From Ostrinia nubilalis (Eukaryota > Arthropoda > Insecta > Lepidoptera > Crambidae), in NCBI RefSeq assembly GCF_963855985.1, contig NC_087119.1:784001-848000 (forward strand): 64,000 nt of DNA, read 5' to 3'. This document shows positions 1-64,000 of the stretch, in pieces (within the stretch, counting starts at the first letter, position 1; every line of letters starts with the position of its first letter). The notes under the pieces were generated by a model. The model did not search any database, was not told the origin of the DNA, and worked only from the letters and a program-made list of their open reading frames with translations. The position numbers and the translations under genes were made by a program.

Positions 1-3000
1 TACTTGAGAGCTTTTAAAAAGTTGGAGCAAAAATGAAGAATGGGAGTCGGATTGTTTCAGAAACTATAATAATACTTTACAATCTAATAAAGGCTATTAA
101 TAATTGTTAATTTATTTAACAATCTGATGATAGTGGAGTATACCAAAACATATGAATTCCTGGAATGTCGTGTCGGATACGAATCTTGTTGTTCTTAAAC
201 GACATCATACCTACATCAGTAAGAAACGCGTTCGTGAAATCGACGTCAAAAGAAATTCGAGCCCTACAAATTGATGAGTGTCCTACAGGAACGTATAGGG
301 AAATTACACGAGTTCTTCATGCTTCAGAGACGCATTCAAGTACAGTAAGCCTGCTAAAGTGCTGTAAACAGGAGTAGGTACTTAGTGAATAATAACTAAA
401 AAATACTCTACTAACAATTTAAGGGGACTTGTTAACCACCGGCCGAAAAGTTGCTTCTTCATCAGTCAGATATATTTGATAATGGCGATAAAAAAGTTAA
501 ATACTACTTTGTACGATTTGTATATTTAACTCAGAATTAGCGACTTTGAATTAGAGACTTTCAACTTGAGTACTTTTTAGTTGAACTTGCGTTTAAAATC
601 AAACGCTCACATTTTTATCGTTCGCTAGTCACGGCAACTCACTCGAGACCATTATTTCTAAATTAAATCTATGAGGGCAGCGTACCTTCGTCAATCGAGT
701 GTACCCGGACTCTTTAAATCCGTAAATAATAAATGCCTTGTTACTGATAGTTATGGGTTTCTCTCTCCACAGACAACTCGACTATTTGCAAGTTATGCCT
801 GTTGAGACTTTTCATCTTTTAATTAAAGGAGTTTACACAGCTTACAGCGTAATAAAGCCGAAATTATAAAGTTTTGTAAATCGGTTAAAATTATGTTCCG
901 GTTATAAGTTATCCCAAACCTAAGTAACCTAGTAAAACATTATTAATCTTCTTGGTGCAAGTAACGTTCCTACATAGGTAGTAGTAATGTAATCCGCAAC
1001 CAGGACAGTGTAAAAGGACAGTTAAAAGGTTTTTTAGAGGACGTTTGGAATGAAAACTTTCGATATTACTTTTTCAAGGCATTTAGCGACCGCCCGGCTT
1101 AGGTCGGGTATAAATTAAGCTCTCAAACTTTCCGCGTGAATAGTCTTTGTAATATTACGTCTTGAGTGTCTTTGGAAACTTTCCACAGTATCTCAAATTA
1201 CCTTTATAAATAGTATTCAGTTAACCAATTAAAAAGACTCAAATGCCAAGCCGATTAAATTGTATAGGTGGACGGATCTGCTCACATCCACAAGTATAGG
1301 ATGAGATATCCTGATTTATTTTACTTTCACGGCCGATGTCCTGGGGCGGCCCGCGTTATCTTTATTGTACAAGGAAATACAGCGGGCCTCACACATTAAA
1401 TGTTTATGATCTTCCTTCTTACGAGACGTGTTTTCGAGTTGAGGGTGTGTATACTCACTGTATAGAATATTCAATGAGGATCCTCTGGTAAACACAAACT
1501 AAACTTTCGGGCGCAACGTGTCAGAAGTTAGTGTTTAATTTGTTTGATTTGGTTAAACGGACGTGCAAGTATTGGAAAAGACCTTTACATTTATTAGTGA
1601 CCCCACTCCGTGTGCGATATTAACAACATTTTCGAGGTTCTCCACGACTTGTGGAATCCGATATTGCAGACGAAACGAACTACAATAAAACGACTGAACC
1701 TACCACGGGTCCACTTTCAACCTATTCCGATGGAACATCAAACAATGAACTACGTCCCCGATATGTGATTGTTTTTTTTACGCGGCTGTCCCTTTTATTT
1801 GGTTACTGCTAAATGGCCGTTTACAATGTTCTCAGTAATTAAAAGTGTTGTGAAAGATTATATCTTCTTGTCATCTTATATTATTTGGAAACAAAATGTA
1901 GTCAGTATAATATGTAAGTAGTAGTACCTACCTACTCGTATTTGTAGCAGTGGATAATTCGGCTTAGCTAGGATAAACTTATGCTAAACTTATAAGTGTG
2001 GCGAGACCCGACACCCTTCATATTGATGCAATGTAGAACATCTGTGTCCACACTCGCTCAACTGCCGATTTGTTGGACGAAAACGTCAATATTAGTCTTT
2101 AGGTAACGTAGAACAGAGCCTTGTATTTGAAAATTTCATTTCGAGGTAGGTATAGTTAAAATTTCAATGTTATGTTATCGTATTATTAAAATGAGTTTCT
2201 CTTTTTACGCTAAAAAAACACCGTCTTTTTCGGGCGCCCTGGATAAATTGGTTCAAAGACATGATAAGCAGACAGAGGGTAATTAGAAATTTCTAAGGGT
2301 GTCTCAGTTTTAATGGAATACTAATAAAAAAATAATTTCTTCGTTATAATTTTACTATTATACTCGTAGTTTAAAATTAAAAACGAATCATTTTAAGAGC
2401 TAGTCTGGTTATATGAGTATACCTAACTATAATAATAGTTATCGATGTACTTTTTACGTTCCAATTTATATTACCTATTATACCTTTTGCTGCCTTTTAC
2501 AAAAGTGCTCGGGTGTTAAAATGTTGTGATGTGTTCTGAATGAGGTTAACGAAATAATATGCCAGACTTGATTGTCGTCGAAATGAATTACTATACATCT
2601 CCAAGGTTCATTCAGTGAAAGGTAACAAAAGAATATAAGATGGATTACACGAAAATTTTGCTTTTCAATACCCTTTTATAAGTTAACTTGTGTGATGTTG
2701 AAAAGGGTCTTAATTATAATAGTGATCACATGCATTCTATTTTTTTTTTTTTTTTCAAATTGTGAACCTAACAGGCATTGATCAATAAACGCCTTACAAG
2801 TAAGCAAAAAAACGTTCATTTACTTTGTTAGTTTACGCAAAAGGTCTGAAGCTGAACACACAGACACCTCCATTTCTCGTGCCGTCCTTCAGCGGCGTTA
2901 TCAACGTGCCATCCCCGGAGGAGGTCAATCCCAAACCTTCGTAAATCTTTGCTTAAGCTTTTCTAATCTGACAGATAAGAATGTCGCTTTCACAACATTG

Positions 3001-4111
3001 GGATATTAATGTACTAATATTACTTCAACTGTTTAAATGCGCGATTAATTTGAAATTGTCATCAGGCTTTGACTATCTATCAATGTGTCTGTCTGCCGAA
3101 TTATAAATTATATGAAAGGTCACAGACAAGAAACCTTTTAACATTTTAATTTCTTTTACGTCTGAGTCCTATTCATGAGTACTCAGAGATTTAATTATTG
3201 TGTAGGCAAATCAAATACAACCAATACTTCAAAGTACTTTAAGAGGCAGCTTTTTGCAAATTACCGACCTTGTTTTATCGTTTTTATTTAATAAATAATA
3301 TCGATTGCTTTAATACCTAATGATCATTTTATTTTTCCACTTTACTTCAACTTCCAATCATCAATTCGAATATGATCATTTTAGATTTTTCCAATACACA
3401 GGCCATATGAACCCAATGAGGTTTTGTCGCTTCTCGTATCTGTTACATTTCTTTCGATCTATAATAAGCTCATGAAAGTTTTTCCGATAAGACGTTTTTA
3501 AGTTTTTTCGCGAGCTCAGACGGCTCAGGCGTTGAAACTGTATTTATAGACGAGATGTCCAATAGCAATTATGTTTAAGTTGGTATGTAAAAAAATATTC
3601 TTGTGTTTGACTTTCGCAATATTAGCGGTCTACCGCAATGTCTACCGTCGTAAAACACACGTGATCGTCGCTCGTCAGCGCTGAGGCGGCGATCCCGCCC
3701 GAACAGTAATACGGATTTACTTCCAGCTCTGTTATCCCGTTTTTCGCAAACTCGTGTTTCTTTCACCTCAAAAAGCCAAGGTGGAATGTTTGATGCTCGG
3801 TTTGTAACAGGACCATTTTGTATGTTCGTTTTTATTTATCTCTTATATACCTGAATTGTACAATAAATTGTTTGTTATCTTAAATAAAATAAAATAAATA
3901 TATCAGATGAACGACTTCAATCTAGTCGAGTCTCTCAGTTGTGTAAGCGAGCGTGTAATCGCGTAGTAAACAGCGCTCATTAATTGCATCCAATGTAGCG
4001 TGCACGCACTGACGCCCGTGCAATCATGAAATGAGTTGTGTGAATGTGTACCTGTCTGTCGCCACGGCGGGAGTAATAACATCGAACGGCCGCTTCCGAT
4101 CGCTATGGCCC
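1..4111. other. AT-rich noncoding stretch, probably fry intron or 5' flank
   Basis: I see no exon, RNA gene or transposon with clear ends here. Short open frames are scattered, low in GC and without recognisable domains. A run of T residues lies near 2738-2755. Because the fry exon at 21061 starts with a split codon, its preceding exon must lie upstream, and I found none in the window. This region is therefore most simply intronic sequence of fry, which is an inference. Confidence 0.4.
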
Positions 4112-4309
4112 GGTCCGTGAGCATGTAGAATTTTGTCCAATGACCCCTAGCTACCCATCCTTATCGCTCGCGCGTAATTATATTGCTGTCGCGACTGTGC
4201 GACTGGCACCCGCAGTGAGTGTGCGAGCGCGATAGCAACATAATTACGCGCGAGCAACAAGGATGGGTATCTTGGGGTCATTGGACAAAATTCTACGTGC
4301 TCACGGACC
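4112..4309. mobile_element. Fold-back MITE of about 200 bp
   Basis: The two halves are imperfect inverted copies. The left end reads GGTCCGTGAGCA and the right end TGCTCACGGACC. Further in, both arms carry the motif for TTTTGTCCAATGACCCC and then CCCATCCTT, followed by CGCTCGCGCGTAATTA and its complement. Arms are roughly 90 bp around a short centre near 4211. There is no coding capacity, so it is a miniature inverted-repeat element. No clean target-site duplication is obvious and the family is not identified. Confidence 0.75.
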
Positions 4310-7300
4310 AGACTTTACCAATAGTTAACGTGTACCTACTTATAGAGCCCTTAATATGAATGAAATAAAAGATAATTTATCTTCTTCAATTTCAATTCAG
4401 TGTTGTTGTACTAAAATGCAATTAGGCACATGTTACTTATGATGCTTGTTACTTGTGACAGATACGGCGTCATTTCAAATTGAAGGGCGCACTTATAAAT
4501 AGCGGTGCGCATATAGGCTTGCCAGACGATACCAGTGAAACTTTCTTTTCTTTCGATAAACTCAATGTCTTTTTTTATACGTACATGTTGTATGTCTACG
4601 AGTCTTATCAATCGCTTTGTAGATCATTTATATTTACGGTCTGTTCTAATCTTGTTATTTTTAGAAAAAAATACTGTACAATTCGACATAAGAAGTCTCA
4701 AACCTTAGAAAGTTATGTTACGTATATCCTGCTGATCTGATAAATGCGATGAGTTGTATTTTTTGATGGTTTGATGTTTAATCTCGCACTAACTAAACCG
4801 ATTCAGATATTAAAGTCATTTCAGCCACAATAGAGGAGTTATCATTCCCTTAACGCCAACTTCACGGCCGAATATGGTCCCCATTTTTACTACACAAAAC
4901 TTGTTAAGATTAGCTACATAACCTTCGGAACATTTTGTATTGAACTTAATTATTAAAGAGCAAACCTCACTCAAATCTTACCCTTCCCCTAAAGTTCCAT
5001 ATGAAACCTTTCTCAGACTCGCTGGTAATAATGTGTTTCAGCAATTAGCCCCGCTAATATTACAGGCCTCAGGATGTAGCCCTTATTTCACAAGTGGTTC
5101 ATGTTACCCTAATGAGTTCATTGCTTACTAATTGGACTAATCTGTACCGCGCACCTCCAATTATGTAACTGTCGGTAATTAATCCACTTGTATTTAAATT
5201 GAAATTCATACATAATCATGATATAATTTACTAGATTCAGTTTGGAACTATCTATCGGTATAATCCATAGAGTAGAAAGAAAAACCGAATTCCTTAGGGA
5301 AATGTTGAGGAAATACGCGTCGTATTTCCTATCTTAGAATTTCATATTACTTAATTGTTTATTTTCCTTAATTTGTATTTGATATCGGCCCATAGCTTGA
5401 GGCCAGTTAGTGTGTTTCGAAAAATTATTTTTGTGCCGCTTTATTTTTTGTACCGAAGGTCACCGTATTTTAGGGGAATATCTCGCATAATTATGCGTGT
5501 CGTTATTCGATTCGAGAACATACTCGTACTTATTAATATGTTACCATTACTTTACCTACTTACAGTGAGCCTACATAGTTTTAAACTTTATCTTAACGCT
5601 TATACAAAGCGATGTGTTATACATATTTAAGTAAGAGTCGCTAATGAACTAATTTATACTAATTTGAAACTCGGCAAAGCCCGGTGGGCACGCAAATGGA
5701 CCGGGCGCGTACGTGCCGCGTCCTGGTGGGTCCTACACGAGCCCATCGTAATTCTGCCAGAATACATTCATCATCACGTAATCTGCCCTAATTTGAGCCT
5801 CACCGAGGAGAATATGTTGATTTTGTTTTCGCAGCTTAATTTCGCCTAATTGATCTGTAGAATTACTCCGTTTATGAGTTTGTAGGTTTCTATCATAACC
5901 TATTTTATAAACTCGTGTAAGTGTACCTATTTAGTGTCTGTATAAGAATGTTAATTTATCTGACTCAAAGTTAACTCAAGTTGGTAAAGTGTGAGGATCC
6001 TAGCTATCCTGGGAGTTACTGCCACTGACCTTCAATGAAATACGAATATACCGACCAATAGAACTGCAATTTTATTTACTTAAATTTCCCAAAGCTAACA
6101 CGTTTGCCCGAGCCGGTCAGTGCGCAGTAACTGGCCGACTCTTTGATTCACACGTCACACAAGCATTCAAAATCGCTGACATACACCTTTCATAAATAAC
6201 TTTGAAACTTCCTTTTCATTTTAAACTCGCAGAAGTTCCAACCCGTGAAATATTTAGTTCATAACAATCTACGAATCCATTTTTCGCTCAGGTTTGAAGT
6301 TATTAACTTAATTATGACTACATAATTTTCAGTGTTATACCTATTATCAAGCTCTTTATGTTTTATGTCTTTCTTTTTTTCTGTCATTTTATGTCCGGAG
6401 TCTCGCAGCAATAAAAAGTTATGGGCGTTTTATGTACTAATTCAGAACTTAACGGACACAATCTTTAACGGACTAAACTTGTGATAGGGTTATAGTGGAA
6501 TTATAACTAAAGAAATATATTTTCTGTGTACGAAATTAACGAGGGTAAAAGTAGATTGATATTTTTTCAGAAGTTCGTAATAAAAATCCTCGAAATATAG
6601 CGCATTAATTTAAGAAGAATCACATTTCCTGTGAAAGAAAAGAATACTTTCTTCTCGGTCGTAGTCTTTGTGACCGAGCCATCTGTATTGTAAACAAAAG
6701 GTCATATCATTTTGCCTGGTTCAAGGCCGTGGGCGTCCTCTGAGCATTTTTACAGCCGCGTTTGGACGTTGCGTGCATTATATTCGTCTACTTTAAAAAT
6801 AAGGAGACAACATCTCTAATTTCCCTTGAAACTTGAGCTACTTTTAGACACTGATTTCCCGAAACCTTTTTCTTACGAATTCGCTTTGTGTGAATGTTTC
6901 CACAAAGTTTTTCGCTTATCTACGTTTCTCAGAACGTCAAACTTGCATAGAAGTTAAACGGTAGTTTTCTAACAACAATCTTAATCTTACTTTATTTTTT
7001 CTCGTTATACAAAGACTACAAGGCTTTCAGTTTTGTGGTACTCTGAATTGAGTAAAAGTATTATTTATCATCATATTTCTTGTTTGCCGCGAATCGTCCG
7101 CAAGACGAAGGATCTTTCAGCTCGCTCACTTGAAATTCATGGGCTACATCCGAATAACGTTCTGCACGTGAAACATTTTATCATAAAATGTCGCTTATAC
7201 CTTTTTTGCGGCTTGAATCACACCAATTTTTCAACCTTTGCATTAAAATAAAAAGAATTATTTTAAAAATTGAAGCTGTTTTATCTGCTGCTGACAAATA

Positions 7301-8018
7301 ATTAATTTGTTCAATTTTATAGGCATTTTAATTAGACTGCCTAATATTTAACATTAAATTATAACGAGCTATATCATTAAAAATCATAAAAAGCGTATTC
7401 CTGGAATTTATGTTTTTAACTAGATAAGATATAGTATTTTGGAGTCCTTTCAATGTTCAGTAAAATAAGTATTCTGATATAAAGTGTACAGCTTTTTGGT
7501 GTCATAGGAAAAAAAGGTGTCCAACTGTTGTAAGGAGAATCCTCCGAAAACCGTAAGTTATCGCGATGTGGCCGGCGCTGCTTTAATTATACAGCGACCC
7601 GCGCTATTTCCGACCAATCTTTACGATTTTTTCTGTTAATAATGCCCCATATATTTTATGACAAAGAACGGATATTACGATAGATTTAATAAAACATTCG
7701 AATTATTTCGAAGTCAATTCGTGGCGAAGTAACGACTCGGTAATAAAGTTTTAAGTAAAATCTTAAAAATACACATGTAAACTCAAGAAGAATATTCTCT
7801 AAAATATTTTGAAGCGGCACCACGGCAGCTCCTCGGAAGTTGCAGCATCAGCTCGCCAGCAGAAGCAGTTTCAGCTCAGCTCCGACGTTTTTGAGATGGT
7901 ATACATTTAATAAATAAAAAGTAAGATAATAGGCAACTAAATTGCGTGCTTTGAAATTTTATGACATAAAATGTGTGAACTGGAAAAATAATAAAGAAAT
8001 GTGGTTGAATATATTATT
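4310..8018. other. Noncoding stretch without identified genes
   Basis: No recognisable gene or bounded repeat was found. Two small GC-richer patches (about 5664-5780 and 7812-7895) have short open frames without domain similarity. The second could be a transcribed exon of the minus-strand receptor gene just above it, but its frames close quickly and it does not read as a receptor TM7 or C-tail. Confidence 0.35.
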
Positions 8019-8117
8019 TTATTTAATATAAGCAAAACAAAATAAAATAAACAAAAAGGTATAAAATAACAAAAAGACAGTCACGGGAATAAAAATAATA
8101 GTAAAAATGCCGTCGCT
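8019..8117 (-). CDS. Possible short terminal exon of the GPCR (weak candidate)
   Basis: Downstream of the donor at 8223, a pyrimidine-rich acceptor (TGTTGCCTTGCAG) at 8118-8119 would define a 106-nt intron and preserve frame. The resulting 32 codons are strongly hydrophobic (IFTIIFIPVTVFLL and onward) and end in TAA just before an AATAAA-like sequence. That could supply a seventh helix. Against it, there is no NPxxY-type motif and no cytoplasmic tail, and the DNA is low-complexity A/T, which can give a hydrophobic frame by chance. The genuine TM7 exon may be elsewhere or outside the window. Confidence 0.2.
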   Translation of the reverse strand, partial: SDGIFTIIFIPVTVFLLFYTFLFILFCFAYIK

Positions 8118-8223
8118 CTGCAAGGCAACACAGAAAAAATGATGAATTCGGCTCCAGGCAAAGATCTCGCTCAGCACCGGCTGCACCTAGGGCAGGGAGG
8201 GCAGGAGTCGAGTCAAGACTTAC

Positions 8224-9093
8224 CATGTGCAGCGCGTACGCCAGGATGCGCATCGTGTAGGCGGGCAGGTTGAGCACCACGAAGACGGACGACACGATCA
8301 GCAGCATGCGGGTGATGCGGTTCTGCGAGCGCGGGCAGCCCACCACGCGCGCCACGCGCCGGCCCGCCGGCCGCTCCGCCTTCACCAGCTGCGTGCGCGC
8401 GCGCTCCAGCCGCCACACGCCCGCCATGATCCACGAGTTCAGCACCACGATCACCAGCAGCGGCAGCGTGAACGAGACGCCCGTGTCGATGATGTTGAAC
8501 CGCGCCGCGTGCTCCAGGTAGTTGTAGTCGATGTTGCAGTCGTTGGTCGTGGGCGTCGCGAAGCGCAGCACCGGCAGGTTGATGAGCAGCGAGGCCAGCA
8601 CGATGGACGCGATGATGTGCCGCGCGCGCGCCACCGTGCACACGGCGTTCCTGCGCAGCGGGTACAGCACGGCCACGAACCGCTCCACCGTGAACGCCAC
8701 CACCAGCCACGCGCTCAAGCAGCTCGTCACGTACGAGGTGTATACGAAAACTTGACAGAAGCCCGGTTCGTGGAAAACCCCCGTTATACCCAACGCGTTC
8801 AACCACGGGGGCAGAAGCTGAACTAGAAATACGGAATCTGAGATCGCCAACGCGGACAAGTACTGGCTGGTCGATTGCAGTCGGAGCTTGCTGGTGAAAA
8901 AGACGGAAACGCACATTCCATTTCCCAGAAGTCCGAGAAGGACTAACATGGGAGTGTAGTAGATGTTCAGCGAGCTCGCTACTTGATCCGCGACATAATC
9001 GACGAGCGTGAGGTTCGGGTACGTGAAGTTATCGAGCACGAAAGTTTCGTACAAACTGTAGTTAGAGTAGTTGCCTGTTATGAGGTCGGCCAT
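8224..9093 (-). CDS. Rhodopsin-class neuropeptide-receptor-like GPCR, first coding exon (partial)
   Basis: The exon encodes 290 residues, reading from ATG at 9093 (good context, GAGATGG) to a phase-0 donor, CATG|GTAAGT, at 8223. The N-terminus has four N-glycosylation sequons (N8, N11, N22, N27). TM1 carries the GN motif (N58), TM2 the LAxxD-type aspartate (D86), and TM3 starts at C113 and ends in E137-R138-F139, a DRY-type box. ECL2 has C186 to pair with C113. TM5 has P211, and TM6 has L-N-L-P-A-Y where most family members have CWxP. TM4 lacks the usual tryptophan. This makes it a seven-helix peptide receptor; the NLPxY TM6 recalls insect FMRFamide-receptor or TRH-receptor-like orphans, but I cannot name the ligand. 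TM7 and the tail must come from a further exon. A GC-rich block covers the exon, and the antisense and alternative-frame ORFs over it are by-products of that composition. It probably lies inside a fry intron on the opposite strand. Confidence 0.88.
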
Positions 9094-9134
9094 CTCGCGG
9101 CGCCCGACCGCCGCCGCGGCGCTCGCCCTCCGAC

Positions 9135-9166
9135 TGTGCCGGGGAGCCGCGCGCCGAGCTTTTATA
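9135..9166 (-). promoter_or_regulatory. TATA box plus initiator of the GPCR gene
   Basis: On the minus strand TATAAAAG starts at 9166 and an initiator-like ACAGTC has its A at 9135. The TATA-to-start spacing is 31 bp, as expected for an RNA polymerase II core promoter. It gives a 5' UTR of 42 nt before the ATG at 9093, which supports that ATG over the longer upstream open frame. CpG-dense sequence continues upstream to about 9400. Confidence 0.7.
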
Positions 9167-9375
9167 GCGACGCCGACCCAGGTGACCACTGTAGCGACGC
9201 GCTCCGCCCCCACGTTCAACAAGTAAACGCACTCACACACCACCCCGTTGCACTCCCGCTCTGATTTACTGGATCCCCGGGGAAGAGCTCGACGGATGCA
9301 AGTATGTGTGCACTGTGCAAGTGTGCACGCGGCGGGGGGCGGCGCGCGTGTGTGTGTCGCAGCGGCGCGCGGCGT

Positions 9376-9453
9376 AGCCCCCTCTACGAGGAACTACGTC
9401 GTAGCATGCTACGAATTATGGCGCAGCTATGTATGCTACGAATTTTCGTAGAG
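9376..9453. repeat. Cluster of CTACG / CGTAG pentamers
   Basis: CTACG or CGTAG recurs about six times in both orientations, with GCATGCTACGAATT and TATGCTACGAATT as a near-duplicate pair, and the cluster is bounded by CTCTACGA and TCGTAGAG. Similar pentamer-rich patches lie at 23506-23606 and 48697-48790. The function is unknown; a degenerate short-period repeat is the simplest reading. Confidence 0.5.
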
Positions 9454-12400
9454 ATCGCAGATTGATATCATTTTAACTTAATTTCGAATTCGACAATGAA
9501 TGCTTCAATTGAAGCAATATAAGAAATAATGTGATCGAAGGTTGTCCGTCTCGATTCGTCTCTATTAGCGTCGTGTGCCGGTCGGATCCGTCCGGGTGCC
9601 GTCGTCGTCGCGTCTGCCATTCACTGTCGGCAAATATTTCTTTATTTATAATATTGTTGTAGGTAATTAATAAAGTCATCATCAATGCAGATTATTATAT
9701 CTACATATATTGTATGTCGTTACAATCCGTGTGCATATAACGCGCGAGCTTTTTAAGAGCTTTTTAAATATCGTTGAGTTGTAACTTTTGTGTTACACGT
9801 GATTGTCAGGTGGCGAGTTACAGAACAAAGATTCTATCAATATTTGAACTCGAATTCTTTTAGAACTGCTTTCTTAAATAAGTAAAATCATTTTTCTTTT
9901 TTCTTTGCTTTCTTTATTGTATAAGTACTACAGCTTTTAAACTGAAGTGATTGTGTAAGTAATTTTGTATTTTATAGCAATTGAATTCTAATAATCACGG
10001 CAAATGAGTCATTTCAGCAAGATAGACGATCTTTTAATGACAATCAAATTAATTTCATTTGATCGGCAAGTATTTTCAAGCGCCGTTAACTAAATATATT
10101 GTCCAATGCTCGCTTGAGTTTCAGTATAACGATAAAAAACCTTAGAATTATAGCGATGATTTAGTAACTTACGTCGCCAAACAATTTGAGAAAGTGACTC
10201 TTTCTCAACTTGAACACAAACTCGATAACTACCAAACAGAATCTATTTTTGTAACATCACAAAATTTATCTGACAAAGTCGCGGTTTCGAATGGAATATA
10301 CTTGAACAAATGAACTGGAAAGTTATCGAATGGTAGAGATTGATCGGTTTTATTGAGTCCATCATTGGTTCACCATTTTTGTCTGTATAAAAGTAATGTG
10401 AGTATACTTCTTATGTTTCAGCGCTTTTCTATTATAACATACATAACATCGGGAGTGAGTCGCGTTACTGCGTTGAATGTTCTGTATGTGATTTAATTTA
10501 TGAGAACTACGCAGACTATGAAAAAGTTTCGTACAAAAAGTAACGGAAGACATAAACAACCCATTACAATAGACCCGGAGACATTATAGCGCGGACAAGT
10601 TTAGCCTTGGCCAAGTAGACTGCGTCAGGACTCTGCTGTGAAAGGTTTAGGGTCTAAAAGGCTTACCATCATAACTAAGTATTTAATTAAAATGTATATA
10701 ATTAACAAACGTTCGCTATGTCGATAAGCTATGGAGTCTTGATAGAATAACAATCCCCACTAAAGCTCCATAATTGGCTTGGGTACCAGGCATTATTGTA
10801 GAAGGTTTCTTATCGTCATTAATTTTCTACCAACTTTTACAATTTCCGCGTCTTATTATTTCTTTCGATAAGCACTAAGCTCCGATGGAAAAGGGTTAAT
10901 AGGGTATAAATTTTAATGTACATCTCAGTATCTCGTTATTGTCAATTCGTAAAAAAAGTCTCTAATTGCATGAATTACAAAGTTAATTCTTAAGCTGGTA
11001 AAATTCGTTTCGAAACTTATTATAATTTCTGCAAGTAACATTTAATTTTATGGCAACTGGTCCGACCGATGAAAATGTGAAAAAAAAAAACAGAAAAAAG
11101 TGTTTATGAAAGACCGTCGAATCACTATTAGGGAAGATGTTGATGATGTTGGCACGTCGTTTGGCTCATGCCATGAATATTTTATGAAATATTTGATGTT
11201 ATATGAAACACATGGCAACAAAATGTGTTCTAAAATTATTGTTGAATTTTGAGTAAAAGTGGCGGCGAATTTTTGCTAAAGCAATTCTGTAACGATGTCC
11301 CAGTCTCCAAATTGACTTGTTTCTATTTCCGAAAGTAAAAAGATCTTTAAACCGTTGTCGTTCTACAGGCATAGGTGACAATAAACGCGCGTCGCCGAAA
11401 CATGTAAAGGCTATTTCAAAGATCGACTTTGAGAAGTATTTTGAGAATTAGAAGAAGCGCTAACACACGTGCATAATGTATAATAGGGACTATATATTTT
11501 AAAGGCGACAATATTAATTTAGATGAATAAATAAATACTTTTTTGTAAAAACGAAAATTCCCGTTATTTTTTTAACAGACAGATGTGTAACATGAATATT
11601 TTAAAGTACTTATATCTTCTATAAATGATTTGTACAAATTCTGTTTCCCTGAAATAAACCTGAATGAATTTTCTGTGGTCCGGATAATTGTGACGAGTTT
11701 TAAATTAATATTTTCAAGACTACTTGTAGTTCTACCTTTTCATCTCTTTTAATCATCAAAGCGTTCAGAACCCGGTGTTTTGCAGATTCTGGGTTATTTT
11801 AATTTTACCAGGATATTTAGCATTCGAGGAAAAAACAATTGAGAAATTAAAATTTGAATTTTCTCGGATTTGCAGAGGTTCCATGAGAGCTTTGCCTTTT
11901 AACGGAAGCCATTTAATTTTAAGATAAATTGAGATTACCTCAGAGAAAAGAAATAATCACTCCGCTGTTACGGCTCGTTGTATGTTTGCTACTTTGGCGG
12001 CGCGATATGCTTTGTGATATCAAACAACAATATCAACGATGCGAGTCAGCATGCGTAATGCATATTCTCGGCAAGCATGTGTGTATAACTGGCTCCCTGT
12101 GAAATGGGAGACGTTGGTGCCTCGGTTTGCGCCGCGCCTTATGAAGCTTCGAAGTTTCCTTTAAGTAATTACGCAACTTAGATAATTAATATTAACGGCA
12201 CTATCTGCGCTTGTGCTCTTTTAATAACTTCCTCGTAGACAACTTCGCCTGTAAAACCTTTGGGAAGTGTTTATTGGAAATCTTTGGTGTTGTTCATAAT
12301 TTGTTCTTTTTCAGGGCCGATGCTCGTTGCTTCGTGTAAATCATTACAAGAAGAAAATATAAATTTGTTGAATATAAGCTTATGACTTATTTCTACCTAA

Positions 12401-15400
12401 AACCATCCCAGAAATATTCGCTCCACTTTACCAGTAGTAAATTAGTAAACCTCCGTATTAACTAATTGAAAATGAACCGAAGCAAGCACGATAACATTGT
12501 CATTCAGAATGAAATCACTAAGCAGAAGATCAGAATAGATTTGTACCGAACGTGGCTGTTGGAAGTGTTTTACTCAAGACAACAAAAGTTACTAATGACA
12601 TAGCAATTCCTCTAAGCTTGAAGCAATATCAGTTATTTTTCACGCTTTACAAACTTGGACGATAACAGCGTCTGAGAAAAATCTCGTCATATACTTTCTT
12701 GAAAAGGATATGAATCCAGTCAAGGGTGAATTTCTCGCGCTATAGTGTAAACTTAGAGATCGCGAGAAGGGAGGGCACGTTTGTATTGAAAAGAATAAAA
12801 TCTTTAATCCTATTACTTCCTGTTAAATGGAAAGACATATTGTTAAGATTGTTTTTCTTTGTTTGCACAAATAAAGGAAAATACTCATAGCCGCATATAA
12901 GGCGGATTTTACTGAAATTTAATGTTAGAAACCCAACTTTATTTGAGACCTTAGAAATTATTCACGGGTCTGCGGGCGGCCGTCCGTCAGTCAGCCAGAG
13001 TTGATGTGAGATACGCTAGTGTTAATTAGTCAAAGAATTTAGCATTTAAATTACAATTCGACACGTTCATTGGTTTTAGATGGCAAGCAATTTACAAAAT
13101 CATTGTGACCAATAGATAAATTCCGACAAACTACATGGACAATTGATTTTTAGGCTACATTATAATTTACTTAGAGATTCTTCAACAATATCAGCTACAA
13201 ATAATATATCCTCCTAAAATAAGGGCATAAACAGTTAGATGTAAACGTTAGTTGACCTTCATCTTTGAGACATCGCTGAAGTGTATTGGCGCGGAGTATA
13301 AGCGGGGAAATCTCACGAAGTGATTACTTTCAAACTTGGCGGTGCATCTGGATCAACCTGATGGTCCTGTCGGTTGGCCAACTCTCACCATTATTTGGAG
13401 GCGTCAAAAATGTTTCGCTTCTAAAAATGAGCAAAGTTAGCGGCGCATCAGTTAGCTGAGCTCGTGTAACGTCAGCCGTCGGCTCTTCGGCACCTGTCAC
13501 GAGTCCCGCGTGTAAATCAGAATAACTGGCAGTGCTTATTTTTTAAGGGCTGTCGTTTTACGGATTATTTTGAGTTTGCTGACATTATGGAGGAATGTAG
13601 TTGGTTGCTTGTGTATATATAGTGGCCTGTCGGAGTAGCTCACTAAGAGTGATGATGCATTAGAATTAGAACTTGGACTAAAATTTTTAGGATTAATATT
13701 AATAATTAAGGATACTTTATTGAAGCTGGCATATGCCAAAGATTGCAAGTGCTTTTGATTGTTTATTAGCGAAACTCAAGGCTATTAACTTAAAAGATTC
13801 CATCTTAAATAGGTAAATAACGTATAAAGATTCCACTTAAGTAACTGTAAGGCGGTGTGATATCGGAGATAATTAACTCATTACATTGATGGTGCGTGTT
13901 CTCATACGTCAAAGCCTAAGCCTTCGCTTAGGCTTTACGAAACACAGTAGATAAGCTAATCTGTACGAACGATATTGGTTTTTGTAATTGTGTCTTAACG
14001 TATCCAATGTTAGAGGATAAAGCTAAAATATTGGGGAAGCCACTCGTACTAATTGATTAGATATTCTGTACTTTGCCTATTGATATAAAATAATACGAAG
14101 CCATGTGATTGATTTAATGAGCTTCTGAAAAAGCGGAAAATAAATTCTAACGTAATTATTATGATCATTTAAGCTTTTTTAATTTGTGCAAATCGTCAGG
14201 CAATTACAATAAAATCTTACATTAGGTATAGAATTAAGAAAGACTAGCTCTCGAACCACAAAGAAGGGATTTAATTATAAATGTATGCTGTTATAACGTG
14301 CATCAGAAGGTGGTTACTATGTTAAGCCATCGATCCGGCTGAGCCATGTCTACCTATGGAGACTTAAGTAATAGGTAATAGGCAGTCCAGCATCAATGAC
14401 TTCAGTTGTTACAGTCACACAGGAATACACTTTGAAGGTTATAGAATACATTTCGGACATTAAACACCTCTTACATGAAACGTATTAAGTGTGTTAACCA
14501 ACCTTTTTTTTAATTAATAATTTTGAAATCGAAACAGCACCACGACGACGACGAAGTGTTAATGTTTTTTTTTACAAAAATACGGATTAAATTAATAATC
14601 CAGCCAGCGGTGGGGTGGCGAGAGAAAGCCGTATGCAAATATCAAAATGTTATATTTAAAGTGGTGTTTCATTTATTAATCCGATGTATCACGGAGAGAT
14701 TACTTGGCGTTTAGCGCGGGATATGTCGACTTGTGTGTGACCTTTATGTGAAATTTACAACAGCGAATGCACGTCCATTAATACCCTTCTCGCACATTCA
14801 GCGCATCTGCTCTCAATATCACTGAAAGCCTTTGACTGTCGCAAATTAGCATCGCATGTAAGGATTTGAATCTGTCAATAAACTTCAAAGTGCGCTTAGT
14901 ACTACCTAAAAGCCTTACTGGTGTATCAGAAGTTAGCGAATTGCGAGCCAGCCCAGACGTACCTTTGAGTCGTTGCAATCAGCTAAAACCCCACATACGA
15001 ACTATTTAATATGCTGTCCTTTAATCTCAGGCCACTTAATCAAATAGTTACACCCCTCGCCGTGCCTCGTAACAGATGTCTCTTCGGGAATAGTCGCTAT
15101 AGTCTCTATAAGTGAATATGAATAATTCTGCATGGAAAGTATTCGCCAACCTCCGTCCGGTTCGGTAGTTCGATTAAGTAATAAGTGTCACACACAAGAG
15201 CTGGTGGCCGTCTGTATAGTTCGTTAAAAGGAACGCTTCTGAATTCAATCTTTCCGCGTGTAGTGGGAGCAACATTCCAAAGAAAGTTTTCAGCATTTAA
15301 ATACGAACATTCATATAAATCTAACAACTTATTGCTCAGAAATTTTACGGTTCTTGGACACAAACGCGTAGCTTCAAGCTCAGTAGACAAGAAATCTATG

Positions 15401-18223
15401 CGTGTCTGAATAAAAAGTAGTTTACTTAAATATAGGAGTATTTATTTATTTGGTTTGGTGGAGTACATTGGTTAGAAATAAGGATAAATAGATGTCAGTG
15501 TGAGTTGAAAATTGCTGAGCGCAATTTTTTTTAATTTATATTGTTGGTAGCATTAATTTAATATCTGGGGGTTTTAATACGATTAGTAATATAATGTAGA
15601 GCCTTAACTGAACCTAATCCTGGGCGTTTTTTTAACTACCTACTAGACAAACGATTTCTCGCTTACGAAGTAAGGGCCACAGCTGCGATAAACAAATTAA
15701 TCACCCATCGGACCAATCACTTAGCGTCAAACCGAGAGCAGCTTGTCCTAAGTGTAACATGTCGGTAAGAGTTCTACGTAAGAAGATAATATAGGTGACG
15801 CATCTAAGCGTCCGAAGTTATGAACCCAATCAATTATTTCCATAATCTTTTTTTTATCACTTCGGCCAAAACGCTTGAACTTTCTGAAAGATGTAACATA
15901 AAGTCACCGCTTGTTCTAGTTTAGTGAAACAAAGTTTAAACCTGCATAAAATATGTGGCTTTGAGAAAAGTTGGCACATACTTGAATTTATGTTCGCACT
16001 ACTGCAATAAAGGTCAAGTAAATAACATCGGCAACGCAGCAAATCGAAATCAATTCCTTTCGAGCGATGGTTGAGCACAGGCGGGTTGCTGTCAACACTT
16101 AATTACCTCCGTACAGTTTCCGGCCGAGTGGGCGCCCTAGTGTCCCAGATCTAGCTATCTGTTGGTTCACTCGCGATACGAAAGGAAGATTCATTTATTG
16201 ACGATATCATACTCAAAGTCAAAGCTGATACATGCATAGACACGGCACACAGGTGCCCAGGCTAAGTCTCAAAAGTTAATTTAATTGCCGATCGATAAAA
16301 TCGTAATTATCTGAAAGTTCGCTTTGCAATTAAGAAAATAGCTCGTATTTTCGTTTCGCTAGAGAACACAAGTAGGTACCTCAATGTCAGTCATACTGGC
16401 TTATATAGATGTTTAGGCGTTGATATTATAATCTTTTTTCTACTCTATTTAAGCGTCTTAGGACTGCGAGCTTTGCATTTAGCCTTTGTCTAGCGAGGTT
16501 CGAGATCCAGTGCTAGGAACAATCACGCTATGAATGTAACGTTATAATAATTACTTAGCTTTTATTATCCTTATGCTAGTTTCTGAAGCTATACGAGAAA
16601 TGTTAAAAGTGCCAAAAATACAAAATTCAATATCTTCGCCTAGATAATATGCCTTCAAGGATCCGTTTGATAGTTCAGCAGGTGCCAGGTAACCAATGCC
16701 AAAGTGCAGCGCTTTGAGGCACGGCCCCTGGGAGCGGGCTCCCTCGTGCAAGCCCGGGGAGCACTTGCGATAGTGACTGACAAAGACGAACTTTGATAGA
16801 TTCCGCGACGAATGCTCTCGCTTTTAAATTGCGTTTGCAGTCAAAGAGGCTTTGGCGGTGACCTTGAAGAAAACTTGAAGCTTTATATCGGTGCATTACA
16901 TTCTTATTAAATATTGCCTATTTCATATCCATTTTCTTAAAGGAAGGTACCGTTCCGTGGCTTACCTACTAAACTCTTGAATACTTTCTTAATCCATCGC
17001 ATTTTTATGTTTAGGTAGGCATACTCGTAGGTACGAGTATTACGCCAAAAACAAAAGTTCAAATAGCTGGTGAAACCGTCAATACTAAATATCATTCATC
17101 AATTATTTCACCGACGCGAGCAAAATGTAGACATTTTATTTCGCTACAGATCCCCGCTAATCCTAAACGAAAGGATAATCTGCTTTTTACTTTATTGCTT
17201 CCGTGTTCGAGTATCACGTTGTGTCGCGGGCTTTTCATTTCTCGCTAAAATATGAGTTTCTGCTACTTATACGTATACCTACTAATTAGTTTACCATTTT
17301 TTGCTCCGTGCAGATGCGTGAATCGATAATATTCTAGCTATTTTGGTATTTGAAAGCACTCATGGCGCAGTATTATGTTACGACCAATTAATGGCCGAAA
17401 AATCACACTCATAAACAAGCTCGACCCGTCACTAGTCTCACAAACACACGGCCGAATGAACACCAAACATCAGTAGAAGGGGTGTCTGGTCTCCCCACAC
17501 TATTGGCGAAATATTAAAATTTCGTCGCTTAGGGTTCGTGTGTACTTACTTTACCAATACGCGCACTAATTGGTTTCGAAGCCCTGCATGTATGGTTTCC
17601 CTCGGCCATGGCGTTAAGGTCTACATTGGTAGATAAATTTCAGTCGGATCGTTTTGGTTTGTTCACATGAGCTTCAACATTGTTTACACAACGCATTTCC
17701 TGAAAACTTCCGCGATGAAAACAATGTTATTTTAATATCCATAATAATATATCATTTCAATTTACAAACAGAAATATGTTCCCACTGACACTTTTGATTA
17801 AATGGCCGGCAATGAAACACAGCCAGGGCACACGAGTCTTGGAAAGTGTAGGTATCCGTTATTGTAACCGCAACGAAGAAGCAGGAATATTATAACCAGT
17901 GATCAGTGATTGATCTCCTTAAACTTTGACACATGACCATGACGAAAAACATATTCTTAGCGCAATCAAAATGGTGTATTCTATAGTAAAATCGTATAAA
18001 AGTGCTTGTGTAAGTCTCAGCATTAATATTGGAACTTACTGATAAAAACCGCAAATATTTTTTATAAAACTTCACGCACCGGGTTGTATTAAATACATGT
18101 AGGTATTAGTGCTTAAATTCTGGGAGCTTATTGAAATGCGTTAATTGTGTTATTATTTTGCTAATTATGTTTTCAGTCAGTGCTCACTAGACCGTGAAGT
18201 GGTTTATATTTACAATATAGCTT
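9454..18223. other. Noncoding intronic or intergenic stretch
   Basis: No gene or bounded transposon is recognised across this AT-rich interval. The only clear local structure is an 11-bp hairpin at 13911-13936. A short GC-rich patch near 16690-16765 has open frames in two minus-strand readings, but nothing I can assign. The interval is most simply part of the fry intron preceding the exon at 21061. Confidence 0.4.
13911..13936. repeat. Perfect 11-bp hairpin
   Basis: AAAGCCTAAGC and GCTTAGGCTTT flank the four-base loop CTTC. The stem is a perfect inverted repeat. No poly-T tract or gene end accompanies it, so no role can be assigned. Confidence 0.6.
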
Positions 18224-18380
18224 TTGCCGTGGCTTCATCCGCGTGAATTAGGGGATAATTTTGGCAAATCCTTTCATAGTACACCCTACCTAGGTACTTG
18301 CCCTTAGTCTCTGGGGTCTAGACGTAGGGGCTTAGGCTTTGCGTTGATATCTCTCAGTCAGTCAGTCGGTCAAAAAGAAA
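18224..18380 (+). repeat. Decayed dispersed repeat ending in CAGT repeats
   Basis: It starts with an AGCTTTTGCCGTGGCTTCATCCGCG-like motif (cut here by substitutions) that resembles the heads of the better copies at 32258 and 42558, and it ends in a short TCAGTCAGTCAGTCGGTC run. Such sequences are typical of degenerate lepidopteran LINE/SINE 3' regions. The boundaries are approximate. Confidence 0.4.
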
Positions 18381-21060
18381 GTTCTATTTTACACGCAATT
18401 TTTATGTTTTTTCTCATGATAAGAACCTTCCTTGAAAACCGTTCTCAAGTTTTGCGCTTAACAACACAATCTGCGGTAAACATTATTTAACATCAGCCAT
18501 CAAAGTTTTAATGCTGCTTAAAGAACCTGCAATGTTGCTACATTTTCATAGAAAAACAAGATTTAGAATAGGTACAAGATGTAAAAGCAGTAGAGTGTTA
18601 AAATAAGAAAATCTTAGGTATTTACTGCCTTACGTTTCCACGAACCGCTACCACTCTTGTGTGAGATGGAAGAAAGTGCCTGCAAATGGCACTCTAAAGT
18701 ATTAGAAAGCTGTTTCGTCGTTGAAAAGACGGATAGCTGTGTTTTTTCGGTTGTACCTACACTTATGATTGTCTGTTTGGATATATTCCTGTAGTCTAAA
18801 TGGCTTACCTAGTATAATGTTTGTGCGATGTTTAATTAGACTTGACTTCATCTCGGGGGATTTCGGGTCTCTAAGCTGCCTCGAAGGGTACAAGAATATT
18901 CGTAGAAGAATGATACAATATTAATAGGTTTCATTATACCTACACCTACAAGTCGGAGTATCAGAAAAAATAAAATAATATCATTCATTAAATATGAAAT
19001 AATTTATGTATGTATAAGTTACCTCTAATAAAGTATGGTGACAATTTGCTCTGTCGTGCTAATCACACATGTAAGTAGTTGTGACTTGTGAGCAAGTACG
19101 AACTCTCATAAGTATGATGTTCCTAAGTAACATGCAAAGTTGAATTTGTTTTATATCGTGCTTGGAGTTACTTTTGCTGAACTCATAAGGCTATTTACTT
19201 GGCTTTATAGCAAAGTTCGTTAACTACAAACGATTTATTACGATTAGAGTAATATGAGATAAATGCCGATGAAAACAGTTCGTGTGTAATAAGCTGCATC
19301 AGGGCTTAAAACCATTGCAATATGAGCCACTTTACGTGAAATTGTGTTGATAACAAAATGGAGGCCTTGAATGGAATCCGCGTAAACCAAACAAAGGTAC
19401 GTGAAACTAAAAATAACGAACTTGCCGCAGCTCTGTGATCAAAAGGGGGCGTTTAAAATAGGTTTGACATAAAAGTCATGTACGGCAGGGGGCGGACGCG
19501 GGGCAATTAAACAAAACCACCGGCGCTGGCGACGGGTGAACAAAGCAAGTGGCGCAGATTTTGTTGGCGGACACAGTGGCTAATAACAAAGAGACAAAAA
19601 AAACTGTAACCCGACTATGGAAAAAATCGACTCGTTCGGATTTGATGATTGTGCGTTCAATTTAAAATGTGGCCTATGTTACTCGGGTCATAACAACAAA
19701 TGGATTGACACCTTACTGATTAAATTCGGATGAATAGTTTAGGCGCTATAGAGAAACATACTTGATATTTTACCTCAAAACATAAATCGCAAGGTCCACA
19801 AGAACATTAGAAGTATGTTATGAGCCTCTAAAACTTAAACTGTTTGACTCCTTGTACAAGATGATCGTCTGACTTGACGGGAAGTCCCAAGCTTTGATTA
19901 TAAAGTTGATGCCTTTACTTGAAGGAGCGCATTGATATCACAGTATTATGTTATCTAATGTGCTAATATGGAGACAGTTGGACGGCGCTTCTCGTGCCGA
20001 GTGCGTTAATAAAACGAGATTAATCCAACTTCAATCGGAAGAAACATCAACGGAAGTTTTCTGTTGTATTTATTTTACAGTCAGCGATTTGAAGCATGAA
20101 TAAGTATTGGCGATATTGCTTTCATTGTCCTGAAAAATAGCTAACCTTAAGTCCTGATACGATATATATTTTTTTATTTCAATAAATGCTGGGCACCATA
20201 AGTAAAGAAAGACAAATTATACGATCTTTATGTGCGTAGTGACCATACTGTAGTGACCCCTCGTTGAGTCTTCCTTTGAGCATGTGCTGGATACGCAGTT
20301 ATGAAAAGGCAAAAGGACATTCTGTTTTCAGAAAAAGTAAACAGGCACGGTGCACCCCTCTTGTTTGGAGTGCCTGCAGGTTATTTTTTATTCTGATGCC
20401 ATATTTGAAGGGTCTTTGCATGAGAGTAAAAACATTCATCCGTCCATCATAGACGATGACCAGTAACTGTTCGATGATTTTATTTATTTACTCAAGTGTT
20501 TTTTTACGTTAAAAAAGCTTAATTTAATTTTAATAATAACATTCCTGGCTTCCTTTTACGTTGGCGTTGCTTTATCGAAGCAATATCAATAATTAATTAT
20601 GTATTAATTAATATAATACAGCACATATCTGTAATAATACCAACATAATTTATCTATTCAATCGTGTTCTGTGAAAACGGTAAAATTGATTGAATATGAC
20701 TTTGTGTGCGCGCTGTTCAAAGTAATAATTGCTTTACTGAAACCACCGCATTGATTCGGGGAAAATTGGGTTAAGAATATACCTATCTGTAAACATTTTT
20801 AGGAATGTCGACGGTCATTCGGTAGCTTTGCGTCAGTCGGCAATTACCTCTTAAATCGAATGACATGTCTCGTCGAGTCAGATTTAAATGTTCGTGCCGT
20901 TTATCTTTTTTTTTATTTTTTTTATTTTTCTTTATTATTATTTATTCCACGGCAAATGACTTTTGAAGCAAGACAGCCTGTCTTAGAGGAGGGCCGACCC
21001 CAAATGGAAGAAGGTAGAGAAGTAGAATAAAGTACTGAATGTTTTTTCTGTTTGCCGCAG
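18381..21060. other. fry: End of the fry intron upstream of exon A
   Basis: No exon is seen before 21061. A polypyrimidine-rich run lies at 20906-20935, and a fragment near 20940-21020 (ending GGGCCGACCCCAAATGG) resembles a lepidopteran retroelement 3' region. The intron ends with TTTTTTCTGTTTGCCGCAG, a good acceptor. Confidence 0.45.
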
Positions 21061-21183
21061 GTTCGGAGAAGGAGCGCGGCACGCTGGACGCTCTGCTGTG
21101 CACCACCTACTGCCGCTCGCAGCTGTACCTGTCCCGCCAGCTGTCCCAGCTGCATCCCGAACTCACCATGCCCATGTTCTCAG
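21061..21183 (+). CDS. fry: Furry exon A (internal exon)
   Basis: This 123-nt exon lies between the acceptor TTTGCCGCAG at 21060 and the donor G|GTAAGC at 21184. It starts two bases into a codon and ends one base into the next. It encodes [18 protein letters not shown] and continues to PELTMPMFS, which I recognise as a block of the Furry N-terminal region that is strongly conserved among animals. Furry is a giant HEAT/ARM-like scaffold that binds and promotes NDR-family kinases (Tricornered/Warts type) in cell polarity, hair and dendrite patterning, and it associates with microtubules in vertebrates. The GC-rich codons contrast sharply with the AT-rich flanks. A fold-back transposon begins only 23 bp after the donor. 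Confidence 0.93.
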
Positions 21184-21206
21184 GTAAGCCACGAGGAAAG
21201 CTTATA

Positions 21207-21819
21207 CAGTGTGAGTCTTGATAAAGTGCACATATGAAAATGGGTGAAACTAGACCCATTTTTGTCCAAGGAAAAAATTACAAAAAATATGCGGGATTTT
21301 TTATAGATTTTTTTTCTTTCAATTACTTATTGTAACGAAAACATAATAACTTTTGAACTAAGAGGTATCCTTTTGTTATTCCTGATGAAATAAAAACAGT
21401 AATAATGCTAAATCACAGGTGATACTAATAAAATACATAAAATACCCAGAAAATGGCAACGTAATAATAAAATGTTATTTTTGAGAAAAATCTGTATTTT
21501 AATTTGTGTTTTTTTATTATTTGATAAATTTCTCCAAAAAATTTCCCCTATTACAGGTGGTTTCTATTACTTATTGTTATTCTCTATCGTATTTCCTTTT
21601 GTAAAATTAAAAAATCTTATGTATCCCTATCACAACGTTTGCTATGATCGTTTAAACTAAGTCGCTCCGGGCGCGCCATACACCTGTAATATGGGCATTA
21701 TTTGGAGAAATTTAACAATAAACCAAAAAAAACACGAATTAAAATTAGTGTCCGACCGATAAAAAATAGATCTTAGTTTCACCTATTTTTTATAGTGCAC
21801 TTGATCAAGACTCACACTG
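21207..21819. mobile_element. TA-flanked fold-back element in the fry intron
   Basis: The ends are inverted repeats starting CAGTGTGAGTCTTGAT, both flanked by TA as expected of a TA target duplication. Complementarity extends inward: about 50 bp of terminal repeat, and a second pair of blocks near 21500-21560 and 21675-21740 that share CACCTGTAAT and GGAGAAATTT. Total length is 613 bp with no transposase. It is a nonautonomous element of mariner-like type; the family is not certain. Confidence 0.8.
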
Positions 21820-21821
21820 TA

Positions 21822-24800
21822 TAGTGGGTACACTTACGAGTATATTACAAGTACGCAGGGAGCATGCTAGGTGCGTGAGAATCTTTTAAAGAGAGCCCGG
21901 CCGAAGTCTTCAGTTAGGACCACAGTTGAAGTAAACAGCAGGTAGGTATTCCGTTTTTATATTCAACGTGACGATCGACAAGCAATCTTGATCTTCGAAG
22001 CATTATTTAAGCCTTAATTTTAACTATACTCGAATTGTTTACACGAGCGAGTATCCAAATGGATTTCTAATTTCTAAAACAGTATTTTCAGCTAATCTAG
22101 GCTTGTCCTCCTCTCTCATAGTTTCCGTACTACAAGTATACTCGTACAGAACCCATAAATAAATGGTTGCGTATTGATATTACACTTCCATATTATTATT
22201 GTGTGAAGTGCCACTAGAAACCGCTAGTTCGAATCGAATAAACCACTGCACGGAGACATCATTTGTATTTACATAGGTACATGCAGCCCACCTCACCCCT
22301 TCAGGACACTGTTCGTTCGTATTTAGTGAAATGTATTTCCGCAGTATGCGCCCCAGCGGGTAGGCGCGAATTCGCGAATCTACCACCCCCTCTGCTAAAC
22401 CCCTCCCCCTCCAGGCGTGCTTGGACACCACGCCACTCGGCCGCCGCCACTGAAAACTCCGCGCTCGTGCCTTAATAAAATTATTGCTCAACCCTACTCA
22501 CGCATTGGCACTAACAACCGTAATGTAGCTTCAAATATGATAGTCGAATGTGTTCTGTTACATAATATTTTGTCTTCATCCCATTGTTGGAAAATCATAC
22601 AACTTGAAAGATGACCAAACCAACCCTAAAAGCATTTTCAATTCCGATCTGAAGGGCAGCGAAGAGTAAATACTTAGTTAGCATTATTGTATTTTCTCTG
22701 AATATTACTTCAGTTGTAATAATGACCACTCCCCTCCCCGTCTTCAGCTTCCAATGAAACCTGTTTTAATTACCCGGTGCAGTCCCCGCCGGCCCTCGAT
22801 ATTAAAAACGACGCAATTTCACCCCGTTATGTAACTACTCACAAAATATAATAACCATGTGATCGGCGCGGGAAGCATCACGTGCGATCAGGGATTATGG
22901 CTTCGTCCGACATATTTCATTTTATCAAACTAACAAAGCTCTCCCTGTTTGGAGGTACACAATTAGTTAATTATAAGAGGGAAACTATTTTTAAAGCACT
23001 GCGCGTAACGGTGAGTATCGCGCGGCTGCGGCTTATAATAAGTCCGCGGGCCGCGCCAGGAGCCCTAGGCCTTGTGTCGCATTACAATCTCGGATGTTGC
23101 GAATGCGCTTTGTTGGTTCGCTGTCAGCGCTGACCCTCGTGATCCCCGCTGATATGAATCCTCATTAGACCAGGATGCTTTTAAACAATTATACGGCCTC
23201 CAATATAAAAAGGGCGTACTTATGGCGAAATTGAAAACCGAAGGTACTGCGCTGATTGCGCAACAATACTCTGTATTTCGTTCTTAGGGAACCTTAAAAA
23301 GCCTGAAAAGTTGACCAAAGGTATTGAATTGATTATCCTTGGAACTTTGAGTTTGAATGCAAGGCTTCATCCGCGTGATCGCGGCAATGCCTAAAGAAAT
23401 GTTAGTCAATTCAAGGTTGGAAATAAGAAAAATCTAGGGCTTTTTGTTTCACGTGTACTTTCTACGTCAACTGTAACTTTTGCAAGAATTTGTAGCAACA
23501 TTTTTCTACGGCCGATACGACTACGAAACTGCTACGGTTGTAAGGCTGCTACACAGCTACGGGCTTATGCTACGGTATTTAGCTACGACTTACGACTACG
23601 AGTTACTTATCAACCATAGCCTATTTAGAAACACATCCAAATAATGTCTGTAATAATTAAATTTAAAAGGGTAGGCGTGAGTGGGCGCTTCCTCACAAAT
23701 GATTAAGTTATGTATTTATTAACTTGTTAAAGTCTACATTTCAATGTTTTGCTATTCCAAGAATCTATTAGGTGCGCTTGTTATTTATTCGTATAATAAT
23801 TAATGGGTTACTTTGTTAATTAGTCAAAGGCCGAAACACTTTGAGATGCGAGATGAAAAATTAAGATGATCTTTATACGTCGCACTTCAGTATAAAATCA
23901 AATTAGATTATCAAGATTATTAATCAAAGAGCTAACGTTTATTGATATCTCAAACTTTTTCGATAAAACAGAACGCCAACCTCTTCATTTCTTGACACTC
24001 TTTATAATGTACCAGCTGGCCCTGCGAACTCCTTACCCTCCAGTCAATGTGTGACATGAAGTGTCAATTGCTAAACATGGCAGTTCAAGCCGCGCGAGCC
24101 ATAATAAAAATTTTAATAAAAAACATGGCGGTGTGCAATGGCCTAATAATACACACTAACTTTTTTAAATATTTTAAAATGACTTAATTTAGGAATGGTG
24201 TAAATTGTAAAAGTTCTAGCCTGACTGCTCCTAGCACGACGTACGTGAAATGAGTGAAGTCCATGTTGTCAAACTTTTAAAGGCCGTTCATTAAAGTTTC
24301 TCGTTAGTTTAAAGTTGGAACTTTTCTGTTTCTTACATGACTTCTTTTAACCTAGATTATTAGATGGCGCGCGTAGAACGCAACCCATACTTTGCCTTAG
24401 TTCAAAGGACAAGTTGCGATGAAGGAGAGGAAGCCGTTTGAAATTAAGTTTTACCTCGCTTCGAATTTTTTAATTTTCTCAAAGTTATTTAAAACAAGTT
24501 TGCTTCGCCGATTGACGTCAGAGGACGCCACTGTAGTCGTGAACAACTTTTTAATTGATGACAAGACAAAAGAGAGAGGAAAATGACTGATGTATCTACA
24601 ACAACCTTGTCCGAGGTTCGTCAAAAAGCAATCAAAGAGTTTTCAAGGTGATTCCGAGCCGATGCCTTTTCATTACGTTCCATGGGGAGCGGAATCATTT
24701 TTCTGCTAACCTCCGCCCGAAAGCGATACATTGATTAGAAACGCTCTGTTTGTGTCCTAATGAAATATCAAACTTTTCGTAAAAGACCCTTTTTCTATAA

Positions 24801-26339
24801 AAAGAATTCTTAAGTATTTTTCTTTTACTAGTAAGGTTTCGACCTTAATAAGATAGCTTATTCCTTTTATAGATGTTGCAATATTATGTTAAATGGTTTC
24901 TTTAATTTATGGTAAGTTTAAATATTAAAATCCAATCAAAAACTCAAAATACATTGAATTTGTAAAGCTGTATGAGCGCGATACTTAATTTTTATTTATC
25001 AAATTTCAAGTCAATATTGAAGTATTTTTGTAATATTCATTTGAACTTGATAAAACCCACGCAGCTTAACTATTTAATGTCCGAGTCAAACAATGGCGGC
25101 TGTAATCCTTTGACACACACCTTCCACTTTGATAGTTTGATCCTTTGAAAGACATCGCTGCAAAGTGTTTCGGTAGAAGCGAATGTTTCGACGCAAAACA
25201 ACGAGCGCGAAGCAACGAATCGTTCAGGAATGCTGGCTGCATTCGTTTTCCTACAGCTTAAAACAGTCTCCGAGTTGCACCTTTGTGTCTTTTATCTCAT
25301 ATTTGAGACACTTTGAAATATTGCTGCACAAAATGCACTTTACTCTCTCTAGATAGCTGGCATCAATATTGAAAATTAAAAACGCTATTTTAAATCCTTG
25401 AAAAGATTCTGACAAAGGTGACAAGTTTCTTGCGCTGCATCTTCTCGGCACTGGTGGATTTATTGTCCCGATGCAGGTACTAAGTAGGGTTAAAATAATA
25501 CCAGGGGCGTTTAAAAGCGCTTTTTAAAAGCTGATTAAAATATATATTTTAATTAATACTAATGATTTGATTATAATATTTTGATTTTACAATTACAGTA
25601 TTTTTTGCTTATTAAGCACACGCATCGCTGGCCGTTTCATCAACTTCACACTTAAATAATGATAGAGCTCCAAAGTCTTTACTAGCAAATCAAATTAAGT
25701 AATTAGCATTACCGATCCGCAGAATTACCTATTTTAAAGCGCTCTTACTGTTCCACAACAATTATTGAAAATTTTGTATGTTTTCCCAATTAATCAATAC
25801 GATTTAAAGAGGATTCCGGATTTACTACAATGAGTTCGGACCGAAATGCGAATTAGTTTTCAATCGCACATTTAAACAAAGCCGATAGTAACTTCATTAT
25901 TGTTATTAAATTATTAATACGTAATGATAATAAAACGCAACCATTTTATCAGGATCGCACTTGGCTTAGGGCAGTGCTTTCCTTTGACACCAGCCTAGAG
26001 CTGAGACACTTAAGTGTGAACCAAGAATAATAATAACAATAAATGCTTTTTTGACAAAAGAACATGTGATTAATATCGAAACGTATTTTAAAGATAAGAA
26101 GATTAGGCTGTAAAGATTGATAACAATCAACGTAGATTTCTAATTTTCTATCACTAACTTTCGATATAATATTAACGCCGAACTATCTTAATTCATGTCT
26201 TATCACTCCTTAACGCACCAAATTACTTTTTTCATTAATATGAGCTATATCAAACGATATACCTACATAGTGATTAGTGGAAATCTTTTACAAATTATGC
26301 AATAAGACATAATTTTCATGTGTTGTCATAACTGTTTTT
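21822..26339. other. fry: fry intron, no gene recognised
   Basis: Apart from the CTACG-rich patch at 23506-23606 I see no bounded element or exon. A GC-rich stretch at 22360-22475 has open frames on both strands without domain similarity, consistent with composition alone. Confidence 0.4.
23506..23606. repeat. CTACG-rich short-period repeat
   Basis: CTACG or TACGACTACG recurs about eight times at irregular spacing of 6-18 bp (for example CGACTACGAAACTGCTACGG and CTACGACTTACGACTACG). It is the densest of three such clusters in the window. Confidence 0.5.
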
Positions 26340-26356
26340 GTATTATATTTTATTTT

Positions 26357-26760
26357 TAGGGTTCCGTACCTCAAAAGGAAAAACGGTACTTTTATAGGAT
26401 CACCTTATTTTCCGTCCGTCTGTCAAGACCCTTTTTCTCATGAACACGTGGACGTATAAAGCTAAAATTTTTACCAAATACTCAAGTCTACCGTCCCTTA
26501 GATTTGTGAAAAAATCAAACTTCTAAGCCAACGTAATCAAAAGATACAGCCGTTTATGCCGCAAATTTCTGCAAATTTATGACACTCACAAGGGAATCAA
26601 AACCTACGGAGTACTTCCCGTAACTCAAAATCTTGTGGTACGAAGCAAAGTCTTATGGCACAACCACGTCTTAAATCATTCCAATCAGAAAATTAATAAT
26701 ATCATCACGCAGATGCATTAGTTAACCATCGATATAATAGTTTTTACAGTTAAACCATTG
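26357..26760 (+). repeat. Dispersed lepidopteran repeat with AGGGTTCCGT head
   Basis: It begins AGGGTTCCGTACCTCAAAAG, continues with CTTATAGGATCACC- and CCGTCTGTC-type motifs, and runs into GATACAGCCGTTTATG. This arrangement recurs widely in moth and butterfly genomes, which is known rather than tested here. No coding sequence is present. The right boundary is approximate. Confidence 0.55.
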
Positions 26761-27001
26761 ACGACCAAATCAAAATAAAATTAAAACTAAACGCTAAAAC
26801 TAATTTCTGGTTACCACGGTAAAAGTTTTAAATCTTTCACGTTCGGCACTAAAATGTTATAAAAATAATATTTCTGCTGTAAGCTATTTTCAGCCTTACT
26901 TTGCCTTCTTATTTTCCGTTTGTAAATTAAGAATATTACAGATTAATTCATGTTCAAAGACAAGTTTTACTGGAAAAGCTTATTATTAGGTACTTACGTA
27001 C

Positions 27002-27095
27002 CTTTTTTGCTGAAACGGCGGTTTCGTGGGCCGCCGGCGCCGCGCGGTCGCTGTATACTGCCTCGGAGCCAGATTGCTTGCCGCCTTTGCCTCGT
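27002..27095 (-). ncRNA. Exon cassette U6 of the minus-strand exon array
   Basis: It lies after the acceptor CTTTCAG and before AAG|GTACGT (a second donor, GTAAGT, lies 4 nt further on), giving a 94-nt exon. It starts ACGAGGCAAAGGCGGC, matching the ACGGCGCAAAAGTGGC start of cassette U1. It is the most GC-rich cassette and open in all three frames, which high GC explains. It is probably an exon of a noncoding transcript. Confidence 0.55.
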
Positions 27096-27177
27096 CTGAA
27101 AGAAACCAGTAAATTTAAAAAGAAATTCCAGAAAATTATAAATTATTTTCTAATCTAATCTTAGTTCCTATCCTTAC

Positions 27178-27252
27178 CTCATTATTCAAGGAAATGTAGT
27201 CGCAGTGACTAGAAAATGTTCGTTATTACAATTTTACTCGGTCTTCGATTAC
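27178..27252 (-). ncRNA. Exon cassette U5 of the array
   Basis: This 75-nt cassette lies between the acceptor TTTGTTTCAG and the donor GAG|GTAAGG. All three frames contain stops. Its following intron shares the GAATTT-CTTTTTAAA-TTTCAG layout with the other introns, so exon and intron were duplicated together. It is the shortest and most diverged cassette. Confidence 0.5.
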
Positions 27253-27336
27253 CTGAAACAAAATAGTCTGTTTAAAAATAAATTCAAGTATTTTACATAA
27301 GATATATGCACTGATTATAATATTTTTTATCATTAC

Positions 27337-27437
27337 CTTACGGCTCCAAAGGAGGTGCGCAGTAAGTTTAAGTACGTAGACACGGGAACTTGAAGATATT
27401 CCTCGCGCTCTCCCGACATCATTGGCTTGTGAGTCTT
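27337..27437 (-). ncRNA. Exon cassette U4 of the array
   Basis: This 101-nt cassette lies between the acceptor ACTTTTAG and the donor AAG|GTAATG. Its second half (TTCCCGTGTCTACGTACTT, then ACTTACTGCGCACC) aligns well with cassette U2. One frame is open throughout, but it does not continue through neighbouring cassettes. Confidence 0.55.
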
Positions 27438-27511
27438 CTAAAAGTAATTAAACTATTAAAAACAATCCCATAAAATACAAATAGATAAATAATAATGATT
27501 CATAGACTAAC

Positions 27512-27604
27512 CTTAGGGTTCCAGGACAATTAGAAAGCTCGTAGGTAGAGCAAGTCTTGTAATAAATTACTTGCTCTCTTCCAATATATCATTTTGGGTG
27601 TCAC
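27512..27604 (-). ncRNA. Exon cassette U3 of the array
   Basis: This 93-nt cassette has the acceptor ATGCTTTCAG and the donor AAG|GTTAGT. It shares TTGGAAGAGAGCAAG with U1 and U4 and a CCTGGAACCCTAAG end with U2 and U0. All frames have stops. Confidence 0.55.
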
Positions 27605-27685
27605 CTGAAAGCATATAATTTATTTAAAAACAATTCAACAAAATCTACAGTAGTATTTAGGTCTAAATATTATTCGTAGCCTTAC

Positions 27686-27797
27686 CTTGCGGATCCAGAG
27701 CGGGTACGCAATAAGTTTTCAGGAATAATATAGACGCGGGAGCTCTAAATTGTCATATGACTTATTCAATAGCTCCAATTTTCGCCATTTGCTTAAT
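27686..27797 (-). ncRNA. Exon cassette U2 of the array
   Basis: This 112-nt cassette has the acceptor ATTCTTTTCAG and the donor CAAG|GTAAGG. It begins ATTAAGCAAATGGCG, matching U1, and ends CTCTGGATCCGCAAG. The frame that would match U4 contains two stops, so the repeats do not encode a conserved peptide. Confidence 0.55.
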
Positions 27798-27879
27798 CTG
27801 AAAAGAATTACTCTAATAAAAAAAAATTCATGTATATAAAAAAGTATTATCTTGTCTTAACATTATTAATATCCTTTAC

Positions 27880-27979
27880 CTTGCCGTTTCAGAGTAAGCT
27901 CACAGGACTTTGAGGTATTATTTCCGCTGAAACTCGAGAGCAGGCTTGCTTACTTCCAACATCGCCACTTTTGCGCCGT
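27880..27979 (-). ncRNA. Exon cassette U1 of the array
   Basis: This 100-nt cassette has the acceptor AATCGCTTTCAG and the donor CAAG|GTAAAG. Its start, ACGGCGCAAAAGTGGCGATG, is the clearest version of the shared 5' block, and its end, CTCTGAAACGGCAAG, the shared 3' block. All frames have stops. Confidence 0.55.
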
Positions 27980-28086
27980 CTGAAAGCGATTTAAATATTT
28001 AATAACCCCTCTTTGATAGGTAAAATAAAATCTAGAATATATTATAGAGATTCATGTTCTGATTTAAGCATAATTTATATGCTTAC

Positions 28087-28450
28087 CGATGGTTCCGAAA
28101 AAACTACTCAGCAAGTTCAAAGTGCATATGAAGACGCGGCCGCGAATTCGTTAAAAAGCTTGCCCACCAAGACAATAAATTCATTCACAGTATATTAAAA
28201 CTAATTAAGACATTGTAATTATATTTTAATTACATTTTTTTTTTAATTTTGTCTATTCGGTGCGATTTTTTTAATTTGCAACTGCGACTGCATTCAACGC
28301 GCGCGGAAGTAGCGGGCCATCGCGCGGGTCATCGACGCGGATATTTGACTGCACTCGCTGGCGGGCACGCACCGACTAGCGAGACAGGCAACGCAGCGCT
28401 GCAAGCACTAGCTACGCACTCGCTATGCCTGTGTATCAAACAAGGGAGGG
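28087..28450 (-). ncRNA. Presumed first exon and CpG-rich start of the array transcript
   Basis: The donor CATCG|GTAAGC at 28086 ends an exon whose last ~50 nt (GTCTTCATATGCAC, ACTTGCTGAG, TCGGAACCATCG) align with the 3' block of the cassettes, so it is a further copy, U0. Upstream at 28270-28450 is a CpG-dense patch unlike its AT-rich surroundings, which fits a promoter or first exon. It contains only short reading frames (12-26 codons). The 5' end is not determined. Confidence 0.4.
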
Positions 28451-29866
28451 TTGGTGTACTGTACTGTGATGCGCGAAAGTGCTGTAATTAGCAAAAATTA
28501 ATTGAGTAGTCTGACCCACAATGTTATATTGTAAAGCTTTTGTTTTTTTTATTTTAATCTTTATTGTTTTTATGGTACGTAATAGTATAAGTTTGTATAT
28601 TTATATTATGCATTATTGCGCAATGGTTTGTAATTACAAACGATCATAAAATAAGTTGGTAAATCATGTATTTTTATAAATGGCTACTTGTGAAAACTGT
28701 CTTATTGGTTTCTGGAGAAGATTTAAAAAAAATTTGCTTTTCAGTTGAATAATCAAGACCTCTTGAATTTTAAATGAAAACATCCCCCCATTAACCATAA
28801 AAATATCATCTTGAAAAATGGTTTATTTAAACATTTTGTAAGTTCATTGACCCGATGGCAATCATTAGAATACCGCTGAAGGCATATATTGTGATGAGTA
28901 CAATACAACTTCTGCAAATATCTCTTTTATAAATTTCCGATAGGTAAATAATTGGTTCAAGTATGCCACAATATTTCAACTGGATGATAAGGACCGATTA
29001 AGTTAAAGTCCGAACCAAAAGTTCAGCGTAAAAAATACTTTATCGATAAAGTAACCGTTGCATTTGAAACGAAGCGACTAAGCGTCTGGACTCCAGTCCC
29101 AAGTAAGGCTTAAACCAAGGGAGACGTGTGTTTAGCACAGACACCTCAAACACAAGCTTTTCTTAGGTTGAGTTGCGCCACCTAACTTTGACGATAACTA
29201 TAACGATAACCGGTGCTTTTTGTATGCAGTAACGTTTGTCAAAGGTAAAGTAAGATGGTGCATGCAACCCATCCTTAAAGTAACAATTGAAATAAATCCG
29301 ATCATGCTCGAGGTGAACTTTGACATAGCCAATCTTTTCCAAATATCTGAGCACGCATTCCTCCGTGTAGAGCCGGTCACGAGCGCGGGCGTGAGCTTAA
29401 TATAAGTTCAGTGGTGGGCTATAGACAATATTCTACCGGAACATCTTCGACACTTTTGTGAAGTCTCAAAATATATTTTTCAGAAGTAGTGGTCGTGGGT
29501 TACATAGTTTACATAATAAGTACAAATATTTTATTGTAGTACATAATATGACTACTCATTAATAGCTGGCAGTTTTTCAGCAACATGCCCAATTCCACGT
29601 TACGTCCATAATCACCGGCAGTGAACCTATAGATTTACTCCGTGCAAATCAATCGTAGCGTACTGTAATTGAGACACGAGTTCATTTGATGAATTCATTT
29701 TATTTTGGCCGCCACAAATTATTACATTTGGATATTTCATTCGTTTTGGTATTGTTTTCACGTTTCAATTATTACTTTTGTGAATTTCCATATGGATAAA
29801 TGTTGTCCTAAACAAGTATTCAAACGTATGCGAAAGTTCTAGCGCTTGTAGATCCCGAGAAGTTTA
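28451..29866. other. fry: fry intron, no gene recognised
   Basis: This is AT-rich sequence without recognisable exon or repeat boundaries. Open frames near 29163-29405 exist on both strands over the same bases and carry no domain similarity. Confidence 0.4.
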
Positions 29867-30035
29867 TACAGGGTGGAATTTTGTAATGCCACCTGGAGGG
29901 AAAGTACTCTTAATATTGTAGATAGAAAATTTTACTGAAAGTAAACATTCCTTTATTTTTGAAAAGAAAGAGAACTGCATTCAAAGATTTTCGAAAATTC
30001 ACTACCATACCATACAATTTTCTGTCCATAATTAA

Positions 30036-30992
30036 CCCTTAACTGGTATCGTAAATTGGACATACGTAACTGGTATCGTGGGGGCCGCGCGGCCCCCATA
30101 CTATGTTTGCTTCTAGCAAGCATGTTTTACCTATATACTTAAATAAATGCTCATAAATGATATACATCAGGCTTGTTCTATGTAATCATTTAGTTTTTAT
30201 TGTATTAAATCTTCTTACTTATATACTTCAAGACATTACATAATAGTAACAACTTTTTACGTAATATTTTTTTAACGTTACAAATATCTATGAAACCTAC
30301 CGTTTAGAAAGTTATAACCAAAAATATTATTATTTTAATTAATCCATAATAATGTGAACTTAATAATAAATAACGTTTTAATGTAATATCAAATAAAAAT
30401 AATAAGTATTTTATAAAAATAAAAACATAAATATTATGTTGAAAAACATTAGCAGGTGCTGGTGGATTTTCAGACCACTTGTATTTATTTTTTCATAGTA
30501 GCCGGATTGACTAGGTCCTACAACATCTTCATTTTCACTCTCTGAAGAAAAAACTTGAAAATCAGAATCAATATCCTCATTATCGACCGAATATTGGTTA
30601 TTGGGTCTTCACAATGACCTATAATTTTATTATCACTATATCCTTCTTCTGACATGCTACTAATCACTAATTTGGAATCAAAAACTTCGTTCTAGGTATC
30701 TTCTATTGTTTTATCACTTATAAACCACCAATAGTGCAAAAAAATAAAAAACAAATAAAAATTGCCACGAAAAAAAACTAACGTAACTGGTATCGTGGGG
30801 GCCGCGCGGACCCCAACACGTGCATATCTTCGTCCTGGTGAATGATGCAGTGCTGAAACGCCTGCACCATACGCGAGTAGCGCCGAAATGAGAATACCAA
30901 AAATTTTGGCTGCCCACGATGCGTAGCTTCTTAGAAATCAAAGAAAACGTCATGCGTGGGGGCCGCGCGGCCCCCACGATACCAGTTAAGGG
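30036..30992 (-). mobile_element. Internally deleted piggyBac-family element
   Basis: The element has perfect 17-bp inverted ends, CCCTTAACTGGTATCGT, and is flanked on both sides by TTAA. CCCT ends with a TTAA duplication are the hallmark of the piggyBac superfamily. Just inside each end is the 18-bp perfect palindrome GGGGGCCGCGCGGCCCCC, with a third imperfect copy at about 30796. Only a broken N-terminal fragment of transposase remains (30424-30655), so the element is nonautonomous. Confidence 0.88.
30424..30655 (-). pseudogene. piggyBac transposase N-terminal relic
   Basis: From ATG at 30655 the reading begins MSEEGYSD and continues, through at least two frameshifts, as an acidic serine-rich region (SSESENEDVVGPS) and then W-S-x-x-P-P (WSENPPAP). 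An acidic N-terminus followed by a W...PP motif is typical of piggyBac transposases. The DDD catalytic core is absent, so this is a decayed fragment, not a working gene. Confidence 0.7.
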
Positions 30993-31290
30993 TTAAAATA
31001 ATTTAAGATTTCATGGTTTTCTTTTCATTTGATTTATCAAGTTTGTTAGAGAGATTTCATCCTTATACTTACTTAACTCTAACAATCTATATAATAAAAA
31101 TACGGGGTGTAATTTTTAACAGATTTTATTTGGTTAGATTCCCGGGTGTGGTAAGCAAATTTTTGGAAATCTTTGAATGCAATTCTATTTCTTTTAAAAA
31201 ATAAAGGAATGTTTTCTTTGAGAAAAAATTTTTATTTACAATATTAAGAGTACTTTCCCTCCAGGTGGCATTACAAAATTCCACCCTGTA

Positions 31291-32257
31291 TAGGAGGAAT
31301 AATTTGTCACGAGGGCTCAAGGTGACTCAAGCAGTGCACCGGGGCCGAAATGAACTTGATCCCGGTTTGGAAATAAAACGCCTCCGCGAGGTCGCAACGC
31401 CCGCGATTGTCTTAGAATACCTTCAAGATTATAGAATGAGTCTACTATTGCCTAAAATGTAGACAGTCTTTACTGCACTCCAGTCAGAACTGACAACAAA
31501 TACAAACATAAGAACGGTAAATACAGACGGTCGATATATTCATCTGTTATGTTTCTTACGAGTACGACGTAGAAAATTAAAGTGGCGCTCAGGTAAATGT
31601 TTGTAAGATTGGTTGGAAATTTTCTTCTACTGAAATTTGCTCTTGAAGTGGTGCGCACGGAATTATTGTTTGTATGAATATACGCAATGAAGAAATCGTT
31701 TAGTTTACTCAATAGTTACGTATTTATCCTCCCTAATTTAAAGCTATTCAGGATCTTATTGATATTGTAAACGGTATTAGTTCTGTAACAGAATATCTGG
31801 AATGTGTGATTATAATTTGTGCTTGTTGTCTCTTCTGTATTTATTGTTTTAAGTTGTATATCAAGGCACTATTTTAATGTTTAGTTGTTGAATTATGATG
31901 ATGTTAGTAGGTATATTTGTACAGTATAATTGGTAGTAAGTTAATATTTTTCTTCGCACTAATGGATTGGTTCTGATGGGAGTAGGCTTTATAAAATAGG
32001 TTTTCGATAACTAGACATTTTGATGGAAAGTTAAGTTCGATGGTAATATCTTAGTCGGCGGCGATCCGTCTTGCTCCGCCATGATTGATGGCGTCAGCCG
32101 ACAATCGGCAGTTGTTGTACGATTGGTTTACGAACGACTGTTTCATAAGCCGCCCGAATTTCAAGTTTGTTTCATTTGAATCGGAATTTGCTGCTTATCA
32201 GACTATACTTTAATAATTTTAATTTTATATCATCTAAACAACTTCAATTTATATGTA
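31291..32257. other. fry: fry intron, no gene recognised
   Basis: This is AT-rich sequence with only short shadow frames. I see no element boundaries. Confidence 0.4.
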
Positions 32258-32472
32258 TACTAGCTTTTCGCCCGCGTGGAATTTTGTCTGTCACAGAAAA
32301 ACATTATCGCGCGCGTCCCTGTTTCAAAAACCGGGATAAAAACTATCATATGTCCTTTCCCGGGACTCAAGCTATCTCTATGCCAAATTTCATCAAAATC
32401 GGTTCGGTGGCTTAGGCGTGAAATCGAGACAGACAGACAGAGTTACTTTCGCATTTATAATATTAGTATAGA
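32258..32472 (+). repeat. Dispersed repeat, copy 1
   Basis: It begins ATACTAGCTTTTCGCCCGCG and ends CATTTATAATATTAGTATAG. It closely matches the copy at 42558-42786 along its length, including CCAAATTTCATCAAAATCG and the GACAGACAGACAGAGTTAC run. The short ends ATACTA and TAGTAT are inverted. The two overlapping open frames read from this repeat are by-products. The family is common in Lepidoptera; I do not assign a class. Confidence 0.8.
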
Positions 32473-32629
32473 TAACCTGAACGTGTTTGTATCTTTTCGG
32501 TAATTTCATTAGACCATGTTAGCTCCCGGAAAAGTTACCGACCAAGTAATATCATTAGGGTCAACTACCTTTTGATTAGAAGTCGTATTTTCCTTATCAG
32601 GCAGATAACAAATTAATTTGGTATCGAAT

Positions 32630-33477
32630 CGTCGTCGTCGTTTCAGCCGAAAGACGTCCACTGCTGGACAAAGGCCTCCCCCAAGGATTTCCACAAAGAC
32701 CGGTCCTGCGCCGCTTGCATCCAGGTACTTCCCGCGACCTTCACCAGATCGTCGGTCCACCTAGTGGGAGGCCTGCCCACGCTACGTCTTCCAGCTCGTG
32801 GTCGCCACTCAAGAACTTTTCTGCCCCAGCGGCCATCAGCTCTTCGAGCTATGTGCCCCGCCCACTGCCACTTGATTTTAGCGATTCTGCCGGCTATGTC
32901 AGTCACTCTGGTTCTCCTACGGATCTCCTCATTTCTGATTCGATCACGCAGGGAAACTCCGAGCATAGCACGCTCCATCGCTCTTTGGGTGACCTTGAGC
33001 CTTCTTATGAGGCCCATAGTAAGCGACCACGTCTCAGAGCCATACACCATCACTGGCAACACACACTGGTCAAATACTTTTGACTTGAGACACTGCGGTA
33101 TTTCGGACGTGAGAATTTCGCGAAGCTTCCCGAACGCTGCCCAGCCGAGTTGGATTCGACGATTAACCTCTTTCTCGAAGTTGGACCTACCTAACTGGAC
33201 TGTTTGTCCCAGGTATACATAATTGTCAACAACTTCGAGTGTAGTGTCTCCAACCTTCAGAGGAGTGGGTACAACACGGGCATTTGACATAATTTTTGTC
33301 TTGTCCATGTTCATTTTAAGACCCACTTGTTGAGAGGCTCTACTGAGGCCATCGAGCATTGTGTTTAGGTCCTCCACGGTCTCAGCCATGACTACGATAT
33401 CGTCCGCGAAACGAAGGTGGGTGATATACTCGCCGTTGATATTTATGCCGAATCCACTCCAGTCCAGAAGCTTGAAA
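32630..33477 (-). mobile_element. 5'-truncated RTE-type LINE
   Basis: It is flanked by an 8-bp duplication TATCGAAT (32622-32629 and 33478-33485). The minus-strand 3' end is a CGA-repeat tail, as in RTE-clade LINEs whose tails are short tandem repeats and not poly(A). It contains only the C-terminal part of the polymerase ORF. The 3' end, CAGCAGTGGACGTC followed by GGCTGAAA, is shared with the other RTE fragments in the window. Confidence 0.9.
32643..33476 (-). pseudogene. RTE LINE reverse transcriptase, C-terminal fragment
   Basis: About 277 uninterrupted codons run to the natural stop after WTSFG. Near the start is HLRFADDIVVMAET, which contains the F-A-D-D catalytic box of LINE reverse transcriptases, followed by GLKMNMDKTKIM and VYLGQTV, typical of the palm and thumb. 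The C-terminus has a WAGHIARR and GRPPTRWTDD section that is characteristic of RTE elements. The endonuclease and most of the RT are missing through 5' truncation, so it cannot function even though the remaining frame is intact, which suggests a fairly young insertion. Confidence 0.88.
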
Positions 33478-33485
33478 TATCGAAT

Positions 33486-36400
33486 ATTCAGTCAATAATA
33501 TGGTGAACGAGTAAATAGACTGTAAACAAGAATTTCGTAGAAGACCTAAGTTTCCAAAAAGTAAGGGTTTAAGTAAACAGTCGATTTATTATTATTATTC
33601 TATTCACTAATTACCGAAATCCAAATACCTTACCTCGCTGTATTTTTGTATTTGGTAAAAAGTGTTTACCAAATTAACTTAACAAATAGGGTGTTTTATC
33701 GGCTTGTAACTGATATACCTATATCCTGATGATGCACGGCCGCATCTGTGCACGATTTACGAAACTAGATCCAGCTAACTCGGTTAGCGCTCGCTAACGT
33801 GCCGCCGCCGTGCCGCGGGTGCCGTAACGTCATCAATCCGCCCGATCTTTCGGTAAACCGATATTCGGCTCAAACTCGGGAACGGCAAATGTTTACGAAA
33901 AATTATGAGTCGACGATAAATCTCTTTATTGAAAAGACTGATAATAATTCCAATTCGAATGGGATTTATTACTTTCGTTTTTTGATTTCGTGAAATGTTT
34001 ACATAAAACTGTAATGTGTATTTAATTATAAATAATTATAATCACATCGTTCGTTAAAATATTCCATTACTAGAGTTGATTTTCTTTTCCCCAGATTATT
34101 TTCATCCACCTTTGACTAAAAGGATGTCTTAATTTTTTTTATTTGGCTGAAACTTGTCTCCTTCGGGTCTCGAAAAAGAGAAAATATCGTCGTGCTCAGA
34201 ATTCCACCTCATTAGCCCTAGCATGTTCCTTTGCCGCCACTTCGGGCGCGTTCCAAACTAATAAGCTCGGGGCTCTTCTTAGCGCTCGCACAATCGAACG
34301 TGTGTCAATGCAGCAAATGCTCAAGTTCCAAGCAAACGCTCATTAGAGGCACGGCACGGTAATGCCGCTGTTTGGCGCTCGCAGGGGACTTTGTACCTTC
34401 AAAGGCTTTATTCTATTTAGTGTTTCTGAGAATTACCTATTAAATTGAACATCAAACGCTCGGATCCGTGCATTAGGTATGCTTATGAATGATTTACACA
34501 GTGTAGGTAAGTATTCACATAAAATCAGAATTCTTAATACCTACTTACCTAAAACGTTTGACTAGCAAAATATACTTTGACTTTGACTATTTATATTTCT
34601 AGGTTCTATTTATTTAATAGTCCGCATCACACGAAGCTGAAAAATATTGTTTTACTATTTGCCTTTGCTCCGTAGCGAGGGTCGTAGCTTTCTCACAACT
34701 CAGCAGAATCTTTCTGTCATCGAGTAACTGGGCCTTTCGAGGTCTCGCTTTTGTTATTGGATCAAATAGCCAACGGGAGCGTCTGCCTTTATTTTTAGCT
34801 TCAAATACAAAGCATTACTTAAAACCTGATATCCGTTGGATATATTAAGATTTCAGTTGATTTGAACTATAATGAAATATAATTACAGTGAAAGTAGTCG
34901 GTTTAAAGTCAGTTTCAAATAACTGCCTGTAACTGAATAATTGCGAAACCTTTTAAGGCTTATTAGGTTCTTCCAACGCTGGATGCTATTTCTTTAAATC
35001 CTGCAGCGAAATATTCCAAAGCCCTAGTAAAGGTCAACACACGGTAGCTTCATACTGTAGACAGTGCGTGTAATCTCCAGCCAAAAGGTACGTTCCGAAC
35101 CAGTGAGTAGATGTAAAAGCCCTAGTGCTAAAGTTTAATCGAAACAATGTCTTTGTCTCTGGGCCATTTACACTAAACTTTATTATTTTCTCGTGATCGT
35201 AGTAAACAATATCAATATATTTTGATAGTACAAAAATAGATGTTATTGAAAGAACTCTGAGAATCGTGTGCTATTATGTTGTATTTAAAGTATTTTATAA
35301 AAAAAAACAATTGAAAGTTATAAAAATATTCAATAGCCAATAAATACCACAACATTTGTGGAAATCCCAAAAGTGTTCACACTGAAAGAATGGGACGTGC
35401 CGACAATAGCGTAATTGTGTATTGTTATGTGTTCGTTTGTGATATGGTTTCCAAATTCCCGGGACTCGAACGCACGGGGCCGAGACAAACGCTTTTCATG
35501 TCCGATTGTGACTACAAATAGTTCAGAAGACCCGCGCAAGTGTCAACAATATTTCAATCTTCATTTCATCCCTTTTGGCCACACATCAAATCTGAATGTG
35601 GAAGTTCGTAATATAATTTTTTCGGAGGAATTCAATTCTTCCATTTCTGAGATTCGATAGGGGAAGGAGTGACTTAATAATAGATGTTCATTTATAAATT
35701 TGAATATAACGCTGTAGCTTAACAAAAAAGGCGTTAAAAGTTTCTATGAAAAAAACTTGAGATGATTTTAAAAGGTGTTAATAGGTATACTGTAAAATTG
35801 CCACATTTTGTTATTAATAAAAAAAGATTCGATGATTGCCATGTTTGTAGAAAAACAAGGATACAAACATCTCCGATTTAATCCTTTTGGAAAATAGATT
35901 CCAGTGAACATTTTGACTACCTAGGTATATGTACTTAACAATAGCGCTTTCACAAAGGATTCACTTACCCAAAATGATCAGATATTTTATTTAAATTCAT
36001 CAAGTCAATATTCACTTAGATTTAAAGCTAAGTATGGTAATTATCTTGATGAAGATGCTTTGATGCTATTATCAGTGAACCGTGATCGGTTGTATTAATA
36101 AGACAATAGCAATGTCCATCAGTGCGTCGCACGCCGACCTGACATTCTGCCTGCAATCGCTGATATCTTAGCCGACAGAATCGGCGGTGGGATTGAATTC
36201 TATAACATGATCACACTTACTAAATACCGTATTATTAATTAGCCTGACGTACGTAACACAATATGTCTTATCATGTTAGAGTAAATTGCTCACTGTAATT
36301 AACTGCAATTTAGCTTCAGGGGATAGGTAAATAGATATCTTGATCTGTGTCTGCCCAAAGTTAAGTGAAACATTAAATCGAGATCTATTGGAAAATATTA

Positions 36401-36915
36401 CAAAGGAGCAGGTAAAAAAGGTATATAGATGAGTTAGTAGATACGTTTCTTCGCGAGAAGCACGCTCTTATCATATTCACATGAAAAAGCTGTGGAGTTT
36501 ATTGCGACTCAACTATTTCCATATTGAAACGTAGTAGCGGAAGGGAGGAACAAGATTGCGTATACGTATAATCCACATTCATTCATTGTTGTTAGAAAGT
36601 CTGTATGCAATAAGTCATTGCGGTTGAACAAAATGGGCATCTTTTTTGTTTTATATAATTTGTCATTTGCTACAAAGATGATATTTAAACAATATCTATT
36701 GTAGTGCTTGTATCTGAGTAATTAGTGTCGCGAAACAATTGCGTACTAATTATTAAGCTGGCAACATTCTGGACGAGGTCCATTGGCAGTGACTAACTGG
36801 TGTGACGTCATTCGCCTGAAATCATGAACGGTGGAATGCCCTCGACATTAATATAAGGGTTTTTCCATTTGTTACGGTTAAGTTCATATTTTTCCGATTA
36901 GTGGGAAAAAACATT
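33486..36915. other. fry: fry intron, no gene recognised
   Basis: A short CpG-dense patch occurs at 33735-33850 and a GC-richer one at 34160-34390, neither with a plausible protein. The remainder is AT-rich without bounded repeats. Confidence 0.4.
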
Positions 36916-36917
36916 GG

Positions 36918-36967
36918 ACAGCACTGGACGTCCTATGGCTGAAGTCATGATGATGATGATGATGATG
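36918..36967 (+). mobile_element. RTE LINE 3' tip with ATG-repeat tail
   Basis: CAGCACTGGACGTCCTATGG-CTGAAG followed by about seven GAT/ATG units matches the last bases of the RTE family in plus orientation. Only the extreme 3' end is present. Confidence 0.7.
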
Positions 36968-38660
36968 TTCATCAGGCATATTGATAGAGATATTGTAATG
37001 TAGGTACGCACATACATTGCCGTGCAAGTCTACTTATTTTTCGCCCTTTACAAATAACTATTAAAAATTGATGTTGCAGTAACCTCGTTCGTTTCAGCCA
37101 TAACCAATAACCATACTGCAGTAATTCACGTAAACAAAAAACAGCTACTAGTATTTGTGCCTCGACATAATAATTTAATAAAATTGTTTGACACGAACTT
37201 CTTAATATACTTAAGTATGTAATACGCAATAAGAAGCTTTGGGTACGTTTAAAATTTAAGCTTACAAGGGTATTAGATATCTTAAAATGTAAATAGGCTT
37301 TGATGCTGTGGATAAATTGTAGGCAATAGAACCTTTATAGTATTGAAAAAAAAATACGAAGCTCCAAAAATATGAATATTTTTAAATCAATAATGATCAA
37401 AATATCTGCGCATTTATCTATGAAAGACTTTCAGGGTTACGCGTAATTCCTTTGCAAATACTGCCCTCGCCCGTCCCTCCGAGAGGTGGAGAGACTACTA
37501 CGCAGTTTGGTTTAACCCTCGCTAAAAATTGCCCCGGATCGGGTGCGAGATGAAAATAAAATGTTGTATGTAACAAATACAAAAGTAATTAGTAGGTTTT
37601 AAGTAATAAGTAGGTTTTACTGAAGAGAAATGAAGCTAATAAGAGGCCACTGCCGCTCAAATTCAAATTATTTTATTGCATGTCACATGGGTACAGGTTG
37701 ACAGAACATAATATTATTCGCTCCAGTCCAATAATATTATTAGCTGCAGTGCACTACATAATAATTGAAACTAGTAGTATTTAATAGTTATAATTCCGTA
37801 CCTATGTGTTGTAGGTATAGATAAATGGCCGAATAATATGAATTTCATAGAATAACCAAAATTGTATTGATAAAGTTTCAAATGATTTTGAATGAATGTT
37901 AGTTACTGTTATTAAGTACTATTGTGGCCACCTGTATTTATACTGTTGTGTTGGTTTATTTAATATGTATAATTGGAATTCATAATATTTATCTTTTCTG
38001 GCAATAAATGCCATACATTTTTTCCTATTTATTATACTGTAAACATTATACCATCATACGGATTCTATTATAGTTAAAGTAATGGTTCGTGGAACGTCCC
38101 TTCATGTTCCTCTCGAGTACCAATACATTATACATAATTAAAAACAAATAAAAAATCTACTAACTAAGCACAGCACAGACAAAATGCCTTCAATGTAAAA
38201 CAAAAGGTTGTTAAAGGGAAAATTGGATTTTACTCGCCATATTCTGTCTGGTATGTTTCTGTAACTAAACGCGCGCCGCCGTCGGCCATTTATTTTTGTG
38301 CACGAATGCACGGAGTTCCCTTACGACGGTATTTACCTCGAATATTCGCTTTGCGGGCATTTGTTACGCAAAAAAAATTTTTATGTAGTACAAATTCATA
38401 TGCTATGTTACCTGATCGTTCCGCGAAAGGATCTTTACAAAAATACTTCATTCGAGACATGAACTTCGATTTTAGTAGCTTTGAAATCAATAAGAAAATG
38501 ATAAATAATCGCGAAGTAATGACGTCAAGACATCCTTTACGTGACATATAATTTATGAGAGAGACGCGTTTTGACAGCCCATAGAAACATCAAAGTAGTC
38601 CTTGTTATCCACAAAGGGGAATCTCTTGACCGGTTCTATATTGGCTCACATAAAATTCTA
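36968..38660. other. fry: fry intron, no gene recognised
   Basis: No exon is seen. A fragment near 37657-37745 (CAAATTCAAATTATTTTATTGCATG) resembles the ends of lepidopteran retroelements, but it is too short to class. Confidence 0.35.
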
Positions 38661-39720
38661 AATCCTATTCTTTGTCTTACTACCGATTTGTGTTCATAAT
38701 AATCTCTCTTCATAATTTTATTTTTCATACTTTTTTTATTCATACATTTTTATTACTACCATCGGAGCTCATAACAGTTAGTAATCATAATTTTTTTATC
38801 AATACTGTTACTACCAAGAACCATTTAAAATACATAATTTTTATTTTCAGATCTTATTTCTTCATAACATTCATTGATCATATTGTTTTAATTAATAATG
38901 TTGTTACTAAGAACATACTTCAACTCATAATGTTGTTGTTCAGAATAATTTACTTTATAACAGACATACTCGTATCTTTAAAAAAATCATATATAATTTA
39001 ATAGAGTAGATAAGCATGCAGAGCATGCAGCATGAAAGCAAGCATGCAGCATGCATTGGTATCTCCTCGTCTCCGGCGCTGCGGGATGTGCAGCCCTTCC
39101 GCCCTTGCGTAACGAGGCTCAGGCACCCACGCTTGCTTCCGCAGCTTCGGCTTTTTGGACCGCCATCGGCGCCTTCGGCGCCTCGGCGACCAGCCTCAGC
39201 CGCTCCAGCTCGCCCGGGCGCATGAGCCTCGTTACAGCGGGCGAGGGCTGCCCTCCCTCCACGCCTCCGGCTTTTAAATTACACTCTAGGGGTAGGGCAG
39301 ACAAGACTACGTGGAGTCGGTTTTGCAGCGATTCGTTTCTGTCACGTTAGTTTTGTGGCACAAAATATTGCCTGTTTTGGACCATTTCAAATTAATTTAA
39401 TATTAAAATACGATTTAATACGAATATAGACATTATGATTTTCAATAATATGGATAAATACACTTATGAGTAATAAATTTATGAAAACATATATTAGGAT
39501 ACATCACATTTATGAATATTATAGTTATTTATTCGAATGATTATGAGTTTTGATCATTAGTATAGAAAAATATATGAAAACAAATATTAGTAAAAACTAA
39601 GTGTATGATTAGTGATATTATGAATATCAATTATTATGTTTTTAAATATGTAGGTTTTAAAGTTTTTATTAAGAATGATCATTATGGTATCAAATTGTAT
39701 GAGAAATATTTTCGGACCTC
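38661..39720. repeat. Repeat block: mirrored AT arms around a GC-rich core
   Basis: The left arm (to about 39000) is made of degenerate TTCATAAT-type units on the plus strand, and the right arm (from about 39400) of ATTATGAA-type units, the same motif inverted. The core at 39015-39350 is GC-rich, starts with direct GCATGCAG repeats, and contains GTAACGAGGCTCA and its inverse TGAGCCTCGTTAC about 110 bp apart. It is likely a transposable element of unidentified class; the ends are not fixed. Confidence 0.45.
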
Positions 39721-39869
39721 CAATGATAGGAATTGAAAAGTTATGTAAGAAAATGCGCTACCCTCTTGACCAGACTCTCACCTGCTGGAAGGTGATGAAT
39801 AGGCCAGAGGTAGAAGCGATTAGTAGTAGTGGTTAGTATCCTTAAGAATGCTGTAACATGAGTATGTCG

Positions 39870-40130
39870 GCCATTTGGTGTAGTAGTTCGGAAACAGACT
39901 CTATGCCGAGAGTTCCCGGATTCGATTCCCGGCCGGGCAGATATTGAAATTATGAATTTTAATTTCTGTGACGGGTCTGGGTGTTACTATGTATAATATG
40001 TATGTATTTACAAAAAAAAGTATTTAAGTATGTTTATATCCGTTGCCTAGTACCCATAGTACAAGCTTTGCTTAGTTTGGGACTACGAGTGAAGCGTAGT
40101 GTAAAATGTCCAAGGATATTTATTTATTAT
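39870..40130 (+). mobile_element. tRNA-headed SINE abutting fry exon B
   Basis: The head has a Pol III A-box-like TTGGTGTAGTAGTTCGG and a B-box-like GGATTCGATTCC. The body contains GTTGCCTAGTACCCATAGTA and GCTTTGCTTAGTTTGGGAC, both known to me from a widespread lepidopteran SINE. The tail ATTTATTTATTATTATG runs straight into the acceptor of fry exon B. The left edge is approximate. Confidence 0.8.
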
Positions 40131-40144
40131 TATGTTTGTTGCAG

Positions 40145-40278
40145 AAATAACGGCGCGCTTCCAGACGGCCCGCACCGAGGTGCGCCAGCTGCTGCTGCAG
40201 TACCTGCTGCCGTGGCTCGTCAACATCGAGCTGGTGGACCCCAACGTGCCCCCCGCCAACCCGCTCTCCTACATCGAG
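40145..40278 (+). CDS. fry: Furry exon B (internal exon)
   Basis: This 134-nt exon lies between the acceptor TTTGTTGCAG at 40144 and the donor GAG|GTAACC at 40279. Its first two bases complete the codon begun by exon A, giving E-I-T at the join. It then reads [20 protein letters not shown] and onward to [15 protein letters not shown], which is near-invariant in animal Furry proteins, and it ends in phase 0. The segment belongs to the helical-repeat N-terminal half. The upstream intron is about 19 kb, and the acceptor lies directly behind a SINE tail. Confidence 0.95.
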
Positions 40279-42557
40279 GTAACCTTTGACCTTTGCCCCA
40301 CTGGAACTACTACGATCCCATCAGCTCTCGTTGCCATCACTGCAACTCCTAGCGTTATCTTCTATCCTAAGCCACGATAGCCTTATGGGGAAGGGGTCGG
40401 ACTGGCCGACTAGTGGGCCGAGGAGCGCGGGTCCAAACCACGCCGCAGCGCAAGGCAGAAAAAAACTCTTTAACTCGGCGAGGAACTACTACGGGATTGA
40501 CCCTACCCCTCGGTCACACCACTACTACTTCTGAATAGTTAAGATCTAAAGTCACTAATGCAATCCAAACAGTGAAAGTTGATAGTCCTGAGAACTGAGC
40601 TGAGCAGACTAGTATTTCTATGAATCTGGTAAAAGAACTCTAATAAAAATACGGATTTCAACCCAGCATGACTCTGAAATTAGCAGTAAGTGAACTGTTT
40701 GGGAATAAACAACAACACCGTTAACCAAGCCCCACTTGCCGAGTGTGCATGACACGCAACTAATTAATTACGCACGCATCAACAGTTGTCCAGGCCAGTG
40801 CGAGATTGAGTTATCCTGAATATTGACTCGAATGACTAGTAGCATTAAGCTTGTTTATCAGTTGCCTAAGATGAAAATCCGAGAAAAATTTCGCACCTAT
40901 TTTTATAGAAATACAATTTCTATCTTTGTTTATGTGGAGGATGCCAATAATTTCACTTTTCTCGAATACAACTTTACTCGTAGTGAGTCTGCCAATCGAA
41001 AACCAATAGAGAGCCAATTTGAATTGCTTCTGCCTCGACACCTGAAAACGAATTTCGATTATATATCCGACGTCTGGTTTATTTCCAATGTGGCAAATTG
41101 TTTGTATAACACCTTCGCCTGTTGCAAACATTGAAAAAGTTGCGACAACTACAAATTGTCTACGGTACGGTCAAGATGCAAGTAAATTGACTAGTCGATG
41201 GAGGCGCATGCCGTGACATTGGCAAAGGTCGCTCAAAGAAAGTGCAGAAACTCCGTATTAAATCACATTTGCACCTCAACCCTCCAGTTTATAAGCGAAA
41301 AATGTTTTCAGAAATCTTGTAGTTGTTTACCAATTATTTCATCTCAAAATGAGTCCCCTTCGTCAATTGACGTTAAATGTAATGAGAACACAAATATTAG
41401 TACGAAGTACCTTTATCACGCATGATCTATCATTACTCTAGTTATTAACTAGAGCATTCAGAATTTTACATAACAAGCTCACAGATTTTTTGGTAATTGA
41501 TCAAATAACCTTTTCATTAACCTTCGGAGCTTTTGAAGATTTTAACGTTCCAATTAAGTAATGAGTGCGTCTCGCTTCTCATTAACACTCGGCTGTACAA
41601 ATAAAGGTTCACTCGATACGGGGCGCGCGATAACAGGTGAGGAATGGTGGACGATAAATTGCGATAGCAATGGAACGCTTTACGCTTTCCGAAACAATGC
41701 CGCCTTTCAGCCAGGACATCAAAGGCTGACCTTGTCGAGGCGTGATGTTTTACTTCGATTGGAGACACAGCGATTTGTATTGTAAACCTGACGCCCCACA
41801 TTACAATTTTTTTTATATATTTGATATTCTACATTCTAAAATATTTATAGAAACGTTTTATTGTTACAAAAACAAACATTATGAGCTTTATTTACTACCT
41901 ACTTAGAAAATACTCCTACATGCAGAAACTAATGAGAATAATGTCTATTTTGGATCGCCCTCTACACCATGTTAAGTCCTTAGACTTATTTTAAGAATAT
42001 TGAAGTAGATAAAACCAAACTAATGACGTGTATTAATAGGAAAATACAACCTTTCTCATTGAAATGCTATTTTTTCCTGTCCATTAATATTTAATTTTCA
42101 TTATAAACGATATTTCCTGTTAAGTTGTCCGAATGTCTTTAAATAGTTTCGTCCAAGAAAACTATTAAAAGACACGGGGTTATAACATTTCCATGTGTAA
42201 TCCCAGATAAAAAATAGCCTTAAGATGTTTGTTCTTTTACTTATTAAATAATAAAATGATTCACTCCTCTTCTAAAAACAACACTGTGCCTCATGCATTA
42301 ACAATAAATTTTAAAGAAAACAATTCAGTAGAGTAAAAAAATATTTTTAAAGTAAGAGTTGCGTGTTAAGGCTAGTTAAGAGGCGTGAGTGCAAAAATAA
42401 TAGCGTGTAAGTAGCGTGAAAGCTGCGTGTTGGCGTGAAGCTCGCAGCTCGTTCCGTGCTTTCGGCGGCGCTCGCCCGGAACTGAGCACTTGAGCTGCGA
42501 GCAACAAGTCCCGCAGTTTAATAGAGCAGAGGAATAAACTGAACACACTCTATAATG
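40279..42557. other. fry: fry intron between exons B and C, first part
   Basis: No gene is seen. A GC-rich patch at 40381-40535 may be a retroelement fragment. Frames at 40811-41134 are open on both strands and lack domain similarity. A GCGTG-rich patch at 42361-42515 contains GCTCGCAGCTC and its inverse. Confidence 0.4.
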
Positions 42558-42786
42558 ATACTAGCGTTCCGCCCGCGGCTTCGTCCGCGTGGAATTTTGT
42601 CTGTCACAGAAAAACCTTGTCGCGCGCGTCCCTGTTTCAAAAACTGGGATAAAAACTATCCTTTGTCCTTCCCCGGGACTCAAACTATCTCTATGCCAAA
42701 TTTCATCAAAATCGCTTCAGTGGTTTAGGCGTGAAAGCGTGACAGACAGACAGAGTTACTTTCGCATTTATAATATTAGTATAGAT
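42558..42786 (+). repeat. Dispersed repeat, copy 2
   Basis: Same family and orientation as 32258-32472. It begins ATACTAGCGTTCCGCCCGCG and ends ATTTATAATATTAGTATAG. It keeps GCTTCGTCCGCG, which is deleted in copy 1. The copies share the interior almost base for base, so both are fairly recent. Confidence 0.8.
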
Positions 42787-43499
42787 TTTGAGAATAAGGC
42801 TTCCATTTTCCCAAATAATCACCGCTGTTCTTTCATTTATCTACTCACACTTAACTGCGCTTGTAAGGTGTAGCGGGGTTATTATAAATAGATGGAATAA
42901 TAATTTATTCAAACAACTCAAGATTACTAGTAGTTTCCAAACTAATCCAGTCTCATGGGAACTGGGGTTGCTCGTTAACTTTAATTTATGAATGACGATG
43001 GTACAGTACATGTGGCTTTCAGACACTGCCAAGTATTTTTGTAAAGTGTGTGTGTGCTAATCTGCAGGGCAAGCTTCTATTCCATTAAATGTAACTTTTT
43101 GTGAACATTGATAACTACAAGCTCTACAATTTGGAATAGTCCCGAATGACATTGTTCAAAGCTACACAATTTATTCGTTGTGTTATGTTTCTTGATAACT
43201 TCGATTTATTTATATTTATTTTAAAAATTTCTTAACATTTAAGGATTTTTAGTTTATTATTTATTAATGTTGACCTGAATAATAAATTAGTAGGACCTAA
43301 CTGCTTACCACTTGATATTTAACATGACATTTCAACACTTGACAATAATTAGCATGACATTTTAACAATATTTTTCCATTTTAATAATTCATTAATTCTA
43401 TCTTTATTTTATAATTATCGAAACGTTTAATAATGACATTTCCACCAAACTCAATGTGTACATAATTTCTTTTGAAACTATTAAGATCGTCGTTCTGTC

Positions 43500-43622
43500 T
43501 CCTTCCTAAAGTTGCTGTGCCCTGACTGGGTCCACATTGTATAAATGCCTAAATTGTAAGACCTAGTGTGAATGCTATTGTGGTTATGCAATAAACGATT
43601 GAGTATTGAGTATTGATTGATA
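43500..43622 (+). mobile_element. Retroelement 3' tail just upstream of fry exon C
   Basis: The stretch contains CTGTGCCCTGACTGGGTCC and GCTATTGTGGTTATGCAATA, which I recognise from lepidopteran LINE 3' regions, and then a tandem tail of ATTGAGT/ATTGATT units. It ends about 20 bp before the exon acceptor. The 5' boundary is uncertain and no coding part remains. Confidence 0.5.
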
Positions 43623-43641
43623 ACATAGAATTATCTTTCAG

Positions 43642-43740
43642 TACTACGCGGAAGCGGGGCGCGGGGGCCGGCGGGAGGGGCTGGGCTCCGCGGAGGCCAC
43701 CGAGATGGTGCTCAACAACCTGTTCTACATCACCGCCAAG
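43642..43740 (+). CDS. fry: Furry exon C (internal exon)
   Basis: This 99-nt phase-0 exon lies between the acceptor TTATCTTTCAG at 43641 and the donor AAG|GTAAGA at 43741. It encodes [20 protein letters not shown] followed by [13 protein letters not shown]. The [14 protein letters not shown] block is highly conserved in Furry; the glycine- and arginine-rich start is the variable part. It joins exon B in frame (SYIE|YYAEA). Confidence 0.94.
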
Positions 43741-44219
43741 GTAAGAACCTACAGGGTATCCCATCGACCTGCCCCACTCGGGAATCGAACACAGAACCTT
43801 CACTCCAAAGAGTCTATAGCACTGGGTCATGACTCTATTATAAATTCGATTTTATTCAAGTCTTACCTACTGCACTAATTTACACTGTGGTAGAAGTTGT
43901 GTAAGTAATATATTTTTTCAACTCCTTGACGTTGCGAAGCTAATATTGACTTGTGTGGTATTTACCTAATAAACACGTCCTACAAGTTACGAAGTTCTAA
44001 TAAATTACTTAATATTATCACACTCACTCAACTGATATTAATTTTACGCAATCACGGTGTAAACGCATTCCGTAACACTTTCGTCTAATTTTAATAGCCA
44101 TATTTTCTTGATAACTGTCTCTATGTACGCTCTTATTTTCAGTTTATCTAGGGAGGCATGTGTAACGTGATAATTTGCGCTCTATCTCTATACTTTCTAT
44201 TCTTCTATACCATAATATA
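43741..44219. other. fry: fry intron, no gene recognised
   Basis: This is AT-rich sequence between exon C and the fold-back element at 44220. Nothing is recognised. Confidence 0.4.
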
Positions 44220-44899
44220 CAGGGTGGAAACGATAAGTGATCTCACTCGATTATTTCTAAACTAGGTATACAAGATATCAATAAACTAGTTACTGATTCT
44301 GAAAGTGCTTTATAAGCTCTATCAAACAGTATTAATAATAGGTTACAGAATAAACTGGATCTATCCGAAAATTCAATGTTTCCAGCTTCCATACATTTGG
44401 TAAAGTCACATTATTTCAAAAACTACACATGATATCGTAAAACTGATTACTGATTCTAAAAGTGCTTCTCAAGCTCTATCCAATGGTATCAATAATAGGT
44501 TACAGAATAAACTAGTTCTATCCAAAAATTCAATGTTTCCTTCTTCCATACATTTTGTACTACCACATTCATGACACTCATCTCTTGACAATATTATAGC
44601 AAGTAAAGCCCAAAACCAATGTTTTCCATGAATAATTTGAAATAAGAATACAATTTTCGAGTTTATTTTAAGTTTATTATTAAATAAAAAAATTACACTT
44701 CTAACATTGTGTGTCTGGCATACATTTAGTATGGAAGCTGGAAACATTGAATTTTCTGATAGATCCAGTTTATTCTGTAACCTATTATTGGTACTGTTTG
44801 AAAGAGCTCTTGAAGCACTTTCAGGATCAGTAACCAGTTTTTCAATATCTTGTATAGTTTAGAAATAATCGAGTGAGATCACTTAACGTTTCCACCCTG
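44220..44899. mobile_element. Fold-back MITE with a duplicated arm
   Basis: The ends are CAGGGTGGAAACG and its complement, flanked by TA on both sides. The left arm (44220-44394) and the inverted right arm (44729-44899) share about 170 bp, including ATCTCACTCGATTATTTCTA and GGTTACAGAATAAACT. A third, direct copy of the inner part of the arm lies at about 44422-44556. There is no transposase. The first eight bases match the ends of the MITEs at 29869 and 57300, so they may share a transposase source. Confidence 0.85.
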
Positions 44900-44901
44900 T
44901 A

Positions 44902-46423
44902 GACTCCTATAAAACTACCTCTATAACTCGGATCGTAGCTTGCGTTTCCTTACTAAGAAAACACGAAGTAGTGTGTTTGTGTTGCGCCTAAAACTTGGCT
45001 CTGTGCAAACCCGTTACGGGGATATTGGGCAGTGGGCAGCGCGCGATGCGGCCCAGCCTGAGGGCCCAGCGCTGCGAGCGTTTACTTGGCGGCGCGTAGG
45101 GCTGCTAACGTGCAATGCCCTCTAGCAATACCAAACCGAAGGCTCATACTACTACTGTACAGTCGAAATTTTAAATTTTATCATTCACAATACGAACATT
45201 TTAACCACGTCATGATCAATACCTGCAGTGCAAACAGCAATAATTTACACTGCATTTTCATTCTTTACACAATAAACTCGTCTGTCTGCTCAGCCCGAAT
45301 TTACACTATTTATAATGTTATTTTATGGTTTGCTCATCCAGCGACGCAGAACAAATGTGAAGGTATACATTTTGAATGTTTACCGAACGCATTCAGCCTG
45401 GACTGAATATTGGGCCTTTGTTCCGGGACCATCGATCTGACTGATAATTATAGGCCCGAGGTCGTTACACGCTGCGTGGATCTGATGTATGGGCCTTCGT
45501 TACAAATGGTACAGTCGACAGCGTATAAACCTGCCATGAAATGTGATATTTCCTCTAATGATTTTGTACTTTATGGAATAATTATTTCATGAACATAAAG
45601 ACCACAATTTTTGGGGATATAAATAGTTTTTGAGCGGTACCTGGCTAACCTCGTGCTGATATTGGGTCATTCGACACCTCGCCATTGTCTGAAGCCGTGC
45701 GCAAACTCTTAGACATTTCTTTTGTTATAATTTCAGGCTGTCATCTTAACAATACTTGTAAATAAAAATCTATCGTATAATAGTCTTATAGCGAAATATT
45801 TTTTTGCTATCTCAGATTAAGCTATTGCCGATAAAAAGTGAACTGGTTACAAAAATAAATATTTTGGATTGCTCAATTATACGGATTGTCTCTAAATTCA
45901 TCAATCAACAAGTGATTTATTATTCTCTGAGGTATACAGGCAGAAATGAATGGCTTTGTAAAGATTTATGTTACCAAAAAGAGTAGAGTCCAACGGAAGG
46001 ACTAAGTAGTTCTTGCCTGAGACACGTATTGCTTTATTTTTAAATAACCGTACACTACAATCAATATATTCTCCGCTCATATGCACTCAGTTCGTTAAAT
46101 ATTAATGAATATTGTATGCCAAATGATACTTACTGCCCAAAGCTTAAATTACAATATCGAGACCAAAATTAGTGACATGCTTTTGAAACGTTGCGTTGTC
46201 AAAGCGCCATTCATTGCACGTACCTTTAAGCCGAGCCATGTTCAGTGTTATTAATTATCATACGATATTTCGTTGGTTCCGGCTATTTAATTATGCAAAT
46301 GTGCGTGAAACGTTAACTTCCACGGATACACACAATTAACAAACCATTAAACGAAATACTTTTTAATAATAATAATAAATTGGAAACGCCAAAATGTTTT
46401 TCATAATTTTGTTCGCAGGGATA
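44902..46423. other. fry: fry intron, no gene recognised
   Basis: Short frames only. A GC-richer patch at 45010-45120 has one open frame without similarity. Confidence 0.4.
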
Positions 46424-46481
46424 TTAACCATTCGACCAGATTAAGAGCAAACGTGAGCTCTTAATCTGGTCGAATGGTTAA
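46424..46481. repeat. Perfect 25-bp inverted repeat with 8-nt loop
   Basis: The arms at 46424-46448 and 46457-46481 are exact reverse complements, starting TTAACCATTCGACC and ending GGTCGAATGGTTAA, around the loop AAACGTGA. The ends are TTAA. The stem is shorter than a typical animal pre-miRNA and has no mismatches. It may be a minimal fold-back element or a strand-invasion scar. Confidence 0.85.
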
Positions 46482-49400
46482 AATAAATCCTCATTAACGT
46501 GAACCATTGTAAAATATTGAATAAAGCGGATTATTTGTGTTTTGCGAAATTTTAGTCTGTTAAATCAGTCTATGAATGAGCGTCAGTAAAGTTTTTTAAA
46601 ATGTGATAACGAAATTGTGGTTGCGGCAACCCTGCGCTGTTTGGTGCTGCGCCCCTGTTTACGCGCGCGCGGCCTTCGCCGCCAAAGTGCCAACCCTACC
46701 GTGGCCATCAGATGCTGTTGACTCAACGCAAGGGCGTTTGCCTAAAGCACGAGTAGTCTAACTATGGCTAAATCCGCAAACGAAAACATTCCCTTTATTT
46801 GTTTTGAGCACTTATTAAAATGTTTAAATGTATGCCTATTCAGTCAAAGCTCAAATGTTGGCGTAGCAGCAAATACATTGTAAGCGGACCTGAGACATAA
46901 TATTGCGAGAGAATAAAGCTTAAATTGGCATAGCTAGACGGCATATTATGCGAATATTCGTAAAAGAATGTTGGCAAAAGGCCGCCGTCACGCGGGCTTA
47001 GCGGCACATATTCATTTCATGTTCTTTCGAGCATAAAGAAAACAAATCTGGCCAAACGTCAGTACACTTGTTTTCAGATTTTTTACCTTTCAACAAGTAC
47101 AGTCCACTGACACTAATATTGTTACTGTAAGCCGCGATATCTTTGTACGTATTTCGTAAATCAAGTTTCATTTGATTCTGATAAATGAAGCAGTTCAGTC
47201 TAAAATATCCTATTTCGGACGTACTTTATTTTTGAGTTATTGTTGTAAAATGTAATTAAAAATATTAAAATCTAATTCTATTACAATTTCTGGCGTTTAG
47301 ACAGGCCAACTTAATGGCGGTTTCCAGCTTTAGGCCGCCGCGCTGAACTCGTGAAGCCTAAATAATAACACTATCATCTTCTACAGTGCGTTTTACGCCA
47401 CGGCATTGGATACGGCAGGCAGCCTGCACACGAAGATGTAAAAGACTGTACAATAAAAACACTTAAAATTCAACTTTTTGAACAAGACGTCAGTCTGGGC
47501 TGCGTTGGCAAGACCATACAAACTATTAGTACTCATAATTATCATTTTCATTCCAACGCAGTTGTCATACAATTTTCCGTGTACAGTCCTGAATTTAAAT
47601 TGATGTCTAACGTCCGTCAAAACGTCTTATTTGAAAGAGCCGTAACAGTTTCATTTGTCGGAAGCATTTTTCTAATCTAACTGGTTCTCCATTGACCCTG
47701 ATCACAAGATTGACCGTCACGTTACAAGAAGACTCTCCTGCAGAATCGATTTCTATCGAAGGCTGAATATTAGATTCTTAATTAAAGTTATGTAGAAATA
47801 TCAGCTTTCAACGCAACTCGATACTGCAACTCGCCTCGCAGACCAGCGCTTTGAAAACGAATATCACTGCAGTTTGTTATGATGATCTACTTAAGTTTGT
47901 TATGATGACCTACTTAGTTCCTCTGAGAATAATCGTGCTTCTTATCTCATCATTTAATTACTTTATGACGAGATTTTTTTCAAACAGTAATACGCTACTT
48001 GGTAACCATAGAGCAGAGCTTTAAACTCAACCATGTATCTAAAAGCACATGTCCACCTTCGCACGTTAGCGCGCCGCCTTAGCCGTCCAGATTTCAGCAA
48101 TAATCGGCCGGCACACGCGTTACATAAATACTTGAAAAGCTCACACCTTATGACCAACACCCACGTATTAAATTAATTTCAGTTACGTCTGGCGCAGGTG
48201 TGTGATTTTATTATGAACAATAACCCCAGTAAAACGCACAAATTATTTTTGCCGACCTTTTGTTGCGCCAATTCGCTATTTTAAGATTTTTCAATATTTC
48301 AGTGTTTTGATCTAATAAAAATGTATTTACATAATAAGGTATGGCTATAAACTATTACTCTTCATTATTTATTGGAGTTCAGTAAAATCTTTATTACTCG
48401 TGTAGAAAACGTACATCGTCTATATTGAAAAATTCATGCAGAAATCACCGATAAAGTAATATTAAATTGTGTAGGCGTTTCGCAGTGGAAGTCAGAATCC
48501 AATACGTTGTAAGTTGCATGTTCAATACGTCGGCGCTCAAATTTCATAAACGCGCACTTGACAGCTGGCATGGCATGGCTGAAGCAAAAGGAACCGGCGC
48601 TGCATTCGTCCTGCCCACGCGCTGTCGTTCACTAACGATGTACTTCCTCTCATATTTCATATCTCATGTAAAAGTATCAATACATAGGACATGAGATTCG
48701 TAGCGTAGGCAATGAGAGCCACTTGCGTTACATAACTGTGCCGTAGTAGCGCCGTAGTCGCTCCGTAGTCGTTCCGCAGTCAAACTGTAGCTGTCTATAG
48801 TTCTATCAGCGCAGACCAAAGCTCAGCCGCACAAAGGGCAGACCAAAGCTCACGTTCGAGCGCATGCGAAGGTTTAACAAAGGTGTGAATCGCAGCAGAT
48901 GTTTCCTTTATACTAAGGGCTTTAAACCACTACTGAAAAGTGTAAAATTTAATATCTTCCTTCCTACTAAATATACTACTAGATACATAAAATCTTTGAT
49001 AAAAATGTGATAAAACTGTATGTGAAAATACATAATCGTTAATGATTTCATGAGTATTATAAACGCGCCAATTTACTATGTGTTGGCAACTTTATTTTAA
49101 AGAAAAATCCTTTGCGTCGTAACTTTAATCATAGGATTCAAAACATAGAGCTTACCTTGACCAAAGACGACTTCAAAACATGTTGTTAAGAACTCTTATA
49201 TTCATTTCTCGTAAACAACATCATTATCATTAAGGATGAATTCAATTTTCCCGTATTCAAACGTCTGATAGAAATCATTTCTCTGTGCAAACCTATGCTC
49301 TTATTATCTTTAAATTAGTCCTGCAATCTTCGGCTTGTTACCTGCTACGTCTCGACTATCGAACACACACATCTATGCATCGAAAATAAAATTATTTTGT

Positions 49401-51670
49401 ATCGCTTAATCCGGTTAGTGTTAAAGTATTGTTTTGATGGACGTACCCTCGTTTGAGGGGGCTCTTTATGTAGCTTAGATCAAAGGGTTCCTTTTTAATG
49501 TACTATTTTCAATGGCCTTAACAATCTGACAGTTGCACAATAAACCTTGATCCGCGTTATTAGTGCGGGCGGCGGCCATCGGAGATGCGCTTTCACGGCA
49601 GTGATTGAGTGACCGGCCACGCGCCTCGCCACTAATGTATACCTACTGTTAAATCCGATATTATTATACAGGATGTTGGTAATAACGATATTGAAAAGAA
49701 TATGCCTTTTTATGTACCTACACAGCTGATTTACTAGCATAAACATTATTGTGTTCTTTATAAGTTATCTTTGAATTTTGCTAAGAAATTATGACTTGAT
49801 ATTCAAATCCTTGCTTGTTTACTCTCAGAGTGGGAGTGAAAACTTTACAGCCTGAAAGCTATGGTATACAATAGATATGAGTGCAGGGTATATGACACTT
49901 AATGCACTTTCAGGCCGCGTTTATGCGACTGACTAAACGATGCGAGACCCAAGTAAAGTTTTAAACAATAAATAAATCTAGATAATATATTTTTTAAGAA
50001 ATGAACAATAATGTTTAGTAGGTAGTATCATCCTGTATAAATAAAATATGCGTAGTAAAAGAGGGGTCGAGCGCCCGGGCGCGTGCGAGGGCCGGAGCCC
50101 TTAGGGCTTAATTTTGGGACCTAGGCGACCTAACCGTCCTCACAGTGGGAGCTGTAATTGCACCCCATGTTCCAAACTCATGTCAGATTCGCTGTGATCA
50201 AATGATGGCCGCACGTTGATTACGTTTAGCCCTACATGAGCGGAGATCGCGGCATTTACAACAAGTAATTTACATTGATTACATTCGCCGTCTCACTATT
50301 CATATAGTTAATGCCCTTGTACATAATAATAATATAATAGGAGATCATACACGCGCTAATCCCTTTGATATTCCAATATCGGTTTATAGTTTTAACCAAT
50401 ATTGATTTAAAAGAGTTGTACGATTCATCACATTATTTGATTTTTTACCGACTTCATAAATGTTATAAATGCTAGGTAACTTGCGCATTCTCATTCTCAA
50501 CAACTCTTAACAGTCTGTTATGAAAACGCAATCGAACTAAAGATACTCGTAACAAATGTACCGCTCATTAATATAATTGTTAGCGGCAGACATTACGCGT
50601 AGGTTTGAAAGCACCGCCCTTGCAGCGCCGCTTGCGAACTCGAGCGACTCTAGCCCTGTAGCAGCGCATTCAATTGTATTTATACCTGCTTATGTAATTT
50701 TATCTCTCGCCTCGGTACTGTATTTCACAGACGGCGGATGCGCTTTGTGAAAATCTTAAGGGCTTTTTACAAAGCTCAAGGAAAACATGTTTTTATTCTA
50801 TTTTTTTTTTCGTAACAAGATAATAGGTACGAGTTCTTGGTGTAAGGGAAAGGTTAGCAGAAAGTTACTTAGAGCACAAAGACCGTGCTTTTTTTAATTG
50901 AAAACAATTTCACTTAGAATAACCCCTCAAAAGGTTAGTATTCTTTTAAATTGTTTTTATATTGTCTTTTGTAAAATCGTATTAAGCAGATTTAGAGAAT
51001 AATGCTGCTTCATCATCACACAGAAACACTAGAAGTAGCATACTCGAAAATTGAGCGTCAGAAAATATTGATAAACCTTTCATTTCACCGTAATCAGATT
51101 GATTAATTATCTTATGATATCAAATTCCCGATAGTGATCTGAGTTCACCATTTCAGGTATCATACCATGTGTCTCTTGTTCGCTTTTAATCTCACATACG
51201 TTTGGTTGATTCCTTTTTACGATGAATCACATTCGCCAACGGCATAAATCCGTCGTGATACTGTTGCACAAATGAATCATTTTAACGTAGATACGCGTAG
51301 AATGGAATACGCGAATGGAAAAGTACCTACGTTGGAAAATATCAAAGACGCGGTATTGTATTATTTACGAAATACAACTGAAAACTCACAGCTGCAAACG
51401 GAAAATGAAAACATTTTTCTCTGAAATGTACTACCTACATTAGGTAATTAACATTCATTCAAAAGATGAAAAACGGAAATAAACCATGAAATCTTGCTAC
51501 CCATTTTTTACGGATGATCTATTACGTCTCCGGCCATAGCGGTTTGAGAAAGTAAGGAGTGCGATTCGTAGGTTTTGAGTTCGATTCCGAAGTGTGGCAC
51601 CAGATTGTGTTTTATTCGTCAATTAGATTAACCTTCTATATCTTGGTTTTTAATTACGCAATGATTTTAA
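46482..51670. other. fry: fry intron between exons C and D, no gene recognised
   Basis: Local repeats include a ~22-bp tandem pair at 47871-47915 (GTTATGATGA-CTACTTA), the CGTAG cluster at 48697-48790, and a 15-nt direct repeat, GCAGACCAAAGCTCA, at 48811 and 48838. A tRNA-like remnant with GAGTTCGATTCC lies near 51580. GC-rich patches at 50065-50150 and 50600-50660 show no protein. Confidence 0.4.
48697..48852 (+). repeat. CGTAG-type tandem repeats and a direct repeat
   Basis: GCCGTAGTAGC, GCCGTAGTCGCT, CCGTAGTCGTTC and CCGCAGTC follow each other at 12-13 bp spacing, a decayed tandem array. It is followed by two copies of GCAGACCAAAGCTCA, 27 bp apart. The pentamer is the one found in the clusters at 9376 and 23506. 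Confidence 0.55.
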
Positions 51671-51821
51671 GACACCCCGCAGACTACAGACTAAGTCGGC
51701 CAATAGTTTAGTCGGCTTCCAATTTGTATGAGAAATCGGCTGATACCAAATATGTGTATTGACTGATTAACAGCCCAACTGAACTAGCGGCCTACAAAAA
51801 GTCTGTAATCTATGGGGTGTC
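51671..51821. mobile_element. Short MITE with GACACCCC ends
   Basis: The left end GACACCCCGCAGACTACAGA and the right end, whose complement reads GACACCCCATAGATTACAGA, are 18 of 20 identical. The total is 151 bp with no coding content. The target duplication is unclear. It is known to me as a type of sequence common in moths, with no family name claimed. Confidence 0.7.
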
Positions 51822-51854
51822 GAAAGTCATACCTAATTTCCAGTGTTTCCCTGT

Positions 51855-52004
51855 CATCATCATCATCATTTCAGCCATAGGACGTCCACTGCTGAATATA
51901 GGCCTCCCCCAATGCTTTCCACGTTGATCGATTGGTAGCAGCCTGCGTCCAGCGCTTTCCTGCTACCTTTACAATGTCGTCGGTCCACCTTGTAGGTGGT
52001 AGGC
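51855..52004 (-). mobile_element. 150-bp 5'-truncated RTE LINE with intact target duplication
   Basis: A TGA-repeat tail and the RTE 3' end (CAGCAGTGGACGTC, CTATGGCTGAAA) lie between perfect 10-bp direct repeats, GTTTCCCTGT, at 51845-51854 and 52005-52014. The insertion sits 82 bp upstream of fry exon D. The perfect duplication suggests a young event. Confidence 0.9.
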
Positions 52005-52095
52005 GTTTCCCTGTACTACAACTAAAAGAGGTGTTATATGCAAATTACTGCATAAGCCTGTGATGATGGTGATACTGACGCAAGTGTGGTTTCAG

Positions 52096-52230
52096 TTCTC
52101 GGACAACCACCCCAAGGAGATCGAGGAGCTGTGGTCGACGCTGTGCGCGTGCTGGCCCAACAACCTCAAGGTCATCATCCGGTACCTCATCATCGTCTCC
52201 GGCATGGCCCCCAACGAGTTGCTGCCTTAC
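52096..52230 (+). CDS. fry: Furry exon D (last fry exon in the window)
   Basis: This 135-nt phase-0 exon lies between the acceptor GTGGTTTCAG at 52095 and the donor TAC|GTAAGT at 52231. It encodes [20 protein letters not shown] followed by [19 protein letters not shown] and NELLPY, one of the best conserved blocks in Furry. It joins exon C in frame (FYITAK|FSDNHP). The next block (normally beginning A-K-R-V-V) is not found in the remaining 11.8 kb, so the following intron extends past the window. Confidence 0.95.
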
Positions 52231-53338
52231 GTAAGTTTATTAAACACTAATCTATCATCTTGTCTCAAACTTGACTTACGCTTGTCTAATTTGAAGCTCG
52301 AAGTTATCATTTTCCTCCAAACTCTATAAAAGTCCATCCGGGAAATAATGAATCCCAAACAATGAACGTAATCTGTTAAAAGCCATTTTACCGCTCAATG
52401 TTTATCAAGTGTACATGTGCTTCAATGTAAATTAAAATAAAACGGATATTTAAACCATCATGAACTGGCAAAACAATGAGAGAGAATATTCCCGCGTGTC
52501 AAAAAGTAATATGTCGGCCCGGGCATTCGCGCGATGCCTCATTAATTAATTAATAATTCCTTTAGGCAGAAAAACATTCATGTGCGATCTGGCTCAGAGA
52601 GCAAATACGATAATGTAGGTACAAAAAGTAAATATAGATAATAATCTTTTGATTCATTTACTGTAAGTGTGTAGCTGACATACTCCGCCACACATATCAA
52701 GCACCCATCGGAAAAGATGATTAATTATAACACTCACACTTTGCTATGTACGCAGAGCGTCCCTTATAAAATGTAAGTCAATTTATATGTAGGTAAGCAA
52801 AGCTTCAGTCAACTAGCACTTGCTATAGTGTTTGTTGACAGAGGCAGATAATTATAAAAATGTCGATAATATCCTTTCTGTGTATTTCGCTCAAGTATAA
52901 ATACTGAAAGACGAGAGAAGGCACCTTTCATGTCATTTTTGCGGCTTCTATTGGTTCATTACAGTTGCTTTCCGACCTCGGGCGCAAGGCTGCATACTAT
53001 TTATACTTCGGTGTACCAAGATTGAGAAGTATTTAATAGATGTGTCATTTGTAGAAAAATAAGCGAGCAACTACAATAACTTATGGATACTTTTGGTTCA
53101 TCTTAAAAACAGATTCGTTGATTTAGCTGAGAAGTTAAACTCTAAACCGCCTCCTTTTTCCAAGTCGGTTAAAAATCATAAAACTTATTTTTTATAGTAC
53201 AGAAACCACATCTTTGGTGAAACGCAAAATGAAATCGGATAACAAAACAACTACAGCATGGTTGCGGCTCGATTCTTTCGGGTTTTATTCAGCTTCGCCG
53301 ACACCGGAGTCGGCGAGTAACGGAATCTATAGTCTATT
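52231..53338. other. fry: fry intron, no gene recognised
   Basis: AT-rich; nothing identifiable before the large inverted repeat. Confidence 0.4.
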
Positions 53339-53343
53339 CAGCG

Positions 53344-54554
53344 CACAGTGTTTTTTTTGACCCGAAAAAGTGACATTCTGTTTTTATCACTAATATCCAA
53401 AGTTTAACTTATTATTAATGTTAGACTAAAACACCCAGGTGACAAATAGCTATAGATTATTTTTAAAAAAATATTTAAGAAAATTTATTTTGTACTGGGT
53501 CAAACTACAATTTTATTATTATTTAAAGAAACGTACACACTAAGCTTCTCTTTGCATTGCAGGTAGGTAGGTTGGTGTATGGCGAATATTATTGCACCTA
53601 TAATTATTTAAAAGTAGTTATAGGAACGACAGTATGATTATTTTTTAAATTTAAGAAATTATTATTTTTCTCTTTTTCTAAGCCGAAGTAGAATCTCTGC
53701 TTAGGTCAGATACATTTATTAAAATAAGCTCTATCACCTATAATTTTTCTATATTCTAACTCGGCCGCAATTTCGAGAAAAAGTATTTTTTCCAAAATGT
53801 TAGGATTGTCACAAAAAATGACCTTACGTAGTACCACTTTCTTTAGGGTTCCGTGGCCAAAGGATGCTGCGGGACATAATTAATATTATGCAAATATAAA
53901 TACCACTCCTGATGATCAAGAGTCTTCATATATCTTAAAAGATGATGAAGAAACAGTATTCTTGAGCACTGATAGTAATTTAACTGATAACCTACCTAAG
54001 ACAAATTAAACACATAATTAGGACCGATTAGCATCCTTTGGCCACGGAACCCTAAAGATAGTGGAACTACGTAAGGTCATTTTTTGTGACAATCCTAACA
54101 TTTTGGAAAAAATACTTTTTCTCGAAATTGCGGCCGAGTTAGAATATAGAAAAATTATAGGTGATAGAGCTTATTTTAATAAATGTATCTGACCTAAGCA
54201 GAGATTCTACTTCGGCTTAGAAAAAGAGAAAAATAATAATTTCTTAAATTTAAAAAATAATCATACTGTCGTTCCTATAACTACTTTTAAATAATTATAG
54301 GTGCAATAATATTCGCCATACACCAACCTACCTACCTGCAATGCAAAGAGAAGCTTAGTGTGTACGTTTCTTTAAATAATAATAAAATTGTAGTTTGACC
54401 CAGTACAAAATAAATTTTCTTAAATATTTTTAAAAAAATAATCTATAGCTATTTGTCACCTGGGTGTTTTAGTCTAACATTAATAATAAGTTAAACTTTG
54501 GATATTAGTGATAAAAACAGAATGTCACTTTTTCGGGTCAAAAAAAACACTGTG
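53344..54554. mobile_element. 1.21-kb near-perfect inverted repeat, Transib-like nonautonomous element
   Basis: The two arms are each 525 bp (53344-53868 and 54030-54554) and align without gaps and with only a few mismatches (two seen in the innermost 80 bp). The 161-bp centre holds a 33-codon open stretch without recognised similarity. Each end is CACAGTG followed by a T run, and the element is flanked by 5-bp direct repeats, CAGCG (53339-53343 and 54555-54559). A CAC(A/T)(A/G)TG-type end with a GC-rich 5-bp duplication fits the Transib superfamily, the relatives of the RAG recombinase. No transposase is present. Confidence 0.8.
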
Positions 54555-54559
54555 CAGCG

Positions 54560-55897
54560 TAAGAAAGTGATTATGACACTTCTATTTAGTGAGGCGCTTC
54601 TTTTAAACCTAATCGATATTTTTTAGAATCGAGAATATTTTCTTAAGAAATCTAATCGACTTTATATTTGTTTGATTTTTAATTTTATCTACGAAAAATC
54701 AAAATTATATCTACGAATTTTAATTATCTGGATATGGAATAGACGTTATTACACAATAAATCACAAAGAATTAAATATTATGCATTTTATTCTATAAAAA
54801 CAACAAATAACAATGAAAAACAACTCGTGGAGAAATCGCATAAAACACAACCGGCCATACAAGGCAAACGCACACGTACTGACTGTCCTTTGACCTGCCT
54901 GCAGGGCTAAGATGCGCGCCGTGATAAACTGCTATCGCGGCGTTATATCGATTTTAACGTCACTATATCGTTTTATCTACCGGCGCTAACATGGCACCCC
55001 GAAAATTATCATGTCATCTGTCAAAATGTGATAGTGATAGATTTGTTTTTTTTTTGTGATAAACCTGGCAAACCCTAACATGAAGCGCTAACTATATCAT
55101 ATTTTGACATTAGGATAGGATAGGATGTGGTGTTTTTATCGTCCTCGATCCTTGCCCACGATATAGGAAGACGATAGGAGATTAACTTTTTTGCAAGCTA
55201 CTTTAACTCTATTTATTTATCATTTACAATGGTAAATGACATTTTACGACTAATTTGAGGCTAGAAAAATTCAAAGAAAGGAATCTAGCACCTTTGTGAT
55301 ACTTTTACTTCTAGGTGGAGATTGAGTTCTAGTTCAAGAGTTTATCAGAAGCAGCATTTTGTAATTATTGCAATGGATGTGAGGCGAATCTTGCGACAGT
55401 TTATAATCGCTAGCTGCAAAATCTTAGTGCTCCCACAGTCCCACCCACATATTAATTATTGCATTACTTACCTTGTAAAATAACCAATACTTACTTACCT
55501 ACTTAGGTAGGCAGTCAACAGTACATCAGACAATACATATTAAGTTGCAAATGACGTGAGATACCCCACAGTGTTTAGCTTGATTTAAGTACCTACTGTC
55601 ATCTGTACATAATCTTGTAAAATTATTGAAAATGGGGCGGAATGTGGTGACCGAGCTTCTTGTGTCTACATTATTTTCAAACAGTGGCAAGGTCATTGTC
55701 AGAAATTAGCATTGGGTGGGATGTGTAATCAAACTTGCTATAATAACAATGAGAATAAATGAATTTTACTAATTTTATAACTTGACGGTGATACCATACA
55801 TACATTCCACATTACTATCAATCTAATTCCTCCATTTGGTCTTTTTTAAGGGCTTTTATGTGACAGGATGATAATCTTGTACAATTTATTCCATTAT
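54560..55897. other. fry: fry intron, no gene recognised
   Basis: AT-rich sequence without bounded repeats or exons. Confidence 0.4.
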
Positions 55898-55909
55898 AAT
55901 AAATTCATT

Positions 55910-56111
55910 CATCATCATCTCAGCCATAGGACATCCACTGCTGAACATAGGCCTCCCCCAATGCTTTCCATGTTGCCCGATGGGGCAGCAAGGTTCTGGA
56001 GTGGAGGCTGGGTACCGGAAAACGAAGCGTGGGACGTCCACCCACAAGGTGGACCGACGACACCATAAAGGTAGCAGAAAGGCGCTGGACGCAGGCCGCT
56101 ACCAACCAGGC
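55910..56111 (-). mobile_element. Twin-primed RTE LINE fragment (inverted 5' part)
   Basis: It is flanked by perfect 12-bp direct repeats, AATAAATTCATT (55898-55909 and 56112-56123). The part to about 55976 is the minus-strand RTE 3' end, reading to ALGEAYVQQWMSYG and stop, with a short TGA tail. The part from about 55984 reads on the plus strand as the preceding RTE segment (VLEWR, GRPPTRWTDD, RRWTQAA). A 5' half inverted relative to the 3' half inside one duplication is the signature of twin priming. Confidence 0.88.
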
Positions 56112-56123
56112 AATAAATTCATT

Positions 56124-56786
56124 ATTGCAGTGTAATTTCAAAATAATTCAACCATTATTTACAAAATCTTTATTTGGAAAACTTTTGTTTTACAATAGCT
56201 ATTTATAATTTCAAATACTAACAGAATTCCATGAATTGGTTAGCCTAGCCAGTATCCTTGAAGTTTTTCTTGCTGATTGTTATTGTGAATTTTCATGACA
56301 GTGAGCGAGACTTGCTTATGTTTGCTTTAGAATGAAATAATCACTCATAATCCCACACTTCTTCATCCACTGTCTGAAAAAAGAAAGAATATTATTTAAA
56401 CACAATTATAAATATTACAATTACATAAACAGTTCATAAATAGAAACATTTACTTAATCCTATTTGTATTTTAAGTTTACATACAAAATGTTGATCATCA
56501 ATATTATTACACAGTGAAAGAACTATATGAAATAAATATAGGAAAGAAGGTGAAAGCTTATTTGTAGGAATAAAGATATTTTTCCTTTTCTCTGGTGCTG
56601 TTACTTATGAAAATCAAGATGTGTCTATAGTCTAAAATATTAGCTATACTCCAGCTAATATTTTAGACTTTAGGTACTTACTTTGCTACTTATGAGTGTA
56701 ACTTTATTTCTCAAATCTCAATAAACTTTCTGACTGCTTCATGTAAGTTGAATAATTACTGTAAACCTCGCATTAAGGGATAGGTA
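56124..56786. other. fry: fry intron, no gene recognised
   Basis: AT-rich. A small inverted pair, AATATTAGC-TATACTCCA-GCTAATATT, lies near 56637-56663. Nothing else is seen. Confidence 0.4.
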
Positions 56787-57942
56787 TAGGTGTACCAGAA
56801 TCTCATGGCAAACAAAAATATTGGAAAAGTGTGTTTTTCATATGGCCATTGTCTATGGCTTTATTGTCACCTGTCAAAGTAAATCAAAAGATCTGTCAGC
56901 CGCTGCAGAAATTTTGTAATCTCTTCATGCCTATTTGTTATTTTTGTGAAAAAGTCGAAAAAGCTCAAGCAAATCATATTGTTTTCAATGTGTATTGTAA
57001 AATAAGGCATAATTCAAAGTCAATCTTTGATTTTAATGCGCGTCGTTGAGTTGACAGTAAGTTGGAGTAAAATGTTTTGATACTTTTAGTTTATTACCTA
57101 ACTGCGTCAGAAGAGGGTTGTGTTTATTTTTATATTATTCTTACCTTATAGCTGCTTTATCGGGGTTTTCAGGTGTATTTCACACATTGGTGCAGAGGAA
57201 TTTATAGTGAAAAAGTTATAACCATGTAAAGAAAATTGAAAAAGATTTCATCAAGCAAGTTTGAGTAATTGAAATGCTGAAAGAGCGATTTATATTATAC
57301 AGGGTGGAATTTTGTAATGCCACCTGAAGGGAAAGTACCTACTCTTAATATTGTAGATAGAAAAATTTTCTCAAAGAAAACACTCCTTTATTTTTGAAAA
57401 GAAAATTGTATGGTATAGTAGTGAATTTTCGAAAAAAAATCGAAAATCATTGAATGCAGTTCTCTTTTTTTTTTTTCAAAAATAAAGGAATGTTCTCTTT
57501 CAGTAAAATTTTCTATCTACGGTATTAAGAGTACTTTCCCTCCATGTGGCATTACAAAATTCCACCGTGTATAAATAAATACCTCTTCAACTTGATCATT
57601 CTATTGAAGAACAAGAAATGCAAGTGGAGTTCTTAGAATCGTTTTAAGGTTCTGAATGAAGTGATAAGTTATAAATTAATATGATACACAATAAAATTAT
57701 TTACAGTAATATACGGTTTACTTATTTTTCAAGACATGTTTCTATGTTAAAAACCCGATGTGTAACAACATTCTTCATACACATACCTAAAATGTATAAG
57801 GTAGGCATTCGTACTTCATGTTCATTAATATTAGTCATAAATAAAAAATTAAACAGTATCAAGATCGTTTAATCCAATTTCCCCAGTATTGCACTCAACA
57901 AAGTTTATTTTCCCCATTTGCCATGAGATTCTGGTACACCTA
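56787..57942. mobile_element. TIR element carrying a nested MITE
   Basis: The left end TAGGTGTACCAGAATCTCAT and its exact complement at the right end (57923-57942) form inverted ends of about 28 bp, extending to GGCAAA on both sides. Both sides show TATA across the junction, consistent with a TA target. Inside it, the CAGGGTGG-type MITE occupies 57300-57569. No transposase frame is recognised, so it is nonautonomous. Confidence 0.75.
57300..57569. mobile_element. CAGGGTGG-type MITE, intact copy
   Basis: This 270-bp fold-back element is flanked by TA. The ends are CAGGGTGGAATTTTGTAATG on the left and its complement with one substitution on the right. Most of the length pairs with itself. It is the same family as the interrupted copy at 29869-31288. 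Confidence 0.87.
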
Positions 57943-60900
57943 TAGTGGAGTTCGTTTATTCTGTTAATTTTGAAGACTTTATTATTTAATACTATGGGTG
58001 TGATTAGGAATTCTTCATTGTATTTCTTTAACTTGGTTATCTCTTCGTTTGATATTTTCCGTACTTTAGAAATATTAAAAATATGACTGGAAACTTAAAA
58101 ATACAATTTTAAAAACGCAAACAAATACAATCAAGCAGTCATGTAATGTCAACAAAATTGACATAACTTTTTTTTAATGACGTTCTCACTGCTTAAAGAT
58201 ATGTGTTTTAGCCGAATTAGTAGCAGAAATGAACGAGATTGAACGAATGAGCTAAAATATTTCAAGGTTGGCCAACATAATAACGCAAATTTTTCTTAAT
58301 ATGGCAACAATTGGGTTATCACGCGATAGCGGGTCGATAGACTTATCTATCGATGGTCGCATGTTAGGGAAAACGATAAAATTATCTACGTGATCGAATA
58401 TTGTCTTATCATATCATGCCATTGTCGATGCGCGCATCTTAGGCCTACTGAAAGAATAATTGTGATTCGATGGTGAGATGACCACCATATCAATTATTGA
58501 TTGGTTGCGATTGTTCTTGTCCATCCCTATGAGCAAAAGTTCCGATTAACGCATTATGCATTTCATGTAATATTTTTTCACAAATTTTAATAAATAGTAA
58601 ACTAATAAGTATTTGAAATTCTTCTTTAGGTTATTTGAGAAAAAATAATAATTGTATTTTGGAAGGATAAAATCACAAAAAAGTTATTGATTTTTACACC
58701 TCAATATTTTTATTCTTAGGAAGTTGGATTCATGAAACGAAATTTTTCATCTGTCTAAATCACCATCATAAGTTGAATGAACTATAACTCGTACTAATTG
58801 GCTTTGAACTCTGCCACTTCCCGAAGTTTGAATCAGTTATTCACTCTGAAATATACGACATAACAATGCAAAGTTAGCTTGCTTGCAAGTATGTAGTCTT
58901 TGTGATAGAACCACTGATCACAGAAACTAATATAAAGGGAGATGTAACTAACAATGATGACAGCAGCGATGTCATAATAAAATCAGTTTACATTGCTTGC
59001 GTAGCTAAAGATTATTCGAACGTTGAGTACTGATACCGCAGTGGATAATGAGCATAATGTATTTTGAATACTTTGTGTGTGTGAATTTCTAATGCGACAC
59101 TGAGTTTCGAACTCAGCGCATTAGTTGGTATGGTTGAAAGTCAATTTTGATTAATTATGTTAATAGACAAAATTAAACTATGTTCAAGTTTATTTATGTG
59201 CAAAAACTCAAAGTTCCTAATCCCGGTGCAGGTTTAGCATATCGTCGCAAAGTTGTCTATGCCCTTGGAATCTGGCGCGTGCGGGTTACACTTCGACAAG
59301 TCTATTACCGGTGGAAGCGGGACTTTGCTTAATTAAACGCGACGTGCTCTCGGAGGATATGCCCAACCACACCTCGGTGCATCCGCTACATCCAGTGATT
59401 GCATGATGATAACGTCTTTATCATTGTCTATCAGTAGTAATATAAATGACTCTATTGTTACCGATACATCCACAATAGATACCATATCAAATTGGTTTTC
59501 AACGAAATGTGGAATGTTTGAAATAAGCTAATGATAGTTTGAACTACGGCTTGTGTAATAGTCTAATATTAAAAGTAGGGGGTATAGATAATGATGATGT
59601 GTGTACCTGACCTATATCAGTTAAATCGATAGTGTAATTTCAACTTTAATTTATGCCCTTATGGCTTTAGTAGTCACATATCAGTTTTATTTATAAATGG
59701 CACGGACCTTTTAATCCAGACAATTACGAGTAAGGTATACATAATTTTCCGAGAATAGCAAGTATTTTTGTGAAGCACTAAATCTACGCGTTTCAGAATG
59801 GAATTGCTATTTGTATAAATTAATAAGACGGATTTGTTATGCGCTCTCGATTCATGAAAGTAGTTTTTTCTCCAACACTTCACTGTTCGCTCACAACGTC
59901 GCCGGGGATTACTTCAATATTGAAAATAGTGCTATTTTCGTTCTCCCTAGAGCCCGGAGTTTCACAAGGCAGCTTACCATTACTAGCGAAAGGACCTTAC
60001 TTCAAAGTTAAATATTATGTCGCTCAAAGACTTTATTAATGACACACTTAATCAAATTACAAAGTGGTGTTTGACCTGCCCTATTAATTTTGATTTAACG
60101 TATAATTATGTCAAAGGGAATCAAGCCAGCCGCAGACACTATTTTAAGGGGAAGATCAATAAAAATAAGTGAATACACAGTTAGCGGCGGCTGTATTTGA
60201 GGGCGGGGTAAATCGCGTTGCCTCGCTGATCGCGGCTTACCTCCGCTTGATGGGCTGAGTCGTCTTTGAGGGATTACCTCCGCGACAGGAATCACGAACA
60301 TATCATAAAGACAAGTAAATTCGTCGACTTATTCGTATATGATTTTCTGTCTCCAAAAACTTGTTTTTGAAGTAATCAAACCTAACTTTATTCATTCTTC
60401 TTACAACTAAGCTAACAAAAAATATTTATACTAACGGCAGCCTTAGAAAAAGATCCAATTAAAGATACGTTTCATAGAAATGAGACTAAAATCCAGACGT
60501 TTTAAATATTTCATTTCAGTTATCAAATTGAAAATGAAAGAATGTAAAAAAATAATGTGATACGATATTTTATACGTAAAATTGTTTTAAGATTTAAAGG
60601 TGGATAACCTTAACTATGGATTATAGAACAAAGTTTTTAGAACAGCTATCGAATTACAAGGAGTCTAAACTAATGAAAAAGAAAATTTAGATATCTGTAA
60701 GCACCTGGTATCCAGGTAAAAGGAGCTTTACGACATTACATGTGACAGGCGGGCATGATGTCGATGCTATTAGTACCTATTGCCAAACGGGGTGCATTAG
60801 GCTATGACAGTCGTTACTAGGTACCTTCAGTGCGGTGACCATCTTGCTCCCAAGACAAAGTATTACGGGCTTCGTTGAATCGGCACTCGCTTGGATCGTT

Positions 60901-61523
60901 CGTTGTGTAACGTATAATTCGCGACAATGCATAAATAAATGCTTCTTGAATTCTAATTTCCGATGTTTCTAGGAAACAATAAATCAGTTTAAATACCAAA
61001 GCTCAGAACACTGACCTCGTTGAAACTACTCAGTTTTTTCCTTATGTAATTTTCAAGATTTTGGAACTTGTTGGAAGGAAACATTTCGCGATGTACATAT
61101 AGGGACATAATTGAATTTCGCCAGAGCACCTCAAACATGGTGTTCCTACGAACATCTCCGCCCGCGGGCACCCGGTCGCCTAGAGCCAATAACGTGACTG
61201 CTACCTTCAATTAGCTGATGTCTCGCGACGGCGACGCGCTCCAAAGCCTGCGGGTAGACTGCATTGAACTACTTACTAATGCTACCTATTGAGCCCTTTG
61301 TATGTGACATCAAAGAAGCTACCTTGAATGCTGTTTTGCTCCAAACTTGACTAGCTTTAAAGTCAATGTAGTATTTGCTCATATAAACTTAAACGTTAAA
61401 AGATATACTGTAACGATGAAATTGAGAAATGAAGAAATAAAATACAAAAAGCTTTGTCTTGATCCTCACTTAAGTCTAACCGCTCCCACAAGGCGGCGAC
61501 ATCTATTGAGAATAATGATAAAC
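57943..61523. other. fry: fry intron, no gene recognised
   Basis: Mostly AT-rich. GC-richer patches at 59220-59400 and 60180-60300 contain short open frames without similarity to Furry or other known proteins. Confidence 0.4.
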
Positions 61524-61683
61524 TGTTTGTAGATCAACTTGCTTTTATTTCAGCACATTTTATATTAATACAAATTAACACCGGTGGGACGCTCGGCGCG
61601 ACCAGAGAGAAGAAAAAAAAATTGACACTAGTGAAGTGCAAATCAATTGACGATCATAGTGTTGTGCTTTATGTATTTCAACA
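61524..61683 (-). repeat. Copia 3' LTR of about 160 bp
   Basis: On the minus strand it starts TGTTGAAATACA immediately after the polypurine tract GAGGAGGAG (61684-61692) and ends AAACA, the TG...CA layout of an LTR. The 160-bp size fits copia LTRs. The 5' LTR lies outside the window, so the pair and the target duplication cannot be compared. Confidence 0.65.
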
Positions 61684-62127
61684 CTCCTCCTCAAATTTAA
61701 CAATAACGTCTTAAATTTGCTACTTGTAAAGCACCACACTATGTCCCCAAATAAAAACACAATAGTTAGACTATAACAATTACAGCTTTTACATATTTAA
61801 AATTATTAGTTTACTATTTATCTATGTATTTAGTATTCTTTAGTTATCTATCCATACATTTATTACAAGTTAACTTAGGTATTTATGTAAGTATTTATCC
61901 TATTTATCTTATAAACCTTTTACTTTAACTTATTTAATTATACAATACTAATTTGTTTTACTTTTCAGGTAAGTATATAATCTTAAATCTCACAACAGTC
62001 AGCGTTATTACACCTTTTTATATTTACTCATATCATTAATTACTTTCTTTAAGTTAAATTAAACAAAATACAACTCCTCCTGAATGTATATAACTTTTAT
62101 AAAGTTTTAATAAAGTATTTTTAGTTA
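61684..62127 (-). other. Copia 3' untranslated region with polypurine tract
   Basis: The sequence between the pol stop and the LTR is AT-rich, with the polypurine tract GAGGAGGAG beside the LTR (61684-61692) and a second GGAGGAG at about 62069-62078. The repeated tract could reflect a small duplication or an internal secondary priming site. Confidence 0.55.
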
Positions 62128-64000
62128 CTAACTCATAAAGTGATTAACACAGTTTACAAACTTTTCTTTACATAAGCTTTTAGTCATTAAATCTGCTAAG
62201 TTATCATTTGAATTTACATATTCAATGTTGATGATGTTCTTTTCAATAAGATCTTTCAAGAAATGAGCCCTTATGTCAATATGCTTAGTTCTCTTAGAAT
62301 TTTCGTAACTTTTCGACATAGATATAGCACTTATATTATCAACAAGTAAAATAGCATCACTATTGATGCTCAGGTGTTTGCTGAGGCCCTTGATGTTTAC
62401 CAGCTCCTGTGCAGCAGCAGCAGCAGCGACGTACTCGGATTCAGCGGTGGATAGCGCCACACACGATTGCTTTTTCGAAAACCAAGCTATAGGATTCACT
62501 CCATGTAGTATTATGCTGCCGCTTACGCTTTTCCTGTCGCTTCTGTCTCCAGCCCAGTCTGCATCAGAGAATCCATACAGGTTTGTATCTTTAGTCTTTC
62601 GAAATATTATACCTTTATCTTTGGTTTCTTTTAGGTAGCGTAGCACTCTCTTACTAGCTTTCCACAGTTGTTCATTTGGTTTATCTAGGTATCTACTCAG
62701 ATAGGATACCACAAATGTCAAGTCCGGTCTCGAAGTCACAGTTAAGTATAGCAGGCTTCCAATCAATTCACGGTAGGGTACATTCAGTATTTCTTCATTA
62801 TCATTTATTTTTATATTGTAGTCTATTTCCATAGGTGTCTTCATTCCTTTGCAGTCAGTCATATTATATTTCTTTAGTATTCTCTCTATCATATTAGTTT
62901 GTTTTATTTTTATAGAATCTTCATTTCTCTCAACTTGCATGCCTAAAAATGTTATCATTTTTCCTAGGTTCTTCGCATTGAATTGTCTAATTAATTCCTT
63001 TATAGTAGTTTCTCCATTTCCAATAATGAGAATATCATCGACGTATATCAACATCCAGCAGTCTTTTTTGTAGTACATACAGTAGTCGTATTCTGACCGT
63101 AGAAATCCATTTCTCTTCGCGAATTCATCTATAGTTTCATTCCAACATTTAGGAGATTCTGTCAGTCCATACAATGCTCGCTTCAGTTTCAACACTGTAT
63201 TTTTATTTTTAGTTTCATATCCTTTTGGTACTTTTATGTATACATCCGACTTTAGCATTCCATTCAAAAATGCGGTTGGTATGTCTAGTTGTACAATTTC
63301 AAGATCTTCTTGTACTGCTTTTGAAATAAACATTCTTACTGTAGCATGTCTCGCAACTGGTGCATAATTATTTTCAAAAATATCTTCTTTTTTCTGTTGA
63401 AATCCTCTCACGACTAACCTTGCTTTCTTAGTTCCTTCTTCTTTTTCTTTAAAAATCCACTTTGTATCTATTGATTTCATTCCCTTCGGTAATTTTGTTT
63501 CTTCCCATGTTTCCAATTTCTCAAGTGCTTGTAATTCATGATTTATTGCTTCTTTCCACTCAGTATTCTTTATTGCTTCTTCATACGAGTTTGGTACACT
63601 GGCGCTTAGACAAATGACGATATTACTTTCGTATTGTTGTAGATATGCTGGTCGTTTCACTATTCTTCCTGCTTTAGTACAGTATTTTTCTTCATCTAAT
63701 TCTTCAGTTTCTTCACTTGAACTTTCAATTCTTTCATCATTTCCATTGTCTGTATCTATTTCTTCTTCCTGTTGTAAATACTTTCCTTGTTTAATTTCTT
63801 CCTTCTGACTGTATTGAAAATCAGTTTCATCGAATTGCACATCTCTTGACACAATAATTGAGTTATTTTCCGGATTCCACAGCCTATATCCCACAGTACC
63901 ATAACCAACCATCCTTGTTTCTTGCGCTCTTTTATTCAATTTTCCTTGTCTTGGTATGATAGTAGCCCACACTCTTGAACCAAATACTCGCAGTCGTGAT
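62128..64000 (-). CDS. Ty1/copia Pol, C-terminal portion (integrase tail, RT, RNase H); runs off the window
   Basis: The frame is open from the window edge to the TAG at 62128, about 623 codons. It starts with LRVFGSRVWATIIP, the copia segment after the integrase core, then VGYGTVGYRLWNPE. The RT domain begins at AIKNTEWKEAINHELQALEK and WIFKEKEEG, has the VQLDIPTAFLNG box, KRALYGLTESPKCW, and the catalytic L-I-Y-V-D-D. RNase H follows with GFSDADWAGDRSDRKSVSG, AWFSKKQSCVALSTAESEY and the TKHIDIRAHFLKDL block. No stop or frameshift is seen, so this part could be functional. Gag, protease and most of the integrase lie beyond the edge. A shadow set of plus-strand frames overlaps it. Confidence 0.93.
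   Translation of the reverse strand, partial: SRLRVFGSRVWATIIPRQGKLNKRAQETRMVGYGTVGYRLWNPENNSIIVSRDVQFDETDFQYSQKEEIKQGKYLQQEEEIDTDNGNDERIESSSEETEELDEEKYCTKAGRIVKRPAYLQQYESNIVICLSASVPNSYEEAIKNTEWKEAINHELQALEKLETWEETKLPKGMKSIDTKWIFKEKEEGTKKARLVVRGFQQKKEDIFENNYAPVARHATVRMFISKAVQEDLEIVQLDIPTAFLNGMLKSDVYIKVPKGYETKNKNTVLKLKRALYGLTESPKCWNETIDEFAKRNGFLRSEYDYCMYYKKDCWMLIYVDDILIIGNGETTIKELIRQFNAKNLGKMITFLGMQVERNEDSIKIKQTNMIERILKKYNMTDCKGMKTPMEIDYNIKINDNEEILNVPYRELIGSLLYLTVTSRPDLTFVVSYLSRYLDKPNEQLWKASKRVLRYLKETKDKGIIFRKTKDTNLYGFSDADWAGDRSDRKSVSGSIILHGVNPIAWFSKKQSCVALSTAESEYVAAAAAAQELVNIKGLSKHLSINSDAILLVDNISAISMSKSYENSKRTKHIDIRAHFLKDLIEKNIINIEYVNSNDNLADLMTKSLCKEKFVNCVNHFMS

Follow-up and report, generated by a model that had tools for sequence, protein, structure and literature searches.

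The 64,000-nucleotide (nt) window of Ostrinia nubilalis DNA analysed here, whose first base is position 1, carries on its minus strand a genuine, old tandem array of exon–intron units that have retained their splice signals, and which is probably a long non-coding RNA (lncRNA) gene. It is moderately likely that the array forms the body of a minus-strand non-coding gene, nested in an intron of the furry gene, selected for being spliced and playing a role in cis at furry. The evidence for this reading comes from the layout of the array, from the homology of its units, from what has and has not survived their divergence, and from the genomic setting.

Followed down the minus strand, the array opens with unit 0 (28087..28200), an exon copy of GC 0.39 with a 3′ end at 28087 and an uncertain 5′ end, where a weak acceptor-like TTAATTAG (score 8.0) precedes 28200. 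Its donor is ordinary, equalled or beaten by 18% of minus-strand GTs. Six complete exons follow: exon A (27880..27979, 100 nt), exon B (27686..27797, 112 nt), exon C (27512..27604, 93 nt), exon D (27337..27437, 101 nt), exon E (27178..27252, 75 nt), and exon F (27002..27095, 94 nt). The introns between them are 0–A (27980..28086, 107 nt), A–B (27798..27879, 82 nt), B–C (27605..27685, 81 nt), C–D (27438..27511, 74 nt), D–E (27253..27336, 84 nt), and E–F (27096..27177, 82 nt). An initial annotation made from the same DNA had proposed this architecture, and its exons, TTTCAG or TTTTAG acceptors, GT donors and intron lengths are all found where it placed them. Exon lengths are mixed modulo 3, and stops close all three frames of A, B, C, E, and the unit 0 stretch 28200–28087. 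Exon D is open in two frames and exon F in all three. The introns are short and even (74–84 nt in five of six), with T-rich 3′ ends and fair to good donors. Their GC content, 0.18–0.25 in all six, stands against 0.35–0.64 in exons A–F, such that every exon is GC-richer than every intron.

A row of this kind exceeds chance. Under simple splice rules (exons of 60–130 nt, introns of 65–115 nt, donor score at least 5, acceptor score at least 8.2), the longest chain of complete cassettes is six on the minus strand, namely A–F, and two on the plus strand; with the array taken out, the minus strand yields a longest chain of one. No chain was longer than two in 300 shuffles, 150 of the whole window and 150 block-wise. 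As these thresholds were set only once the sites of the array had been scored, they favour the array, yet six is far above two.

Homology searches indicate that the six units 0 and A–E descend from one exon-plus-intron unit and that the array is genuine. The proposal that exon and intron were duplicated together is thereby borne out for these six, both by profile searches and by shuffles. When each unit was sought with a whole-unit profile built from the other five, the tested one omitted, the E-values were 1.1e-8 for unit 0, 2.8e-8 for A, 3.6e-14 for B, 1.4e-4 for C, 9.8e-13 for D, and 5.3e-6 for E. Unit 0, described at first as a partial cassette, is by the same test a true copy, and a profile of A–E also finds it at 28150–28022 (E-value 2e-9). 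Since the intron layout alone might mimic homology, letters were also permuted inside 8-nt blocks with the splice sites kept; for all six units, none of the 300 position-preserving shuffles reached the real score. Profiles of the exons alone are far less sensitive. They recover B (6e-5) and D (2e-4), give 0.17 for unit 0 and 5.0 for E, and do not match A or C, so that for A, C, E, and unit 0 the evidence comes largely from the 3′ part of the exon together with the intron. Exon E in particular is a copy by its whole unit and not significant by itself. Compared pairwise and untrimmed, exons A–E form ten pairs, among which AB, AC, AD, BD, and CD beat all 300 shuffles; BC, BE, and CE were reached by 13 to 20 of the 300, and AE and DE by more than 100. 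Blocks shared at both exon ends had been claimed as well. The left-out matches set in within the exons and extend chiefly over their 3′ portion and the intron; the supposed 5′ block corresponds to the opening 20 nt of exon A, matched without gaps at 5 to 9 of the 20 positions in B–E and at 13 of 20 in F, and is not confirmed. The part of unit 0 between 28125 and 28161 (minus strand) strings together HindIII-, EcoRI-, NotI-, and NdeI-like sites within ~40 nt and resembles a polylinker; a vector origin was rejected, as the stretch aligns with the other cassettes, and the likeness is taken as coincidence.

Exon F, counted earlier among the duplicated cassettes, is not a detectable copy, good as its splice sites are: it is recovered by no profile match, whole-unit test or shuffle test. 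Its five exon pairs were reached by 30 to 145 of 300 shuffles untrimmed, and by 13 to 94 of 300 with six bases cut off each end. The intron that precedes it is a copy. With a GC content of 0.64 and 13 CpG the exon does not look like the cassettes. Two overlapping donor-like sites (GTACGTAAGT) follow it. The degenerate unit suggested further along at 26905–26960 was found by neither profile, and profile searches of the 64-kb window detected no further significant cassette copy. The strongest match outside the array, at 38430–38393 on the minus strand, had a best E-value of 0.044 over the left-out profiles and was taken as chance. Tandem Repeats Finder did not report the array and listed there only a 22-nt repeat at 27099–27142; a gap-free repeat finder returned only short families and no whole-unit repeat. 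We take it that such programs miss the array because its copies are too diverged.

That divergence is considerable. The units lie ~0.2–0.5 substitutions per site from their root, and outside the splice columns their near-star tree totals 2.06 substitutions per site for A–E and 2.47 with unit 0. The corresponding totals are 2.76 (3.11 with unit 0) from exon columns only and 1.64 (1.84) from intron columns only. Mean pairwise identity outside the splice columns is 0.46 in exons and 0.60–0.62 in introns, where it may come in part from skewed base composition. If a Heliconius mutation rate of ~2.9e-9 per generation is assumed to apply and used to date the array, 0.4 substitutions per branch would correspond to more than 100 million generations and to tens of millions of years, a figure good only to an order of magnitude.

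Against this background GT and AG are invariant in all six units, in agreement with the earlier statement that splice sites are intact in every copy. Neutral drift simulated on star trees of length 1.64, 2.06, and 2.47, with two base compositions, left five units with all their GT and AG dinucleotides with a probability of only 5e-5 to 1.6e-3. Core splice columns are invariant in 10 of 17 cases versus 24 of 131 elsewhere (p 0.0007), a count that omits columns with fewer than four letters and the 21 columns at −9 to −30, nine of them invariant; when the latter are returned to the rest, the comparison becomes 10 of 17 versus 33 of 152 (p 0.002). Once GT and AG are set aside, the excess is marginal, at 6 of 13 versus 33 of 152 (p 0.055, or 0.03 with the −9 to −30 columns omitted). 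These p values are optimistic, since the cassettes were picked for having GT and AG. Acceptors were aligned by construction; donors are internal to the alignment, so nothing forced them into homologous columns. The selection of cassettes by their splice signals, together with the marginal excess beyond the dinucleotides, is what speaks for an old tandem repeat of no function, spliced or not, in which splice signals persist by luck or by the reader's choice. The low retention probability, the cassette chain and the compositional contrast of exons and introns count against such a repeat, and we regard it as quite unlikely.

The copies show no coding signal. Mismatches between exon copies, taken over all pairs of unit 0 and A–E, lack 3-periodicity, the observed value being matched or exceeded in 1404 of 2000 shuffles. 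In a spliced model of 819 nt the longest ATG frame runs to 33 codons, a length reached by 424 of 500 shuffles. Nine open pieces searched against Pfam gave no match. A patchwork query, for which only proteins of ~110–350 aa were eligible, found no match at E-values up to 10 among 178 word-sharing candidates from ~5.8 billion proteins. Since stops interrupt every frame of A, B, C, and E, the copies are not open in a common phase. These results weigh on two coding explanations. The array could be a decayed protein gene with tandemly duplicated coding exons, as hinted by parts of units 0, B, and D that align by eye as similar peptides in one frame and by the two open frames of D; mismatches free of codon-phase bias, exon lengths mixed modulo 3, and the lack of a match for the nine open pieces in Pfam or for the patchwork query among the 178 candidates all count against it, and neutral decay should moreover have destroyed the splice sites, which makes this origin improbable. 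Alternatively, a live coding gene might use D, and perhaps F, with the other cassettes serving as alternative or poison exons. Skipping E does create a 60-codon frame that runs through D and F and is still open where F ends, but such a join is expected by chance, given that F is open throughout and that the longest ORF of shuffled transcripts averages 48 codons. Coupled with the lack of a protein match in those searches, this leaves a live coding gene very improbable, though with D and F open a small coding product is conceivable. Mutually exclusive exon clusters of the Dscam type also consist of tandem exon-plus-intron copies, coding and kept in phase. The array resembles them in its tandem copies with intact splice sites and departs from them in its mixed lengths modulo 3, its closed exons A, B, C, and E, and its lack of codon periodicity.

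Nor does a conserved RNA fold emerge. Introns and most exons behave like their shuffles in folding, with z between −0.71 and 1.06 for the six introns; over all 13 folded segments, z ranges from −1.93 for exon C, where 7 of 200 shuffles were as good, to 1.21 for exon A. No consensus pair was found in the aligned introns A–B to E–F. Aligned units A–E gave six weak pairs with an energy of −0.18 and one compensatory change, and conserved RNA structure was rejected on that showing. No Rfam family reached its gathering score in the window, and between 26500 and 28700 the only match was a chance one to osmY (E-value 3.8). Mirtrons and snoRNA host genes likewise have short introns in series, those of snoRNA hosts lying between non-coding exons. 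The array shares this seriality but differs in that its introns have neither a better-than-shuffle nor a consensus fold, and no Rfam match. Mirtrons or hairpin introns were rejected on these folds and a snoRNA host on the Rfam result, which an undescribed snoRNA would escape; a tRNA reading was rejected after a tRNA check.

The setting of the array is informative as well. Four plus-strand exon pieces, at ~21.1, 40.2, 43.7, and 52.1 kb, match positions 588–704 of the Pfam family MOR2-PAG1_mid when joined (E-value 1e-9), above the curated cut-off. Taken singly they give weak Pfam matches, and two of them searched singly against the PDB found none. Given what is known of human FRY, we take these pieces to be exons of furry (fry), and the first two to be adjacent exons. 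By the joined match and their open reading frames, the furry exon before the array would span 21057..21183 and the next recognised one 40144..40285, both on the plus strand and with ends approximated by eye. With furry pieces thus recognised on either side, the array (26.9–28.2 kb) is, as judged from sequence, antisense within a furry intron of ~19 kb.

Upstream of unit 0 lies a candidate promoter, proposed on composition (28201..28490, minus strand). The CpG-rich patch that the initial annotation had pointed to is real: at 28290–28420 it has a GC content of 0.64 and 19 CpG, and it ranks equal third among the window's non-overlapping 130-nt patches. A core promoter motif to go with it did not turn up, as a scan from 28620 to 28150 met neither TATAWAAR nor TCAGTY; GCAGTC occurs at 28352 and 28291. 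At the other end, a speculative terminal exon (26354..26848, minus strand) can be drawn from the next acceptor of good quality (score 8.8), which would open the exon at 26848, to an AATAAA beginning at 26354.

F is followed by a good donor, a hint that the transcript continues, and this raises the question of whether the cassettes are 5′ UTR exons of a gene with its coding part further down the minus strand. A coding exon does exist in that direction. At 8224-9093 (minus strand) lies the first coding exon of a neuropeptide-type GPCR, recognised by its similarity to an Ostrinia furnacalis protein of 425 residues named "thyrotropin-releasing hormone receptor-like", from which it differs at 1 of 290 residues; the next organism-named matches are from other Lepidoptera. 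Shortly upstream of its ATG are a TATA-like CTATAAAAG and a CACAGT site. Given these motifs directly before the ATG, the GPCR gene seems to be served by a promoter of its own. Its relative P0001 begins at that methionine too, and a 5′ UTR of the GPCR was rejected on both counts. A transcript from the array would also have to cross a furry exon to reach it. Nearer by, minus-strand ORFs of at least 60 residues between 21 and 27 kb, a bound that misses shorter ones, include no clear coding exon by eye. A 5′ UTR role for the cassettes is therefore unlikely.

The favoured reading thus remains a nested non-coding gene, and its history would run as follows. Long ago, one small exon with a minimal intron was presumably duplicated in tandem at least five times, within a short span as judged from the star-like tree. 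Exon sequence would afterwards have drifted and collected stops and indels that break the frame. Donors and acceptors, by contrast, were retained, as were the T-rich 3′ ends of the introns and their short lengths. We infer that the RNA would begin by the CpG-rich patch at ~28.3 kb, pass through units 0 and A–E and then exon F, and terminate further on, possibly around 26.35 kb. Since retention concerns splicing signals rather than exon sequence, a coding frame or an RNA fold, efficient splicing would be the selected property, most likely because it sustains transcription or chromatin activity in cis at furry. The earlier suggestion of selection for splicing of a non-coding RNA is partly supported in this respect: it fits splice dinucleotides kept over a tree of ~2 substitutions per site, the GC contrast, and the lack of coding periodicity. 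A more specific version, in which the lncRNA functions by being repeatedly spliced, with exon letters at liberty to change, the number and quality of its serial minimal introns kept, and several rounds of spliceosome recruitment over ~1.2 kb acting in cis on furry, is tentative and on the doubtful side.

Published lncRNAs offer partial parallels. Multi-exonic lncRNAs are reported to have GC-rich exons and splicing-linked selection (PMC4338330), exon GC exceeds intron GC in insect lincRNAs (PMC5494802), and splicing of enhancer-associated lincRNAs is described as contributing to enhancer activity and cis regulation (PMC7035876). It is because retained splice-ability fits the accounts in PMC4338330 and PMC7035876 that a nested non-coding gene with splicing-supported furry activity is favoured here. 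The array has the marks of multi-exonic lncRNAs: no long ORF, exons GC-richer than introns, and retained splice sites. It resembles the lncRNAs of Haerty and Ponting (2015) in combining GC-rich exons, preserved splicing features and little base constraint; that work differs in presenting genome-wide statistics, and its abstract does not mention tandem exon–intron arrays (PMC4338330). For repeated non-coding exons, the nearest precedent found is the mammalian Firre/FIRRE, as described in PMC4820808, where a repeat domain (RRD) accounts for 7 of the 13 exons in human and overlaps 11 of the 23 in mouse, and serves to retain the RNA in the nucleus. The array would resemble it in that many exons of a single non-coding RNA consist of a locally repeated sequence, but its exons have drifted, and what is repeated is an exon together with its minimal intron. 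A conserved exonic repeat domain like that of Firre is not seen, with exon identity at 0.46 and exon-only profiles recovering two of six units. Among the literature matches listed, the texts at hand describe no tandem exon–intron array in an insect non-coding gene, which does not prove that none has been described.

If transcribed, the locus would allow a within-locus test of lncRNA selection, setting splicing signals against exon sequence across six diverged copies, and it would be an insect case of a non-coding gene grown by exon–intron duplication. Should splicing itself prove to be the function, tandem exon–intron duplication would offer a non-coding gene a means of gaining further splicing events.

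The window holds other repeated sequence. Reverse transcriptase ORF fragments of a LINE-like element occur at 32643-33491 (minus strand; RVT_1, E-value 8e-9) and at 55951-56208 (plus strand), the C-terminal peptide of the latter resembling the former by eye. Tandem Repeats Finder also reports a 157-bp tandem repeat at 44283-44569, with 1.8 copies and 84% matches.
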